64,000 bases of DNA. Origin: Candidatus Sulfopaludibacter sp. SbA3 (lineage in GTDB: Bacteria; Acidobacteriota; Terriglobia; 20CM-2-55-15). The notes beneath the pieces were generated by a model. That model did no database searches. It was not told the DNA's origin and saw nothing but the letters and a program-made list of their open reading frames with translations. The DNA lies in the NCBI GenBank assembly GCA_945865815.1, contig CAMBFR010000006.1, positions 1 through 64,000 of the forward strand, given 5' to 3'. Below, one piece after another: positions 1 through 64,000 of this stretch. The position numbers and the translations under genes are program-made. Positions within the stretch are counted from its first letter, which is position 1, and every line of letters starts with the position of its first letter.

Positions 1-153
1 GCCCCGCGCCCACAGATACACTTCTTCAGAGAACGTACGAATCACGATCGCAGCCTCCAATTCTTAAGAGTTCCTGAATTTTTCGTCAGAATCCTCCATG
101 GACCCCTTGTCGTGCTCTATATTTCTAAGAACTAAATAGCGATGGAGGATTGA

Positions 154-2409
154 ATGCGCTTCAGAGATTTGCTGCCGCTAACTGTTTTCCTTGTAGCCCT
201 TAATGCCGGCGGAGAATTGTACGGCCAGACGCAGGAGCAGGCAGGCGATCCATTTCATCCAAGGACGACCGTTGTCGTTACGGCCACGAGATCCGAAATC
301 GAGTTGGACAAGTCGCCGGTATCCACAAATATACTGACCGAAAAGGAGATCGCATCACGGCCGCTGCAGACGCTCGACCAGCATATCGGACTCATGGAAG
401 GCTTGTACGCGCATCGGACACAGGGACCGTCGGCGACCGATTCCCATGTCTCGCTGCGGGGATTCAATGGCAGCAGCCGCACGCTGGTTCTTCTGGACGG
501 TCATCCGATCAACGATTCCTATTCCAACAGCGTCAACTGGACCTCGCTGCCGGTCAGCGAAGTGCAAAGCGTTGAGGTTGCCCGGGGACCTTCATCATCT
601 CTCTATGGCGGAAATGCACTGGGCGGCGTCATCAACATAATCACACGGCCGGCGGAGAGACGCGAATTCGAGTTCAGCGGACAATACGGCCGCTATAACT
701 CCGGAAACTACTCCGCACGGTACAGCGACAGGCTTTTCCAGCGGCTCGGTCTCTCACTGGGATATCAGCGATTTCGGACCGAGGGTTATAACAGCCGCAC
801 AACGACGAGCACGCCTGCTGCGGCCACGGCCACCGGCATTCCCGTCTACGGGGCAGTCCCAACAACGACGAGCCAGGGCGCGGCTTCGGCCATCATCGGA
901 AAGGGCGGATTGAATTGGCTGAACAAGCATTCATACCGCGCGAAGGGCGACTACGCGATCAGCAACTCGACGTTCATCTCGGGTCAGTACATCCGGCAGG
1001 AGTATGGATACGGCTACACCGGCTATCAAAGCGACTTGAGAGACACATCGGGTAACGTAGTCGACAACGGCACGCTGCTGTTCAATAATCCGGCTACCGG
1101 AACCGTACAGCGGCTCACGATCACGCCCACAACTTTCCTTCAGGGGCCGGGCGAGCAGCGGTCCCACTTCTACAGCGCAACTCTTCGGCACGGGTTTTCA
1201 GCCGAACGAACCATTCGCATGGATGGCAGTCTCTATCACATTCCGACCTACCAGTTTCGGTCGGCCTCCGCGGGCGCGAACACCGTTCAGGGACCCGGCG
1301 CCATGACGAACGGCGAGAGGCGCGGTTATCATGGCAACGTTCAGTACGAGGCCGGGCTTCCGCGGCACGTGTTGATTATTGGAGCGGAGACCCGTCATGA
1401 CATGGCGGCGAATGCAAGTTTCACGCTGGCAAACTGGTTCGTCAAAGACAGCAAGCTCAACCAGACCTTTTTCGCGATCGGCCGAAGCATCAACCAGAGC
1501 GCCTACATCCAAGATCAATACACGATCAATGAGCGGGCCAGCCTCACTTTTGGCGGACGCTACGACTACTGGAAGACCTATGACGGCCAGAGCAACAGCT
1601 TCGTCGCCCTGAACCCAAAAACAATCTATCCGGAACGTTCGAACAACAAGTTCAGCGGAAAGGTGGCCCTTGCCTACGGCCTGCCCGGCGATTTGAATCT
1701 GCGCGCGAGTGCCGGCACGGCCTTCCGCAATCCCAACGTCTTTGACCTGTACGCAACCTCGGTGAGCGGGGGCGTTACGATTTTCCGATCGAATCCCGCC
1801 CTGCTGCCCGAGAACACGAAGAGCTGGGAAATTGGAGCCCGCAAGAGACTTGCCGAACGAACGGATTTCGACGTGGCCTATTACGAGAATCACATCACCG
1901 ATCTCATCTATCGGCAGACCGACTTCGCGGCAGACCCGTCCGGCAACGTGCGCGTCAACGTGAACGCAGGCGGCGGAAGGACGCGAGGCGTGGAAGTTGC
2001 TTTTCGGCATGAGCTGATTACCGGCCTGCAGTTCCGTTCCAGCTACACGTATACGGACGCGAAAATTACGAAGAACGATGCGAGCCCGGCGACGGTCGGC
2101 AAGCGCGTTACTTTTGTTCCCGAGCACATGGTTTCCGGACAATTTCTTTATATCCGGGACAAGTGGACCGGCTCACTGGCCGGCAGGTACACAGGCGGAT
2201 TGTTCAGCGCCGACACCAACCTCGACGTCCGGAAGGGCGTGCCCGGCGCTTACGATCCCTTTTTCTCGATGGATGCCATGGTTGGATACACCGTGGATTC
2301 GAGGACGCAAGTATTCGTTTCGGGCGAAAACATTCTGAATCGCCGCTACTACAACTTCTACTTGTCGCCGGGCCGGACGCTCTATGTGGGATTGAGAATC
2401 CGCATATGA
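154..2409 (+). CDS. TonB-dependent outer-membrane receptor (BtuB/HmuR-like)
   Basis: 751 aa; signal peptide; plug-domain motifs (VVVTATRSEIELDKSPVSTNILT, ARGPSSSLYGGNALGGVINIITR); C-terminal beta-barrel strand ending in aromatic-rich LYVGLRIRI; SD ggaggattg before ATG. Confidence 0.93.
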   Translation: MRFRDLLPLTVFLVALNAGGELYGQTQEQAGDPFHPRTTVVVTATRSEIELDKSPVSTNILTEKEIASRPLQTLDQHIGLMEGLYAHRTQGPSATDSHVSLRGFNGSSRTLVLLDGHPINDSYSNSVNWTSLPVSEVQSVEVARGPSSSLYGGNALGGVINIITRPAERREFEFSGQYGRYNSGNYSARYSDRLFQRLGLSLGYQRFRTEGYNSRTTTSTPAAATATGIPVYGAVPTTTSQGAASAIIGKGGLNWLNKHSYRAKGDYAISNSTFISGQYIRQEYGYGYTGYQSDLRDTSGNVVDNGTLLFNNPATGTVQRLTITPTTFLQGPGEQRSHFYSATLRHGFSAERTIRMDGSLYHIPTYQFRSASAGANTVQGPGAMTNGERRGYHGNVQYEAGLPRHVLIIGAETRHDMAANASFTLANWFVKDSKLNQTFFAIGRSINQSAYIQDQYTINERASLTFGGRYDYWKTYDGQSNSFVALNPKTIYPERSNNKFSGKVALAYGLPGDLNLRASAGTAFRNPNVFDLYATSVSGGVTIFRSNPALLPENTKSWEIGARKRLAERTDFDVAYYENHITDLIYRQTDFAADPSGNVRVNVNAGGGRTRGVEVAFRHELITGLQFRSSYTYTDAKITKNDASPATVGKRVTFVPEHMVSGQFLYIRDKWTGSLAGRYTGGLFSADTNLDVRKGVPGAYDPFFSMDAMVGYTVDSRTQVFVSGENILNRRYYNFYLSPGRTLYVGLRIRI

Positions 2410-2993
2410 ACAGCCCGCTTTTCACCGCGCTCCTGATGCTCTGCGGCTTGGGGGCCGTGATCTTTACGACAAAGGCGGCAGGCAGGCGGGAGGTACTTCC
2501 CGCGCTTGCGCTGGCGTTCGCGATCGGTGCGTCAGGCATTCCGCCGGACGCGCTTCCGGATGCAAGATGGATCGGGTCCATCGCAGCCGCGGTCGCGGCA
2601 ATGGAAATGTTCAGGCCGAACGCGCGATGGATCGCACCGCTCTGCGGCGGCGCGCTCGCGGGCCTGCTTGGCCTGCTTCTTCAGGCTCAGGGACTGCCGT
2701 TTCCGATTGGGGTTCTACTGGCCGTGGCCGTGCCGTCCGCCGCGGCGTACTTCTCCCTGGGCCGGACCGGTTTCGCGCCTGAGGCGCTGCGCCAGGAGGC
2801 AATGCTCGCGACACTCGCGTTGGGACTGGCGGTAGCCGTTATTCCGGGCGTAACCTCGGGTTGGCAGTCGGCGCTTGCGTTGAATCGTGACGAAGCAAAC
2901 AGCTCGAATCAGATAATTGCGAATTGGGTGTTTGTCCTCAGCGCGGCTTCGGTGGCGCTCGGCGGACTATACTCTCTCCTGAGGCGCCGATGA
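2406..2993 (+). CDS. Small multi-pass membrane protein of unknown function (possibly HmuT-position protein)
   Basis: ATG at 2406 overlaps the receptor stop (ATGA); several hydrophobic segments; overlaps next gene (ATGA). Confidence 0.75.
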   Translation: MNSPLFTALLMLCGLGAVIFTTKAAGRREVLPALALAFAIGASGIPPDALPDARWIGSIAAAVAAMEMFRPNARWIAPLCGGALAGLLGLLLQAQGLPFPIGVLLAVAVPSAAAYFSLGRTGFAPEALRQEAMLATLALGLAVAVIPGVTSGWQSALALNRDEANSSNQIIANWVFVLSAASVALGGLYSLLRRR

Positions 2994-3607
2994 CATTGCT
3001 GGAAATTCTGGAAAACGGACTATTCGCGCTCGGACAGGTGCTGCGCTTCCCTGTCATGGGCCTCCTCTGGGTGTGCGTGGCCAGCGCGCTATTCATGGCC
3101 GGCAGCTGCCTGGTCGAGTTCCTTTCCCGGCAGCGCGAACGCCATGGATTCGACCTGAACCGCTGGCTGATCGGCGGTCCGGTTTTGGATTCGACCGCCG
3201 AACGCAGGAAGGCATTGCCGGCGGAGCTGCGCGGGCTCCTGCTGGAAGTTGAGAAGGGGAAAGACAACCTCGGAGACGGCGGCCTCGAGCACACCGTCAT
3301 GAAACGTGAAGAGAGTGTCCGAAGCACGGTCAATCCTTCGCGTACCCTGGTCAAAGTCGGGCCGAGCCTCGGACTTCTGGGAACGCTGATCCCCATGGGT
3401 ACGTCGCTGGCCTCTTTGGCGGCGGGAAACCTGGAGGCGATGGCCGGTCAAATGATAGTCGCCTTCACGACAACAATCATCGGGCTCGCCTGCGGGACAA
3501 TGGCATACATCGTCGCCGTGGTGCGGCAGAGCTGGGTCAACCAAACAGTTCGCGAACAGCGGTACCTCGCGGAACGAATCGCCAGCGAGCTGGCGCGTGG
3601 AGCGTAA
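2990..3607 (+). CDS. MotA/TolQ/ExbB proton channel family protein
   Basis: TM segments; GLLGTLIPMGTSLASLAAGNLEAMAGQMIVAFTTTIIGLACG typical of the MotA/TolQ/ExbB family; overlaps upstream stop. Confidence 0.85.
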   Translation: MTLLEILENGLFALGQVLRFPVMGLLWVCVASALFMAGSCLVEFLSRQRERHGFDLNRWLIGGPVLDSTAERRKALPAELRGLLLEVEKGKDNLGDGGLEHTVMKREESVRSTVNPSRTLVKVGPSLGLLGTLIPMGTSLASLAAGNLEAMAGQMIVAFTTTIIGLACGTMAYIVAVVRQSWVNQTVREQRYLAERIASELARGA

Positions 3608-3612
3608 CAGAC

Positions 3613-3978
3613 ATGGGTAGGTTCCTGCATTTGCCCGGACCGGAAGAACCGCCGGAGGAAGACCCTCTGGCGGGAGTTGCGAATCTTTTCGACGTGTCGG
3701 TCGTGTTCATCGTCGGCCTGATGATCACGTTGTTCTCGGTTTATCGGATGGGAGATCTCGTCGATAAGAACAGCGAGGTCACCATGGTCAAGACGAATGC
3801 CCAGGGCGAGCGTGAGATCATCGTGAAAAAAGGCACAACGATCACGGCCTACAAGGTCACCGGCAAGACGATGGCGGGCGAAGGCGAACGCCTCGGCACG
3901 GCGTACCGTCTGGCGAATGGCCAGGTCATTTATGTGCCTGACGGTCCGGTGGGAGAGAACAATGCAAACCCGAATTAA
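3613..3978 (+). CDS. DUF2149-like protein, single N-terminal TM with extracytoplasmic tail (ExbD-like topology)
   Basis: 121 aa; DPLAGVANLFDVSVVFIVGLMITLF; gene context next to ExbB-like and CobN-like genes. Confidence 0.75.
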   Translation: MGRFLHLPGPEEPPEEDPLAGVANLFDVSVVFIVGLMITLFSVYRMGDLVDKNSEVTMVKTNAQGEREIIVKKGTTITAYKVTGKTMAGEGERLGTAYRLANGQVIYVPDGPVGENNANPN

Positions 3979-6900
3979 AACAATGCGAGCGTCCCGGATT
4001 CTCTCTTTGTTTCTATTTCTGTGCGTCCTGACGCCTTCAATGCTCGGCGCCGAACCTGTACACCTTGCATTCGTTTATTCCGACGGGAACATTCCGGGAA
4101 CCGTACGCGCGTTCAAAGCGCTGCTTGCGGAACGGCCCGACCTGAAGGGGCAGGTTTCGATCAGCTTCCTGACGGAGTCCATGTTCGAGGATGTGAATGC
4201 AGCCGACATAACGCGGGCCGACGTCCTGCTGCTGGACATCATGAACCAGCAAATGCTGGAGCGCTTCAACGAGAAGCACAAGATCGACCTCATCAAGGCC
4301 GTTCGCTCACATGGGGGCAAAGTCCTGGCCATTGGACAGGGCCTGGTCCCGAAAGAGAAGTACATCGAACAGGGCGCCCTCTGGGAAGACCTGCCCCGGG
4401 CGTACTGGACGTATTCGGGCTTCGCAAACCGGCTCGCCCTCATGAAGTACGGCTTCAGGGAAGGTGGCGTCTCCGGCCTGACACTGCCCGATCCTCAACC
4501 CAACCTCGAGTTCGGTTACTACTATTCCGATGGGAACGCGGGCCGCGTGTTTGCCAGCTGGGAAGAGTTCGACACATGGCGGCAGGCAAACGGCAAACGC
4601 AAGCCCGGAGCTCCTCGCGTCGCGATTGGATTCTACAAGGCGGCCTACTATGGCGGTGAAACGGACCTGCTTGACGCGCTCATTACCGAAATCGAGAAGC
4701 AGGGCGCGGAAGCGATTCCGGTGTTCGGTTACCCCGGCGGTGTCGCTTTCGAACGACTGCTGATCGACTCCGATGGACGCCGGCGTGCGGACGCCGGTCT
4801 GGGCTTCAACTTCAGCTTCTCGGACTTCGAGACTTCGAAGTCCCTGGCGAAGGTCGATATTCCGGTCATCAATATGATCAGCCTGTACGGCCGCTCCGAA
4901 GAGGAGTGGCGTGCATCGAACCAGGGGATGTCGATCTTCGAGGGCACATTCCTGGTTGCAGTGCCCGAGATTGCCGGGACCGTTGCGCCGATCGTTGTGG
5001 GCAGTCAGGAGAAGGTGAAGGATGCGGAGACCGGCCTCGCCATGGTCGTCCGAACGCCCATCGCGTCGCGCATGTCCATGGCTGTGCGGCGTGGCCTCCA
5101 ATACGCGGCCCTGCGCGCGAAAGCGAATTCCGAAAAGCACGTGGCGCTCGTTTTCTATAACTATCCTCCCGGCAAGGCAAGTATCGGCGCGAGCTACCTG
5201 AATGTCGCGGATTCGCTGGCCAATATCCTGCAGTCGATGAAGAAGGAAGGCTATGACGTCGGCAATGCCGATCTTTCCAGCGCTGCGGTTTTGAAAGAAA
5301 TCAGCGAAAAGGCCCGAAACGTTGGGGGATACGCCGCGGGCGAACTGCAGGAGCTCGTGAGCCGGGGCAACCCCGTTCGCGTGAGTGTCGCCGATTACCG
5401 GGTTTGGCTGAATCAAATACCGTCCCGGCTGCGCGACAAGATCATCAAGGACTGGGGAGAGCCGGAAAAGAGCCGCCTGATGACGCTGAACGGACCAGGC
5501 GGTCCGAGCATCATTATTCCTGCCGTGCAGTACGGCAAGATCCTGGTGTTGCCGCAACCGGCTCGCGGCGAGGGTGAAGATCCCGAAAAGATGTACCACG
5601 CCAAGGATCTTGCGCCGCATCACCAATACGTGGCGACTTATGCATGGTTGAGAAACGGCTACAAAGCAGATGCCCTGGTTCACATTGGAACCCATGGAAC
5701 GCTGGAATGGCTGGACGGCAAGGACATCGGCCTGGCGGAAGACGACGCGTCAGACGCGCTCATCTCCGACATGCCGAACCTTTATATATACAACGTCGAT
5801 GTCGTCGGCGAAGGGCTCGTTGCGCGGCGCCGAAGCATGGCGACATTGATCGATCACATGGTCCCGCCATTCAGGAAGGGCGGGCTCCATCCGGAACTCG
5901 CCGAGCTGAGCGAACTGATCAGCGATCATGAAGCCAACGAAAGCAAGAATCCCGAACTGGCGGCGGCATACCTCGCAAGAATTCGCGAACGGATCATCGG
6001 TCTGGGCATTGCGAAAACCCTCGGGCTGGATTTGACGAAGCCCGGCAGTTTCGATGAAGAGACCCTGCATGCCATCGAGAACCACCTGGTCGAGCTGAAA
6101 GGCCAGAACGTACCATTTGGTCTCCACGCTTTTGGGCGAACGCCCGAGAAGGAACTTCGCGACAGCACCATTCAGGCGATTGTGAGCGCTGACCGCAGCC
6201 TGCTTCCAACCAACGCCAAAGTGCTGGCCGAGGATATGGAAGAGCGGATCACGGCGTCCGGCCCACGGGAGCTCGCGAGCCTGCTGCATGCGGCAAACGG
6301 CGGCTATATTCCAGGCGGCAATGGCGGCGAACCGATCCGCAATCCGGACGTATATCCCACGGGAAAGAATTTTTACGGCATCGACCCGGACAAAGTGCCG
6401 AAGAAGGCTTCATGGGAAATTGGCGTGAAGCTTGCGGATCAGATGCTGGCCGATCACGTGAAAAAGAATGGCCGCTATCCGGAGAAAGTTTCGTTCGTCA
6501 TCTGGGGCGACGAGACCATGCGGCACGAAGGAATCGTCGAGTCGCAGATCTTCCACCTGCTCGGCACACGCCCGGTATGGAACGATCGCGACAAGGTGGT
6601 TGACGTCGAAGTCATTCCCGCCTCCCAGCTCAACCGGCCCCGTGTCGATATCGTCATCGCTTCGGCCGCAGTCGGAATGTTCAACAACGTCACGATGTTG
6701 ATCGACAAGGCCGTTCAAAAAGTGAAAGCAATGGACGAGGCCGAGAACTACGTGCGCAACCACTATCTGAAGACCAAAGCGGTGCTCATGGAGAAAGGTT
6801 ACTCGGAAGCAGACGCAGATCAACGCGCCGGCGTTCGCATCTTCGACGAGCCGCCCGGGATCTTCAATCTGAATACCTCAACGATCGCCGCGGCGAGCGG

Positions 6901-7981
6901 AACGTGGGATAACGACAAAGGTATGGCCGACGATTACATCCGGAAACTCGGTCATGGCTTCGGCAACGGTTTCTGGGGCGAGTCGATGGAAGACGTTTTC
7001 AAGCTGGCGCTGAGCGGAACGGACAAGGTTATCCACAGCAGTTCGACATCGCTGTACGGCACGCTCGACAACGACGACTTCTTCATGTACATGGGCGGCC
7101 TCGCTGCCGCGGTCCGAAGCATCGATGGCAAAACGCCGGAAATGCTGATCACCAACACACGCGAGCCGGGAAAGGCGGAAATGACGTCCGTCGAGGAATT
7201 CATGGGTACGGAGCTCCAGTCGCGTTATCTGAATCCGACCTGGATCGATGGCATGAAGAAAGAGGGTTACGCCGGCGCCGGCGAGATGCGCTCGTTTGTC
7301 GAGTACCTGTGGGGATGGGACGCAGTCACGCCCGAAGTGGTGGACGATGCGATGTGGAACCAGACCTTCGATACCTACGTCGAGGACAAACACAATCTGG
7401 GTATGAAGGACTTCTTCGAGAAAGAGTCGCCCTACGCCTACCAGGATATTTCCGCGCGCATGGTAGAAACCGTGCGAAAGGGCTATTGGAACGCGGACGC
7501 CGAAACGCAGAAGAAACTTATCGAAGAGTATGTGGAAAGCGTCAACCGCCACGGAGCCAGCGGCGCCGAACAGACAACCGGCAATGCGCGCCTGTCGAAG
7601 TTCGTGATGGAGCGGGGAAAGGAACTTGGAATTCCCGTTCCCGTCCTCGACGGATTCCAGCAGGCCATGGAAACGGCCATGGGCGGCAGCGTTGAGCGTG
7701 CGGCCAGCGCGATGGAGAGTTTCGTGAACCGCAATGAGGCGCAGCCAAACACTCCGGATGCGCAGCCGTCGCAGCCCGTCACCCGCAACAATGCGCCATC
7801 CGATCAGCCTGGCGGACTCCAGGGTTTCCTGATGAGCGTCACCGAACGGTCGCAGTCTGCTCCACGCCCGCCTGCGGGCGCTATGAACAGCGGCCCGTGG
7901 GATTCCCTGTATGTCGCGCTTCCGGTCCTGGGTTTCCTCCTCGCCTGGCGCTGGCGCCGGCGAGATACCGTCCTGCAGTAG
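3962..7981 (+). CDS. CobN/magnesium-chelatase-H-like protein, exported and membrane-anchored (HmuS-like)
   Basis: CobN-family blocks (VHIGTHGTLEWLDGKDIGL, RYPEKVSFVIWGDETMRHEG, NNVTMLIDKAVQKVKAMDEAENYVRNHYL); N-terminal signal peptide (MRASRILSLFLFLCVLTPSMLGAEP); C-terminal TM plus basic tail (LYVALPVLGFLLAWRWRRRD); SD gggagag before ATG 3962. Confidence 0.9.
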   Translation: MQTRIKTMRASRILSLFLFLCVLTPSMLGAEPVHLAFVYSDGNIPGTVRAFKALLAERPDLKGQVSISFLTESMFEDVNAADITRADVLLLDIMNQQMLERFNEKHKIDLIKAVRSHGGKVLAIGQGLVPKEKYIEQGALWEDLPRAYWTYSGFANRLALMKYGFREGGVSGLTLPDPQPNLEFGYYYSDGNAGRVFASWEEFDTWRQANGKRKPGAPRVAIGFYKAAYYGGETDLLDALITEIEKQGAEAIPVFGYPGGVAFERLLIDSDGRRRADAGLGFNFSFSDFETSKSLAKVDIPVINMISLYGRSEEEWRASNQGMSIFEGTFLVAVPEIAGTVAPIVVGSQEKVKDAETGLAMVVRTPIASRMSMAVRRGLQYAALRAKANSEKHVALVFYNYPPGKASIGASYLNVADSLANILQSMKKEGYDVGNADLSSAAVLKEISEKARNVGGYAAGELQELVSRGNPVRVSVADYRVWLNQIPSRLRDKIIKDWGEPEKSRLMTLNGPGGPSIIIPAVQYGKILVLPQPARGEGEDPEKMYHAKDLAPHHQYVATYAWLRNGYKADALVHIGTHGTLEWLDGKDIGLAEDDASDALISDMPNLYIYNVDVVGEGLVARRRSMATLIDHMVPPFRKGGLHPELAELSELISDHEANESKNPELAAAYLARIRERIIGLGIAKTLGLDLTKPGSFDEETLHAIENHLVELKGQNVPFGLHAFGRTPEKELRDSTIQAIVSADRSLLPTNAKVLAEDMEERITASGPRELASLLHAANGGYIPGGNGGEPIRNPDVYPTGKNFYGIDPDKVPKKASWEIGVKLADQMLADHVKKNGRYPEKVSFVIWGDETMRHEGIVESQIFHLLGTRPVWNDRDKVVDVEVIPASQLNRPRVDIVIASAAVGMFNNVTMLIDKAVQKVKAMDEAENYVRNHYLKTKAVLMEKGYSEADADQRAGVRIFDEPPGIFNLNTSTIAAASGTWDNDKGMADDYIRKLGHGFGNGFWGESMEDVFKLALSGTDKVIHSSSTSLYGTLDNDDFFMYMGGLAAAVRSIDGKTPEMLITNTREPGKAEMTSVEEFMGTELQSRYLNPTWIDGMKKEGYAGAGEMRSFVEYLWGWDAVTPEVVDDAMWNQTFDTYVEDKHNLGMKDFFEKESPYAYQDISARMVETVRKGYWNADAETQKKLIEEYVESVNRHGASGAEQTTGNARLSKFVMERGKELGIPVPVLDGFQQAMETAMGGSVERAASAMESFVNRNEAQPNTPDAQPSQPVTRNNAPSDQPGGLQGFLMSVTERSQSAPRPPAGAMNSGPWDSLYVALPVLGFLLAWRWRRRDTVLQ

Positions 7982-8100
7982 CCTCCTGTGGGCGCGGGGC
8001 TTCAGCGAAGTATTCGGGCCGGGCGCGCCCGAAAATCGTCCCGAAAATCGCGCAAAGCGGGCCACTTAAAATCACCCATTTAGAAGTGCGCGACTTGAGA

Positions 8101-8371
8101 GTCCGAAATCCCCTCCTGTCTTAGGAGGGGTGGCTGCGCCACCAGGGGAATGGTCCCGTTCCTGATTGGCGCAGACGGGGTGGTACGGAATGACGCGAAG
8201 CCACGTTATGGATGCTCGCGTAGCGTTCATTCAATTCGGTGCGTTGCGCGAATATCTATAAGGTGGCTTCGCGGCATGTACACCACCCCGCCGTTCGCTG
8301 AAAAACGCGAACGGCACCCCTCCTAATCCAGGAGGGGATTTCTTGCGCACTCTTCAAAAAAGTGTCCAAAC
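8101..8371 (+). repeat. Multi-hairpin dispersed repeat (MITE-like), copy 1
   Basis: cccctcctgtcttaggagggg...gctgcgcca/tggcgcaga...gaagccac.../gtggcttc...cgttcgctgaaaaacgcgaacg...cccctcctaatccaggagggg, then gtccaaac; near-identical to 37421-37706 and to the reverse complement of 55393-55664. Confidence 0.92.
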
Positions 8372-8469
8372 TTCAGGGCGCGGCTCCAGAATCCAGCACC
8401 ACGGTTTCAGTAACTCTTGCACATGAAACCAACACATCAGTATCATTGCCGGCCAGGAGGGATTCTCTG

Positions 8470-9585
8470 ATGAAGCACCCAGTCTCTTGTTTGGCAGGCA
8501 TCGCCGTGGCGGCTTTCCTTGTATTGACGCCGGCATGGGCGCACCACGCCATCTCGGGAAAGTTCGATCCTGCCAAAACGACAACGCTCAGGGGAACGGT
8601 TACATCGGTCGACTGGGCGAATCCGCACGTCCATGTCTTCATGGATGTGCAGAATGGCAACGCCGTCGCGAACTGGGCAATCGAGTTGGAGAGCGAAATC
8701 GACCTCCGAAGAAGCGGCTGGAACGGCGAAACGGTGAAGCCCGGTGACGCCATTACAGTCCAGGGAATTACCGCGAGAGACGGAAGCAGGCAGGCATGGG
8801 GCAACAACGTTACAGCCGTGGCCACCAATCGAAGAATTTTTACCGTGGCGCCGATGCCCGCGCGAGCCGACCTGACCGCCCGTCCGACGCCGCGAGGCAC
8901 CGATGGAAAGCCGAGACTGGGTCCCCTGCCGGGCGAAACCGGGTATTGGGGCGCTCCGAGCTCGACGGTGCTCATGCAGAGTGGAGCCAATGTCCAGATG
9001 GATGCCGACGGCATATTGCGCAACATCGGTGATGTGGACAAGGTGGCACCGTTCCAACGCTGGGCCAGGGACCTGTACGAATTGCGGCAGCGCAATTTCC
9101 TGAAGGACGATCCGATGTTTCAGTTCTGCATGCCGCCCGGAGGCCCGCGTCAGTTTCAGCTTCCTTACGGAATTCAGTTCGTGGAAGACAAGGCGCGCCA
9201 GCGCATTTTTGTTTTCATCGGCAGCGGCAATCATAACTACCGCCTGATTTACACGGACGGACGCGAACAAAAGGGCCAGCTTCGGGGCGATGCGGACAAT
9301 CCTCTGTACTACGGACGCTCGGTGGCGCGGTGGGAAGGCGACACCCTTGTAGTCGACACCAGGGGCTTCAATGAAAAATTCTGGTTCACGAATGGTGGAC
9401 TTCCTCACACCGAGCAACTGCACCTGATCGAGCGTATCTCGCGGCCCGACTTCAACACACTGAGGTATGAAGTGACGATCGATGATCCCGGCGCTTACAC
9501 CAGAAATTGGTCCAGTAGCTGGACACTTCAGTGGGTCCCCGGCGAAGAATTGCCGCCATATTTCTGCCAGGACAATCGTCCATAA
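8470..9585 (+). CDS. Secreted fusion protein: N-terminal DUF6152-like domain plus C-terminal 'WEGDTLVVDT' domain
   Basis: N-term AHHAISGKFDPAKTTTLRGTVTSVDWANPHVHVFMDV; C-term GRSVARWEGDTLVVDTRGFNEKFWF...YEVTIDDPGAYTRNW; signal peptide. Confidence 0.85.
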   Translation: MKHPVSCLAGIAVAAFLVLTPAWAHHAISGKFDPAKTTTLRGTVTSVDWANPHVHVFMDVQNGNAVANWAIELESEIDLRRSGWNGETVKPGDAITVQGITARDGSRQAWGNNVTAVATNRRIFTVAPMPARADLTARPTPRGTDGKPRLGPLPGETGYWGAPSSTVLMQSGANVQMDADGILRNIGDVDKVAPFQRWARDLYELRQRNFLKDDPMFQFCMPPGGPRQFQLPYGIQFVEDKARQRIFVFIGSGNHNYRLIYTDGREQKGQLRGDADNPLYYGRSVARWEGDTLVVDTRGFNEKFWFTNGGLPHTEQLHLIERISRPDFNTLRYEVTIDDPGAYTRNWSSSWTLQWVPGEELPPYFCQDNRP

Positions 9586-9660
9586 CACTTTTTGATTGAC
9601 ATGTTTACCAAGCACATAAAGACTAACCGTGAATTGCCCAACGAGACAGGAGGAAGAGAT

Positions 9661-10065
9661 ATGAGAAGCCGCTTATTCGGTTTTGTAGCCTTGGTTTCCG
9701 GCGTTCTTTTAGCCGCCGCGCCCGTACTCGCTCACCACTCTTTTGCAGCGGAGTTTGATTCATCCAAGCCGGTCACAATGAGGGGATACGTCACTAAGAT
9801 TGAGTGGACGAATCCTCACGTGTGGTTCTACCTGAACGTGAAGGACGAAAAAGGCGTGATCAGCAATTGGGGCTTCGAAATGGGTCCCCCGCACGGCCTT
9901 CAGACTCGCGGATGGGAGCGCAACACGATGAAGATCGGCCAGGAAGTCATTGTCAACGGCTCGCTGGCGAAAAACGGAAGCAACCGCGTAAACGCCAGAG
10001 ACGTGACGGTCGCCGCAACGGGTACGAAGCTGGGCGCTGCATCCAGCGAGAACAACGGCCAGTAG
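9661..10065 (+). CDS. DUF6152 family secreted protein
   Basis: AHHSFAAEFDSSKPVTMRGYVTKIEWTNPHVWFYLNV; signal peptide. Confidence 0.88.
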   Translation: MRSRLFGFVALVSGVLLAAAPVLAHHSFAAEFDSSKPVTMRGYVTKIEWTNPHVWFYLNVKDEKGVISNWGFEMGPPHGLQTRGWERNTMKIGQEVIVNGSLAKNGSNRVNARDVTVAATGTKLGAASSENNGQ

Positions 10066-10093
10066 ACGGTTGACGCCTGTAAGGAGGTCTCAC

Positions 10094-10930
10094 GTGCGAC
10101 ATCGTTGGATCGCCGCATTTGCGGGGGTCGCTCTATTGCTGTTGCCTCAGTTGGTGACGCCTTCCTCCGCCCAGAACAATGCGCCGCGGGCGCCGGCACA
10201 GCCGGCGCCCCGGCTGCCCGATGGGCGGATCAATGTGGGTCCGCTCCCCGGCCAAAGCGGAGTCTGGCTTCCCGCCGCCGCGGGCCTCACCCGCGCGGAC
10301 AGTCCGAACGCCAACGGCGTCCTTCAAAACCCCACGAATCCCAGGGTCTCCGACGTTCCATTCCAGCCCTGGGCCCGGGCGCTGTACGCCTATCGCGATC
10401 TCAACGAATTCGAGCCCCATACGCGCTGTAAGCCGTCCGGAGGCACGCGTCAGTTTTTTACCCCGTATGGCGTTGAGTTCGTCGATATGCCGGAAATGAA
10501 GCGCATGTTCATCATGGATATCGGCGGGCCTCATACCTACCGGATCATCTTCATGGATGGCCGGCTTCATCCGAAGGATCTCGCTCCCAGTTACTACGGA
10601 CACTCCATCGGTCATTGGGAGGGAGATACGCTGGTCGTCGATACGACGGGCTTCAACGAGAAATTCTGGTTCGATAGACAGGGCTCTCCTCACACTGAAG
10701 CGCTTCGTATCATCGAGCGCTTCACGCGCATGGACTCCCTTACCATGAAGTACGAAGTCACGGTCGATGATCCGGGCGCATACACGGCGAGGTGGAACAG
10801 CGCTTTCAACCTCCGCTGGGTTGCTGGACAGGAACTGTTTGAGTATGTTTGCCAGGATAATAACTTTGCCTCTGAACTCATGATCGGCGCCGAAAAGTCG
10901 GTAGACCGCAGCAGTAAAATCGTTCCGTAA
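10094..10930 (+). CDS. Secreted 'WEGDTLVVDT' family protein
   Basis: GTG start with SD aaggagg; signal peptide; GHSIGHWEGDTLVVDTTGFNEKFWFDRQGSPHTEALRIIERFTR. Confidence 0.85.
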   Translation: MRHRWIAAFAGVALLLLPQLVTPSSAQNNAPRAPAQPAPRLPDGRINVGPLPGQSGVWLPAAAGLTRADSPNANGVLQNPTNPRVSDVPFQPWARALYAYRDLNEFEPHTRCKPSGGTRQFFTPYGVEFVDMPEMKRMFIMDIGGPHTYRIIFMDGRLHPKDLAPSYYGHSIGHWEGDTLVVDTTGFNEKFWFDRQGSPHTEALRIIERFTRMDSLTMKYEVTVDDPGAYTARWNSAFNLRWVAGQELFEYVCQDNNFASELMIGAEKSVDRSSKIVP

Positions 10931-10951
10931 ATTTGCTGGAGGACTGAAAGT

Positions 10952-11356
10952 ATGTTGCGAGCCAGAACTGTTTTGTTGGCCTGCCTGCTCACCTGCCTGT
11001 TTATGGCCGTCTCGGCGGCCGCGCAGGAAGGCTATCCGCTAACCGGCACGTGGTACGGTGACTGGGGTCCGACGCCGACCCATCGGAATCAAATAACGCT
11101 GGTCATAAACTGGGACGGAAAAACGGTGAGCGGAATTATCAATCCCGGCCCGGATTCCATTCCCATCAAAGTAATGACGCTCGATTCCACGAAATGGACC
11201 GTCCACATCGAAGCGGATGGAAAGGATGAACAAGGACGGACTGTTACTTTCGTGGCCGACGGCAAATTGGAAAACATCGGTTCATGGAAGCGGACGCTGG
11301 CCGGCTCATGGGGGCATGGCAACGTGAAGGGTGATTTCAAGATCGCTCGCGACTAA
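10952..11356 (+). CDS. Small secreted hypothetical protein
   Basis: 134 aa with signal peptide; SD ctggagg; followed by an intrinsic terminator. Confidence 0.75.
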   Translation: MLRARTVLLACLLTCLFMAVSAAAQEGYPLTGTWYGDWGPTPTHRNQITLVINWDGKTVSGIINPGPDSIPIKVMTLDSTKWTVHIEADGKDEQGRTVTFVADGKLENIGSWKRTLAGSWGHGNVKGDFKIARD

Positions 11357-11373
11357 CGAGAAGAAGAGACCGA

Positions 11374-11418
11374 GGGGGATTCGGGTGGAGGTTCACTCTC
11401 CTGAATCCCCCTTTTTTT
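11374..11418 (+). terminator. Rho-independent terminator
   Basis: GGGGGATTCGGG / CCTGAATCCCCC stem followed by TTTTTTT, 17 nt after the stop of the 10952-11356 CDS. Confidence 0.9.
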
Positions 11419-11849
11419 CGCCTTCGTTGAGAAGTCCGTTACGCAAGTTGCCACATTTCGTAACCCGAAGCCGTACCAGTGGGCCGTAAAATCTGCAACA
11501 ACTGTAATGTCTGCAAAATCATCCACTATGGCATCGCAGTTGCTCCGCATCTGCGGCAACCTTATTATGAAGCGAGAAATCAAAGGAAGTGACATCCGCC
11601 GGTTCAGAGTTGCCTCGCCCACAAGAATCGAGATCGACCTGAGCGCGCCAATCGACCCGGCGTACTTCGATCTGCATATCGACCTCCAGATTACCGGAGC
11701 CTCCGGAACGATGGCCGCGGCGGCCGGCGGCGATTCTCGAAAAATCCTCGACTGCAAGCCCCTTTTAGAAACATAGCCGCCCACGCCGCAACCAAAGTTA
11801 GAGATTCGATTCCCACAACGGTATCCATTACGTTTTCTCTTAACGGACC

Positions 11850-12022
11850 AGGGCGGCCCGGCGCAGACTTTGTGCGATTCCGGCGCAGGACCCCTCGGCG
11901 GCTCATGGAGCAAAGATGGTGTGATCGTTTTTCAACCTGGTCAAGGTCCATTAATGCGCGTGCCCGCCGAGGGTGGCCAGCCGGCAACCCTCGTGGCGCC
12001 GCGACGGACGGATTTGTGCGCG
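11850..12022 (+). pseudogene. Fragment of a PD40/beta-propeller protein (as in acidobacterial Ser/Thr kinases)
   Basis: One frame reads GGPAQTLCDSGAGPLGGSWSKDGVIVFQPGQGPLMRVPAEGGQPATLV with no complete gene around it. Confidence 0.55.
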
Positions 12023-12050
12023 GCGCCCGGACCTGCAATAATGCGGCACC

Positions 12051-15000
12051 ATGCTTGCCATAATCGCTTTTTTGCTTGTTGCCCAGATTCCGAACGCGGT
12101 GCTGTCGGGCACCGTGCTGGATCCCGCGGAAGGCGTGGTGACCGAAGCATCGATCACCATTGAAAACGTCCGGACCGGCGTCCGAGCGTCAGCCACGACC
12201 ACGAGCTCCGGACTGTTCACGTTCCCATCGGTGCAGCCCGGCACGTACCGCATATCCGTCGAAAAGGCGGGATTCCAAACTCAAACCTCCGAAGTGCCGC
12301 TGGAAATCGGCGACAACAAGAAGATCGATTTTCGATTGCGGGTGGCCGGCGTGTTTCAGGCAGTGGAAGTCGTTGCGGGGCCGAGCCTGAGCATCTCCGG
12401 CATTTCAACGTCCGTTGGTGGCGTCATCAGCGGGGTCCGCGTTCAAGACCTCCCGCTCCCCGAACGCAACGCGCTTGGCCTGGTACTGACGCAAAGCGGG
12501 CTGGTCGGCAATAACTTCGCGGGATCGCGAATCGGAGCGCTGAACGTGACGCGCGACGGTATCAACGTGATGGATCAGCGAATCAATAGCGGAGTCAACT
12601 CCGTCATCTTCAACAGCGTCGACAGCATTGATGAAGTGCGCGTCATCACATCGCCCGCGGATGCCGAGCTCGGACGCGGCTCCGGCCAGGTGCTTATTTC
12701 AAGCCGCTCCGGAACCAACGAATTTCACGGCAGCGTCTTCGAGTTCCATCAGAACGCCGCGCTCAACGCGAATTCGTGGTCGAATAACTGGCGCGGCATT
12801 CCCCGCGATCCCTTCATCGGCAATCAATTCGGGGCAAGGATGGGCGGGCCGATCCGGCGAAACAACTCCTTCTTCCACATCCTCTATGAAGGAGACCGCA
12901 CGCGGCTGCGGGATCAGGTGACCGCCACCACTTACACCGAAACCGCGCGCGCCGGACTGTTCCGCTTCTTTCCCGGCGCTCAGAACGCCAACGCCAATGC
13001 GCAGAATCCGGCGGTCGATCTTGCAGGTAACCCCGTGAAACCCGCGAGCGCAACCGGAGACTTGCAGACCATCAGCGTTTTCGGCCGGGATCCCTTTCGT
13101 CCGGGGCGGGACCGAACGGGCGTCATGCAGCGGACCATCGACCTTCTGCCACTGCCGAATGATTTTCGCGCGGGCGATGGCCTCAATACGGCGGGCTATA
13201 CATGGGTGCGGCCCGTTCCCGGAAATCAGAACCAGTACAACGTCAAGATCGATCACATTTTCACGGAAAACCACCGGCTCTCGGTGAGCGGCACCGGTGA
13301 GACTTCGGACCAGCAGAATGGGTTCATGCCTCAACCCTACCCGGAAGCGCCTGGCGGCTGGGCCACGACGCGGAACATGTTCTACTCCGCGGCACTGACT
13401 TCGATTGTGTCTCCCTCATTCATGAATGAGTTTCGAGGGGGCGCGCAGCGCGGACGTGTCCGCTTCTTTGCGCCGTGGGAAAGCGATCAGGGACGAAAAT
13501 TGCTCCCTCAAAGTGGAATGTCGTCATATGTCCCGATCGCCATGCTCGCCACCGATTTCATCAGCACGGGCGAGGATCCGCAGGGACGCATTTCTCCCAT
13601 GTACGTCATCGGCGACACGGTGAGCTGGACGAAGGGCCGTCACGCCTTCCGAGGCGGCGCGGAAGCTCGCTTTGTCAGCACCAACGGCTTCAACGCCTTC
13701 GATGTAATGCCGCGGGCGTATCTGGGCGCGGGCGGAGAGCCCATTGCCGGTCTCGATAGCTTCGTGATCCCTTCCATCGGCCAGAATGAAGGAACCGCCC
13801 AGGCTCTGCTCTCTGATCTATCCGGATCGCTCGATGGCGTGATCCAGGCATTCAATGCCACTGGAGGCAGCAGGCCGACTTTCATTCCAGGTGAGACGAA
13901 GCAGCGTACGTGGCGCGAGCGGGAATTTGCTTTCTTCTTCAAGGACGATTTCAGGCTCCGTCCTGATCTCAACTTGAATCTTGGCGTCCGCTATGAATTC
14001 TACGGCGTCCCGTTCGAAGCTAACGGCAGGGCCGCCGCGCTGAAAGGCGGGTCCGCCGCGCTCAACGGCAGCGCTCTCACCGAAATCATCCTGGTAGGCC
14101 GGAACTCCCCGAATCCGCGGTCAAAGCTCTATCAGGACGACTGGAACAACTGGGCTCCGGCTGTCGGCCTGAGCTGGGCATTGCCTTTCTGGGGCGCGAA
14201 CAAGACGGTCCTGCGCGCCGGATACGGTATTGGATACGAACGCAGTGCGCTCCGGTTGACCGATATCATCGCGGGCGACCAGCCCGGCTTGAGAACGACA
14301 GCCGTCTTTGCGCCGGACGAGTTTCTGGATCTCTCCCTGCTCCGCCTGCCGCTGCGGCCCGTCGCGGAACCGCTCGAAACCATTCCGGTCACGGACCGGA
14401 CTCAAACGGTCCGGTCGTTTGACGATCACCTGCGCACACCTTACGTGCAGAACTGGAACCTGAGTCTTGAAAGACAGGTTACGCCGGCCCTTCTCGTCAC
14501 CGCTCGTTACGTCGGAAGCAAAGGCACAAGGCTCCTTCGCTCCACCGATTCGAACGAAGTAAAGATCGTCGACAACGGAATTCTGGAGGCCTTCAAAATC
14601 ACTCAGGCGGGAGGAAACGCGCCGCTGTTCGACTCCCTGCTCAACGGCCTGAATCTCGGCCTTGGCCCGGTGAATGGGAACACGGTCACCGGATCGGCTT
14701 CGTTGCGGGCATTTCAGAACACGCGAAGCTTCCTCGCAAACAATGAAGCCGGCAGTTTCGCCCGTTACCTCAACTCGACCGCAAATTTTACGGGCGTTCC
14801 GGGCGGTTTACTCCGTCGCGCGCGCTTGCCCGAAAATTTCATCGTCGCGAATCCCCAATTCGCGGGCGCCGTGTTGACGGGCAACTTTGCGAACTCCACT
14901 TATCATTCGCTTCAGCTGGAGGCCATGCGGCCGTTTGCGAATGGCTGGACCCTCCAGAGCAACTACACGTTCAGCAAAGCGCTGGGGGAGGAAGACGGAT

Positions 15001-15713
15001 TCGGCCAGGATCTTCAAAGCGACTACCGCGACGGCCGGCGGAGAGGCCTAGACAAACGATTGCTCGCTTTTAACCGGACTCATGTTCTGCGCAACAGCGG
15101 CATCTGGCAATTGCCGTTCGGGCCGAATCGGCGATTCCTGAACCGGGCTTCAGGCCTCGCCGCGCACCTTGTTGGAGGCTGGCAGATCGGAGCGATCGTG
15201 AATCTGTTTTCGGGCTCGCCGATCGGTTTTGGATCCGGCATCAATTCCTTCAATCAATTCGGCCGTACAACGCCGAATGCGGTCGGCATATTGCCTGTCG
15301 GACAGGTCCGGCATGAAGCGAACGGAGCGCGATTCTTTCCCGGTCTGAAACAAGTGACCGATTCGGCGCAAAACCTCACCAGCCTGCAGGGGCTTTCGGG
15401 CAGGAGTACGTTGAAAGCCATCGCCGATGAGACTGGCAACCTCATCCTGGTAAACCCATCGCCGGGCGAAGTGGGAAGCCTCGCCCTCTACACAGCCGAG
15501 GGGCCGGGCGTCTTCCGATTCGACGTGAACGTGATCAAGAGGATTTCACTCAAACAGGACATCTCGCTGGAGATCCGCGCAGACTTCGTGAATGTGTTGA
15601 ACAAACCGCAGTTCGGCAACCCCGTTATGGATATCAACTCCACAAGCTTCGGCAAGATCACCAGAGCCGACGGAAGCCGGTTCGGAATGGTCGGAGGAAG
15701 GATTACGTTTTAG
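12051..15713 (+). CDS. Oar-like TonB-dependent receptor with N-terminal carboxypeptidase-regulatory-like domain
   Basis: 1220 aa; LSGTVLDPAEGVVTEASITIENVRTGVRASATTTSSGLFTFPSVQPGTYRISVEKAGF; Oar-type barrel (RDGINVMDQRINSG, FHGSVFEFHQNAALNANSW). Confidence 0.92.
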   Translation: MLAIIAFLLVAQIPNAVLSGTVLDPAEGVVTEASITIENVRTGVRASATTTSSGLFTFPSVQPGTYRISVEKAGFQTQTSEVPLEIGDNKKIDFRLRVAGVFQAVEVVAGPSLSISGISTSVGGVISGVRVQDLPLPERNALGLVLTQSGLVGNNFAGSRIGALNVTRDGINVMDQRINSGVNSVIFNSVDSIDEVRVITSPADAELGRGSGQVLISSRSGTNEFHGSVFEFHQNAALNANSWSNNWRGIPRDPFIGNQFGARMGGPIRRNNSFFHILYEGDRTRLRDQVTATTYTETARAGLFRFFPGAQNANANAQNPAVDLAGNPVKPASATGDLQTISVFGRDPFRPGRDRTGVMQRTIDLLPLPNDFRAGDGLNTAGYTWVRPVPGNQNQYNVKIDHIFTENHRLSVSGTGETSDQQNGFMPQPYPEAPGGWATTRNMFYSAALTSIVSPSFMNEFRGGAQRGRVRFFAPWESDQGRKLLPQSGMSSYVPIAMLATDFISTGEDPQGRISPMYVIGDTVSWTKGRHAFRGGAEARFVSTNGFNAFDVMPRAYLGAGGEPIAGLDSFVIPSIGQNEGTAQALLSDLSGSLDGVIQAFNATGGSRPTFIPGETKQRTWREREFAFFFKDDFRLRPDLNLNLGVRYEFYGVPFEANGRAAALKGGSAALNGSALTEIILVGRNSPNPRSKLYQDDWNNWAPAVGLSWALPFWGANKTVLRAGYGIGYERSALRLTDIIAGDQPGLRTTAVFAPDEFLDLSLLRLPLRPVAEPLETIPVTDRTQTVRSFDDHLRTPYVQNWNLSLERQVTPALLVTARYVGSKGTRLLRSTDSNEVKIVDNGILEAFKITQAGGNAPLFDSLLNGLNLGLGPVNGNTVTGSASLRAFQNTRSFLANNEAGSFARYLNSTANFTGVPGGLLRRARLPENFIVANPQFAGAVLTGNFANSTYHSLQLEAMRPFANGWTLQSNYTFSKALGEEDGFGQDLQSDYRDGRRRGLDKRLLAFNRTHVLRNSGIWQLPFGPNRRFLNRASGLAAHLVGGWQIGAIVNLFSGSPIGFGSGINSFNQFGRTTPNAVGILPVGQVRHEANGARFFPGLKQVTDSAQNLTSLQGLSGRSTLKAIADETGNLILVNPSPGEVGSLALYTAEGPGVFRFDVNVIKRISLKQDISLEIRADFVNVLNKPQFGNPVMDINSTSFGKITRADGSRFGMVGGRITF

Positions 15714-15803
15714 CTTCAGACGAGAAGCTGATCGACTGTGAATAACAGGTGCGGTACGGAAGGCACACCTCCCGGCATTTTTCCCGGGCCATTTTGCCAG
15801 GAT

Positions 15804-17270
15804 TCAGGACGGATTTTCGCAGATCCGGCCCAGCTTCAGCAGCGCGCGATCCACTTCGCCGGACCACGATTGTCCGCAATTGAGACGGATGCAGTTCTTG
15901 AACCTGCCGCTCGCGGAAAAAATCGGACCAGGCGAAATACTGATTCCATGCGCCAGAGCCTTTCGATAGACGGCGACGGCATCAATGCGCTTCGGCAACT
16001 CGACCCACAATACGTAGCCCCCGGCAGGACGCGATATTCGCGTTCCTTCTGGAAAATACTTGGCTACGGCCTGGCTGACGGAATGAACCTGCTGCTGAAG
16101 CATCATTCGCAGCCGCCTCAAGTGCCGATCATACCCTCCCGATTTCAGGAAGGACTCCACGACAAGCTGGGACAACGATGGACTCGCAATGCTGGAAATG
16201 AACTTCAATTGCTCGATCTTCGCCCGATATCGATCCGTGTGGATCCAGCCCACTCTCAACCCCGGAGAAATGGTTTTCGAGAACGAACCACACACGATGA
16301 CCAGGCCGTTTCGATCAAAGGACTTTGCGCTACGGGGCCGGTCATGCGCGAAGGCGAGATCTCCATAGACGTCATCTTCGATCAGCGGCACCTCATATCG
16401 AGCCAGCAACTCGACAAGCGCCTTTTTCAAATCGTCGGGCAGGATATAACCGAGAGGATTGTGACAGTTTGTCATGGAAATGACGCCCCGTACGTGATGC
16501 TTCTTTATCGCGTTCTCAAGAGCGTCGAGGTCCATTCCGGTTCGCGAGTGCGTCGGTATCTCGATCGCTTTCATGCCGAGCGACTCGATGGCTTGAATCA
16601 CATTGAAGTAGGTCGGTGTTTCCAGTGCAATCACGTCACCGGGCCTGGCGATCGCCCTGAGGCAAAGATTGAGCCCTTCCATCGCACCGCACGTGATACT
16701 CACATCCTGGGGGAGAAAGTTACACCCTGCCGTCACCGAACGCTTTGCGATCTGCTGGCGAAGACCAAGGCTTCCCGGCGGCATATCGTAGCCGGCGCTG
16801 TGGGCCGGCTTTTGGCGGGAAATCTGGCGAATGATCGTATTTATCCTATGCAGCGGCAGGCAGTCGGCGCTCAGTGTCGCGGCACTGAATGAAACGTGCC
16901 TCGGACTACCCGCGCAACCCTGCATCACTTCGAGAATGAGTTCCCCGGTATCCACTGCAACCGGTTTGCACAATACCTGCCGATACGCCGGTTCCGGACT
17001 CATCTTCTCCAGCGGCAGCCGGACGTAGAAACCCGACTTGGGACGCGCTTCGATCCAGCCACGATTCTCCAGCCAGAAGTAAGCCTGCAGGACAGTTGAA
17101 ACACTGACGCGGTGCTGACGGCTGAGCTCGCGTACCGATGGAACCTGGTCCCCCAGCCGGAATGTCCCACGCTGAATCTGCTCTTCCAGGCCCTGCGCCA
17201 TCTTCAAATACAACGGTACATCTGTTTGACCCTGCTTCATGAAACGGAGATTAACACACAGCCCCCGCAC
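15804..17270 (-). CDS. PLP-dependent MocR/GntR-type transcriptional regulator (aminotransferase-like)
   Basis: wHTH (PSVRELSRQHRVSVSTVLQAYFWLENRGWIEARPKSGFYV) plus fold-type I aminotransferase domain with PLP lysine GSFSKTISPGLRVGW. Confidence 0.9.
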   Translation of the reverse strand: MRGLCVNLRFMKQGQTDVPLYLKMAQGLEEQIQRGTFRLGDQVPSVRELSRQHRVSVSTVLQAYFWLENRGWIEARPKSGFYVRLPLEKMSPEPAYRQVLCKPVAVDTGELILEVMQGCAGSPRHVSFSAATLSADCLPLHRINTIIRQISRQKPAHSAGYDMPPGSLGLRQQIAKRSVTAGCNFLPQDVSITCGAMEGLNLCLRAIARPGDVIALETPTYFNVIQAIESLGMKAIEIPTHSRTGMDLDALENAIKKHHVRGVISMTNCHNPLGYILPDDLKKALVELLARYEVPLIEDDVYGDLAFAHDRPRSAKSFDRNGLVIVCGSFSKTISPGLRVGWIHTDRYRAKIEQLKFISSIASPSLSQLVVESFLKSGGYDRHLRRLRMMLQQQVHSVSQAVAKYFPEGTRISRPAGGYVLWVELPKRIDAVAVYRKALAHGISISPGPIFSASGRFKNCIRLNCGQSWSGEVDRALLKLGRICENPS

Positions 17271-17398
17271 AACCGATCAGAAATAACACTGTGCTGGTCA
17301 CAATTCGATATGACTGCATCTGTTCTGCATCGGCAAAGTGCCCTACCATGCGTCATTGTCGCAATCACAGAGAGGAGGAAGAGGTGATACGTTCAGCA

Positions 17399-17977
17399 AT
17401 GGACCTGGTTATTTCACTTTTGTTAGTGGCAGCACAGATACCTTCGCAGTCGACAGTGAGCGGACGGATCGCTGTTCCGAGCGAGGGGACATTCGTTAGT
17501 GTCGCCCGTGTTCAATTACAGCGGCTGGGCCAGACAATTCAGGAGCAGGTCTCGTTTGATGGCACGTTTCAATTCCGGAATGTCGCGCCCGGACCGTACG
17601 CGGTGGTCGTGCAGGCGCCCGGTTATGAGATTCGGACAGTGTCCGCGGACATTCCTATCGATTGGGAGATTCTGGTTGAGCTTCAGCCAATCAAGCGCGA
17701 GGTAGCAGGAGGATCCGGATCCCTGACTGTCTCAGTTGCGGAGTATCACTACGCCAGGGCAGTCGCTCAGTTTGAGAAGGCGCGCTTCGAGGACGCGCGG
17801 AAGCTGGCTCACGAGGCGCACGAACATCGAAATCACCCGGCAGACGTTCACCTGTTGCTTGCGAAAATATATTTGCAGCTGGGAGAGGAAGGTTCGGTCA
17901 TACCTCAGCTGCGGTTGTACATCGCGGAATCAAAGCCGAATCCGGTACGCAAAAGAATTGAAGAACTACTGCGGTAG
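17399..17977 (+). CDS. Secreted protein with carboxypeptidase-regulatory-like domain and TPR-like C-terminus
   Basis: SGRIAVPSEGTFVSVARVQLQ...FQFRNVAPGPYAVVVQAPGYEIRTV; then helical repeat ARAVAQFEKARFEDARKLAHEAHE. Confidence 0.75.
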   Translation: MDLVISLLLVAAQIPSQSTVSGRIAVPSEGTFVSVARVQLQRLGQTIQEQVSFDGTFQFRNVAPGPYAVVVQAPGYEIRTVSADIPIDWEILVELQPIKREVAGGSGSLTVSVAEYHYARAVAQFEKARFEDARKLAHEAHEHRNHPADVHLLLAKIYLQLGEEGSVIPQLRLYIAESKPNPVRKRIEELLR

Positions 17978-17998
17978 GCTGGCTTCCGTGGGCGCGAT

Positions 17999-19585
17999 CT
18001 AATCGTTTGCGATTCTTCGTGCATCGCTCTGGGGAATTGCGCCGGGCAGTCCCCCGGAGTTTTCCCGGGGCTTGCGGCGGAATTCAGCCATAGCCTCGCG
18101 CATGATCATGAAGATGCTGTGCCGGTATGAATACAGGAGGCTCAGCCACTCACGCCGGCGCATTTGAGGGAAATAGATTCCACGGAACAGTATTCGAGTG
18201 GCGAGCAGAACAGCCCTTTCGCCAAACGGACGACCTTTGATTTTTCCGAGGGCGGCAGCAACCGCGCCCGCATCGTAGGACCTGCTCCACGCCTGGTGGA
18301 CTTCTCTTTCCGCCTGTTCAATGGTGATATGTTTCGGCTGGAACGCCATTCTGAACGGTCGGAAATCGAGCCAGTGCTGTGGCCGCGTGAGGCGTCCTTC
18401 ACTGAGCAGCCGATCGTAGAGCGGTGTCGCCGGATACGGCGTAAGAAGGCCGAAGACCGGAAGGCCCGGCGGCCATGATTCGATCACTTCGGAGGTTCGG
18501 GCTGCAACGCCGGGAGTGTCTCCATCCATTCCGAAAATGAATGACGTGATGGCGTAGATTCCGCGGGCCGCGAGCTTGTCCAGAATCGCGGCATAGTCGG
18601 CCGGTTTGTTGAACCCCTTGTTGACTTCCTTCAGACTGTCGGCGTCGATGGATTCCAGTCCGATAAAAACCCATCGGCCCCCGCTTGCCTGGATCAGGTC
18701 GAGAAGTTCCTCGTCGCGCAGCAGATTGATACTGATCTGGCCGACCCATGGCACGGTGGCGCCCCGATCGATCATGTCGCGCAGCAGAGACTTGGTACGT
18801 TTCACGTTGATCGCGAAATTATCGTCGATGAAAAAGACTCCCAGTTGCGCCTTTTCGCGGCGGGCGCGTTCTTTCAGCCGAAGAAGTTCATTGATGACAT
18901 TCTGGTTGCTTCGAAAGCGAATCGAGTCCCCGAAGAATCCGGTCACCGTACAGAAGTCGCATCCATAAGGACATCCTCTGCCGGACTCCATCGGAACCAT
19001 GTACAGGCTGTTCCATTTCAGTCCGATCTGTCGAAGTGCAAATCGCCCCCATGCGGGCATTTTGCCGATCAGATCGAATTGCGTGAGGTCGATGGTGTCC
19101 CAGGGTATGTCCGGATAATCCTGAAGCGTAGGTTTGACTTCTTTGCCGGCATCATCGACCGGTGTATAGACTTCGCGGAGTTTTCCATTGGCGGCATCGG
19201 TCACGATCATAGGCCATGTCGCATCGGCTTCACCCAATGCCACGGCATCCACATGACGCGGACCTCCATTGCGGCCCAATGGCTCATCCGGAACTTCAGT
19301 AACGTGGGGCCCACCCATCACGACCAGCGCGCCGGCTGCCCGGGCAGCATCGGCCATCCGATATGCTCTCGCAGCCATTCGCGTCATGGCGCCGATGCCG
19401 ACCAGCCCGATAGCGTTGGTCTGGATGAACTCGCCCAGCTGGGCCTCGGTCAGCGGCTGCGCGTTGGCGTCGATGAGAAACACTTTGTGCCCCGGTGGTG
19501 TGAGCGACTGCAGCAGAAACATCCACAGGTGCGGCATGAAGTTCTTGGTAACACCGTTATCCGGATTGTAGAGAAGAATGTTCAT
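17999..19585 (-). CDS. B12-binding-domain-containing radical SAM protein
   Basis: N-terminal MNILLYNPDNG...VFLIDANAQPL...GLVGIGAMT; radical SAM motif GRGCPYGCDFCTVTGFFG (CxxxCxxC). Confidence 0.9.
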   Translation of the reverse strand: MNILLYNPDNGVTKNFMPHLWMFLLQSLTPPGHKVFLIDANAQPLTEAQLGEFIQTNAIGLVGIGAMTRMAARAYRMADAARAAGALVVMGGPHVTEVPDEPLGRNGGPRHVDAVALGEADATWPMIVTDAANGKLREVYTPVDDAGKEVKPTLQDYPDIPWDTIDLTQFDLIGKMPAWGRFALRQIGLKWNSLYMVPMESGRGCPYGCDFCTVTGFFGDSIRFRSNQNVINELLRLKERARREKAQLGVFFIDDNFAINVKRTKSLLRDMIDRGATVPWVGQISINLLRDEELLDLIQASGGRWVFIGLESIDADSLKEVNKGFNKPADYAAILDKLAARGIYAITSFIFGMDGDTPGVAARTSEVIESWPPGLPVFGLLTPYPATPLYDRLLSEGRLTRPQHWLDFRPFRMAFQPKHITIEQAEREVHQAWSRSYDAGAVAAALGKIKGRPFGERAVLLATRILFRGIYFPQMRRREWLSLLYSYRHSIFMIMREAMAEFRRKPRENSGGLPGAIPQSDARRIAND

Positions 19586-19820
19586 ACTGCCCTTACTCGC
19601 CACCTCGATCGTTGCTTCGATCGGAAGACCTTTACTTCGTTTTGTGGTGTTGGTTGAGAGAACTATGATTTCGACTTGGAACCACGCGCAGCCGATTTGG
19701 GAGAACAGCGAAGGTGATATATCTTGCCGCGGTTCACCGTTCGCTCCTCGCTCGGCGCGATCCGTATGCGACATTGTTCGCACCACACTCTAATGTCAAC
19801 AACCGCTTCGGTTTTCGTCT

Positions 19821-20063
19821 TCATTTGCTCTCCTGCCCGGCGTTGGGATTCTTCCGGAAGCGCGAAAGTTTCGCATCAGTATAGTCATCCTGATGCCCGC
19901 ACCCGGCCTGAAAACACGTCAGCACCAGCTTCCGCGGCATCGTCGGCTGAGCCTCTCCGCCATTCCGATCGATAGCAAACAGGATCGGCTTGCGGCACTT
20001 GCGGCAACGGACACCGAGGTACTGTAAGTTGTTAGCTGGCTTAGGCCAGCGCGAGATATGCAT
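19821..20063 (-). CDS. Small zinc-ribbon-like hypothetical protein
   Basis: 80 aa; GVRCRKCRKPILF...LTCFQAGCGHQ cysteine pairs. Confidence 0.55.
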   Translation of the reverse strand: MHISRWPKPANNLQYLGVRCRKCRKPILFAIDRNGGEAQPTMPRKLVLTCFQAGCGHQDDYTDAKLSRFRKNPNAGQESK

Positions 20064-20333
20064 CAGATCCTCTTATCTCAATCCAACCTGAATCGACACT
20101 TTGCTTCTTGGAGGTATTCGACGCCCTGTGAAAGTCGGCGAGAGAAGCCAGTCCAGGAAGGAGTCAGGGAAAAACACAGAGGTGCAGCATATTCCTGTCC
20201 CCGGCGGATTGCAATTTAAAAGCCCCCTGCTACCGCGCGATACCGGCAGCCGAGGAAGGTGGGCAGCGACGAATCCTACTCAACAGAAGGCACTTAGAAG
20301 CGGCGACTCGAAGGTATCGATTCAAACGACGAA

Positions 20334-20606
20334 TCAACAGGCGGTTTCCTTGCGAGGCTCAAGCCCGGCCGGCGCCTGCATGATGCGCCGGACGAACTGG
20401 CAGGAAAATCTTCCGGTACAGAACGGCACCGCGAAGAAAAAGACGAAGATGAAGGCCGGCGCCGAAAACAACGCAAACGCGTACGCGCCGAGAACCACGG
20501 ATGTCGCAACCAGCCCGATCCAGATGGGCTTGTGGAAACAGCTGGCGGCGCCAAGCGCCATGGATGTTCCAAGATACATGACTAATGTGATTGTGATGAT
20601 GTCCAT
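20334..20606 (-). CDS. Small membrane protein of unknown function
   Basis: 90 aa with hydrophobic segments (IGLVATSVVLGAYAFALFSAPAFIFVFFFAVPF). Confidence 0.5.
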   Translation of the reverse strand: MDIITITLVMYLGTSMALGAASCFHKPIWIGLVATSVVLGAYAFALFSAPAFIFVFFFAVPFCTGRFSCQFVRRIMQAPAGLEPRKETAC

Positions 20607-20804
20607 ACTTTCCTGAATGGCAATCGAGTCACCAATCTCCGATTATTTGTATTATCAATATTTTAGGCAATCCGACGGGGGACGTAATCCATCAACTTGG
20701 TAACGTTTCCACTCTGTCGGCGCGTGCCCGCCATTTTTGGTGACCTCTTCTCCGATCATCTGTATATTAGCGGGCAATCCAAAACCGTCACGGAGGTACT
20801 TCCA

Positions 20805-21569
20805 ATGAAACGCCCCTTTTCGCTTCTCGTAACAGGTTTCGCGCTGTTGTTCATGCTTTCCGCAGGTGTTCGTACGGCTTCCGCGGCGGAGATTCGAGTC
20901 CTCAGTGCCAATCCCGTCAGCGAAGGACTCAAGCACATCGCCGAACTATTCAAGAAGGAGACGGGTCACGACGTGAAAGTGGAAGTCCCCGCCGGCGCTG
21001 AACTCAATCGGATCCTGGCATCGGAAGAGGCGGCCGACGTTCTGATCAGCGTCCCCGCTACGGTCGACCAGGCCGTAAAAGACGGCAGGGCCGCAGGAGC
21101 GAAGACCGCAATCGGCCGCGTGGGCATCGGAGTCGTCATCCGCCGTGGTGCGGCGCTTCCGAATGTCGCCACCAGCGACACCATCAAGCAGGCGGTTCTG
21201 AGTGCCGAAGGTGTTATTTACAACACGGCCGGCTCAGGCCAATACGTGCACAGAATGCTCGAGCAGTTGGGTGTTACCGAACAGATCAAAGCCAAAAGCG
21301 CCCGGCCCGGAAACGGCGTACAGACCATGGAACGCATGCTCGCCGGAAAAGGCAACGAGGTCGGCTTCGGCTTGCTCTCCGAGATCAAACCATTCGAGGA
21401 CAAGGGAGTCCAGATGGTAGGCCGGCTGCCCGATAACGTGCAGAACTACACGCTGTATGACGGAGTTGTTTTGTCTCGCTCGAAATCGGCCGCCGCGGCC
21501 GGCCAGTTCATTCGCTACCTCAGCACGCCGGCTGCGAAACAGGCGTTTGCGGCCAGCGGTGTGGATTAG
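20805..21569 (+). CDS. ModA-like extracellular solute-binding protein
   Basis: Signal peptide; EIRVLSANPVSEGLKHIAELFKKETGHDVKVEVPAGAELNRILASEEAADVLISVPATVDQAVKDGRA; VIYNTAGSGQYVHRMLEQLGV. Confidence 0.82.
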   Translation: MKRPFSLLVTGFALLFMLSAGVRTASAAEIRVLSANPVSEGLKHIAELFKKETGHDVKVEVPAGAELNRILASEEAADVLISVPATVDQAVKDGRAAGAKTAIGRVGIGVVIRRGAALPNVATSDTIKQAVLSAEGVIYNTAGSGQYVHRMLEQLGVTEQIKAKSARPGNGVQTMERMLAGKGNEVGFGLLSEIKPFEDKGVQMVGRLPDNVQNYTLYDGVVLSRSKSAAAAGQFIRYLSTPAAKQAFAASGVD

Positions 21570-23898
21570 CAGCTGTCTCATTGCTCTGCTGATTTTTCCG
21601 GCGGGACTTGCATTCGGCCAGCGACTGACGGGCGAGGTCAGGCTGGCCGTTCAAGACCCCTCCGGCGCCGGGATGCCCGCTTCCGGTACGCTTGAAGGCC
21701 TCGCTGCCGGAATCCATCGAGACTTTGAAACCGACTCTCGGGGAATGCACACGTTCGGTGCGTTACCGTTTGGCGTCTACCGCCTGGAAGTGAGGCGGGA
21801 AGGTTTTACGACCAACGCCCTGCTCATCGAAGTCCTCTCGGAAGTGCCGGCGTCCAGCGTCGTCACCATGTCACTCGGCCCGTTGCAAACGAGCGTCGAG
21901 ATCCGTGACCAGCAAACGCTGATCGATACAACCACCAGTGGCGCCGCGCAGCACCTCGGCGGAGAATTCCTGGACTATCGCAAAACTTCGGCTCCCGGCC
22001 GCTCGGTTGTCGACCTCGTGAACCTGCAACCGGGATGGCTTCTGGAAGCCAACGGGACCCTTCATCCGCGAGGATCCGAGTACGACGTACAGTACGTTAT
22101 CGACGGAATACCCCTCTACGACAATCGTTCACCCGCGTTCGCACAGGCCCTCGGCGTCGATGAGTTCGAAACCGTTACCGTTCGCACCGGCAACTATCCG
22201 GCAGAGTTTGGACGGAAGCTGGGCGGCGTGATTGAAGTAAACACGGAGCGGGATGCGCGCAGAGGAACACACGGAGAAATGAGCATGCAAGGCGGCAGTT
22301 TCCGCCAGCGCTCTGCTTTCGCTTCCGTGCAATATGCGACCGAACGAAATAGTTTTTCGATGAGCGGAGAGGGCATGAAAACGGATCGCTATCTCGATCC
22401 TCCCGTCATTGAAAACTACACGAACCGAGGCTCGGGAGGCGGAGTCTCCGGACGTTTTGATCATACCTGGCCGGTGTCGGATTCCTCGCGATTCTACTTT
22501 CATCAGCGGCGCACCGGTTTTCTTGTACCCAATGAGTTGTTGCAGCAGACGGCAGGCCAGAGACAGGATCGATCCGCCGAGGAGACGCTCGTACAGGCCT
22601 CGCACTCGCATTTGTTTTCTTCGCAGATGCTCTTCCAGGGACGCGCCATGTTTCGCAACACTTCCGCAAAACTCTGGTCGAACGCGGCCTCCACGCCGAT
22701 CCGCCCGGAGCAGGACCGGGGTTTCCGCGAAGCCTACGTCAGCGGCAGTGTTTCGGTAAACAGAGGCTCTCACGAATGGAAGTTCGGCGGTGACAGCCTG
22801 CTCACATCGGTCCGTGAAAACTTCGGATACACCATAGCCACGCGGAGAATCGATAACGTTCGCATCTTCGACGGCGATGTGCCCCTCACATTCCGTTTCA
22901 GCGAGAAAGAGAGCCGCCGGGAGCAATCCGTTTTTGTGCAGGATCTCTGGCGCCGCGGCAGTCTCACCATCGGTTCGGGCCTGCGTTTTGACCGCTACCA
23001 GTTCAGGTCTGACGAGACAGCCTGGAGTCCGCGCCTGGCCGCCGCCTATAACGTCCAAACGGCGGGACTCGTGTTGAGAGCGTCGTATGACCGGATCTTC
23101 CAGCAGCCCGCCATCGAAAATATCCTGCTGGCTACGACAGACCTGGTTGAGGAACTTGGAGGCGAAGGCGCCTTCCTCCCATTGCGGCCCGGCCGAGGCA
23201 ACTTCGCCGAAGCGGGATTCAGCAAACTGGTATTCAACAGATTCCGCCTCGACGGAACGTGGTATCACCGCCGCTTGAATAATTTCGCCGACGACAGCCT
23301 GCTGCTGAATACCGGAGTCAGCTTTCCAATCACGTTTGCGCAAGGCCGGGTCAATGGATACGAAGCCAAATTCGAAGTACCGCGCTGGGGACGTTTCTCC
23401 GGCTTTCTGAGCTACTCCAACATGGCCGCTACCGGATTCCTTCCCGTAGCTGGCGGGCTGTTCCTCGGAGACGAAGCGGCTGAGATCGCCGAGGGCGCCG
23501 GCTCATTTCCGATCACGCAGGATCAGCGCAATACGCTTCGCTCGCGCGTTCGAGTGCAGGTGACGCCACGCGTCTGGCTTGCGTTTGGGGCCGCGTACAA
23601 CAGCGGTCTGCCGTTCGAAATCGAGGGCCCGGCGGATCTGGATTTCGTCAGACAGCAGTACGGTCCGGCGATTGTCGGCAAAGTGAATTTCGAGCGAGGC
23701 CGCGTTCAGCCTTCTCTGTCCGCGGATGCCTCCATAGGTATAAACCTGCTGGAATCCGATCGTGCCAACGTCCGTCTTCAGGCAGACGTCTTCAATCTCA
23801 CCGACCGGTTCAACGTCATTAATTTTTCAGGAATCCTGTCGGGAACGGCTCTTGAGGCGGGACGGAGTTTTGCGGTTCGGCTGAACGCCGGGTTTTGA
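21559..23898 (+). CDS. TonB-dependent receptor with carboxypeptidase-regulatory-like N-terminal domain
   Basis: GTG at 21559 gives signal peptide MWISSCLIALLIFPAGLAFGQ; plug motifs VQYVIDGIPLYDNRSPAFAQALGVDEFETVTVRTGNYPAEFGRKLGGVIEV; C-term RSFAVRLNAGF. Confidence 0.85.
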   Translation: MWISSCLIALLIFPAGLAFGQRLTGEVRLAVQDPSGAGMPASGTLEGLAAGIHRDFETDSRGMHTFGALPFGVYRLEVRREGFTTNALLIEVLSEVPASSVVTMSLGPLQTSVEIRDQQTLIDTTTSGAAQHLGGEFLDYRKTSAPGRSVVDLVNLQPGWLLEANGTLHPRGSEYDVQYVIDGIPLYDNRSPAFAQALGVDEFETVTVRTGNYPAEFGRKLGGVIEVNTERDARRGTHGEMSMQGGSFRQRSAFASVQYATERNSFSMSGEGMKTDRYLDPPVIENYTNRGSGGGVSGRFDHTWPVSDSSRFYFHQRRTGFLVPNELLQQTAGQRQDRSAEETLVQASHSHLFSSQMLFQGRAMFRNTSAKLWSNAASTPIRPEQDRGFREAYVSGSVSVNRGSHEWKFGGDSLLTSVRENFGYTIATRRIDNVRIFDGDVPLTFRFSEKESRREQSVFVQDLWRRGSLTIGSGLRFDRYQFRSDETAWSPRLAAAYNVQTAGLVLRASYDRIFQQPAIENILLATTDLVEELGGEGAFLPLRPGRGNFAEAGFSKLVFNRFRLDGTWYHRRLNNFADDSLLLNTGVSFPITFAQGRVNGYEAKFEVPRWGRFSGFLSYSNMAATGFLPVAGGLFLGDEAAEIAEGAGSFPITQDQRNTLRSRVRVQVTPRVWLAFGAAYNSGLPFEIEGPADLDFVRQQYGPAIVGKVNFERGRVQPSLSADASIGINLLESDRANVRLQADVFNLTDRFNVINFSGILSGTALEAGRSFAVRLNAGF

Positions 23899-23930
23899 AT
23901 CGGAACGCCACACGCAGGGCCGCAATCACA

Positions 23931-24674
23931 TCAGTGAGTTGTGGCGTACATCACGAAATTGATGCCCATGCGGAACGCCTCGGAGGAGGGCTTAAGCGGA
24001 TATCGTCTCTGGTCAATCCAATCCCAGAAATTCGCGAAGTCATTGTTGAAACAGATGATCATCGCGAGGTCACCATACTTGTTCTGAAAACCGTAGAAGA
24101 TGGGGTTTGAACCGGGCACGTATGGCCCCCATATTTCCAGATCCTCGATATCGAAGAACGTGTGAAAGATTTCGTGGTCGCGCGTGAGCGGGATCAAGCT
24201 CCGGTCGGGAAACGCGCGAACCATCTGGCGGCGAAACTGATCCATCTGCCAGGCGCCGTCGAAATCGTCGACCACCACGAAGCCGCCCCGATCGATAAAC
24301 TGGCGAAAGTTCACCAGTTCCCTTTCGGATAGCTCCATTTCTCCCGGTTCCGACACATACGCAAACGGATACTTGAAAACATCCGGGGACCCGAGTTCGA
24401 CGATCCGGAACGACTCGGGCTTGACATCCACGCCTGTCGCTTCCGAGAGCAACTGGTTCAGATGCATTTCGGCATCAGGATAGTTATGGCTCCAGCCCAT
24501 ATTTCCGATGCGGCCATTGGTTCCGAATTTCCATCGCGCGATGACCAGTTCGGTCGGCGGCGGATCATTCTGGCGGATCATGTCGCGGAAAAAACCGAAC
24601 TGTGCGTGGATGACGGCAACGAATCCGAAGACCAGACACCCGGTCACCAGAACGATAGTTTGAGTGCGTTTCAT
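23931..24674 (-). CDS. DUF4159 domain protein
   Basis: FRQFIDRGGFVVVDDFDGAWQMDQFRRQMVRAFPDRSLIPLTRDHEIFHTFFDIEDL; ends NFVMYATTH; similar in layout to 40111-40944. Confidence 0.85.
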   Translation of the reverse strand: MKRTQTIVLVTGCLVFGFVAVIHAQFGFFRDMIRQNDPPPTELVIARWKFGTNGRIGNMGWSHNYPDAEMHLNQLLSEATGVDVKPESFRIVELGSPDVFKYPFAYVSEPGEMELSERELVNFRQFIDRGGFVVVDDFDGAWQMDQFRRQMVRAFPDRSLIPLTRDHEIFHTFFDIEDLEIWGPYVPGSNPIFYGFQNKYGDLAMIICFNNDFANFWDWIDQRRYPLKPSSEAFRMGINFVMYATTH

Positions 24675-24701
24675 TTCTCGAAAAGACGACCGAGAGACAG
24701 G

Positions 24702-24733
24702 TGAAGGTACGAGGCATCGGCCTCGTACCTTCA
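24702..24733 (-). terminator. Perfect 14-bp stem-loop between DUF6152 and DUF4159 genes (possible terminator or processing hairpin)
   Basis: TGAAGGTACGAGGC-ATCG-GCCTCGTACCTTCA; no clear T-tract. Confidence 0.5.
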
Positions 24734-24758
24734 GAAACGTGCGATGGGTGAAATAAGA

Positions 24759-25154
24759 CTATTGCCGGGTCGGGTTCGAGCCGCCGCTTTGGAGTTCCTG
24801 TCCGCTGGCCAGCCTTACCGATCGGCCGTTTGCAACAGGACCGCCTGCTTTAGCGCGAAAGCCGGTGACAACGACTTCCATGCCGGCTGGAATCGTGGAT
24901 TTCTTCCAACCGAGTCTAAGCAGCGCGTTGGGTGCGCCCAGTTCGAAACGCCAGTGCGTGATACCTCCATTCGGTTCCGTCACATCGACATAGAGCCATG
25001 AATGGGGATTTACCAGGTCGAACTTCACGATCTTTCCAGTCACCGTAACGGGCTTGTCGACGTCGAACTCCGGCGCAAACGCGTGGTGCGCCGCAAGCGG
25101 CAAAGCCACCAGGAGCAGACTCAAACCGGCAAAAATAACGCTGATCTTCTTCAT
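24759..25154 (-). CDS. DUF6152 family secreted protein
   Basis: AHHAFAPEFDVDKPVTVTGKIVKFDLVNPHSWLYVDVTE; signal peptide. Confidence 0.88.
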   Translation of the reverse strand: MKKISVIFAGLSLLLVALPLAAHHAFAPEFDVDKPVTVTGKIVKFDLVNPHSWLYVDVTEPNGGITHWRFELGAPNALLRLGWKKSTIPAGMEVVVTGFRAKAGGPVANGRSVRLASGQELQSGGSNPTRQ

Positions 25155-25183
25155 AATTACCCTCCTAAATTCTCTACCGTACC

Positions 25184-26152
25184 CTATTTGCTTGGCGGAT
25201 CGCCAAGGATGTTGCGCATTGTGATGCTGCCTTCCCAGCACGCGTATTCCAGCAACTCCGGCAGATCGTTGGCCTTGGTGTACTGGCCCGTTACTTTCCA
25301 CGGCCGCGTGAACTGGGTCGGATCGTCGATCGTGACTTCATAGTCAATCGTGTTCGCGTCAGTGAGGGTGAAACGTTCAGTCGTGCGGGTCGCTTCACTG
25401 AGATACGGTATCTCGCGCGAGTATGAGGTAATACCGTTGAAGTTCGTCGTGTCCACAACCAGCGTATTGCCTTCCCATTTGCCTATGGAGTCGCCCATGA
25501 ACATTTTGAACGTCTTCGGAAGATGCGGCCGGCCGTCCATATTAATGTGGCGGGTGAAGTGCTGGTATTCAGACAGAATCGTCACCTGCTTGTCAGTCTG
25601 CAGGAACTGGAAGGGGCCATTGCCAAAGAAAAGGCCGGGTTGCATGCAGCGCGCGTCCATTTCCAGGTACTTCAATCCCTTTGCGGGGTTTGTCTTTAAA
25701 AGAAAGTCCTGCCTTGCCGCATTGGCTTCCGGCTTCCAGGGCAGAATCCTTCCAGGCTCGGCGATACCCATCAACTGCCGCTGTCCCGGAAGAGGCGCCG
25801 GTCGATCCGGGTCTTCGGCGCCGAGACCCAGCTTTTCGCTGAACTGGTCCAGGAATCCCCTGTCGGTGTTATTGAGGCCGTCGGGACGGGCCGAAACCGA
25901 AACAGGATTCCTTGCTGTCGGGTCAAGCGGGTTATTCGGCCGTTGTGCTTCTGCTTCCAGCGCACCCCCGTCGAGACCACCCACACCCCGCCGATTCCAG
26001 ATTCCGTCCGTTATCTTCGGCTGGCCATCCGGGGTTTTCGCCGGCGTGTATGCTGCCGGCCTTGCCTGAGCAAAAGCAGCCGTCGATACAAACGCTACAG
26101 CGGTAATCACAAGCACTGCCGTGATACCTACTCTGAACAATTTACTTCTCAC
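25184..26152 (-). CDS. Secreted 'WEGDTLVVDT' family protein
   Basis: GDSIGKWEGNTLVVDTTNFNGITSY...TERFTLTDANTIDYEVTIDDPTQFTRPWKV; signal peptide. Confidence 0.85.
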   Translation of the reverse strand: MRSKLFRVGITAVLVITAVAFVSTAAFAQARPAAYTPAKTPDGQPKITDGIWNRRGVGGLDGGALEAEAQRPNNPLDPTARNPVSVSARPDGLNNTDRGFLDQFSEKLGLGAEDPDRPAPLPGQRQLMGIAEPGRILPWKPEANAARQDFLLKTNPAKGLKYLEMDARCMQPGLFFGNGPFQFLQTDKQVTILSEYQHFTRHINMDGRPHLPKTFKMFMGDSIGKWEGNTLVVDTTNFNGITSYSREIPYLSEATRTTERFTLTDANTIDYEVTIDDPTQFTRPWKVTGQYTKANDLPELLEYACWEGSITMRNILGDPPSK

Positions 26153-26182
26153 CTCGACACCTCCTATGGTGTTAGCCGGTTA

Positions 26183-26956
26183 TCAAAAGAACGGAGCGTC
26201 CTTGTAGATCCTTTCCTGCAGGTAATAAGCGCATTCGTATTCCAACAAGCGGATATTCGGCTCCTTGCGGCGATACAGGGGCATGCTCATTTTCCAGGGT
26301 CTCGTGAACACTTTCGGATCTTCAATGGTGGCCTCGTACTGGATACTGTCAGGACCCGTCATGGTGTAACGTTCGGTTACGCGGAGCTGTTCACTATGAT
26401 GATTGCCCGCGTGATCGAACCATGTCTGGTCGTTGAAGTTCCTGACATCCACAACCAGCGTGTCGCCTTCCCAGCGCCCGCGCGAAATGCCCATCCAGTT
26501 CTCTTCAGGAGTCTCGGGATGCGGACTGCCGTCCATGACAACCGGACGCAACGCGTGAGTCCATTCATATGAGAGCGCGATGGCCGTCGGCGTATGCGTA
26601 ATCTTGAAAGGGAACGGCATGTATGTAATCCGCGGTACGCCGGGCAGGTAACAATTGGCTTCCGTTGGATCCGCCGTCGCCCGGTTGGCGTAGTTCTCCT
26701 GCTTTTTTGCAAGCGCTTCCGGCCGGTAAGGAACCGCACCGCCCTCGACAACACTCAGGCCCGGCGGCACTCCCATTTCTCCCTGATGATCCTCAATATT
26801 CCATGAAGCCGAGTTCATTGCCTGCCAGATGCCATTAAAGTCGGGTTTTCCCCCAACGCGCCGCTGCGCCTGTTGCGCTTCCGCCGAAATCCCCGCCAGC
26901 ATCAGAATGCAGATCACCGCGCCGGCGCCTGTCACCAACCCTCTAAGTTTTTTCAT
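26183..26956 (-). CDS. Secreted 'WEGDTLVVDT' family protein
   Basis: GISRGRWEGDTLVVDVRNFNDQTWFDHAGNHHSEQLRVTERYTM...YEATIEDPKVFTRPWKM; signal peptide. Confidence 0.85.
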   Translation of the reverse strand: MKKLRGLVTGAGAVICILMLAGISAEAQQAQRRVGGKPDFNGIWQAMNSASWNIEDHQGEMGVPPGLSVVEGGAVPYRPEALAKKQENYANRATADPTEANCYLPGVPRITYMPFPFKITHTPTAIALSYEWTHALRPVVMDGSPHPETPEENWMGISRGRWEGDTLVVDVRNFNDQTWFDHAGNHHSEQLRVTERYTMTGPDSIQYEATIEDPKVFTRPWKMSMPLYRRKEPNIRLLEYECAYYLQERIYKDAPFF

Positions 26957-27060
26957 CCTTTGTACCCGTATATTCCTGTGCAAGTTAGATCGTCAGAAGG
27001 AAATTTGCCGCCGATGTTATCAAGGGAGGTACCGGGGGTCAAGAATAGCTTCCTGAATGG

Positions 27061-27606
27061 CTAGCTCGAAGTGACTCGATGCTCCACGATCGTCGTCGTG
27101 AACGATCGGCCGGCAATGTGAAGGTAGAACTCGCGCTCCGTTACGGAGAGCGCCAATTCGGAGCGTCGTTCCAGCAACCCGGCAACTTCATCCACAACAT
27201 TTGCATCGAACGCAAAGACCGGAACATCCGCGAGCCGCTGAACGCCGGCTGAGGAAAGCTGAGCCATCAGCTTTCGGGCATCGCGATGGGTGTAAACCGC
27301 CGCCCGGCCGGCCAGCTTGATGCCGCGGTGCAGCCGGTCCGCATCGGGCATGCCCACCTCGATCCAGGCTGTGATCCGCCCCGTCAGGTCTCGAATGAGG
27401 ACAGCGGGCTCGTTCCCGGCGGCGACGCCTTCCGTGAGTTCGATGCCCTCGCCGTACTCCAGACAGTATGCGAAGACGCGCATCAACATGTATTCGATCG
27501 TTTCAGATGGCTGGCGCGCGATGCGAAGTTCGAGCTTTTCGTAAACGCCGCGGTCGATGTCGGCAAGATCGATATCAAGGTTATAAATCGTTGCTGTCTG
27601 AGCCAT
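27061..27606 (-). CDS. YaeQ family protein
   Basis: MAQTATIYNLDIDLADIDRGVYEKLELRIARQPSETIEYMLMRVFAYCLEYGEGIELTEG typical of YaeQ. Confidence 0.88.
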   Translation of the reverse strand: MAQTATIYNLDIDLADIDRGVYEKLELRIARQPSETIEYMLMRVFAYCLEYGEGIELTEGVAAGNEPAVLIRDLTGRITAWIEVGMPDADRLHRGIKLAGRAAVYTHRDARKLMAQLSSAGVQRLADVPVFAFDANVVDEVAGLLERRSELALSVTEREFYLHIAGRSFTTTIVEHRVTSS

Positions 27607-27646
27607 AGTAGAATCCGAACCGGAACGGAGTTCGGCAAAACCTGCT

Positions 27647-28555
27647 TTGCGCATTCTACTATCCATCTTCGCGTCCGATATTCTTCCGATCTTTCTGATC
27701 GCCGGCGCCGGATTTCTGCTCGCGCGCAAACTGCACGCCAATGTGAAGACGCTTGCGCATGTGGCGTTCTACGCGCTCTCGCCTTGTCTCGCCTTCACAA
27801 TGCTCTCGACCTCGACGATCACGGGCCCGCAGGCTGGGCGCATGGCGTTGTTTGCCGTTCTCATCACCGCCGCCATGGGACTGATCGCGCGGGCGGTTGC
27901 GGTCCCGCTTCGGCTCGGCCGGGCGGAGTTGAGCGCGTTTCTTCTCGTGGTGATGTTTTCGAACAGCGGAAACTTCGGCCTGCCCGTGGTGCTCTTCGCG
28001 TTTGGGGCAGATGCGCTTTCCTACGCGACCGTCTATTTCGTCGTCAGTTCGACGTTGACGTACACGGTGGGCGTGTTCCTGGCCGCGGCGGGAAAACGCA
28101 GTCTTCCGCAGGCGTTGCGCGGCGTGGCCAAAGTACCCGCCATCTACGGCGTGGCCGCGGCGCTGATTGTTCTTGCCGGTGGGATCTCCCTTCCGGCCGG
28201 CCTGACGCGCCCGATCGGTTTGCTGAGCGATGCGGCTCTGCCGATCATGATCCTTGTGCTGGGAATGCAGCTGGAACGCGCAAAAACTGCCGAGCGTCCT
28301 TCAATGGTTCTGCTGGCCGTGGGACTGTCGCTCGTGGCCGCACCCATCGTCGCGCTCGGACTCACCGAACTTCTCGGGCTGTCCGGAACCGCGCAACAGG
28401 CGGGCGTCGTTCTAGCCGCGATGCCATCCGCAGTCCTGACGACGATCCTCGCTCTCGAGTTCGACGTCGCGCCATCCTTCGTCACAAACTGCGTCTTCTT
28501 GTCGACCGTGCTCAGTCCCCTAACGCTGACACCCCTGATCGCCTATCTGCGGTAA
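27647..28555 (+). CDS. AEC (auxin efflux carrier) family transporter
   Basis: 302 aa multi-pass; ILPIFLIAGAGFLLARKL, MFSNSGNFGLPVVLFAFG. Confidence 0.87.
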   Translation: MRILLSIFASDILPIFLIAGAGFLLARKLHANVKTLAHVAFYALSPCLAFTMLSTSTITGPQAGRMALFAVLITAAMGLIARAVAVPLRLGRAELSAFLLVVMFSNSGNFGLPVVLFAFGADALSYATVYFVVSSTLTYTVGVFLAAAGKRSLPQALRGVAKVPAIYGVAAALIVLAGGISLPAGLTRPIGLLSDAALPIMILVLGMQLERAKTAERPSMVLLAVGLSLVAAPIVALGLTELLGLSGTAQQAGVVLAAMPSAVLTTILALEFDVAPSFVTNCVFLSTVLSPLTLTPLIAYLR

Positions 28556-28560
28556 AGAGA

Positions 28561-29352
28561 TCAGGGTTTCTGAGCGCGGCTCTGCTTGAGATAGTGCGGG
28601 CTGTATTGAAGTCCGTACGGGGTCGTAATCTTGTGCGCGGCTTTTTCCCGGAAGAATTCTTCCTTGGCCTTGTTGATCGCCTCCAACTCGGCTTCGGTGC
28701 AATCCTGCAAAGTAATCTCTTCACGCGGCACGAAGAAGACCTGTCCGATAGGCATGGTGTGTGATCCGGGAATCCCCTCCCCGGGCTGAAGAACATAACG
28801 GAATTCGGTTTCGTGCGGGTACCAGTCCGTTTCGACGCGGACGATCAACATCGGAGCCATGGGCCGCTCAATCATGTTGAAGATCGGCGAATACACCGTG
28901 TCCCAGCCGGCCGGCGTCTGAAAATTGGTTGCGCCGCGAAGTGCGACCGCGCCCGCCGGCGTTCCGAGATCCTCCGGAACGATAAACGCGCGCGTGATAC
29001 CCAGGGCGGCCTCGCTGGAAATCGGCGAATTCTTCGTTGTAAACGATACCTGGTCCCTGATCATGCCGACACTCCCCACAGGCATGACCATCATGACCTT
29101 GAAAATCGGTTCCCACTTCCCTTTGGGACTGGACAGAAAGTAGGTGAACTGGTACTGGCCGTCGCCCTCATACTCGATGTGAAATGATTCTTTCGGGTCG
29201 AGCGGCGGATATACGAGAAAACCAAGCGAGCTCCCGGCTTCCAATACCGGACAGTGGCGCGCGTGCTGGGGCAAAAGAGGCCGCTGACCTTCTCGACGCG
29301 GCCTCATGCCGACGCCCGGACGAATAGAATTGGGAAATAGTCGAACTTCCAT
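28561..29352 (-). CDS. Conserved hypothetical protein
   Basis: 263 aa ORF without obvious overlap to another credible gene; no domain recognised with confidence. Confidence 0.65.
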   Translation of the reverse strand: MEVRLFPNSIRPGVGMRPRREGQRPLLPQHARHCPVLEAGSSLGFLVYPPLDPKESFHIEYEGDGQYQFTYFLSSPKGKWEPIFKVMMVMPVGSVGMIRDQVSFTTKNSPISSEAALGITRAFIVPEDLGTPAGAVALRGATNFQTPAGWDTVYSPIFNMIERPMAPMLIVRVETDWYPHETEFRYVLQPGEGIPGSHTMPIGQVFFVPREEITLQDCTEAELEAINKAKEEFFREKAAHKITTPYGLQYSPHYLKQSRAQKP

Positions 29353-29435
29353 GCGCGTATATTAGTTTTTTCTTCTGCGGCTGTCGATTTCTACCTTCCA
29401 CGACCGCCAACATTCAACGTCGGCCCAGGAGAGTT

Positions 29436-29609
29436 ATGAGAATCGTTCTCTGTCAACTTCTAATACGCAACGGCATGAATACGAAAAACTTAGCCATTTA
29501 TGATCCGAAACTTTACTTTCTCACTGCGAAGCACTATAAATGCACTTACCAAGACATGATTGACGGGAGACCGCCCGTAAAAAAGAGCCAGATATGGAGA
29601 CGAATTTGA
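29436..29609 (+). CDS. Possible small ORF (57 aa) coupled to the downstream secreted-protein gene
   Basis: aggagag 5' of ATG 29436; MRIVLCQLLIRNGMNTKNLAIYDPKLYFLTAKHYKCTYQDMIDGRPPVKKSQIWRRI; its TGA overlaps ATG 29609 (TGATG). Confidence 0.35.
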   Translation: MRIVLCQLLIRNGMNTKNLAIYDPKLYFLTAKHYKCTYQDMIDGRPPVKKSQIWRRI

Positions 29610-30427
29610 TGAATAAAACAACGATAGCGATACTGCTTGGATTGAGTGTCAGTTTGGCGTTTTCGCCCAGCCTGAGCTACGGGCAAGCCAGCACTCTTAC
29701 CCCGTTCGATAAACTTCCCGACTGGTCGGGCGTTTGGGCGATGCAGGGCGGAACAGTTTTTGACCGCGCGACGCAGACAGGCACGGGAGGATCGGTCGAC
29801 ATCGGCGTCCGTGAGCATCCGCCTTACAATGCCGAGTGGGAAGCCATGTATGCGGCGAACCTGAGACTGCGTGACGACAATCGATTCCCCGATGTGCAGA
29901 CCAACTGCGGCGTTCCTGCCGGATTCCCCCGAATCATGAATCTGCCGGATGTTTTCGAGTTCGTGGTTCGGCCTGAAGCCTTCTGGATTCTCGCCGAAAA
30001 TGGCGGAAACGTCATGCGCATTTACACCGATGGCCGCGCGCTTCCCGGCCCCGAAGATCGCTGGGGAACCTATACCGGCGTCTCCGTCGGAAAATGGGAA
30101 GGCGACACCCTCGTCTGGAGAACCGTGGGACTGAAAGGCTGGCGCGACAAGGACAACATCCTTGACAGGACCGGTCTTATCCTGAGCGACGCCTCAGAAG
30201 CCACCGTACGCATGAGAAAGATCAATGACAACACCATCGAAGCGGTGATGACCTTCGAAGACTCGAAGGCCCTCACAAAACCGTGGACAGTCACAAAGCA
30301 ATACCGGAAGAGCGCGGTCCCGCAACAATTTGTGTACGACTATGGATGCGCCGAAAACCAACGGAACCCGGTGGACGCAACCGGCAAGACATTGTTCCTG
30401 GATCCAACAGGAAAGCCCGTTAATTAG
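29609..30427 (+). CDS. Secreted divergent 'WEGDTLV' family protein
   Basis: Signal peptide MNKTTIAILLGLSVSLAFSPSLSYGQ; IYTDGRALPGPEDRWGTYTGVSVGKWEGDTLVWRTVG; alternative ATG at 29594. Confidence 0.8.
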   Translation: MNKTTIAILLGLSVSLAFSPSLSYGQASTLTPFDKLPDWSGVWAMQGGTVFDRATQTGTGGSVDIGVREHPPYNAEWEAMYAANLRLRDDNRFPDVQTNCGVPAGFPRIMNLPDVFEFVVRPEAFWILAENGGNVMRIYTDGRALPGPEDRWGTYTGVSVGKWEGDTLVWRTVGLKGWRDKDNILDRTGLILSDASEATVRMRKINDNTIEAVMTFEDSKALTKPWTVTKQYRKSAVPQQFVYDYGCAENQRNPVDATGKTLFLDPTGKPVN

Positions 30428-30462
30428 TCAATTAATTGATGAATTCTCAGGAGGTATTCAAA

Positions 30463-30846
30463 ATGAAAATAGCTCACAAAGTAGCCCTTGCAGCCCTTCT
30501 TGTTACGGTAACGTTGCTTGCCATTCAGCCCGCAATTGCGCATCACTCCAGCGCTGGATTCAGTGACCGGCCGAAGGAAATCTCGGGCACGATCAAGGAA
30601 TTCCAGTTCAAGAATCCGCATTCCTGGATTCAGATCATGGTTGCCGACGCCAGCGGCAAGGAAGTGGAGTGGAGCGTCGAGTGGGGTTCCCCGAATCAGT
30701 TGGGACGCCAGGGTATCCGTCCGGCGACCTTCGCGCCCGGCGCTAAGGTCTCAATGAAAGTCAACGTCATGGAAAATGGTGCACCGATCGCACTGTTCGT
30801 GGGCGCCAAATTCGCTGACGGCAAAATGCTCGGCCGCTACGAATAA
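30463..30846 (+). CDS. DUF6152 family secreted protein
   Basis: AHHSSAGFSDRPKEISGTIKEFQFKNPHSWIQIMV; signal peptide. Confidence 0.87.
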   Translation: MKIAHKVALAALLVTVTLLAIQPAIAHHSSAGFSDRPKEISGTIKEFQFKNPHSWIQIMVADASGKEVEWSVEWGSPNQLGRQGIRPATFAPGAKVSMKVNVMENGAPIALFVGAKFADGKMLGRYE

Positions 30847-30874
30847 ACGGCTTTCAAAGTGATCTGTTAGTTCT

Positions 30875-30912
30875 CATAGCCGCGGGTCTCCCGATCCGCG
30901 GCTATGTTTTTT
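30875..30912 (+). terminator. Rho-independent terminator
   Basis: CATAGCCGCGG / CCGCGGCTATG 11-bp perfect stem followed by TTTTTT. Confidence 0.92.
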
Positions 30913-30940
30913 CCTGCGTCGAAAAGCCGGTACGAGTTTC

Positions 30941-33163
30941 ATGAAAAAGATATTAATCTTCTGCCTATTCCTCTGCTCATCGACCGCCTATTCACAAAAC
31001 CTGCAGGGCAACGGCGCGCCGCCGCTCAACTACGAGACCGCTCATCTGTCGCGGGTGGTGAAGGCCGTTCGCATAACCGAAAAAATAACTCTCGACGGAC
31101 TCTTCGAAGAACCCGCATGGGAACTTGCCCTTCCCGCCAAGGATTTCACCCAGCAGGCGCCGCATCCGGGCGAACCTTCGCAGGAGAGGACTGAACTGCG
31201 CTTCCTGTACGACGATGAGAACCTCTACGTCGGCGTCTGGTGCTACGACTCCGACGCTGCACACATCACTCTCAACGACATTCGCGAAGACTTCAATTTC
31301 AATGAAAGCGATGGTGTCAGTCTTTACCTCAGCAGCCTGAACGATGGCCTCACCGGCTATTCATTGGCTATTAATGCCTTCGGCGCCAGGCGCGACAACC
31401 AGATCACCAACGGCACCCAGTTCAATGCCGATTGGGATGCCGTATGGGAGGTAGGAGCAACCAGGAACAATGAAGGATATTTCGTCGAATACATGATTCC
31501 TTTCAAGACTCTCCGATTCTCGAACTCACCAAATCAGGAGTGGGGAGTCAACGCTTCACGCCGTATTCTTCGATCGCACGAGGAGAGTTTCTGGGCGCCA
31601 CAGCCGGTTCGGTACTCAAGCGGAGCCATGCACCTGATGGGAAAGCTTACCGGCCTCGAGAACATTCGCCAGGGACGGAATTTGAACGTCAAGCCCTTCG
31701 TCACCGCCGGGATCGCGCAAACCCGGAATGCCGCCGGAGAGCTTCAAAGAACGCCGACGTTCTCAAGAGGCGAAAATTACGATGGCGGAGTGGATCTGAA
31801 ATATGGTCTCACGCCGTCACTCACGCTCGACGCCACGTACCGCACGGACTTCGCGCAAGTGGAAGTCGACCAGCAACAAGTCAACCTCACGCGCTTCAAT
31901 CAATTCTTTCCCGAAAAACGTGACTTCTTTCTTGAGAATGCCGGCCTGTTCAATATCGGCAACCAGGGAAACCAGGGCAACCTGCTTCCCTTCTTCAGCC
32001 GCCGTATCGGCCTGAGTTCCGCGGGAACACCGATACCGATCGTCGGTGGCGCGCGCGTAACGGGCAAGGTGAGCCGGCTGTACGACGTCGGCCTGATCGC
32101 GATGAAAACGGAACGCTCGGGCGCAACGCCATCGAATACATTTCTGGTCGGGCGCCTTAAACGAAATCTGGCGAGAAACTCGTGGATCGGCGCCCTTGTG
32201 ACCAATCGCGATTCAACGCTCGCCGGCGACTACAACCGCGTCTACGGGACCGACGCTCACCTTCAGTTTTTCGACAGGCTGCAGTTCGATAGCTACATCC
32301 TGCGCAGCGACACGGCCGGCAGGTCCGGCGACAACCAGGCGCGGCGGTTTGAAACGTCGTGGAGAGATGACGAACTCATTGCCATCGCTCAATACAACAA
32401 GGTCGAAGCGAATTTCACTCCCGACGTCGGATTCATTCGCCGCAGGAACGTTACGCAATACAAAGGGGACGTCGCGTGGAGACCCCTGCTCAGAAGCAAC
32501 GAAACGATCCGGAATCTGAATTTTCAGGCAGTCGTGGATTACAGCGGCGGAAGCGGAAGCGGGAAAGTCGAAACTCGTGATCAGAACCTCACTGCTGGAG
32601 TCGCCTTCGAAAACAATGGCTCCGTCAATTTCACCGCTTATCGAACATTCGATCGGCTGGCGAACCCGCTGCGGATTCCATCCGGCAATCCGCGCGTGAC
32701 AATCGCGGCCGGCGACTATCTATTCCGGGGCTACAAGGCAAGCTTCACCACCAACACAGGCCGGAAGATCACCGGGACAGGCGCCGCGGACTGGGGCGAC
32801 TTCTATACAGGCCGACGCAAATCGGTAACAGGCGGCCTGAATTTGAGGCCCAACTTTCATCTGGCCGTCAACCTCAACTACGAGCGGAACAACGTGACAT
32901 TGCCCGATGGACCCAATGGGTCATTTACAACGAACCTGGTGGGCACTCGAATCATCTACGCGTTGAACTCCCGCGCCTTCGTCAACGCGTTCATTCAATA
33001 CAACGCGGACCTGCACCTGGTGAGTTCGAACATCCGCTTCGACCTGATTCACCATCCGCTGAGCGATCTGTACATTGTCTACAACGACACGCGGAACACC
33101 ACGACCGGCCAGCTCCGCGAGCGCGCCTTCATCGTCAAGTTCACGAACCTGTTCAGCTTCTGA
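30941..33163 (+). CDS. Secreted DUF5916 / CBM9-like domain protein
   Basis: 740 aa; ITEKITLDGLFEEPAWELALPAKDFTQQAPHPGEPSQERTELRFLYDDENLYVGVWCYD; barrel-like C-terminus with QFFPEKRDFFLENAGLF. Confidence 0.85.
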   Translation: MKKILIFCLFLCSSTAYSQNLQGNGAPPLNYETAHLSRVVKAVRITEKITLDGLFEEPAWELALPAKDFTQQAPHPGEPSQERTELRFLYDDENLYVGVWCYDSDAAHITLNDIREDFNFNESDGVSLYLSSLNDGLTGYSLAINAFGARRDNQITNGTQFNADWDAVWEVGATRNNEGYFVEYMIPFKTLRFSNSPNQEWGVNASRRILRSHEESFWAPQPVRYSSGAMHLMGKLTGLENIRQGRNLNVKPFVTAGIAQTRNAAGELQRTPTFSRGENYDGGVDLKYGLTPSLTLDATYRTDFAQVEVDQQQVNLTRFNQFFPEKRDFFLENAGLFNIGNQGNQGNLLPFFSRRIGLSSAGTPIPIVGGARVTGKVSRLYDVGLIAMKTERSGATPSNTFLVGRLKRNLARNSWIGALVTNRDSTLAGDYNRVYGTDAHLQFFDRLQFDSYILRSDTAGRSGDNQARRFETSWRDDELIAIAQYNKVEANFTPDVGFIRRRNVTQYKGDVAWRPLLRSNETIRNLNFQAVVDYSGGSGSGKVETRDQNLTAGVAFENNGSVNFTAYRTFDRLANPLRIPSGNPRVTIAAGDYLFRGYKASFTTNTGRKITGTGAADWGDFYTGRRKSVTGGLNLRPNFHLAVNLNYERNNVTLPDGPNGSFTTNLVGTRIIYALNSRAFVNAFIQYNADLHLVSSNIRFDLIHHPLSDLYIVYNDTRNTTTGQLRERAFIVKFTNLFSF

Positions 33164-33176
33164 TTGGAAATTCCGT

Positions 33177-33797
33177 TCAGTTGAGAGGCTTGTAGAGGCG
33201 CTCATCATAAAGCGCGCCAAGCATGGGGGCCAGAGCCTCGCGGAATTGGCGGGTGTGCGGTTTCATTTCGTGGGCGTCGAACGCTTTCGCATCCTTCCAG
33301 GACGCAAAAACGGTGAAATGATTTGTGCGCGAGTTTTGCTGGTAGATGTCGTAGCGCACGTTGCCATCGTCCTTCCGGCTGTCTTCGGCCAGGCGTTTAA
33401 GCAAAGCCTCGGTTGCATCCCGGCTCGGCGGAGGAACATCGACGTGCGTCACCGCCGACACGGTGTTGCCCGCCGCTGACGGCGCGGGACCTATCGCGAA
33501 ACCCTGATGCACTCGCTGATCGTATGGGCTGTTGTGAATCGTCTTGAGACCGGCCCGGAACTGAGCGGTGCGCTCGGCCTTTTCGTGGGCATCAAAGGAC
33601 GCCTGGTCCTTCCAGGATTCAACGATCACGAAGCGGTTCGGGCGGCTGATTTCCTGGACGACCTCGACGCCCAGAATTCCCGCCTCCGCGAGGCTCGCCT
33701 GCCGGTACTGCCGGATCAGCGCAGCGCCTTGAGTCATGGAACTCGGCTGGACGTCTATGTACGTCGCAACATAAATGATCAGGAGTGCAGTAGCCAT
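33177..33797 (-). CDS. Protein with two antibiotic-biosynthesis-monooxygenase-like (ABM) domains
   Basis: Two repeats: NRFVIVESWKDQASFDAHEKAERTAQFRAGL and NHFTVFASWKDAKAFDAHEMKPHTRQFREAL. Confidence 0.82.
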   Translation of the reverse strand: MATALLIIYVATYIDVQPSSMTQGAALIRQYRQASLAEAGILGVEVVQEISRPNRFVIVESWKDQASFDAHEKAERTAQFRAGLKTIHNSPYDQRVHQGFAIGPAPSAAGNTVSAVTHVDVPPPSRDATEALLKRLAEDSRKDDGNVRYDIYQQNSRTNHFTVFASWKDAKAFDAHEMKPHTRQFREALAPMLGALYDERLYKPLN

Positions 33798-33859
33798 AGT
33801 GGGGCTTATCTTATACCCATGTGGGGATTTTTCGCACGATTGGAATGTAGAATACCTCC

Positions 33860-35101
33860 GTGTCCACCGTCACCATACCGAGCGCTCTCAGGCAGGATGT
33901 GATTGTAATCTCATTGGTCGGGTTCGCCCACGCCACTTCGCATTTCTTTCACCTGATGCTTCCGCCGCTGTTTCCATGGTTCATGAGTGAATATTCGCTG
34001 TCGTTCACCGAGGTCGGCGCCTTGATGAGCGTGTTCTTCGTCGTCTCGGGAATCGGCCAGGCCCTCGCGGGTTTTGTGGTGGATCGATGGGGCGCCCATC
34101 GTGTGCTGTGCCTGGGCGCCGGCCTTCTGTCGTGTTCGGGACTTCTGGTCGCAGGTGCGCCGGCCTTGTGGGGACTCTACCTCGCGGCATTCGTTGCCGG
34201 GATGGGAAACTGCGTATTTCACCCGGCGGATTACTCGCTGCTGAATCATCGAGTCTCGCACGCGCGCCTCGGGCATGCCTTCTCGTTACATGGCCTCTCG
34301 GGCAATCTGGGATGGGCTCTGGCGCCTTTGTTGATGACAGCCACGGCAACGGCATTCGGCTGGCGCGCCGCAGGGCTGGCAGCCGCATCGCTCGGCGGCA
34401 TGTCTCTGGCGACGCTCTGGTGGAAGCGCTCCGAACTGTCGAATGAACTGACGGTGGAGCCGCCAAGCCCGCCAAGCCATGACGCGCAACGATCGAAAAC
34501 GGGCAGCGTGAGTCTTGGCAGCCTTTTTAAGCTGCGGCTCACGTGGTTTGCATTCGGCTTCTTCTTTTTCTCCACACTGGGATTCGGCGCGCTGCAGAAT
34601 TTCGCTCCGTCTCTCCTGCGGGACCTGTATGGGCTTTCACTGGCTGCGGCGACATCCGCGCTGACGGCTTACCTGATCGGCAGCGCGGCGGGGCTTGCTA
34701 CCGGCGGCTTTTTCGCGGGCGGCGCCAGCGGCCAGGAGAAGCTGCTCGGCCTTGCTTTCCTCTGTGCGTCGGCGCTCGCATTCCTGCTTTCGTTTTCCGT
34801 CGTTCCCGGATGGAGCGTCATCGGCATCATGGCCATGATGGGTTTCGGCGTGGGTATGGCGGGCCCGTCGCGAGATATGCTCGTTCGCAAATCAACGGCC
34901 GCGCGCCTGGGCACAGGCGCTTTCGGACGCATGTATGGGCTGGTCTATTCCGGACTGGACGCCGGGCTTGCGACCGCGCCGCTCATTTTCGGCTTGCTCA
35001 TGGATGCAGGCAGGACGCGTTACGTCTTTGTCGGTATGTCCCTCTCGCTCGTGGTCGCCGTCATCGCCGCACAGGCCATTGCCCACGAGGCGCGCAATTG
35101 A
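33860..35101 (+). CDS. MFS transporter
   Basis: 413 aa, about 12 TM; GIGQALAGFVVDRWGAHRVLCLGAGLL. Confidence 0.9.
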   Translation: MSTVTIPSALRQDVIVISLVGFAHATSHFFHLMLPPLFPWFMSEYSLSFTEVGALMSVFFVVSGIGQALAGFVVDRWGAHRVLCLGAGLLSCSGLLVAGAPALWGLYLAAFVAGMGNCVFHPADYSLLNHRVSHARLGHAFSLHGLSGNLGWALAPLLMTATATAFGWRAAGLAAASLGGMSLATLWWKRSELSNELTVEPPSPPSHDAQRSKTGSVSLGSLFKLRLTWFAFGFFFFSTLGFGALQNFAPSLLRDLYGLSLAAATSALTAYLIGSAAGLATGGFFAGGASGQEKLLGLAFLCASALAFLLSFSVVPGWSVIGIMAMMGFGVGMAGPSRDMLVRKSTAARLGTGAFGRMYGLVYSGLDAGLATAPLIFGLLMDAGRTRYVFVGMSLSLVVAVIAAQAIAHEARN

Positions 35102-35130
35102 GGGGAGTCTGTCCCCGGATCTCCCCTCTC

Positions 35131-37314
35131 TTACTTCTTCCCCGCCGGCCCGTAGGACAGCCATGTCCCCATCAGCGGACGCTGTTCGAAGCTGGGCTTG
35201 GTGTAGTCGCACACGCCATCCGCGAAGATCCGCCGCAACCGATCCATCTCTGCGGGATTGAAAGTCACCTTGTAGTCGGATAGATCTATCGGCTTGCGCT
35301 GGCACATCGCGATATTGTTCGCCACCGGCATTCCGGCCACCAGGTACGGCGAGGCATGTGAATGGAAATACTTGTCGCATTCGCCACCCTGGTACACCTG
35401 CTGCTCGTTGATCCGCCGGCCACCCGGGGCAACGCAACCCTCCCGCAGGTTTGCCGGTTTTGCCTTCACGACTTTCTGCGCGCGCGGTGCGTTCGAGGTA
35501 TCCTTCGCCACATTGAGTAGCCATTGATCCATCTGCTGTATCGCTTCCTGATGCAGCGGGCTTTCGGTATTGAATCCGCCGTAGGTGTAATCCTCGTGGA
35601 GCATCACCTGGTTGTCCGCGTGGCCGTTCGCCTGTTTGAGCCGCTCTCGGGTCGAGAACGAATGGAACCGCATGTGGACGTCGCCGGGCTTGGAATCCGC
35701 GTAAGCCCGGTAGTCGATGATCGGCGTTGAGGCAAGCCCGCCGCCACCGCTCAGGAAGCGCCCGGTTTCATATCCGCGCCGCGCACCGATGCGGTCGCCG
35801 ACCGTGCGTTCCTTTGTAAACTTCGCGTCGATATCCACGCCGCCGACCTTCTCGTTGAGTTCAAGAAACTGCGCCTTGCTGATCACGCCCGAGTTCAGCG
35901 TCTGCAGACCGTATTGAACGCCGACGTTATCCAGCGGCCGCCGCGGGAAACCGGTCCTGGGATCCTTTCCCCATATGTACGACTGGTGATCGTAGGGTGT
36001 GCATCGCGCTCCACGCGGGTTCGTCACCGGATCGTAGAGCCACTCCGCCGGGATTGCCTCGTCGCACACTCCACGAGGATTGATCCGGTCGCCGCGCGTC
36101 GCCTGGGCCACAAGCGTTTCGTGAAGCATGATGCCGGTCGCCGCAGTCTCCTGCTCTTTCGTCCACTTTTCAGTGGCGAGTTCCGTGAAGTAGTGATGCA
36201 GCAGGCGCGCCCCGAATCCCTGCATGGTCACCGCTCCGAACGGAACATCGGGGAAGCTGGATCCCGGAATGATGCCGTCCAGCAGGCCGGGATAATTGTC
36301 CCCGATCAGGTGAACCTGGTGCGCGCCGCCCGAACTGCCCCAGCCGATCGTGTGCGCGGGTGCGCCGTGCCGCTCGATAAACCGTTCCTTCACCATCATC
36401 ATGGTTTCGCCCGAGTTCACATCGTCGCAGTTGTTCCCAAAAACGTTCTTGCTCGAGGTCGCCACCGCGAAGCCCTGCGACAACATGAAAGGATCCAGCA
36501 CACCTTCCGTGTCCTTGCCCTGTATGTACCAGCCGCCGGGGCAGCCGCCGCCGAAGGTATAGATCAGCCGGCCGTTCCAGCCGGCAGGCCGATTCCAGAG
36601 ATCAACCGGACGGTCGGTCATCGGATCGTGCAGCATTGAGAAATGGTAGATCGCCCGATTTATCGTTCCTGTCTCGACGCGCACGATGAAGGGAACCTTT
36701 TTGCCCTCGTTCGTCGTGGTGGTGGTCAGATCCCCCGGACGCGCCGATGGATTCGGCAACGGCTTGAACTTATTGTCAGTGCCCCGATAGATGTAATCCA
36801 CGCGCGTCTTGATCGAACAGTTCTCGTCGAGAGCGGGGCCAAGGTTGCCGCCCGTCACGGGAAGATCGAACACTTGAGTCATACAGACGTACGGTTTCTC
36901 GTGAGGGCCGGAGAAGATCGGACCCTCGATCGGCCAGTTGGTAAGGACGAGGGAAGCAGCCTGTCCGCTCTGCGAGGCCGTGACAGTGTTATCGCCCAGC
37001 TTAAGGCCTGTCGCCAAACCGAGAAGCGATCGAGTTCCCGCGATCGGCTTGAATGCGGCGCTCAAATCCTGTCCGTTCAACGCCACCTTGACCTGATCCA
37101 GCGGAACCCGCGGCGACACGTCGATGCGGAGCAGCGCGTCGCCGCCGCTCACCATGTCGTTGCGGCCCGATACCGTCTTGATCTGGATCTCCGCGCTGCC
37201 GGTCTGCCGGTGCTCCTGCATCACGACAGGCTGAGGGTCGGCAGATTGGGCGGACCCCCACATTGGGAAACTCGCAAGACAAACGAGAATGACCAGGACC
37301 AGCCGGATTCTCAT
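35131..37314 (-). CDS. DUF6351 family secreted protein (tannase/feruloyl-esterase-like hydrolase)
   Basis: Signal peptide; GRLIYTFGGGCPGGWYIQG; GWGSSGGAHQVHLIGDNYPGLLDGIIPGSSFPD (serine-hydrolase-like GSSGG). Confidence 0.82.
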   Translation of the reverse strand: MRIRLVLVILVCLASFPMWGSAQSADPQPVVMQEHRQTGSAEIQIKTVSGRNDMVSGGDALLRIDVSPRVPLDQVKVALNGQDLSAAFKPIAGTRSLLGLATGLKLGDNTVTASQSGQAASLVLTNWPIEGPIFSGPHEKPYVCMTQVFDLPVTGGNLGPALDENCSIKTRVDYIYRGTDNKFKPLPNPSARPGDLTTTTTNEGKKVPFIVRVETGTINRAIYHFSMLHDPMTDRPVDLWNRPAGWNGRLIYTFGGGCPGGWYIQGKDTEGVLDPFMLSQGFAVATSSKNVFGNNCDDVNSGETMMMVKERFIERHGAPAHTIGWGSSGGAHQVHLIGDNYPGLLDGIIPGSSFPDVPFGAVTMQGFGARLLHHYFTELATEKWTKEQETAATGIMLHETLVAQATRGDRINPRGVCDEAIPAEWLYDPVTNPRGARCTPYDHQSYIWGKDPRTGFPRRPLDNVGVQYGLQTLNSGVISKAQFLELNEKVGGVDIDAKFTKERTVGDRIGARRGYETGRFLSGGGGLASTPIIDYRAYADSKPGDVHMRFHSFSTRERLKQANGHADNQVMLHEDYTYGGFNTESPLHQEAIQQMDQWLLNVAKDTSNAPRAQKVVKAKPANLREGCVAPGGRRINEQQVYQGGECDKYFHSHASPYLVAGMPVANNIAMCQRKPIDLSDYKVTFNPAEMDRLRRIFADGVCDYTKPSFEQRPLMGTWLSYGPAGKK

Positions 37315-37420
37315 AGAAGCTTCTCCTCTCATCGATGTATGGCGTATGGCTATTTTGCTCGCAAGAATATATCGCGAATCGCGCGAAACGTAACCCGGAA
37401 GCTAACGGCCCTTCCGAAGC

Positions 37421-37706
37421 GTGAGTCCGAACTCCCCTCCTGTGTTAGGAGGGGTGGCTGCGCCACCAGGGGAATGGTCCCGTTCCTTATTGGCGCAGAC
37501 GGGGTGGTACCCAATGACGCGAAGCCACGTTATGGATGCTCGCGTAGCGCTCATTCAAATATTCGGTGCGCTGCGCGAATATCTATAGGGTGGCTTCGCA
37601 ACATCAATTAATTGGACACCACCCCGCCGTTCGCTGAAAAACGCGAACGGCACCCCTCCTAATCCAGGAGGGGAGTTCTTGCGCACTCCGCGAAAAATGT
37701 CCAAAC
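37421..37706 (+). repeat. Multi-hairpin dispersed repeat, copy 2
   Basis: Near-identical to 8101-8371, same orientation; ends in gtccaaac. Confidence 0.92.
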
Positions 37707-37808
37707 TCCAGATACGTCCTTCTCCTCCCGGGAACATGAGCGGATGCGAATGCAAGCCCGATAGGGCGCAGCCATCAAGTTAAGGTGGCCCGAAGGGCCG
37801 GATGAGGG

Positions 37809-38921
37809 TTAGCGGCCCGCAGGCGCCATCCCTTTGAAAGTCAGCTTCTGCATACCTGCAGTAGTCTGCGCTATATAAAGATTGCCTTTGGAATCGGTCG
37901 CGATCTGGTGGCCCGGACCAATCATGCCCTCCGGCTGGACGTTGCCCACAATCTCCAGCGTCTTCCGGTCGACAATAAATACGCCGTTGCCTCCTCCGAC
38001 GTAAAGAAACTGCTGGTCCGCGTCCGGAGACAAGGCCAGGTCACGGGCAAAAGGCGCGCTGTTTCTGACCAACTGCTTCACGAACCTGCCTTCTTTTGTG
38101 AACATCTGGACGCGCCGGTATTCGCGATCGGCAACATACACGGTTCCGTCATTTGCAACGCGGATTGCGTGAACGATGCTCAACTGCGGAGGACCGGGAT
38201 CCGAAAAACTCGTCGGAGTAACAACCTCGCAATGATCGTCGTCGACGGGCGTGTTGCCGAATGCGCCCCACATGCGTTTGAATGCGCCGCTGTCCGCATC
38301 GAACACGGCAACGCGGTGATTGCCGTAACCGTCGGCTACAAATAATTCGTTGGTCGACGGAAGGACCCACACATCCGCGGGCCGATGCAGATTCTGCCTG
38401 TCCGCATTGCCCTTGCCCTGGTTACTTTTGCCGATCTGCATGACGAACTTGCCGTCCGGAGTGAACTTCAGGAGCTGGTCATCCGCTACCGGTTTGACTC
38501 CGGGCAGGCCATTCGTAGGACAGTTATTTCCGCCAAGCCACACGAAGCCCTTGTAGTCGATGTGCAGGCCGTGCTCGCGCTCGGGCCATTCATAGCCATT
38601 GCCGGCGCCGCCCCAGGCCTTGATGTAATTCCCGGCCGCGTCGAACACGATCACAGGCGGCGCAGCCTTCGTTGCATCTTCGGGCTTGAGCGTCCTGGGC
38701 CGGTGCAGGACCCAGACATTGTCCTGGGCGTCGATCGCGATACTCGAGGCATCTCCGAGCTTCCATTGCGGCGGCACTTTCGGCCACGCGCGATCGACTT
38801 CGAAGGCGGGCAGGCTTCGGGCCTGCGCCCGGGCAACCTGAGTGGCGCGGGAGAAGAATCCCACACCTGCAGCGATGATCAGCGGAATCACAATGGCGCA
38901 CGTAACATTCAACCGCTTCAT
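37809..38921 (-). CDS. Secreted NHL-repeat / 6-bladed beta-propeller protein
   Basis: SSIAIDAQDNVWVLHRPRTL, NLHRPADVWVLPSTNELFVADGYGNHRVAVFDADSGAFKRMWG. Confidence 0.87.
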   Translation of the reverse strand: MKRLNVTCAIVIPLIIAAGVGFFSRATQVARAQARSLPAFEVDRAWPKVPPQWKLGDASSIAIDAQDNVWVLHRPRTLKPEDATKAAPPVIVFDAAGNYIKAWGGAGNGYEWPEREHGLHIDYKGFVWLGGNNCPTNGLPGVKPVADDQLLKFTPDGKFVMQIGKSNQGKGNADRQNLHRPADVWVLPSTNELFVADGYGNHRVAVFDADSGAFKRMWGAFGNTPVDDDHCEVVTPTSFSDPGPPQLSIVHAIRVANDGTVYVADREYRRVQMFTKEGRFVKQLVRNSAPFARDLALSPDADQQFLYVGGGNGVFIVDRKTLEIVGNVQPEGMIGPGHQIATDSKGNLYIAQTTAGMQKLTFKGMAPAGR

Positions 38922-38977
38922 GGCTTTCTCCTCTTTGAAATTGGCTTGGGGCATTATAATCGCTCAGTTCAAAAATT

Positions 38978-40111
38978 ATGTTTAGATCTGATTTGCGCAT
39001 CCCCGTCTCGGTCGTAGTAGGGCTCGCCCTGTTCTTCGGTATCGCCCTGTCTGCCCAGGAGGCGCCACCTCAGCTAAGCGACGAGGCGTACTGGGGGCTG
39101 ATTACGGACTTTTCAGAACCCGGAGGAACATTCGTCTCCGACAATTTCGTGTCTAACGAAATGCGCGCGCAACATGTGTTGAAGAGTCTCACCGAAGGCC
39201 GGACACCAGGCGGCGCCTATCTCGGCGTCGGGCCCGAACAGAATTTCACATACATCGTTGCGCTGAAGCCGGACATCGCTTTCATCTTTGATATTCGCCG
39301 GCAGAACCTGATCGAGCACCTGATGTACAAGGCTCTCATCGAGCTTTCCACCGATCGGGTCGACTTTCTAACGCTCCTGTTTTCCCGTATACCGGTGGGC
39401 TATGTCGATACCGATTCCAGCGCCGTCGAGTTATTCGATGCATTTCGCGGCACAGAGCCCGACCTGACGTTCTCTCGAGAGACTCTGGCTTCGATCAAAG
39501 ACCGGCTGATCAACGATCACGGATTCCCGCTGACAGCCGAAGACCAGCTCAGCCTCGAATATGTGCTCCAGGCGTTTTATATCGGCGGCACGGACCTGGG
39601 CTACTCCGGACCATGGCAGAGGATCCGGTCGCCGCTCCTGCCGTCGTACGAACAGCTCATGATGGACACGGACGAAAACGGCGCGTTTCGGAGTTTTCTC
39701 GCCACGGAAGACAATTTCCGCGCATTGCAGCAAATGGAAAAGAACAACCTCATCGTGCCGCTGGTTGGAAACTTCGCCGGGCCCAAGGCCATCCGGGCGG
39801 TTGGCGAATACCTGAAGGCGCGGAACAAGACTGTCGCGGCGTTCTACCTGTCCAACGTCGAGCATTACCTGTTCATGAGCCCCGATGACTGGAGGACTTT
39901 CTACGCGAACGTCTCCACGCTTCCATTGGACTCACAGAGCGTTTTTATCCGCCCCCTCATCAAAACCGGCAACGAAGGGTACTCGGCCTCTCCCATCCTT
40001 CGCCGGGGGTTCAGCTGGGACACGCTGCTGTTTTCGATTCAGGATCTGGTGACGGCCTTTGATGCAGGGATGATTCAGACCTACTACGACGTTATCCAGA
40101 CGCCCAACTAA
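38978..40111 (+). CDS. Conserved hypothetical secreted or membrane-anchored protein
   Basis: 377 aa; hydrophobic N-terminus; GAYLGVGPEQNFTYIVALKPDIAFIFDIRRQNLIEHLMYKALIELS. Confidence 0.75.
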   Translation: MFRSDLRIPVSVVVGLALFFGIALSAQEAPPQLSDEAYWGLITDFSEPGGTFVSDNFVSNEMRAQHVLKSLTEGRTPGGAYLGVGPEQNFTYIVALKPDIAFIFDIRRQNLIEHLMYKALIELSTDRVDFLTLLFSRIPVGYVDTDSSAVELFDAFRGTEPDLTFSRETLASIKDRLINDHGFPLTAEDQLSLEYVLQAFYIGGTDLGYSGPWQRIRSPLLPSYEQLMMDTDENGAFRSFLATEDNFRALQQMEKNNLIVPLVGNFAGPKAIRAVGEYLKARNKTVAAFYLSNVEHYLFMSPDDWRTFYANVSTLPLDSQSVFIRPLIKTGNEGYSASPILRRGFSWDTLLFSIQDLVTAFDAGMIQTYYDVIQTPN

Positions 40112-40944
40112 TGAATACGGACATTCAAGCCCTCTGGGCGCGGCGCCGTAAACGGACTCTTAAGATCGCTATTGCCGGACTGGTCGCGTGTCTTCTGGCC
40201 GGAGTCGGGATCAGCCAGCGGCAGATCACGTTTCACGATCCCAATGAAGGTCCGCCCGTGGACGAGTTCCAGGTCGCGCGCGTGAAGTATCGGACTCGCG
40301 GCGGCGCCGGTTCGAGGGGAATCATCCAGCCCTGGTGGGCCGTGGACTACCCGCTGGCCGAAGAGCATTTCTTCGCGGCTTTGCGCCGGCTTACGAACGT
40401 TTCGGTCGCCGATGACAGCCGGCATCTGGAGCTCAGCGATCCTCGCATTTTCCAATTTCCGTTCCTGTTCATGCAGCAGCCCGGCCAGGGAAACTGGCGT
40501 CCAACCGAGGAGGAGGCCGCAAACCTGAGGGAGCACTTGCTTCGCGGCGGTTTCCTGCTTGTCGACGACTTCCACGGCGAATTCGAGTGGTCCGTATTTC
40601 AAACATCCATGAAGCGCGTGTTCCCGGACCGCCCGATCGTCGAGATCCGCCAGGACGACCCGCTCATGCATGTTTTCTTTGATCTCGATATGGACCGCGG
40701 CACGCCCATTCCCGGCGCCCGTCACGTGCGGTCGCGAGGCGGACAGGTCTCTGTGCGGATGGAGGGCCCCCCGCATTGGCGCGGCATATACGACGATGAC
40801 GGCCGCCTGATGGCCGCCATGAATTTCAATATCGACATGGGCGATTCATGGGAGCATGCCGACGATCCCTACTATCCCAATCCCATGACGGCGCTTGCGT
40901 ATCGCCTTGGCGTGAACTACGTCATCTACGCTATGACACATTGA
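40111..40944 (+). CDS. DUF4159 domain protein
   Basis: LREHLLRGGFLLVDDFHGEFEWSVFQTSMKRVFPDRPIVEIRQDDPLMHVFFDLD; ends NYVIYAMTH; TAATG overlap with upstream gene. Confidence 0.85.
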   Translation: MNTDIQALWARRRKRTLKIAIAGLVACLLAGVGISQRQITFHDPNEGPPVDEFQVARVKYRTRGGAGSRGIIQPWWAVDYPLAEEHFFAALRRLTNVSVADDSRHLELSDPRIFQFPFLFMQQPGQGNWRPTEEEAANLREHLLRGGFLLVDDFHGEFEWSVFQTSMKRVFPDRPIVEIRQDDPLMHVFFDLDMDRGTPIPGARHVRSRGGQVSVRMEGPPHWRGIYDDDGRLMAAMNFNIDMGDSWEHADDPYYPNPMTALAYRLGVNYVIYAMTH

Positions 40945-41567
40945 GTCTGTTGATCTCGCTCGAACTCCGCTGGTTCCTCGAAGGATCCCTTCCCGTCAGC
41001 CTCGATAAATGGTTCAGTGATTCGCTGCCCGGTTCGCTGGTGAGTCCGGTTGACAAGCGCGATGATATCTATCTGTTTCAACCCGCCGTTGAACACATCG
41101 GGATCAAGTTTCGTGAAGGACGGCTGGAAATCAAATGGCGCGAATTCGCGCGGCCCTATAAAGGCGCGCACGGCGCCGCGGGCCAGGTGGAGCGGTGGCT
41201 GAAATGGGGCTGGGCCGATTCGGAAGGGCCGGACCACAACGACATTTCGCAATTCGGCGTTCCGAACGGACCGTGGATCACCATCGCGAAGGAACGCCGC
41301 CAGCGGAAATACAGTTGGGCGAAAGACCAATTCATTCCCGTTCCGGCAGCGAACTCATTCGATCAGGGAATAGTCGTCGAACTTACCGCGCTCAAGCGGA
41401 ATGGCCGTTCTTACAGCTCGGTGTTGGTTGAAGCATTTGCGCCCGGTCTGGACGCACAGCAACGGCTTCTGGATGCCGCGATGGAATATCTCTGGCGAGA
41501 CTTCCCTTCACCGTTACCGGAACCGGAATCCTCTTATGGCTATCCGCACTGGCTCGGGCGATTCTAG
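40941..41567 (+). CDS. Conserved hypothetical protein
   Basis: TTG start overlaps upstream TGA; LELRWFLEGSLPVSLDKWF...GIKFREGRLEIKWREF. Confidence 0.65.
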   Translation: MSLLISLELRWFLEGSLPVSLDKWFSDSLPGSLVSPVDKRDDIYLFQPAVEHIGIKFREGRLEIKWREFARPYKGAHGAAGQVERWLKWGWADSEGPDHNDISQFGVPNGPWITIAKERRQRKYSWAKDQFIPVPAANSFDQGIVVELTALKRNGRSYSSVLVEAFAPGLDAQQRLLDAAMEYLWRDFPSPLPEPESSYGYPHWLGRF

Positions 41568-41573
41568 TCAAGT

Positions 41574-41617
41574 CCCTCTCCCTTTGGGAGAGGGTGCCGC
41601 GAAGCGGCGGGTGAGGG
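41574..41617 (+). repeat. Short palindromic repeat (REP-like), family 2 copy 1
   Basis: ccctctccctttgggagagggtgccgcgaagcggcgggtgaggg; matches layout of 59990-60031. Confidence 0.75.
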
Positions 41618-41638
41618 CCGTTGGGCAACACGCCCTGC

Positions 41639-43126
41639 CTATCGAGCGTTGCTCCCGCCCAGGATATCCGTAATCTTCCCTTTTGGTGTCAAGTCACGCC
41701 CTGCCAGTCCGGGATGATCAGCCGGGTACCACTGTGCGGCGAACGTCCAGTTGTGATCTTTATCGGAAATTACTTTCTTGTAGATGTCTTTGAGAGCCGC
41801 GGTGGGCTCAACTATATCCATTACGGGAACGATGTATTCCCATACAACTTCACCGGCAGGCGTCACCTGAAACATGTGACCGTGTCTGCCGGACATTACG
41901 AGTGTGTTCCCATTCGGAAGACGCTGAACGCTTGAGATGTGGGCGCTGTAAAAGCTGTTCGGCTCGACGGACGTGAAGCTCCACACCTTTTGCTTCGCGC
42001 TTTCGTCCGCAAGATACTTTGCGCTCGGATAAGGCCCCGCGTACGGATTGATCTCGACGACTTCCGAACGATATCCGCCCGCTCTGCGCGCGCCATTATT
42101 GAATACGAGGAAATTTCCCAGGCCGGGGAGCCCCTCTTTGATCCACTGGATGTCGTGGTGGAAATGCAACTGCTGATCGCCTTCGGAACTTCTGTTGCCG
42201 TCGGCTTCGTAAGTCGGACCCTTGCCGGAATCGTAAACGCTGGGGTTACCCCATCTATAAAGGATGTCGCCCGCACGGCCGGCCGCCCGGGCCTTGCCCG
42301 CCTGAAAATTCCCGGCGACGAACGTTCCACCGTGGTCGATAACATAGAACTCACTCATGACGGAGTTGCTGACAACGATCTGATCGAGCGTCTGGTTGTA
42401 GTCGAGCGCATTCTGATGCGTAAAGTTGCCTCTCAGGCCCGCGCCCCAGTTCAGATCGATCTTCTCCGGATGCTCCTTGATGACCCCGTAGTTCGGCCAC
42501 GCCGGATTCCTGTCTTGAACCACGTGGTCGAGAGTCCACCATTCCCAGATGACATTTCCTCTCATGTCCATCTCCACAACTCCATCAGGAGCCGCGGTCC
42601 ATTGCCTTGAGGGATCTGCCCCGGCAGCGACGGCCTGCTGCTGAGTCATCGGAATCTGCGATGTGAATATGATCGTCCAGTCGTTCAGCTTGTTGTTCCA
42701 GATTCGTTTGAAGTTGTGATGATAGATATAACCTTCGCGGCGATCGATGAACTCCCTCACCAGGTTGCCGTCCCAGTCGAGTTCCTGCAGCAGACTCCCG
42801 GGCTTGGCGCCACTCTCAGTCATGATGCCTTGAACAATCGTGCCTTTCTCAGTCAACCGTGCGGTCTTCTCAATGAAGTACGTCTTGCCTCGATAGGCCT
42901 GCGTGATGGTTTTCCATTTATGAACAACGTTACCCTGCATGTCGATCATGTACGTTAACTCGTGGTCGTCCAGCCGCGGGCGAGCAGAGAACACGACGTA
43001 GCCGTTGGCCGCCTTATCCGGGTCGTGGTAGATCAACTCGGTCGGCCCGTAAAAGGATTCGTGCGCGAAGGCGCCGCAAACTGCCATCGCCAGAATCGCA
43101 ACAATGGATATCGCTGTAGTTTTCAT
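41639..43126 (-). CDS. Aryl-sulfate sulfotransferase-like protein (arylsulfotransferase ASST family)
   Basis: NGYVVFSARPRLDDHELTYMIDMQGNVVHKWKTI; DGVVEMDMRGNVIWEWWTLDHV; signal peptide. Confidence 0.8.
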   Translation of the reverse strand: MKTTAISIVAILAMAVCGAFAHESFYGPTELIYHDPDKAANGYVVFSARPRLDDHELTYMIDMQGNVVHKWKTITQAYRGKTYFIEKTARLTEKGTIVQGIMTESGAKPGSLLQELDWDGNLVREFIDRREGYIYHHNFKRIWNNKLNDWTIIFTSQIPMTQQQAVAAGADPSRQWTAAPDGVVEMDMRGNVIWEWWTLDHVVQDRNPAWPNYGVIKEHPEKIDLNWGAGLRGNFTHQNALDYNQTLDQIVVSNSVMSEFYVIDHGGTFVAGNFQAGKARAAGRAGDILYRWGNPSVYDSGKGPTYEADGNRSSEGDQQLHFHHDIQWIKEGLPGLGNFLVFNNGARRAGGYRSEVVEINPYAGPYPSAKYLADESAKQKVWSFTSVEPNSFYSAHISSVQRLPNGNTLVMSGRHGHMFQVTPAGEVVWEYIVPVMDIVEPTAALKDIYKKVISDKDHNWTFAAQWYPADHPGLAGRDLTPKGKITDILGGSNAR

Positions 43127-43136
43127 AAAGGCTCCT

Positions 43137-44483
43137 TCAAATTCGTTCAGGCTCCATTCGACTGTTCCAATCCTTGTACTTCGCCTGCAGAGAAGTGAAG
43201 ATCTCCGGACTGCGCTCTTTCAAATCGTTCTTTTCGCCGGGGTCGGCCGTTAAATCGAAGAGTTGCTCCTGCCCTCCCCGTTGCTGACGGAGATACTTCC
43301 ATTTTCCGCTTCTCAGAGCGTCCTGCTGGTTATTGCGCCAGAAAAGCGTGCGGTCATGAACGGGCTGATCGCCGGTACAAACCGGAAGCAGATCTTCGCC
43401 GTCGAGCGGGTAACTGGGATCGGGTCTGGCGCCCGTGACGGAAAGGATAGTTGACGTCCAGTCCATCGTGATTGCGGCTTGTGCGGTTTCCTGTGCCGGC
43501 GGTACGACCCCCGTCCAGCGAACGATCGCCGGAACACGGATTCCGCCTTCCCAGCAGCTTCCCTTTTGAAACGAGAACGGCCAGTTCCGCCCATATTGGA
43601 TACCGCCGTTGTCACTGGTGAAAATGACGAGCGTGTTCCGTTCCAGGTTGGAATCCGCCAGTGCCTGCAATACGCGGCCGATGCCATCGTCCATACTCTT
43701 CATCATTTCCGCATACTTCGAAGGCGACCCAACCGGTCCTCCTCGCTGAACATCGTGAGTGTGGTCCAACGCCTGATCGCCGGGCCCTTCCCATGGAGAG
43801 TGCGGTGCGTTGTAGTGAAGGCTGAGATAGAACGGTCTGTTGCGCTGCCGCCGGATCACCTGCACCGCTCTTTCGGTAAACATGTCTGTCGTGTAGCCTC
43901 GCGCCGTGCTGCGTTCTTCGTTTTCCCAGAGGTCCGGCTGGCCGGCCGTATTTCGATAGGAGAAATAGTCTGCGGTTCCGGTCAGGAATCCGAAGTATTC
44001 GTCATAGCCGCGCTGAATCGGCCGAAACTCTTTCGCCCTGCCAATGTGCCACTTCCCTATAAGAATGTTTTCGTAGCCATTGTCTTTGAGCCGGGAGGCG
44101 AGTGTGGGATGCCCTACCGGGATTCCGAGTGTTTCGTCGTCGGCCGTAAGAACACCGCCGGCGCCGACCGGCAATCGATGGGGATAGCGCCCCGTGTGAA
44201 AGCCAACGCGCGTCACCGTACACACGGGCCCCGCCGCGTACGCATCCGTGAAGCGCACACCGTCCTTTGCTAGTTTGTCGAGCACGGGTGTTTGATAGTC
44301 GGGCCGCCCGTAACTACTCAGATCGCCATATCCCAAATCGTCGGCGAGAATGAAAAGAATGTTCGGTCTTTGCGGAATGGTAACGGGCCGCCGCTGCGCG
44401 AATACCATCGGTGCTGAGCTGAGCGCACCCCCCGCGATTGCGGCGCCGATGAACTCCCGGCGATTGATCTTATTCCGTTTCAT
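43137..44483 (-). CDS. Sulfatase / arylsulfatase family protein
   Basis: RPNILFILADDLGYGDLSSYG; GPVCTVTRVGFHTGRYPHR (active-site region); NTLVIFTSDNGG; twin-arginine-like leader KINRREFIGAAIAGG. Confidence 0.92.
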   Translation of the reverse strand: MKRNKINRREFIGAAIAGGALSSAPMVFAQRRPVTIPQRPNILFILADDLGYGDLSSYGRPDYQTPVLDKLAKDGVRFTDAYAAGPVCTVTRVGFHTGRYPHRLPVGAGGVLTADDETLGIPVGHPTLASRLKDNGYENILIGKWHIGRAKEFRPIQRGYDEYFGFLTGTADYFSYRNTAGQPDLWENEERSTARGYTTDMFTERAVQVIRRQRNRPFYLSLHYNAPHSPWEGPGDQALDHTHDVQRGGPVGSPSKYAEMMKSMDDGIGRVLQALADSNLERNTLVIFTSDNGGIQYGRNWPFSFQKGSCWEGGIRVPAIVRWTGVVPPAQETAQAAITMDWTSTILSVTGARPDPSYPLDGEDLLPVCTGDQPVHDRTLFWRNNQQDALRSGKWKYLRQQRGGQEQLFDLTADPGEKNDLKERSPEIFTSLQAKYKDWNSRMEPERI

Positions 44484-44506
44484 GTCGTCTCTCCCTTGTC
44501 CCGTCC

Positions 44507-47500
44507 TTAAAAGACATATTTCAAAGCAAGCTGAATAACACGCGGATCACCCGCTGACAAAATCCGTCCGAAGTTTCGATTGTTGATCGCAACGTTTGGA
44601 TTATTCGGATTCACATGGTTCGGCAGATTGAATGCCTCGGCGCGGAACTGGACTGTCTGATTCTCTCGAACCTGAAAGGTCCGCGACAGGCCCATGTCTA
44701 TCCGAATACTTCCCGGTCCGAGAACCGAGTTTCTCCCCAGATTTCCGTATGTGCCGGTAGCCGGTTGGGCGAAAGCCGCAGGGTTGATCCACTGATCGAT
44801 GCCCTGTTTCGCCGGGTAAGCATTGGCGAGAATCTGGTTCCCACGCTGGTCCTGCTGCGCAGTTAATGCAATGTCCAGACCGGTGAGCACAGTCAGATAG
44901 CTGCCCGATTGCAGCCTTACGATCCCCGACACCTGCCAGTTACTGGCCAGTGCCCGCAACGTTGAGTTTGAAAACTGCGGCGTCTCGTAGACGGTCGACG
45001 CGTTGAAACTGTGCCGCGTGTCGGTGGCGCAATTGGCGCGATCAAGCCGGCGGTTGTTTGGGAACATGTAGTTCCTGCCGACGGGTCCTCCCACAATGTT
45101 CGTTACCCAATCGCTGATGCAATGCGACCAGGTGTAGTTGCTCTGCACGGTCAGGCCATTACTGCGCCGGCGCTGAACTGAAACGAGGAGCGCATGGTAA
45201 TTCGCCGTTCCGCCGTCGTCGAGTTCATTGATGGTGGCGAAAAACCGCCCTTCCTGCGGGTTCTGCAGATACAACCTGCGCCGCTGGTTGACGTTTGCCA
45301 GCGTCGAACTGCCCGGAATGAGGACCGCCGGATTCAATGAATCCCTCTGGGTTGGCATGTGGATGGTGTTGCTGCCCACATAGTTGGCCGCCACCATCCA
45401 GTCCGACGCGATCCCGCGTTGCAAGCTGAGATTCCACTGATTCATATAAGGATGCTTCAGGTGGAGCGGAAGGTTCAGATACTGGCCTTCAATCGGAAAC
45501 GTCGCAGTCTTGCCTACCGAGAGCGGGAACGGATTGCCCCCCGGATAGCTCTGCCATGGATTTCCGAAGCTCGGCGGGAACGGGACAGTCAAAGAGTTGC
45601 CAAACGGCGGATCTTGCGAGAACCCAAGGTAGTTGTAGAGGTGCGGGTAATCGTAGAAGATGCCCCACGCGGCGCGTATCGACGTCTGGCCGTCGCCCGC
45701 GGGATCCCATGCAAGGCCGAGCCGCGGCGCAAAATCAAACCATCGATTAAAACCGAACGCCTTCTCGGGCATTCCGGGATCGCCGGGAAACATCAGTCCT
45801 GCCGGAGCATTCGTAAAGACTTTGCTGCGCACGCCCTGATCGAATAGAGCCTTGTCGAAGTGATTGGATTTCTGGTGCTTGCTGGATTGCGGCAAGTAAG
45901 GCTCCCATCGGATACCGCCATTCAAAGTGAGTCTGGAATTCGCTTTCCAGGAATCCTGGATGTAGAGCGCAATGTAATTGGTGCGATTGAACACCGACTG
46001 CGGATTGCCCTGTCCATACGACGACGGCTTCCCAATTAGAAAGTCTGCGAGTCCGAGACCGCTCACCTGGCCGTTAAATGTAAAGCCCGGCACCGTAGCG
46101 ATGTTCTGCTCGGTGTTCAGAAACTGACGGATGTAGTTGGTCCCGAATCCGATCTGATGCAAACCGCGCAGCATGCTGATGTCTTCGGAAAACTGAAACG
46201 AGGTCGAATTGTAATGACCTGGAACGTTGTTTCCTCCGCCGCGGTACGTGAATCCGTTTGTAACGTTCACCGACCCCGCATTTGGAATCGGATCGTATAC
46301 CTGTACTCCCAATTCCCCAATACTTGGAAACCCGGTAACTTCCGCCGCGAACCTGGCGATGTTCGTTCGATTCAGCGTCGCCCGGAACGAACTGACCGTG
46401 CCGGAGCCGATCAGATACGTGTCACCCAATACGAAGGAGTGAACTCGATGCTTGATGGGCCCCTGTTCCAGTGAAATTACATTCGTCCCGTCGTAGTCAT
46501 CCGGCCTGCTCAGTCGCGCGAGCTGATACCGTCCGAACAGGGAGTGTTCGTTGGTCCACTGATAGTCCATTCTTCCGACAACGATCTGCTCATCCTCGGA
46601 ATCGCCTCTGTTAAACCGGACCAGGCCGCAGGGATCGGAGGTCTTGGGCAGAATTTTCACAAGGTTCAGGGCTTCCGGAGAAAACAGAGTTGGTGAGACG
46701 CGGTTGCCCACAAAGGGCGCCCGGAGGGTAATCTGCCGGCCCGTCACATCGCAGGACGGCGACGCGGCTGCCGTAAAATCTCCGGCCAGCATCGCGGCCG
46801 TCGGCACATACTGAAACAGGTCGCTCGGGGAAGAGCGCTTCGTCGTCCCCTGAAAACCGCCAAAAAAGAACAGTCTGTTCTGTGCGATCGGACCTCCGAG
46901 CGTTCCTCCAAACTGATTACGCTTCAGCGTGTCCCTTCTTACGGCGAATGCATTCCGGGCATTGAATACTCCGTTCCGGACGAACTCAAACAGACCACCG
47001 TGAAATTCGTTCGTCCCGGATTTGGTCACGGCGTTGATTGCCGACGACGAGTGATGTCCGTACTGTGCCGGCAGAGCGCTGGTTTCAACCTTAAACTCCT
47101 GCAATGCGTCCGGAAATGGAAGCGGGAGATTCAGGTTATTGAACGGATCGTTGTGGGTTCCTCCATCGAGCAGGTACGTCATTCCATTAAGCATCCCGCC
47201 GCCAACGGAAATCACCACGGTTGGATAGTTCCGGTTCGGAGTTTGCAGATTCGTGGCGGTGGTCTGTACGGCCAGCCCTGAAAGCAATATCAACTCGGTG
47301 GCCTGCCGTCCGTTGAGGGGGAGTTCCAGCACTCGCTGGTTATCGACCACCTGCCCAACTCCGGTGCTTCGAGTTTCGACAAGCGCGGCGTCTGCCTGGA
47401 CCTCGATCTGGTCTGCAACCTGGCCGACCTCCAGCACCGCATCGATCGAGGGATTGCTATTCACCTGCAGGACAATTCCCGTCTGCACGTACGTACGGAA

Positions 47501-47761
47501 TCCGGGCAGAGACACTTCCATCCGATACGGACCTATGGGCAGGTTTGTGAGCACATACGATCCGGTTTCATTCGTAAGTGTCGTTCGCACAAGCCCCGTG
47601 TCGGTCTGCGTGCCGGAAACTTCCACACCCGGCAAAACCGCTCCCGTCTGGTCCCTCACTAAGCCGCTAATTTGCGCCGTAGAGACAGCCTGCGCCAAGC
47701 CGGCCTCGCACAACAATGCAGAGACAAGTACGAAACCGAAGAATCTCCCCCAAATGCCCAT
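44507..47761 (-). CDS. Oar-like TonB-dependent receptor with carboxypeptidase-regulatory-like domain
   Basis: 1084 aa; ISGLVRDQTGAVLPGVEVSGTQTDTGLVRTTLTNETGSYVLTNLPIGPYRMEVSLPGF; LNGRQATELILLSGL; FHGGLFEFVRNGVFNARNAF. Confidence 0.93.
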   Translation of the reverse strand: MGIWGRFFGFVLVSALLCEAGLAQAVSTAQISGLVRDQTGAVLPGVEVSGTQTDTGLVRTTLTNETGSYVLTNLPIGPYRMEVSLPGFRTYVQTGIVLQVNSNPSIDAVLEVGQVADQIEVQADAALVETRSTGVGQVVDNQRVLELPLNGRQATELILLSGLAVQTTATNLQTPNRNYPTVVISVGGGMLNGMTYLLDGGTHNDPFNNLNLPLPFPDALQEFKVETSALPAQYGHHSSSAINAVTKSGTNEFHGGLFEFVRNGVFNARNAFAVRRDTLKRNQFGGTLGGPIAQNRLFFFGGFQGTTKRSSPSDLFQYVPTAAMLAGDFTAAASPSCDVTGRQITLRAPFVGNRVSPTLFSPEALNLVKILPKTSDPCGLVRFNRGDSEDEQIVVGRMDYQWTNEHSLFGRYQLARLSRPDDYDGTNVISLEQGPIKHRVHSFVLGDTYLIGSGTVSSFRATLNRTNIARFAAEVTGFPSIGELGVQVYDPIPNAGSVNVTNGFTYRGGGNNVPGHYNSTSFQFSEDISMLRGLHQIGFGTNYIRQFLNTEQNIATVPGFTFNGQVSGLGLADFLIGKPSSYGQGNPQSVFNRTNYIALYIQDSWKANSRLTLNGGIRWEPYLPQSSKHQKSNHFDKALFDQGVRSKVFTNAPAGLMFPGDPGMPEKAFGFNRWFDFAPRLGLAWDPAGDGQTSIRAAWGIFYDYPHLYNYLGFSQDPPFGNSLTVPFPPSFGNPWQSYPGGNPFPLSVGKTATFPIEGQYLNLPLHLKHPYMNQWNLSLQRGIASDWMVAANYVGSNTIHMPTQRDSLNPAVLIPGSSTLANVNQRRRLYLQNPQEGRFFATINELDDGGTANYHALLVSVQRRRSNGLTVQSNYTWSHCISDWVTNIVGGPVGRNYMFPNNRRLDRANCATDTRHSFNASTVYETPQFSNSTLRALASNWQVSGIVRLQSGSYLTVLTGLDIALTAQQDQRGNQILANAYPAKQGIDQWINPAAFAQPATGTYGNLGRNSVLGPGSIRIDMGLSRTFQVRENQTVQFRAEAFNLPNHVNPNNPNVAINNRNFGRILSAGDPRVIQLALKYVF

Positions 47762-47922
47762 TGAGTCCTCCTCAAGTAGAAGCGATGCGTGCTGGTTACG
47801 TGTATTGCCGGACTCTAGAACCCAACGCCATTAGAGTCAATCAGGAATTGGGGAATTGGCGGGCAAATTACGTTCTCGTGAACGGTGTCGCGCGTACCAA
47901 ACATGTGGCATAGTGCTCGGTC

Positions 47923-48438
47923 GTGCAAGACTTCGCAACACCTCTAAGTATGGTGAAGAAATGGGCTCGCCTCTGGCGTGTTCCCTCGTTGGCACAAGTT
48001 GAAATAACAACGAACGCCCGCCTGCGAACTTGCCTCGGCCGATGTTTTCCAAAGTTAAATCGGATCGAGCTCAACCCTTCTCTCTTCGAAAAGAAGCGTG
48101 CTCGTCTAAACGAAGTTTTGTGCCACGAAGCGGCCCACATTGCAGCATATGCTCTCGGACCCGGTCAATCGCGCGCCCACAGTAGGCAATGGGCTGTCTT
48201 GATGACCGCCGCCGGCTTCAAGGCGAAGACAACGGTCCCTGGGCATAGATCCACGCCATACGGCCAGCCACCCAAAATTCGAGACGAAGTCTTTGAGCAC
48301 TATTGTCCGGTCTGCAGGTTCATGCGCATGGCCCGAAGACCGGTGTCGCGATGGAAGTGCCGGACATGTGTCTCAGCGGGATTGAGCGGAGATCTCAAGA
48401 TCCGAACCCGCCACGTCCGTGGTAAAGGAGCGGCGTGA
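47923..48438 (+). CDS. SprT-like zinc metalloprotease-like protein
   Basis: NEVLCHEAAHIAAYALGP (HExxH); C-terminal zinc ribbon CPVCRFM...WKCRTC. Confidence 0.8.
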   Translation: MQDFATPLSMVKKWARLWRVPSLAQVEITTNARLRTCLGRCFPKLNRIELNPSLFEKKRARLNEVLCHEAAHIAAYALGPGQSRAHSRQWAVLMTAAGFKAKTTVPGHRSTPYGQPPKIRDEVFEHYCPVCRFMRMARRPVSRWKCRTCVSAGLSGDLKIRTRHVRGKGAA

Positions 48439-51400
48439 GCATGGATCAGTGTCCATTCTGTGAGGTCCCATCTGAAAGGATCTTCTATGAGAGCGGCCTT
48501 ACACTTGGCATTTGGGACGGCTTCCCAGTTTCGGCAGGCCATGCGTTAGTCATCACCCGGAGACACGTCCCAAGTTGGTTTGAAGCAACTCCTCAAGAGC
48601 GAATCGAAATTGTAAGCACGATCGACGAGGTACGGTCATTAGTATCCGCATCACACCAGCCGAGCGGTTTCAATATTGGAATAAACGTCGGCGAAGCGGC
48701 TGGCCAAACGATCTTTCACGTGCACGCACATGTCATCCCTCGCTACAAGGGAGACGTTGCCGATCCCCGTGGTGGTGTTCGGCATGTGATTCCCTCAAAA
48801 GCTAACTATATTTCTCAAACCGACGCTTTGGGAACGCGGGACCGCCGCGAACGATCAATCGTGACGGGAGGCGATGACCCGCTCCTGCCTCACCTTCTCT
48901 CGAACTTCACCGATGCCAGGTGCCTGGATATCGCAGTCGCCTTCACCCTCCAGAGTGGAATCAGATTGCTTCAGCCATACTTACGTGAACTGCTGGATCG
49001 CGGTGGAAAAGTGCGTTTTCTAACGGGCGATTATCTCGGCGTAACGGACCCAGACGCCCTTATGGTTGTTCAGGACCTCGATGGTGATATCACCGCTCGT
49101 GTTTTCGAAACCGCCAAGGGTCCATCATCTTTCCATCCAAAGACGTATATTTTTCATTACAAGAATGACTACGGCATCGCTTTTGTGGGCAGCTCCAATT
49201 TGAGTGAAACCGCTCTGCGGGGAGGAGTCGAATGGGACTACAAGGTCATCTCGTCCCGAGATCCTGAAGGATTCGCGGACATTGGCGACGCGTTTGAGCG
49301 TCTCTTCGGTCATCCCGCAACACAGGAGCTGAGTTACGACTGGATAGAACAATACCGTCCACGGCATCGCACGGCGCTATCAATTACGCTTCAAGACATC
49401 GACGTTCCGATTGAGCTACCCATCCCTGCCGTTACGCCTCACGACATCCAGAAGGAAGCGCTTACCGCTCTCGAGAATACGCGGCGTGTGGGCAATACGG
49501 CCGGCCTAGTTGTGCTCGCGACCGGCTTGGGCAAGACATGGCTGGCGGCTTTTGACAGCCACCGCCGGGAGTTTCCAAAGATCCTGTTCGTGGCGCATCG
49601 TGAAGAGATCCTGGCTCAAGCTCTAGAGACGTTCCGTCGGATTCGTCCAGACGCTTGGCTTGGAAACTACGATCGTAACAACAAGGACATCCAAACCGAC
49701 GTGCTGTTCGCTTCCATACAAACGCTTGGCAAGCGGATCCACTTTGAACGTTTTGAACCCACGGCATTCGATTACATCATCGTCGACGAATTTCACCACG
49801 CTGACGCGCCATCTTATAGACGCCTGATCGATCATTTTGAGCCGAAGTTCATGTTGGGTCTAACCGCTACGCCGGAAAGAACGGACGGCGGAGACCTGCT
49901 GTCTTTGTGCCACGAAAACCTTGTCTACCGATGCGACCTCGGTACGGGCATCCGTCGCAAGCAATTATGTCCATTCCACTACTATGGCGTGCCAGACGAT
50001 GTCGACTATCGGAATATCCCATGGCGGAGCAATCGTTTTGACGAGAAGGAACTCACGGCGGCGGTCGCGACAAGAGCACGCGCGGACAACGCCCTGGATC
50101 AGTTCAGAAAGAGGGCCGGAAAGCGAACGCTGGCTTTCTGTGTGTCTCAGCGTCACGCCGATTTCATGGCGGATCACTTTCGAAACGAAGGAATTCGAGC
50201 GGCTGCCGTTCACTCAGGAGAAGGTAGCGATCCTCGTGCTGCATCCCTCGAACGCCTCAAGGCAGGCGACTTAGACATTCTCTTCGCCGTCGACATGTTC
50301 AACGAAGGAGTCGATCTCCCATCGCTGGATACAGTAATGATGCTCCGGCCAACTGACTCAAAGATTGTTTGGCTGCAACAGTTCGGACGCGGCTTGAGGA
50401 CATCGGCCGGTAAACCGTACCTGACCGTTATTGACTACATCGGAAATCACCGAACGTTCCTTCTGAAGCCCCTGACATTGTTGGAGGAGCTAATACCCCT
50501 GAAGCCAACCGATCGTGACATCTGGAACGCACTCGAAAGAATTCAGGCCGATGCGATGGAACTGCCGCCTGGCTGCGAGGTCACATACGAACTCGAGTCG
50601 GTGGAAATCCTGAAGGGTCTGCTGAAGTTGGGATCCAAACCAGGGCAGGCCATGCGGGAATACTATGAAGATTTCAGGGAACGAACCGGCCAGCGTCCGA
50701 CAGCTGTGGAAGCGTTCCATGACGGATTCAGCCCGAAGTTTGTACGATCACTTTACGGATCGTGGCTGAAATTTGTGAATGAGATGGGAGACCTTGCGCT
50801 CGGTCAGCAATCCGCACTAGAAAGCTGCGGCGATGTGCTCGAAGCGATTGAGAAAACACCGATGACTCGCAGCTACAAAATGCTTCTCTTGAAAGCGTTG
50901 CTGAAAGTGGACAGGATTCCCGGTCGAATAAGCCTGTCTGATCTTGCGCGCGAAGTCGGCAAGCTCGCCGCGACCTCATCCAGGCTGCGATCCGATCTGA
51001 GCGTACAGCCCGAGGACCTCGCGGCCGTCCAGACTCTATTGAAGAAAGACCCAATCGCTGCTTGGACGGGAGCGAAAGGTACAAAGGGAAAGCCGTATTT
51101 CGAATTCTCGGATGACACTTTCCGCGCGACTTTCTCCGTGTCGGATGCGGAACGGGAGTCCTTCCGTGAATTGACGAGGGAACTCGTCGAATGGCGTCTC
51201 GCGGAATACCTCGGACTTGAAGAAGAAGGTCATGAGCCGAAGTCCGCTGAGGAGACCGCAGCACCTGCCAAAACGGCGAAACTTGAACTGTGGCAGCCCT
51301 ATCAAAGGAGACAGATTCCTCCGTTATTCGGGCTGAAATTCTCTACCGGAAATTGGAACGCGGGATTTGTCCCAACAGACAATCATATTTTTCTCCTTGT

Positions 51401-51752
51401 CACACTTGCCAAGGAGACGAAAACAGCCAACTTTCAATACCACGACCGGTTCCTGACCGCAGAGACATTTCAATGGCAGAGTCAGAACCAGACAACGCAA
51501 GCGAGCAAGAATGGATTGGAGATTCGCAACCACGCGGCCATGGGAATCACGGTACACCTATTCGTCCGGCGCGACTCGAAGACACCAAACGGTACCGGAG
51601 CCCCGTTTTATTACTGCGGTGACGTTGAATTTATCGACTGGCACGGCGAAAAACCCATCACCGTACAATGGCGATTGACGAATGCTTTACCGCAAAGACT
51701 CCAAGATTCGTTCCAAATTCCCGAACCGCCAGAACAATCGAGCAGTAGTTGA
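48435..51752 (+). CDS. HIT domain - PLD nuclease domain - SF2 (DEAD/DEAH) helicase - DUF3427-like fusion protein
   Basis: HIT triad FHVHAHVIPRY; PLD HPKTYIFHYKNDYGIAFVGSSNLSE; Walker A ATGLGKTW; DEFHH; QQFGRGLRTS; GTGA overlap with upstream gene (alternative ATG 48441). Confidence 0.88.
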   Translation: MSMDQCPFCEVPSERIFYESGLTLGIWDGFPVSAGHALVITRRHVPSWFEATPQERIEIVSTIDEVRSLVSASHQPSGFNIGINVGEAAGQTIFHVHAHVIPRYKGDVADPRGGVRHVIPSKANYISQTDALGTRDRRERSIVTGGDDPLLPHLLSNFTDARCLDIAVAFTLQSGIRLLQPYLRELLDRGGKVRFLTGDYLGVTDPDALMVVQDLDGDITARVFETAKGPSSFHPKTYIFHYKNDYGIAFVGSSNLSETALRGGVEWDYKVISSRDPEGFADIGDAFERLFGHPATQELSYDWIEQYRPRHRTALSITLQDIDVPIELPIPAVTPHDIQKEALTALENTRRVGNTAGLVVLATGLGKTWLAAFDSHRREFPKILFVAHREEILAQALETFRRIRPDAWLGNYDRNNKDIQTDVLFASIQTLGKRIHFERFEPTAFDYIIVDEFHHADAPSYRRLIDHFEPKFMLGLTATPERTDGGDLLSLCHENLVYRCDLGTGIRRKQLCPFHYYGVPDDVDYRNIPWRSNRFDEKELTAAVATRARADNALDQFRKRAGKRTLAFCVSQRHADFMADHFRNEGIRAAAVHSGEGSDPRAASLERLKAGDLDILFAVDMFNEGVDLPSLDTVMMLRPTDSKIVWLQQFGRGLRTSAGKPYLTVIDYIGNHRTFLLKPLTLLEELIPLKPTDRDIWNALERIQADAMELPPGCEVTYELESVEILKGLLKLGSKPGQAMREYYEDFRERTGQRPTAVEAFHDGFSPKFVRSLYGSWLKFVNEMGDLALGQQSALESCGDVLEAIEKTPMTRSYKMLLLKALLKVDRIPGRISLSDLAREVGKLAATSSRLRSDLSVQPEDLAAVQTLLKKDPIAAWTGAKGTKGKPYFEFSDDTFRATFSVSDAERESFRELTRELVEWRLAEYLGLEEEGHEPKSAEETAAPAKTAKLELWQPYQRRQIPPLFGLKFSTGNWNAGFVPTDNHIFLLVTLAKETKTANFQYHDRFLTAETFQWQSQNQTTQASKNGLEIRNHAAMGITVHLFVRRDSKTPNGTGAPFYYCGDVEFIDWHGEKPITVQWRLTNALPQRLQDSFQIPEPPEQSSSS

Positions 51753-51867
51753 GATACCGGGGTGCCGTTCAAAAGGTCGGGAGAAAACGTCTAAAAAGGT
51801 TTATTCTCAACGCGATGAACCTCAGCTTGGTGAACGCCAAAGACGCGTTTCGCGTCTATCTGCAGTA

Positions 51868-52806
51868 GTGGGCAGCACGAATGACCCCGAGCTCGATGCG
51901 GTCATGGCAGCCCTCCGGGCCGCTGATCCGGACGGTGCGCGCTTTGCCCGAACACTTCGTCGCACGTATGACCAGATCTATGACGGCCGGAACACAGGCC
52001 GATTTCGCACCGAACAGCTAAAGAAAACTGAGAAGACCCACTTCGGCTCGCTGGTCGAAATCAACCTTCAGAGAGAGTTCTCTTTTGAGGACGGCATTGA
52101 TCTCGATTACCGGATTGCCGGCGCCGACGTGGACTGCAAGTGGTCGCAGGACGATGGTGGATGGATGCTACCACCAGAAGCGATAGGCCAAATCTGTCTA
52201 CTCGTGACGGGAAGTGACGGGAAGTCGGCTTGGAGTGCCGGATTGATACGTGCAATCGAATCACTATTGAGCCCTTCGAGTAACCGCGATGACAAAAAGA
52301 AGCTCAGCGCGGCGGGCAAAACAGCAATTCAATGGATATGGAGAGAAATGGCACTGCCCGAAAACGTTTTACTGCACATCGATCCAGCAATTCAGAAAGC
52401 GATAATGGTGGATCTCGATGGGCCGCGGCGCGGACAGAAGCGGATGGACGAGTTGTTCCGGCGAGTCCCCAATCGAATCATCGGCCGCGGAGTGGTCGCG
52501 ACAGTGGCACAGCAGGACGATTACATGAAGAGGGTGCGCGACAATGGCGGATCCCGGCAGAAGCTGAAACCTGAGGGAATCGTTGTTTTTGCTGACTACC
52601 TCGGTCACCGCGAGCTAGCGCTTAGCCTCGGCCTTCCGCCAATCGGAGATGGTGATTCAATCAGTGCCCGGCTCATCCAGATCGAAGGACCCAGCGATCG
52701 CGCTGTGCAACTCGGCGAAGCCTGGTACCGGCTGTGCGCCGAGGGCGAAGAGCCGACCCGGCCCGCGCCCGACTTGCCAGCCGCTAAAGGTAGCAAGAGG
52801 ACCTGA
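51868..52806 (+). CDS. NaeI-family type II restriction endonuclease
   Basis: DPDGARFARTLRRTYDQIYDGRNTGRF; KTEKTHFGSLVEINLQREF; LDYRIAGADVDCKWSQDDGGWMLPPEA; RGVVATVAQQDDYMKRVR; start inferred (ORF open from 51682). Confidence 0.88.
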   Translation: MGSTNDPELDAVMAALRAADPDGARFARTLRRTYDQIYDGRNTGRFRTEQLKKTEKTHFGSLVEINLQREFSFEDGIDLDYRIAGADVDCKWSQDDGGWMLPPEAIGQICLLVTGSDGKSAWSAGLIRAIESLLSPSSNRDDKKKLSAAGKTAIQWIWREMALPENVLLHIDPAIQKAIMVDLDGPRRGQKRMDELFRRVPNRIIGRGVVATVAQQDDYMKRVRDNGGSRQKLKPEGIVVFADYLGHRELALSLGLPPIGDGDSISARLIQIEGPSDRAVQLGEAWYRLCAEGEEPTRPAPDLPAAKGSKRT

Positions 52807-52871
52807 CTCGTCCACCCAACCCCGCAATATGAGGTTCTAACTTCTCCGGCCCACGGATTGAAGGGGACACA

Positions 52872-53828
52872 ATGACCAAATTGACTTCAGTCGAGATATG
52901 TGCGGGCGCGGGTGGCCAGGCACTAGGCCTGGAGCAGGCAGGCTTCCAGCATCAAGCCTTGATTGAAATCGATAGACACTGTTGCGCAACACTGCGATTT
53001 AATCGTCCTAAATGGAACGTCATCCACGGCGATTTGAGCGACTTTGACGGGCGGCCATACAAGGGCGTCGACCTGCTGGCCGGGGGGGTTCCTTGCCCAC
53101 CTTTTTCAGTAGCCGGTAAGCAACTGGGGCCGGCGGACGAGCGTAATCTTTTCCCAGCAGCCATTCGCTTGGTTTCCGAGATTCGCCCCAAAGCCGTGCT
53201 GCTTGAGAACGTCAAGGGGTTGAAGGAGACCGCGTTTGATGACTACCGTGGATCGATTTCCAAAGCGGTAGAGCGGTTAGGGTACGCCACGGATTGGAAG
53301 CTGCTTAATGCCTCCAATTATGGAGTCTCACAGCTTCGTCCCCGCCTTTTGTTCGTGGCGGTGCGCAATGACCTTGTGGAAGAATTTAGTTGGCCCGATC
53401 CAGAAATGGGAAGACCCGCCACGGTTGGTGAGAAGCTGTATGACCTGATCGCGGCACGGGGGTGGAAAGGAGCCCGGGCCTGGAAGAAACTCGCGAATGA
53501 CATTGCGCCAACAGTAGTCGGCGGATCCCTCAAACACGGCGGCCCCGACTTGGGCCCAACCCGCGCAAGACAGGCATGGGCGCTGCTCGGTGTCGACGGT
53601 ATCGGCATCGCTGACGAAGCGCCTGGGCCCGATTTCGTTGGAATGCCGCGACTGACAGTTCAAATGGTCGCCCGGCTGCAAGGATTCCCCGAAACATGGC
53701 AGATCGCTGGAGGCAAGACCGCAGCGTATCGACAGGTTGGTAATGCCTTTCCTCCACCTGTTGCTCGAGCCGTCGGTCAGCGGCTTTTCGAGTGCCTGAT
53801 TCAACGCGAAGTCCAGTACGCGACGTGA
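52872..53828 (+). CDS. DNA (cytosine-5-)-methyltransferase
   Basis: EICAGAGGQALGLEQAGF; GGVPCPPFSVAGKQ; ENVKGLKE; SQLRPRLLFVAVR; VGNAFPPPVARAVG. Confidence 0.95.
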   Translation: MTKLTSVEICAGAGGQALGLEQAGFQHQALIEIDRHCCATLRFNRPKWNVIHGDLSDFDGRPYKGVDLLAGGVPCPPFSVAGKQLGPADERNLFPAAIRLVSEIRPKAVLLENVKGLKETAFDDYRGSISKAVERLGYATDWKLLNASNYGVSQLRPRLLFVAVRNDLVEEFSWPDPEMGRPATVGEKLYDLIAARGWKGARAWKKLANDIAPTVVGGSLKHGGPDLGPTRARQAWALLGVDGIGIADEAPGPDFVGMPRLTVQMVARLQGFPETWQIAGGKTAAYRQVGNAFPPPVARAVGQRLFECLIQREVQYAT

Positions 53829-53904
53829 TTGTCCGGGCGTTGATTCAAGACTGACACCCCGAGACGCTTCCGATCCATCACTAGATTTGGTAATTTGATG
53901 GGCC

Positions 53905-54321
53905 GTGGTGGATACCATTTCTCCAGAACGCCGACGCGAAAATATGCGGCGCATTCGCAGCAAGGGCATGAGTCCGGAGCTCCACGTCCGGCAGCTTCTG
54001 CACCATTTGGGGTATCGCTATCGCCTCCATCGTAAGAGCTTGCCGGGGCACCCTGACATCATCTTCCCAAAGCTGCAAAAGGCAATCTTCGTTCACGGTT
54101 GCTTCTGGCATCAGCACTCCGATCCTGCCTGCAAGATCACACGTGTTCCGAAATCCCGCCTGGAGTACTGGGCCCCCAAACTCGCGCGGAACAAGCAAAG
54201 AGATGAACAAAGCGTCGCTCTTCTCCTACAACTTGGCTGGAATGTGCTGGTCGTCTGGGAATGTCAGGTCGTTTATCCAGACAGCCTGAAACAGCGGCTA
54301 GTCAGCTTCCTGAATAGTTGA
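53905..54321 (+). CDS. vsr: Very short patch repair endonuclease (Vsr)
   Basis: RRENMRRIRSKGMSPELHVRQLLHHLGYRYRLHRKSLPGHPDIIFPKLQKAIFVHGCFWHQH; WNVLVVWECQV. Confidence 0.95.
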   Translation: MVDTISPERRRENMRRIRSKGMSPELHVRQLLHHLGYRYRLHRKSLPGHPDIIFPKLQKAIFVHGCFWHQHSDPACKITRVPKSRLEYWAPKLARNKQRDEQSVALLLQLGWNVLVVWECQVVYPDSLKQRLVSFLNS

Positions 54322-54351
54322 CGATTGTTTTTTTGGCATTCTCATCAAGGG

Positions 54352-54567
54352 TCAGCCGAGGATCTCATCGACGCTGAGCGGAATGTCCGGAAATGAACGT
54401 CGCATGACCGTCTCGTTACGGTGAAACGTCAGGCAGGTTTGGTATCGGTCCTGAACCGGATCGCGAAAAACGAGCAGCACACCCGGCGGTTCCCCGGGTT
54501 CCGACCCGGACCACTGACCTCGGCCCCGATGTTCTCCTGCTTCTATCGGGCTTTCGATGGCAGCCAA
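54352..54567 (-). CDS. Possible small hypothetical ORF overlapping the PIN toxin 3' end
   Basis: 71 aa; no domain recognised. Confidence 0.3.
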   Translation of the reverse strand: MAAIESPIEAGEHRGRGQWSGSEPGEPPGVLLVFRDPVQDRYQTCLTFHRNETVMRRSFPDIPLSVDEILG

Positions 54568-54980
54568 ACGACCTGGAGCGCTCGCGCTTTTTCGAGCGAT
54601 TTGAATTCGGGATCGCCCGTTACAAGTCCCGCTTCGTGTTTTTCGGCCAGCGCGGCGGCGAAGGCATCGGCCAATGAAATCGCATGGCCCGCCTTGAACC
54701 GGGCCGCCGCCAGAGCTTCGGACCTTGAAATTGAGCCGATTTGAACGGGAAGGCTTTCTATTAGCTCAACCGCCCTGCTCGCAGCCAGTTCCTTGTCGCT
54801 ATCGAGACATCGACGCGCGGTGATGTAGTAGACCTCGGCGATATTCATCCACGATAGAAAGATCTCCGCAGAATTCTCCCGGGCTTTCTCCAGGATTGCC
54901 TGAACCGTTGCCGCGCCAGGCTCGTCCGCCAGCCACACAAGAAGGGCAAAACTGTCCAAGACATAACGCGTGGTTTTCAC
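54543..54980 (-). CDS. PIN-domain toxin (VapC-like)
   Basis: GTG start 4 nt after antitoxin stop; TTRYVLDSFALLVWLADEPGA...EVYYITAR...ISLADAFAAALAEKHEAGLVTGDPEFKSL. Confidence 0.88.
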   Translation of the reverse strand: MKTTRYVLDSFALLVWLADEPGAATVQAILEKARENSAEIFLSWMNIAEVYYITARRCLDSDKELAASRAVELIESLPVQIGSISRSEALAAARFKAGHAISLADAFAAALAEKHEAGLVTGDPEFKSLEKARALQVVWLPSKAR

Positions 54981-54984
54981 ACCA

Positions 54985-55260
54985 CTAACCACTTTTCGAC
55001 GCCGGCTTGCGCCTCTTCCGTGTAAGCCTCGCGTCATGTTGGAATTCCTCGGTTCGCCCTTCCTTGAGAAGGTCAGCCACAGGGCGGTCGAAACGTACCA
55101 TTCCACGCCCCTGCCGGACCGCATCCGGCGCCGGGAGTATCGCGATGTGGCCCCCTATCTCGGTCACGATTACCTCGCTGTTGGGGGCAATGCCGTGCTT
55201 GTCTCTAAGCTCCTTCGGAATGACCAACTGACCTTTCTGAGTAACACTCATTCGATGCAT
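54985..55260 (-). CDS. AbrB/MazE-type antitoxin
   Basis: MSVTQKGQLVIPKELRDKHGIAPNSEVIVTEIGGHIAILPA (swapped-hairpin AbrB domain). Confidence 0.88.
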   Translation of the reverse strand: MHRMSVTQKGQLVIPKELRDKHGIAPNSEVIVTEIGGHIAILPAPDAVRQGRGMVRFDRPVADLLKEGRTEEFQHDARLTRKRRKPASKSG

Positions 55261-55392
55261 GGATAACTCCTCATAGTCAGTAATACCAATTATAGCACGG
55301 TATTACTGGGCTGAAGCCGTTACCAGGCAGTGGCGTAGGGGTTCTATTGCGGGTATGCCTGTGGGCCCTGGGCTTCAGCCCCGGGCACTGGG

Positions 55393-55664
55393 GTTTGGAC
55401 ATTTGTGGGAGAGTAGCGCAAAAACTCCCCTCCTGGATCAGGAGGGGTGCCGTTCGCGCTTTTCAGCGAACGGCGGGGTGGTGTCCATAATGCGAAGCCA
55501 CCCTATAGATATTCCCGCAGCGCACCGATTTGAATGAGCGCTACGCGGGCATCTATAACGTGGCTTCGCGTCATTCCGTACCACCCCGTCTGCGCCACTA
55601 AGGAACGGGACCATTCCCCTGGTGGCGCAGCCACCCCCTAAGACAGGAGGGGAGTTCGGACTCA
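55393..55664 (-). repeat. Multi-hairpin dispersed repeat, copy 3 (inverted)
   Basis: Reverse-complement match to 8101-8371 and 37421-37706; begins gtttggac. Confidence 0.92.
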
Positions 55665-55720
55665 CGTTTCGCTGGCCCCACATGCGTGCGGATGAAGCGT
55701 GAAGTTGAAGACGTTGATGC

Positions 55721-55748
55721 TAACCTGACTTTCGTGGAAGTCAGGTTA
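55721..55748 (-). terminator. Stem-loop downstream of speA
   Basis: TAACCTGACTT-tcgtgg-AAGTCAGGTTA perfect 11-bp stem; no T-tract. Confidence 0.45.
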
Positions 55749-55777
55749 ATGTCCAAACTCCACGGCAAGGTGGCTGC

Positions 55778-57745
55778 TCAGGCAGGATGGGGGCCGTTGG
55801 TAAACGTCAGGTATGTATGATCCGTCAGGCCCTTTTCGTATTCGGCAAGCAGGCGCATTCCTTCGCTGGGCTTCAGGCGGTCCGTCTTGATGGCGTCGGC
55901 GATCTGCTCTTTTATAGCGCGCACCAGGTCGTTCGGATAGTACTGCGTCATCTCGAGAACCTGGGTGATCGTGTTGCCGCTGATCGTTTCTTCGATGTAG
56001 AAACCCGAGTCTTCATCCGCATCGAGGAAGACATGCGCTTCATTCACGCGCCCGAAGAGATTGTGAAGGTCGCCCATGATGTCCTGGTAAGCCCCGGTCA
56101 GGAACATCCCAATGTAATACGGATCGCCGTTCCTGAGCGGATGGAGCGGCAGGGTTTTCCTCACGTCCATGATGTCCGCGAAGTGATTGATCTTCCCATC
56201 CGAGTCGCACGTGATGTCGCAAAGCGTTCCCTGCATCGACGGACGTTCGTTGAGCCGGTGCACCGGCATGATGGGAAAGATCTGGCTGAGCGCCCAATGG
56301 TCCGGCAGGCTCTGAAACACCGAAAAGTTACATAAATATTGATCCGCCAGATGGGGCACCAGCTCGGAAATTTCTTCCGGCATCGGATCTTCTTCCGCGT
56401 CGGACACCGACCGGTTCGCGTAGTAGTCCGAAATCTCTTCGGCAATCGCCCAATAGAAGGTTTCGATTTTTGCTTTGGTCCGCAGGTCGAGAATCCCGAG
56501 GTCGAATGCGTTCTGCGACTCTTCCTTGATCTGGAGCGCGTCGTGAAGGGCTACCCGCGGGTTGCTTCGGATGTAATCCTTCGTCTCGGCGAGCTGCTTG
56601 ATCCACTTGTGATCGTTGTCTCTGACGGAAAGGTCGTACTCGGCTTTCGTCTTTTCGATCGTGCCGAACACCTGGACGATCAGGAGGGAATGATGCGCCA
56701 CAATCGCCCTTCCGGATTCCGACACGACGTTCGGATGCGGCACGCCTTCTTCATCGCAGATGTCCTTGATATTGAAGATGCAGTCGCCCACATATTCGTC
56801 CAGCGAGTAGTTGGCCGAGGAATGAAAAAGAGCGCGGCTTCCGTCGTAGTCCACGCCGAGGCCGCCGCCCACATCGATGTAGTCCAGCTTGTCGAAACCG
56901 ATCTTCCTCAGCTTCGCGTAGTACCGGGCTCCTTCGCGAGTCGCTTTCTTGATCGATTGAATATCGGGAACCTGGGAACCGATGTGGAAGTGAACCATCC
57001 GCAGCGCGTCCAGCGCGCCCTGCTCGCGAAGGAATTCCACGGCTTCCATCAGGTCCAGCGTCGAAAGACCGAACTTGGCGGACTCGCCTCCGGACGTCGC
57101 CCAGATGCCCGTGCTCTTCGCCGCCAGGCGCACGCGCACTCCGATCCACGGATCGACGCCCGCCTCGCGGCTGATCTCGATGATCGACTTGATCTCTTCC
57201 AGTTTCTCGGCGATCAGGATGATTTTCTTGCCCAGCTTTCTACCGATCGTAGCCGTGCGGATGAAAGCGGTGTCCTTGTACCCGTTGCAGATGATGAGCG
57301 ACTCCGGATCGCGATGAGTGGCAAGGGCCGAGTAGAGTTCCGGCTTCGAGCCGGCTTCCAGGCCATAATGAAAAGGCAGTCCGGCCAGCGCAATCTCTTC
57401 GACCACTTCACGAAGCTGGTTCACCTTGATCGGAAAGACTCCGAAATAGGAGCCGCCATACTTGTTCTCGGCGATCGCTTCGATGAAGGATTTGTTGAGC
57501 CACTCGACCCGGTCACGAAGCAGGTCCTGGAACCGGACGACCATCGGAAACTGCAGGCCGCGCTCCCGCGCTTCCTTCAAAACCTCAAGCAGGTCGATGC
57601 TGGCGTCCTTGTCCCGGCGCGGCGAAACCGAGATATTGCCGGCGTCGTTGATCGAAAAATATCCGAGACTCCATCGGTCTATGTTGTAGGTGGAGATCGA
57701 ATCGTCTACGGTCCATGCGGGCGATGCGAGCGGTTCGGTTGTCAT
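55778..57745 (-). CDS. speA: Biosynthetic arginine decarboxylase
   Basis: 655 aa; PIKVNQLREVVEEIALAG (PLP lysine region), HFHIGSQVPDI, YIDVGGGLGVDYDGS, NLFGRVNEAHVFLD. Confidence 0.94.
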   Translation of the reverse strand: MTTEPLASPAWTVDDSISTYNIDRWSLGYFSINDAGNISVSPRRDKDASIDLLEVLKEARERGLQFPMVVRFQDLLRDRVEWLNKSFIEAIAENKYGGSYFGVFPIKVNQLREVVEEIALAGLPFHYGLEAGSKPELYSALATHRDPESLIICNGYKDTAFIRTATIGRKLGKKIILIAEKLEEIKSIIEISREAGVDPWIGVRVRLAAKSTGIWATSGGESAKFGLSTLDLMEAVEFLREQGALDALRMVHFHIGSQVPDIQSIKKATREGARYYAKLRKIGFDKLDYIDVGGGLGVDYDGSRALFHSSANYSLDEYVGDCIFNIKDICDEEGVPHPNVVSESGRAIVAHHSLLIVQVFGTIEKTKAEYDLSVRDNDHKWIKQLAETKDYIRSNPRVALHDALQIKEESQNAFDLGILDLRTKAKIETFYWAIAEEISDYYANRSVSDAEEDPMPEEISELVPHLADQYLCNFSVFQSLPDHWALSQIFPIMPVHRLNERPSMQGTLCDITCDSDGKINHFADIMDVRKTLPLHPLRNGDPYYIGMFLTGAYQDIMGDLHNLFGRVNEAHVFLDADEDSGFYIEETISGNTITQVLEMTQYYPNDLVRAIKEQIADAIKTDRLKPSEGMRLLAEYEKGLTDHTYLTFTNGPHPA

Positions 57746-57901
57746 CCTCTGGTGATCGCTTCCAAGTCTTCGTTATCCTCCGGTGCAACTTCAGGCTGCT
57801 CGTAATCTTTACCAGCTTTAGGGCAGTCACTTCGACAAAATAATTCGGATTGCCGCGCATATTTTTCGGGTCCGTTCGTTACAATGTGCCGGCGGCTTCA
57901 T

Positions 57902-58846
57902 ATGAAAACCATTGAACGCCTCGAACGATGGCGGGATGAGGGCTTGATCACGGGCGCACAGTACGACGCGCTCAGCTTGCTCGTCCTCAAGCGGCGGTTC
58001 TCCGTGTTCCTGGAACTGAACGCGCTTCTGTATCTGGGAGTGATCTCGCTGGTTGGCGGTCTTGCGTGGACAGCGGGAACATATTCCGAACGGCTCGGCG
58101 ATTCGTTCATCCTGATCGTCCTGTCCGGCCTGTTCGTGCTTTGCCTCTCTTACTGCTTTTCACGCTCGCATTCGTATTCCGCCACCGAAGTGGAATCTCC
58201 AAATCTCGCCTTTGATTATGTGCTGTATGCCGGATGCCTGATTTTTTCCGTGGAACTCGGCTATATCGAAAACCGTTTCCAACTGCTGCAGTCGGCCTGG
58301 GATAACTACCTCCTGTTCGGCGCCGCCGTCTTCTTTGTCCTCGCCTACCGGTTCGACAATCGATTGGTCCTCTCGCTGGGCCTGTCGTCTCTGGCGGCAT
58401 GGTTCGGCCTGAGGTTCTCGCAGTTCGGCTTGCTGACCCCGGACTCCATACACGTATATGCGCTCGCCTATGCGGCCATCGTCGCCGGCGCGGGGGCCTG
58501 GCTCTGGCGGATAGAGATCAAGAAACACTTCCTCGAAACCTATCTTCACGTGGCGGCGAATGTCGCTTTCATCGCCCTACTCACCGGCGTGGACTGGAAC
58601 GGAAGCGGGTGGTTGTACCTCGCCGGCCTTTTGGCGCTTTCTGGAGCCGCGGGTTTGATGGGCGTGAAGTTCAGGCGATTCGCATTCGTTGCGTACGCCG
58701 TCATCTATGGCTACCTGGGTGTCAGCTACCAGGTGATCTGGGAACTCCGCGATCTCGTACTTGCCCTGATGTACCTCGCGATCACCGGAATCATGGTCGT
58801 CATCTGGATGGTCCGGCTAGCCAGGCGCCTCGCGAGGGAAACATGA
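57902..58846 (+). CDS. DUF2157-like multi-pass membrane protein
   Basis: ERLERWRDEGLITGAQYDAL then multiple TM segments; overlaps next gene by 4 nt. Confidence 0.72.
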   Translation: MKTIERLERWRDEGLITGAQYDALSLLVLKRRFSVFLELNALLYLGVISLVGGLAWTAGTYSERLGDSFILIVLSGLFVLCLSYCFSRSHSYSATEVESPNLAFDYVLYAGCLIFSVELGYIENRFQLLQSAWDNYLLFGAAVFFVLAYRFDNRLVLSLGLSSLAAWFGLRFSQFGLLTPDSIHVYALAYAAIVAGAGAWLWRIEIKKHFLETYLHVAANVAFIALLTGVDWNGSGWLYLAGLLALSGAAGLMGVKFRRFAFVAYAVIYGYLGVSYQVIWELRDLVLALMYLAITGIMVVIWMVRLARRLARET

Positions 58847-59934
58847 ACTGCTACACAGAGGAGCAGGAAGACAACATCAGAAACGACAGTCTGGTGCGCG
58901 AGTGGGCGCAGTCCGGACTGCTCGGCGCTGCGCAAGCCGATCGGCTTGCCGCAGATTTAAAAACAGATTTGCAGCAAACCAACCTATTCCTGCGGATCGT
59001 CCTCTTCGCATTCGGTCTGTTGATTGTTGGTGCATCCGTTCTCCTCACGATCGAACTCCTGGACATCGATGGACGAGGCCCGCACGCCATTTTGTTTTTT
59101 ATTTCTGCGGGCGTCTCGTTCGGACTTGCGGAAAGCCTCGCACGCCGCCTCTACCGTTTTGGCGTTGAAGAATCACTGGCGGTCAGCGCCGTCGTTCTCA
59201 CAGGACTCGGCGCTGCGGTCCTGGCATCGAATGAATTCTTCGCCGGCCTTTTGGCTGCAGCCGCAGCGGCGCTGGTTGTGTACCTGCGGTTCGGATATAT
59301 GTACGCTGCGGTTGGCTCGATGTTGTGCCTGGTGGCATCGACGTTTCAGATCGGGCAGTCGGAAATAATGGAGCGTGTGACCGTCGTTCTGGTGCTGTTG
59401 CCGATCTTCATGATGGTGCGTAATGAAACGATTGCCGCACTCGCATGGGCCGGTGTCTACGCCGCCATCAATCTTCTCGCGTTCGAGCCAAACGCCGCGA
59501 GTGCGTTCCCTCCTTCATTTTATTGGGCGACGTATGCTCTAACGTGGTTACTCCCTGCGATTGGCCTCTATCTCGCGTTAAAGGACAAGAACCGCGTGCT
59601 CCTTGACGTCAACCTGGTGATGGCGCTGGCGACGCTCGTCACGAACAAACCGTATCTCGGTCTCGAGCGGCGAGCGTGGGATCCGATCCTATTGGGCGTG
59701 TTCCTGATCGGGACGGCGCTCGTTGTCCGTCGATGGCTCGCGAATGGGCTCGACAGCCATCGTAACGGGTATACAGCTTCCCGCCTCCTCAGTTCCGACA
59801 AGCGCGCGCTCGCATTCGTCGGCACCGTCTCCACGGCGATTCAACCGGATATTCCGGCTCCGTCACCTTCTGACACGGAATTCAAACCCGGTGGCGGGCG
59901 CTCGGGCGGCGGCGGCGCCAGCGGCAGCTTTTGA
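58843..59934 (+). CDS. DUF2157/DUF4401-like multi-pass membrane protein
   Basis: REWAQSGLLGAAQADRLAADL then many TM segments; Gly/Ser-rich tail GGGRSGGGGASGSF; ATGA overlap. Confidence 0.72.
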   Translation: MNCYTEEQEDNIRNDSLVREWAQSGLLGAAQADRLAADLKTDLQQTNLFLRIVLFAFGLLIVGASVLLTIELLDIDGRGPHAILFFISAGVSFGLAESLARRLYRFGVEESLAVSAVVLTGLGAAVLASNEFFAGLLAAAAAALVVYLRFGYMYAAVGSMLCLVASTFQIGQSEIMERVTVVLVLLPIFMMVRNETIAALAWAGVYAAINLLAFEPNAASAFPPSFYWATYALTWLLPAIGLYLALKDKNRVLLDVNLVMALATLVTNKPYLGLERRAWDPILLGVFLIGTALVVRRWLANGLDSHRNGYTASRLLSSDKRALAFVGTVSTAIQPDIPAPSPSDTEFKPGGGRSGGGGASGSF

Positions 59935-59989
59935 AAGTGCTTAGTCGATGCTTGGACACTTTCACGAACAACCAGAACCCGAGTATGGT

Positions 59990-60031
59990 CCCTCTCCCTC
60001 CGGGAGAGGGTGGCCGAAGGCCGGGTGAGGG
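59990..60031 (+). repeat. Short palindromic repeat (REP-like), family 2 copy 2
   Basis: ccctctccctccgggagagggtggccgaaggccgggtgaggg. Confidence 0.75.
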
Positions 60032-60072
60032 TCCTCCCGCCGCCTTGCGGCACAATCTCCGAAAATACGGGT

Positions 60073-61209
60073 TTAGTCCAGGAACTTGGCTTCGGCGAGG
60101 CGGGCGGGCACGTACTCCTCGGTGACGTAGCTGATGTCCTTGCTGATGAGGGCTTCGACTTCAAGCTTGAAGCCGTTGTCGAGCATCAGGTCGATTTCCT
60201 TCTGCCACGGCTTCTTGTTCGCGAACCATGGGTACTGCGCGATCTGGCGGGCTCGTTTGATGTCCTGATCGTTCAGCTTGATTTGCACGCTCGGTGTGAG
60301 CTGGCAGCGCTCGTAGTCGTTGCTCCGCAGGCCGAGGAACCGGGCGGCGGGAATAGCCATCCGGCGGGATTCGTAGGCCAGGTTGATCGACCCCTGCTTG
60401 ATGACGCTGTAGATGTAGTATCCCCAGGGATCGTTATCGAGAAGGCAATACACGGGCAGCTTCAGCTCGTAGTGCAGCCGGTGCAGCATGCGGCGGACGC
60501 CGCGCGGGGGCTGTCCGCCTCCGTGCGTCAGGATGCAATTGTGCTGGCGCCAGAATTTGTCCTCGTTGAAGCGCCGCCAGACCGTGTCCTTTTCGACGTG
60601 CAGGACGAACGCGGCGGTGTTCTTCTTGTACTGCACAATCTCCGGCTCGACGATGGACGGAATGCTGTAGCCGCCCGAACCCATGCGTGAACAATCGATC
60701 TCGTCACCGCTGTCCACGAGCGTGATCGGGCCGACCATCGCGCCGGCATTTTTGGCGTAAAGGTGAAGTTCTTCGCGCATCGAATCGAGCGAGACCTCGA
60801 CGTCTTCGATAATGGGGTCGCATTCGCCTTGCGTGTCGAAGGTTTCTTCGCTCGTGCCTTCGATCGTGTGCTTCAACAGATAGAACATGCCGCGGATGCT
60901 GGTTGTCTTGCCCTGCTCGATGAGCTTCTTGCATCCGGAGCCCACGAGCAGGGTCTGCATGTAGCTGCGGGCCTGCGCAAGATTGAAAAGCTCGCGGCGA
61001 TTGGTTCCGGAGCCCATTTCGATGATTTTCTTAGAATTGTTGAAGCGCACGTTCGAGAGCGAGCGCGAAGGGATCTCGACGTAAGGGGCGCGGCCCCGGT
61101 CGGCGGACGATACGACTTCGTCGGCAAGTGAGCGGATCGAGCCGAGGGTCTTCTTGTCCTTGGCGGTAAGGATTACCGTGTCGGAGGGCTTTTTGGTTTT
61201 CTTAGCCAT
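60073..61209 (-). CDS. top6A: DNA topoisomerase VI subunit A (Spo11-like)
   Basis: SIRGMFYLLKH (catalytic Tyr region); TOPRIM VYCLLDNDPWGYYIYSVIKQGS; RFLGLRSNDYERC. Confidence 0.92.
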   Translation of the reverse strand: MAKKTKKPSDTVILTAKDKKTLGSIRSLADEVVSSADRGRAPYVEIPSRSLSNVRFNNSKKIIEMGSGTNRRELFNLAQARSYMQTLLVGSGCKKLIEQGKTTSIRGMFYLLKHTIEGTSEETFDTQGECDPIIEDVEVSLDSMREELHLYAKNAGAMVGPITLVDSGDEIDCSRMGSGGYSIPSIVEPEIVQYKKNTAAFVLHVEKDTVWRRFNEDKFWRQHNCILTHGGGQPPRGVRRMLHRLHYELKLPVYCLLDNDPWGYYIYSVIKQGSINLAYESRRMAIPAARFLGLRSNDYERCQLTPSVQIKLNDQDIKRARQIAQYPWFANKKPWQKEIDLMLDNGFKLEVEALISKDISYVTEEYVPARLAEAKFLD

Positions 61210-61219
61210 GATTGTTGAA

Positions 61220-63217
61220 TTACAAGTCGGCGATCGGCGGCTCCTCCGCATTCACGATCAAGACATTCTCGCCGAAGTCTTCTTCGGCCGACTCCACCTT
61301 CCTGCCGCTGTCGTCCAGCAGGATGTCGGCCTCGGAGGTCTTGCGCTTCGCGACCTGGAGCAGGCGGCCGTAGAGATCTTTCCGGGAACGGTCGCTCAGC
61401 TCCTTGATCGATGAAACAGCCATTGCGACCTCGCCAAGATATCGCAGGAATACTTCCCGCCGCTGTCCCTCCTGGTGCACGCGCTTGCGCCGGTTCAGAT
61501 ACATCGCCAGTTTCCGGCCGACAGCCTGAAGCCCGAGCCTCAGTTCCTTCGTGATTTCGGGATACGAGGCGATAGCTTCCTTGGATTCGCTGGTGAACGG
61601 CACCCAGACGCTGGCCATATGCACCATGATCGTCACCGGGCCCGCCGGCACCTGGCCGCGCGACTGCGACAACCCGTACGACCGCCAGTTATTCGCAATC
61701 ACGGACTGCGTAATCGCGCAGGCCGCGGACTGAAACTGGAGCGGGACGCGGTTGGCATACCGCAGCACCTGCATCGACTGTCCTTCGCTCAGGTTGACGT
61801 TCTTCATCGCGGCGTGAAGTTTCGCGATGTCTTCCTTCGCGAGCTTCGCGGCCGTTTGCCGCGGCCCCATGTCGGCCTCCGACAAAATCTTCTCCGCTCC
61901 CGCGGGGCCAATCCCATCGAAGGTCGTCAGCAGGAATTGCCGGATCGAGCGCGCGTCGCTTTCCGCCAGCAACTCCGTCAGCGCGTCGAGCGTCACCTTC
62001 TGCGTGGAACTGCTGCCGCCATAGGCCAATCCAACTTCGATCAGAAACGGGTTTCCTCTATATACAGCCGGAGGCCGCGTTGCCGCGCAGAAGAACTCGC
62101 CGGGCACCTGCTGGTGCAGTCCCTTGAGAATCAGCGGCTCGCCGATGGGAGAAATACAATCCGTGGCCGGAGCGCTGATCTTCGTGTTCTGAATCGCCTG
62201 GTACAGCGCGTCGGCTTCCTGGCGGCCGATGCGCTTTGGACTGGACCGGGTGCTGATTTTCGCGCCATCACAGATATGCTTTGCCACGCTGGAAGTCACA
62301 CGCGAAAACGACTCGGTGAGGAACTGCGCCATCGTGCCGGCGTTCGTATCCTTGAGCATCGTGACCAGACGGCCCAGCTCGATGCCGTACGGATGCGGCT
62401 TGATCTCACGGGGTTCCGGCGGAAGGTCGGAGGTCGATCTCTCGTATGTTGCCGCTGTCCCATCCGGGTCGATGTAGTGAATCGTGACGTGAGGGTTCGC
62501 AATCGCAGTTTGCTCCAGATACTCATCGGCGCTGCCGCGGCCCCGCACATACCGCCCTTCCAACTCGATGGTCACGCGGGTGCCGCTGCGCGAGCCAGGC
62601 ACCCATTCGATGCCGTGAGCGGCAATGTATTGCTGCCCCTTTTCGCCGGAAGGAATCTCTTCGCCATCTCCCCTGCCGTTGATGATCTCCGGCTGGTTCC
62701 GCTTGGTGTCGATTTGAATTTCAAAGTAGTGGGCCGGTTTTCTCGGAGAGGTCATGGAAATGATCTTCACCGGCTTGCCGGTGGTGAGCATTCCATACAT
62801 GCCCGCGGCACTGATGCCGATTCCCTGCTGGCCGCGGCTCATGCGAAGACGGTGGAACTTGGAGCCGTAGAGGAGCTTACCGAAGATGAGTGGAATCTGC
62901 TTCTTGACGATGCCGGGACCGTTGTCCTGCACGCCGACCTTGAAGCGATTGTTGCCGGTAGTCTCAATGTGCACCCGGATCTCGGGCACAATGCCGGCCT
63001 CCTCGCACGCGTCGAGCGAGTTGTCGACGGCTTCCTTTACGGCAGTGAGGAGGGCTTTGCGGGGATTGTCGAATCCGAGCAGATGCCGGTTCTTGGCGAA
63101 GAACTCGCTGACTGAAATGTCGCGCTGCTTTGCCGCCATCGATTCGGCGGTGGCGCGCTTGCGGGGAGGGGGGGGCGGTTGCTGGGCGTTGTCTTCGTTG
63201 TCTTCGTTGTTTGCCAT
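61220..63217 (-). CDS. top6B: DNA topoisomerase VI subunit B (GHKL ATPase)
   Basis: VKEAVDNSLDACEEAGIVPEI; VQDNGPGIVKKQIPLIFGKLLYGSKFHRLRMSRGQQGIGISAAGMYG. Confidence 0.94.
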   Translation of the reverse strand: MANNEDNEDNAQQPPPPPRKRATAESMAAKQRDISVSEFFAKNRHLLGFDNPRKALLTAVKEAVDNSLDACEEAGIVPEIRVHIETTGNNRFKVGVQDNGPGIVKKQIPLIFGKLLYGSKFHRLRMSRGQQGIGISAAGMYGMLTTGKPVKIISMTSPRKPAHYFEIQIDTKRNQPEIINGRGDGEEIPSGEKGQQYIAAHGIEWVPGSRSGTRVTIELEGRYVRGRGSADEYLEQTAIANPHVTIHYIDPDGTAATYERSTSDLPPEPREIKPHPYGIELGRLVTMLKDTNAGTMAQFLTESFSRVTSSVAKHICDGAKISTRSSPKRIGRQEADALYQAIQNTKISAPATDCISPIGEPLILKGLHQQVPGEFFCAATRPPAVYRGNPFLIEVGLAYGGSSSTQKVTLDALTELLAESDARSIRQFLLTTFDGIGPAGAEKILSEADMGPRQTAAKLAKEDIAKLHAAMKNVNLSEGQSMQVLRYANRVPLQFQSAACAITQSVIANNWRSYGLSQSRGQVPAGPVTIMVHMASVWVPFTSESKEAIASYPEITKELRLGLQAVGRKLAMYLNRRKRVHQEGQRREVFLRYLGEVAMAVSSIKELSDRSRKDLYGRLLQVAKRKTSEADILLDDSGRKVESAEEDFGENVLIVNAEEPPIADL

Positions 63218-63253
63218 GCTGCGAGTCTCACTTTGTTACTCACAGCAGACAAC

Positions 63254-63562
63254 TCAGGTCCTTACCGAACGCAGGCGGGGCGCGCGCAGGTTCCGGTACT
63301 GGACGATATCGTTGGCTGTCAGCGCAAAGTGGCGCGCGTCAGTCAACTCGTCGCTGGCCATGTCCTGCAGCTTGGAGAAGCAGATGCCGGCGGCCTCCTG
63401 GATCAGGATGCGGTGTTCTCCGGAGAAAAGCAGTCCTGCGATGTCGAATGTGACGACCAGTCGGTCCAAACCATTCTTATCGACCGTGAAGCTCAATGAG
63501 CGTTCGCCATTCGGCATGCACTCAAATCCAATGTAACGTATGGCCCGTTTAGTATCTTTCAT
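63254..63562 (-). CDS. Small conserved-looking hypothetical upstream of topoisomerase VI genes
   Basis: 102 aa; RAIRYIGFECMPNGERSLSFTVDKNGLDRLVVTFDIAGLLFSGEHRILIQEAAGICFSKLQ; co-oriented with top6B/top6A. Confidence 0.6.
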   Translation of the reverse strand: MKDTKRAIRYIGFECMPNGERSLSFTVDKNGLDRLVVTFDIAGLLFSGEHRILIQEAAGICFSKLQDMASDELTDARHFALTANDIVQYRNLRAPRLRSVRT

Positions 63563-63645
63563 GTGATCCCGAATTCTTCATAGATGCTCATTGCAGTGTG
63601 AGGCTTTTCGGAGGGAATAGATAGAGATAAGGGGGGAGGCTTCCA

Positions 63646-63730
63646 ATGAGAAATGACAATTGAACAGTGAACAATGACAAAACATCCGGAAAATTTGTCA
63701 TTGTTCACTGTTCAATTGTCATTTTCTCAT
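63646..63730 (-). repeat. Long near-perfect inverted repeat immediately after a CDS stop
   Basis: ATGAGAAATGACAATTGAACAGTGAACAATGACAAA / TTTGTCATTGTTCACTGTTCAATTGTCATTTTCTCAT with 12-nt loop, one bulged base. Confidence 0.9.
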
Positions 63731-64000
63731 TCAAGGCGCCACGGTAAGCGTCGCCCCAACGGGTATAAAGGATGCGCCGTGATCGTTTGGATCGCGATGG
63801 GCGCGGATGCCCGTGACTCTCCACGTCCCCGCAGGCGTGGCTGCATCCAGGCGGTGAATCCCGGATACGCCGGATTGCCAGTTCTCGGCCACCTCGTCGG
63901 TAGTTCCTCCAGGTCTTCGAAACCGCACATCAAAATGAGTTTCGGCGGACAGGTTGGCCCCCGTGAACGCGGCGGTGAACGTACCGCCGCTCTGGACGGT
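63731..64000 (-). CDS. C-terminus of a secreted protein (truncated by window edge)
   Basis: Open frame to window end: TVQSGGTFTAAFTGANLSAETHFDVRFRRPGGTTDEVAENWQSGVSGIHRLDAATPAGTWRVTGIRAHRDPNDHGASFIPVGATLTVAP*. Confidence 0.65.
   Translation of the reverse strand, partial: TVQSGGTFTAAFTGANLSAETHFDVRFRRPGGTTDEVAENWQSGVSGIHRLDAATPAGTWRVTGIRAHRDPNDHGASFIPVGATLTVAP

Follow-up and report, generated by a model that had tools for sequence, protein, structure and literature searches.

Positions 47,923 to 51,752 of the window (the whole 64,000-nucleotide stretch of Candidatus Sulfopaludibacter sp. SbA3 DNA that was analysed) probably encode a two-gene accessory defence module that is independent of the adjacent NaeI cassette. 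Within this module, a SauUSI-like enzyme would cut DNA under the proteolytic control of an SprT-like protease, and the NaeI-methyltransferase-Vsr set would be conventional; we give this reading a probability of roughly 0.6. Such a tight pairing of a protease with a DNA-cutting enzyme appears to be undescribed, and it suggests that proteolysis is built in as a control or helper step. A full-text search of open-licence literature returned no paper on the pair, and nothing relevant was found there on SprT in connection with defence or restriction-modification (R-M), or on HIT in connection with PLD or helicase domains.

Organization of the locus

An open reading frame check of the window recovered all five co-oriented genes listed in the initial annotation, each at its given position on the + strand between 47,923 and 54,321. 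They are two adjacent modules, namely a protease gene paired with that of a large enzyme, and an NaeI-type R-M set. The first two genes are tightly coupled, and the 4-nt GTGA overlap reported between them (48,435-48,438) is genuine. Overlap of stop and start is usual at this junction among relatives, in the form of ATGA (L001, L008, and L010), GTGA (the window and L065), or TAATG (L072 and L073). The remaining three genes are separated by 65-115 nt. A terminator-like hairpin with a T run (54,301-54,322), identified by pattern match only, lies at the end of vsr, in an interval annotated as 54,301-54,340 on the + strand. The right edge of the variable region falls at 55,771-55,778, at the end of speA, as placed by blastn against a locus of a same-genus genome (L150, G001), with 86% identity over 55,771-63,989 and divergence beginning at the 55,771 edge.

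Domain architecture of the large protein

The large protein (1105 aa; 48,435-51,752, + strand, as are all its domains) is predicted by homology to be an ATP-dependent endonuclease of the SauUSI type that carries an extra HIT domain, arranged as HIT-PLD-SF2-coupler-SRA(DUF3427). PADLOC names it alone of the pair, as mREase_IV (E = 3.7e-114), and Pfam detects ResIII (1.2e-36) and DUF3427 (6.9e-30) in addition to HIT. Its best match is SauUSI (7clg), both by sequence (E = 2.9e-94) and by fold (E = 4.4e-47), the alignment extending across nearly its full length with 24% identity in the fold comparison.

The HIT domain (residues 14-105; 48,474-48,749; PF01230, E = 9.8e-20) carries the motif HVHAHV at residues 95-100, and all three histidines are present in 25/25 HIT-fused relatives. 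With every catalytic histidine kept, the domain probably works as a nucleotide hydrolase or transferase. Among 40 PDB matches, the HIT ones are all named as HinT, Fhit, HIT-family, or Ap4A-phosphorylase proteins; none is an aprataxin, and an aprataxin-type HIT domain was rejected on this ground.

The PLD nuclease domain spans residues 145-311 (48,867-49,367). Although PLDc_2 scores below Pfam's cut-off (E = 2.9e-5), the motif H234-x-K236, GSSN (252-255), and E266 is present. K236, S253, S254, N255, and E266 are invariant and H234 is nearly so among 20-22 relatives, and the site aligns with H119/K121 of the SauUSI nuclease. The SF2 helicase-like motor (residues 334-676; 49,434-50,462; PF04851 and PF00271) has intact motifs that are conserved among relatives, including Walker A GLGKT, a DEFH box, and motif VI QQFGRGLR.

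The C-terminal part of DUF3427 corresponds to an SRA-like reader (residues 950-1093; 51,282-51,713), as supported by the SauUSI alignment and by conservation in relatives. In SauUSI, residues Y831, F841, I842, D858, and W868 line a pocket that is itself modelled, in which the SRA Asp and Trp would hold the flipped 5-methylcytosine and Tyr831 would contact the methyl group (PMC7913695). Window residues F978, L988, V989, D1004, and W1014 align with these positions; measured against that modelled pocket, the Asp and Trp are identical, and both are conserved among relatives, whereas the remaining positions have different but hydrophobic residues (F/L/V).

The SprT-like partner and its distribution

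The upstream gene (47,923-48,438, + strand) encodes a 171-aa SprT-like (SPRTN-type) zinc metalloprotease that scores above the cut-off for PF10263 (E = 1.8e-17). It has an HEAAH active site at residues 68-72 and a C-terminal zinc ribbon (CPVC...CRTC), and HExxH together with all four cysteines is unchanged in an alignment of 9 SprT partners. Its AF2 model (pLDDT 84) has human SPRTN (6mdx/6mdw) as the top PDB fold match, with E = 4.6e-4 and a TM score of 0.52. A PDB sequence search gave ribosomal zinc-ribbon matches only and no solved protease-domain relative, and PADLOC left the protein unmatched. The partner is a metalloprotease of the SPRTN type and is presumably DNA-dependent.

HIT-fused proteins fall in a single 41-row clade of the tree with support of 100. 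The close HIT-fused form is rare and patchy, occurring in 6/396 Acidobacteriota genomes. SprT lies immediately upstream in 9/14 assessable close-clade loci versus 0/71 other SauUSI-like loci (Fisher p 5e-9, with the relatedness of loci ignored), and the paired loci span three phyla (Acidobacteriota, Myxococcota, and Planctomycetota). The pair recurs without NaeI in eight more loci. The initial annotation was right that the large protein and its HExxH partner are non-standard R-M parts and go together. SprT is missing from five close-clade loci (L002, L003, L068, L069, and L111), so the enzyme does not strictly require it. The converse, that SprT strictly depends on the helicase, was likewise rejected, as the same subfamily stands alone in 3/5 Acidobacteriota genomes having it (G091, G209, and G283). 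Neighbouring genes include HNH_2, NERD, and SMC-like ATPase genes. Viral contigs searched with peptide patterns gave no relative, and the relatives on plasmids were all HIT-less.

A sister HIT-fused lineage is without SprT, and its proteins (as in L092 and L094) instead incorporate an S24 peptidase domain of the LexA type. A protease thus accompanies the enzyme in two ways, in trans in one lineage and fused in the other. Tentatively, HIT-fused SauUSI-like enzymes may constitute a restriction family with dedicated proteolytic control, in which an SPRTN-like DNA-dependent protease in trans or a LexA-type self-cleaving S24 domain in cis would remove or switch off the translocating nuclease on self DNA.

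Proposed mechanism and alternative roles of the protease

By homology with SauUSI, the SRA-like C-terminal domain would recognise a modified cytosine on DNA entering the cell, the SF2 motor would translocate along that DNA in an ATP-driven manner, and the cut would be made by dimerised PLD domains of the BfiI type, whose active-site residues are kept. The SprT-like protease would be produced by translational coupling with the large enzyme. Being of the SPRTN type and translationally coupled, it probably targets protein that occupies the same DNA; our best guess is that it either clears the enzyme off self DNA (restriction alleviation) or removes roadblocks. By analogy, its most likely role would be proteolytic control, taking the translocating enzyme off the cell's own DNA, much as ClpXP acts on type I HsdR; ClpXP-dependent restriction alleviation of EcoKI HsdR provides the precedent (PMC4231737). 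Such control would suit an enzyme that targets modified cytosine and adjoins a C5 methyltransferase. Counting against this reading are the close-clade loci without SprT, the stand-alone members of its subfamily, and the Phe found in place of SauUSI Tyr831. A further point against it is that SauUSI's own S5mCNGS specificity would hit GCCGGC methylated at one or the other inner C, which means that the window enzyme must have another specificity or be restrained.

Alternatively, within the same two-gene module, SprT might digest proteins that sit on invading DNA, covalently linked or not, such as terminal proteins, relaxases, and DNA-coating proteins, and thereby let the motor-nuclease pass, or it might hit phage DNA-binding proteins directly. 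The fold of a DNA-binding protease class, the tight coupling to a DNA translocase, and the conservation of the pairing over three phyla are compatible with an attacking role, but no phage or plasmid substrate is known. Moreover, the S24-type peptidases of the sister lineage belong to a class that mostly self-cleaves, so control fits better than attack, and we consider the latter possible but rather unlikely.

A DNA-adduct repair operon is improbable. In such an operon, SprT would degrade the crosslinked protein, PLD would strip the residual peptide in a TDP1-like manner, HIT would take off 5'-AMP in an aprataxin-like manner, and the helicase would open the site. Each of the four activities has a counterpart in eukaryotic end cleaning (SPRTN, TDP1, and aprataxin), and the SprT model does match SPRTN. 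However, the PLD domain has a single BfiI/SauUSI-type HxK..GSSN..E site, the HIT domain resembles HinT and Ap4A-phosphorylase types rather than aprataxin, and the large protein carries an SRA-like reader and aligns with SauUSI over nearly its entire length; the rare, patchy distribution also argues against a repair function.

The NaeI-methyltransferase-Vsr cassette

The NaeI-type (type IIE) restriction endonuclease is placed at 51,868-52,806 (+ strand; PF09126, E = 3.5e-102). Its longest open reading frame, from 51,682, overlaps the helicase gene and homology starts at residue 67, so the start is probably near GTG 51,868, about 115 nt past the helicase stop. Alignment with the NaeI structure 1ev7 (E = 2.2e-81) shows the catalytic residues E70/D86/D95/K97 retained. 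It is followed on the same strand by a C5-cytosine DNA methyltransferase with PCPPFS and ENV motifs (52,872-53,828; PF00145, E = 1.6e-67), a homologue of which adjoins NaeI in locus L083 (447 bits), and by a Vsr very-short-patch mismatch endonuclease (53,905-54,321; TIGR00632, 145.8 bits, over the cut-off; Vsr E = 1.5e-27). The same set occurs without the helicase in L083, from another Acidobacteriota genome, and on the Rhodococcus plasmid pROB02, which agrees with its description as an ordinary NaeI-type R-M cassette with Vsr. It is a conventional type IIE set with a mismatch-repair companion. The window shows no depletion of the NaeI site GCCGGC (90 observed vs 88 expected), a result that is neutral as to GCCGGC specificity.

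The initial annotation had suggested that the five genes may form a single expanded restriction system, with the HIT-PLD-helicase protein processing or amplifying NaeI cleavage. This is highly improbable: despite the co-orientation, the one terminator-like site at the end, and a weaker link in L069, a further HIT-fused locus beside a C5 methyltransferase and Vsr, NaeI adjoins just 1/25 HIT-fused proteins, that of the window itself, both halves occur separately elsewhere, and NaeI-methyltransferase is complete without the large protein. Amplification of cleavage is unsupported; SauUSI, the nearest relative, is itself a restriction enzyme.

Implications and comparison with known systems

Type IV enzymes must spare the host's own methylated DNA. 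If the reading of proteolytic control is true, the DNA-dependent protease that accompanies this restriction enzyme, or the LexA-type peptidase fused to its relatives, would be a dedicated off-switch that can be tested directly. It would also bring SPRTN-like proteases, which are known for repairing DNA-protein crosslinks, into bacterial immunity.

The large protein shares with SauUSI the PLD nuclease, SF2 motor, helical coupler, and SRA-like DUF3427 reader in identical order, with the catalytic residues and reader Asp/Trp retained, but differs in its N-terminal HIT domain, its co-translated SprT protease, and the replacement of Tyr831 by Phe and of Phe841 by Leu. The partner has the HExxH metalloprotease fold and C-terminal Cys4 zinc motif of SprT/SPRTN proteases, although it is short (171 aa) and encoded immediately ahead of a restriction enzyme gene. 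The cassette resembles the NaeI type IIE system (NaeI and M.NaeI) with Vsr in its kept catalytic residues and adjoining C5 methyltransferase and Vsr, with no notable difference beyond its position next to the protease/large-enzyme module. ClpXP acting on EcoKI HsdR, a protease on a DNA-translocating restriction motor, serves as the working model for SprT by analogy, not homology; ClpXP is a general housekeeping ATPase-protease, whereas the window protease would serve a single enzyme and be encoded alongside it.

Gene organization and genomic context

ORF checks and domain searches confirmed the five plus-strand genes proposed in the initial annotation, encoding a SprT-like protein (47923-48438), a 1105-aa HIT-PLD-SF2-DUF3427 protein (48435-51752; hereafter the helicase), a NaeI-type nuclease (51868-52806, with a probable start), a C5 methyltransferase (MTase; 52872-53828) and Vsr (53905-54321), together with the GTGA overlap of the first two. 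The longest NaeI ORF also overlaps the helicase gene, an ORF artefact since NaeI homology begins at residue 67; the NaeI, MTase and Vsr genes are each separately spaced, and a terminator-like site lies 3' of vsr. A VapBC-like pair (PIN toxin and AbrB/MazE-type antitoxin; 54543-55260, minus strand) directly follows the defence genes on the opposite strand.

Genome G001, from the same genus, matches the window at 86% identity from 55771 up to the window's end, with divergence setting in where speA ends; in genome G003, the homologue of 28561-29352 directly adjoins speA. About 29.4-55.8 kb is therefore variable. Because ordinary metabolic and transport genes also lie inside it, this stretch represents a variable region rather than a pure defence island. 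The proposal that the helicase forms part of an expanded NaeI system is not supported, as the NaeI half is independent: complete NaeI-C5 MTase-Vsr sets occur without the helicase at locus L083 (genome G247) and, accompanied by an HNH gene, on Rhodococcus opacus pROB02. NaeI and MTase also occur in Loktanella, and three of the 199 Acidobacteriota searched had a NaeI match exceeding the cut-off. The simplest reading of the neighbouring modules in the window is thus that two defence cassettes share a single variable site.

A SauUSI-like enzyme

The best solved relative of the helicase is SauUSI (PDB 7clg), a type IV restriction endonuclease of Staphylococcus aureus, both by sequence (E 2.9e-94) and by fold of an AF2 model (pLDDT 84.7; E 4.4e-47 spanning ~975 columns), with a low global TM (0.3-0.39) that is expected if domain placement differs. 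PADLOC names the protein mREase_IV. SauUSI, composed of a PLD nuclease, SF2 motor, coupler and SRA reader, is ATP-dependent, translocates and cuts DNA carrying S5mCNGS (PMC7913695). In the window protein, the PLD residues H234, K236, S253, S254, N255 and E266 are kept, the SF2 motifs are intact, and the five SauUSI residues that modelling places around flipped 5mC (Y831, F841, I842, D858 and W868; PMC7913695) correspond to F978, L988, V989, D1004 and W1014, the Asp and Trp being conserved in nearly all close relatives having the domain. A segment of ~100 aa (ending WFGPxAGxPGT), present between coupler and reader in most close relatives, is missing at 51195-51290.

Conserved coupling with SprT

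Surveying genomes from five phyla, scanning contigs and searching plasmids yielded 88 alignable SauUSI-like proteins, among which a quick tree placed the HIT-fused proteins in a single 41-row clade (support 100), within which later HIT losses would most simply account for the domain's history. The gene directly preceding the helicase is SprT at 9 of the 14 close-subclade loci with enough upstream DNA, located in Acidobacteriota (the window, L010, L065, L066, L072 and L073), Myxococcota (L001) and Planctomycetota (L008 and L091), and at none of the 71 other assessable SauUSI-like loci (58 ordinary, 8 distant HIT-fused and 5 HIT-less close-clade members). The pairing is above chance, by a p value that takes no account of shared descent, and 7/9 junctions read ATGA, GTGA or TAATG. 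The same SprT subfamily is present in 5 of 247 Acidobacteriota genomes, three of which lack the helicase; in this direction the link is looser. The SprT partners do not vary at HExxH, at four cysteines or at several further positions, and the predicted SprT structure best matches human SPRTN.

The helicase-less SprT loci (L157, L158 and L159) have housekeeping-like surroundings; at L158, SprT adjoins xerC-, topA- and dprA-like genes and a phospholipase-D-like gene. In the Planctomycetota locus L008 (10004-12989), the helicase copy is broken across several frames, through frameshifts or assembly errors, and SprT is intact. HIT-less close-clade relatives on Rhodobacterales plasmids (L088 and L089) neighbour SIR2-family and Fic-family genes.

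Exchange of readers and proteases

A more distant HIT-fused sister group, mostly from Planctomycetota, lacks SprT. In seven proteins (L070, L092, L094, L095, L097, L098 and L099), a Peptidase_S24 domain above Pfam's cut-off stands near the C-terminus in place of the DUF3427 reader, and the LexA-type dyad, read from sequence, is kept in all seven (Ser in GDSM or similar, Lys in VKR/LKR); L093 retains DUF3427, with a GGSM stretch and no clear Lys. At L092 and L097, an ordinary HIT-less SauUSI-like helicase directly adjoins the HIT-fused one. The L069 protein has no reader domain, and an HNH_2 nuclease gene (L069:6672-7619) overlaps the end of its gene; HNH_2 genes also adjoin the helicases of L001 (4958-5941), L010 (10419-11348) and L066 (3869-4855). 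Such neighbours occur at four of about 16 close-clade loci, and their N-terminal half, which has no assigned domain, appears EVE/PUA-like by eye. The S24 fusion, reader loss and HNH_2 neighbours indicate a constant HIT-PLD-SF2 core around which readers and proteases are swapped.

Proposed mechanism and relation to known systems

The analysis establishes which domains are present, that active sites and coupling are conserved, and that the NaeI half is independent. The helicase would recognise modified cytosine and cut DNA in an ATP-driven manner, its HIT domain would be active, and SprT may act by DNA-dependent proteolysis. With SauUSI's S5mCNGS specificity, the enzyme would attack GCCGGC, the MTase target assumed from the NaeI neighbour, when methylated at either inner C; it must therefore read something else or be restrained. 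Such restraint might come from a dedicated protease that targets the motor while it sits on DNA, by analogy with ClpXP, which acts on EcoKI HsdR, a restriction motor on DNA (PMC4231737), and this would resolve the conflict. The main rival to restraint gives SprT a role in the attack itself. The SauUSI-type domains and the patchy distribution make a repair operon less likely.

The helicase architecture is a variant of the type IV, SauUSI-like enzymes, to which the window protein adds an N-terminal HIT domain resembling HinT/Ap4A-phosphorylase types rather than aprataxin, with three histidines kept in 25/25 fused proteins. The partnership with a protease, in which SprT has a putative role, is the new element of this architecture.
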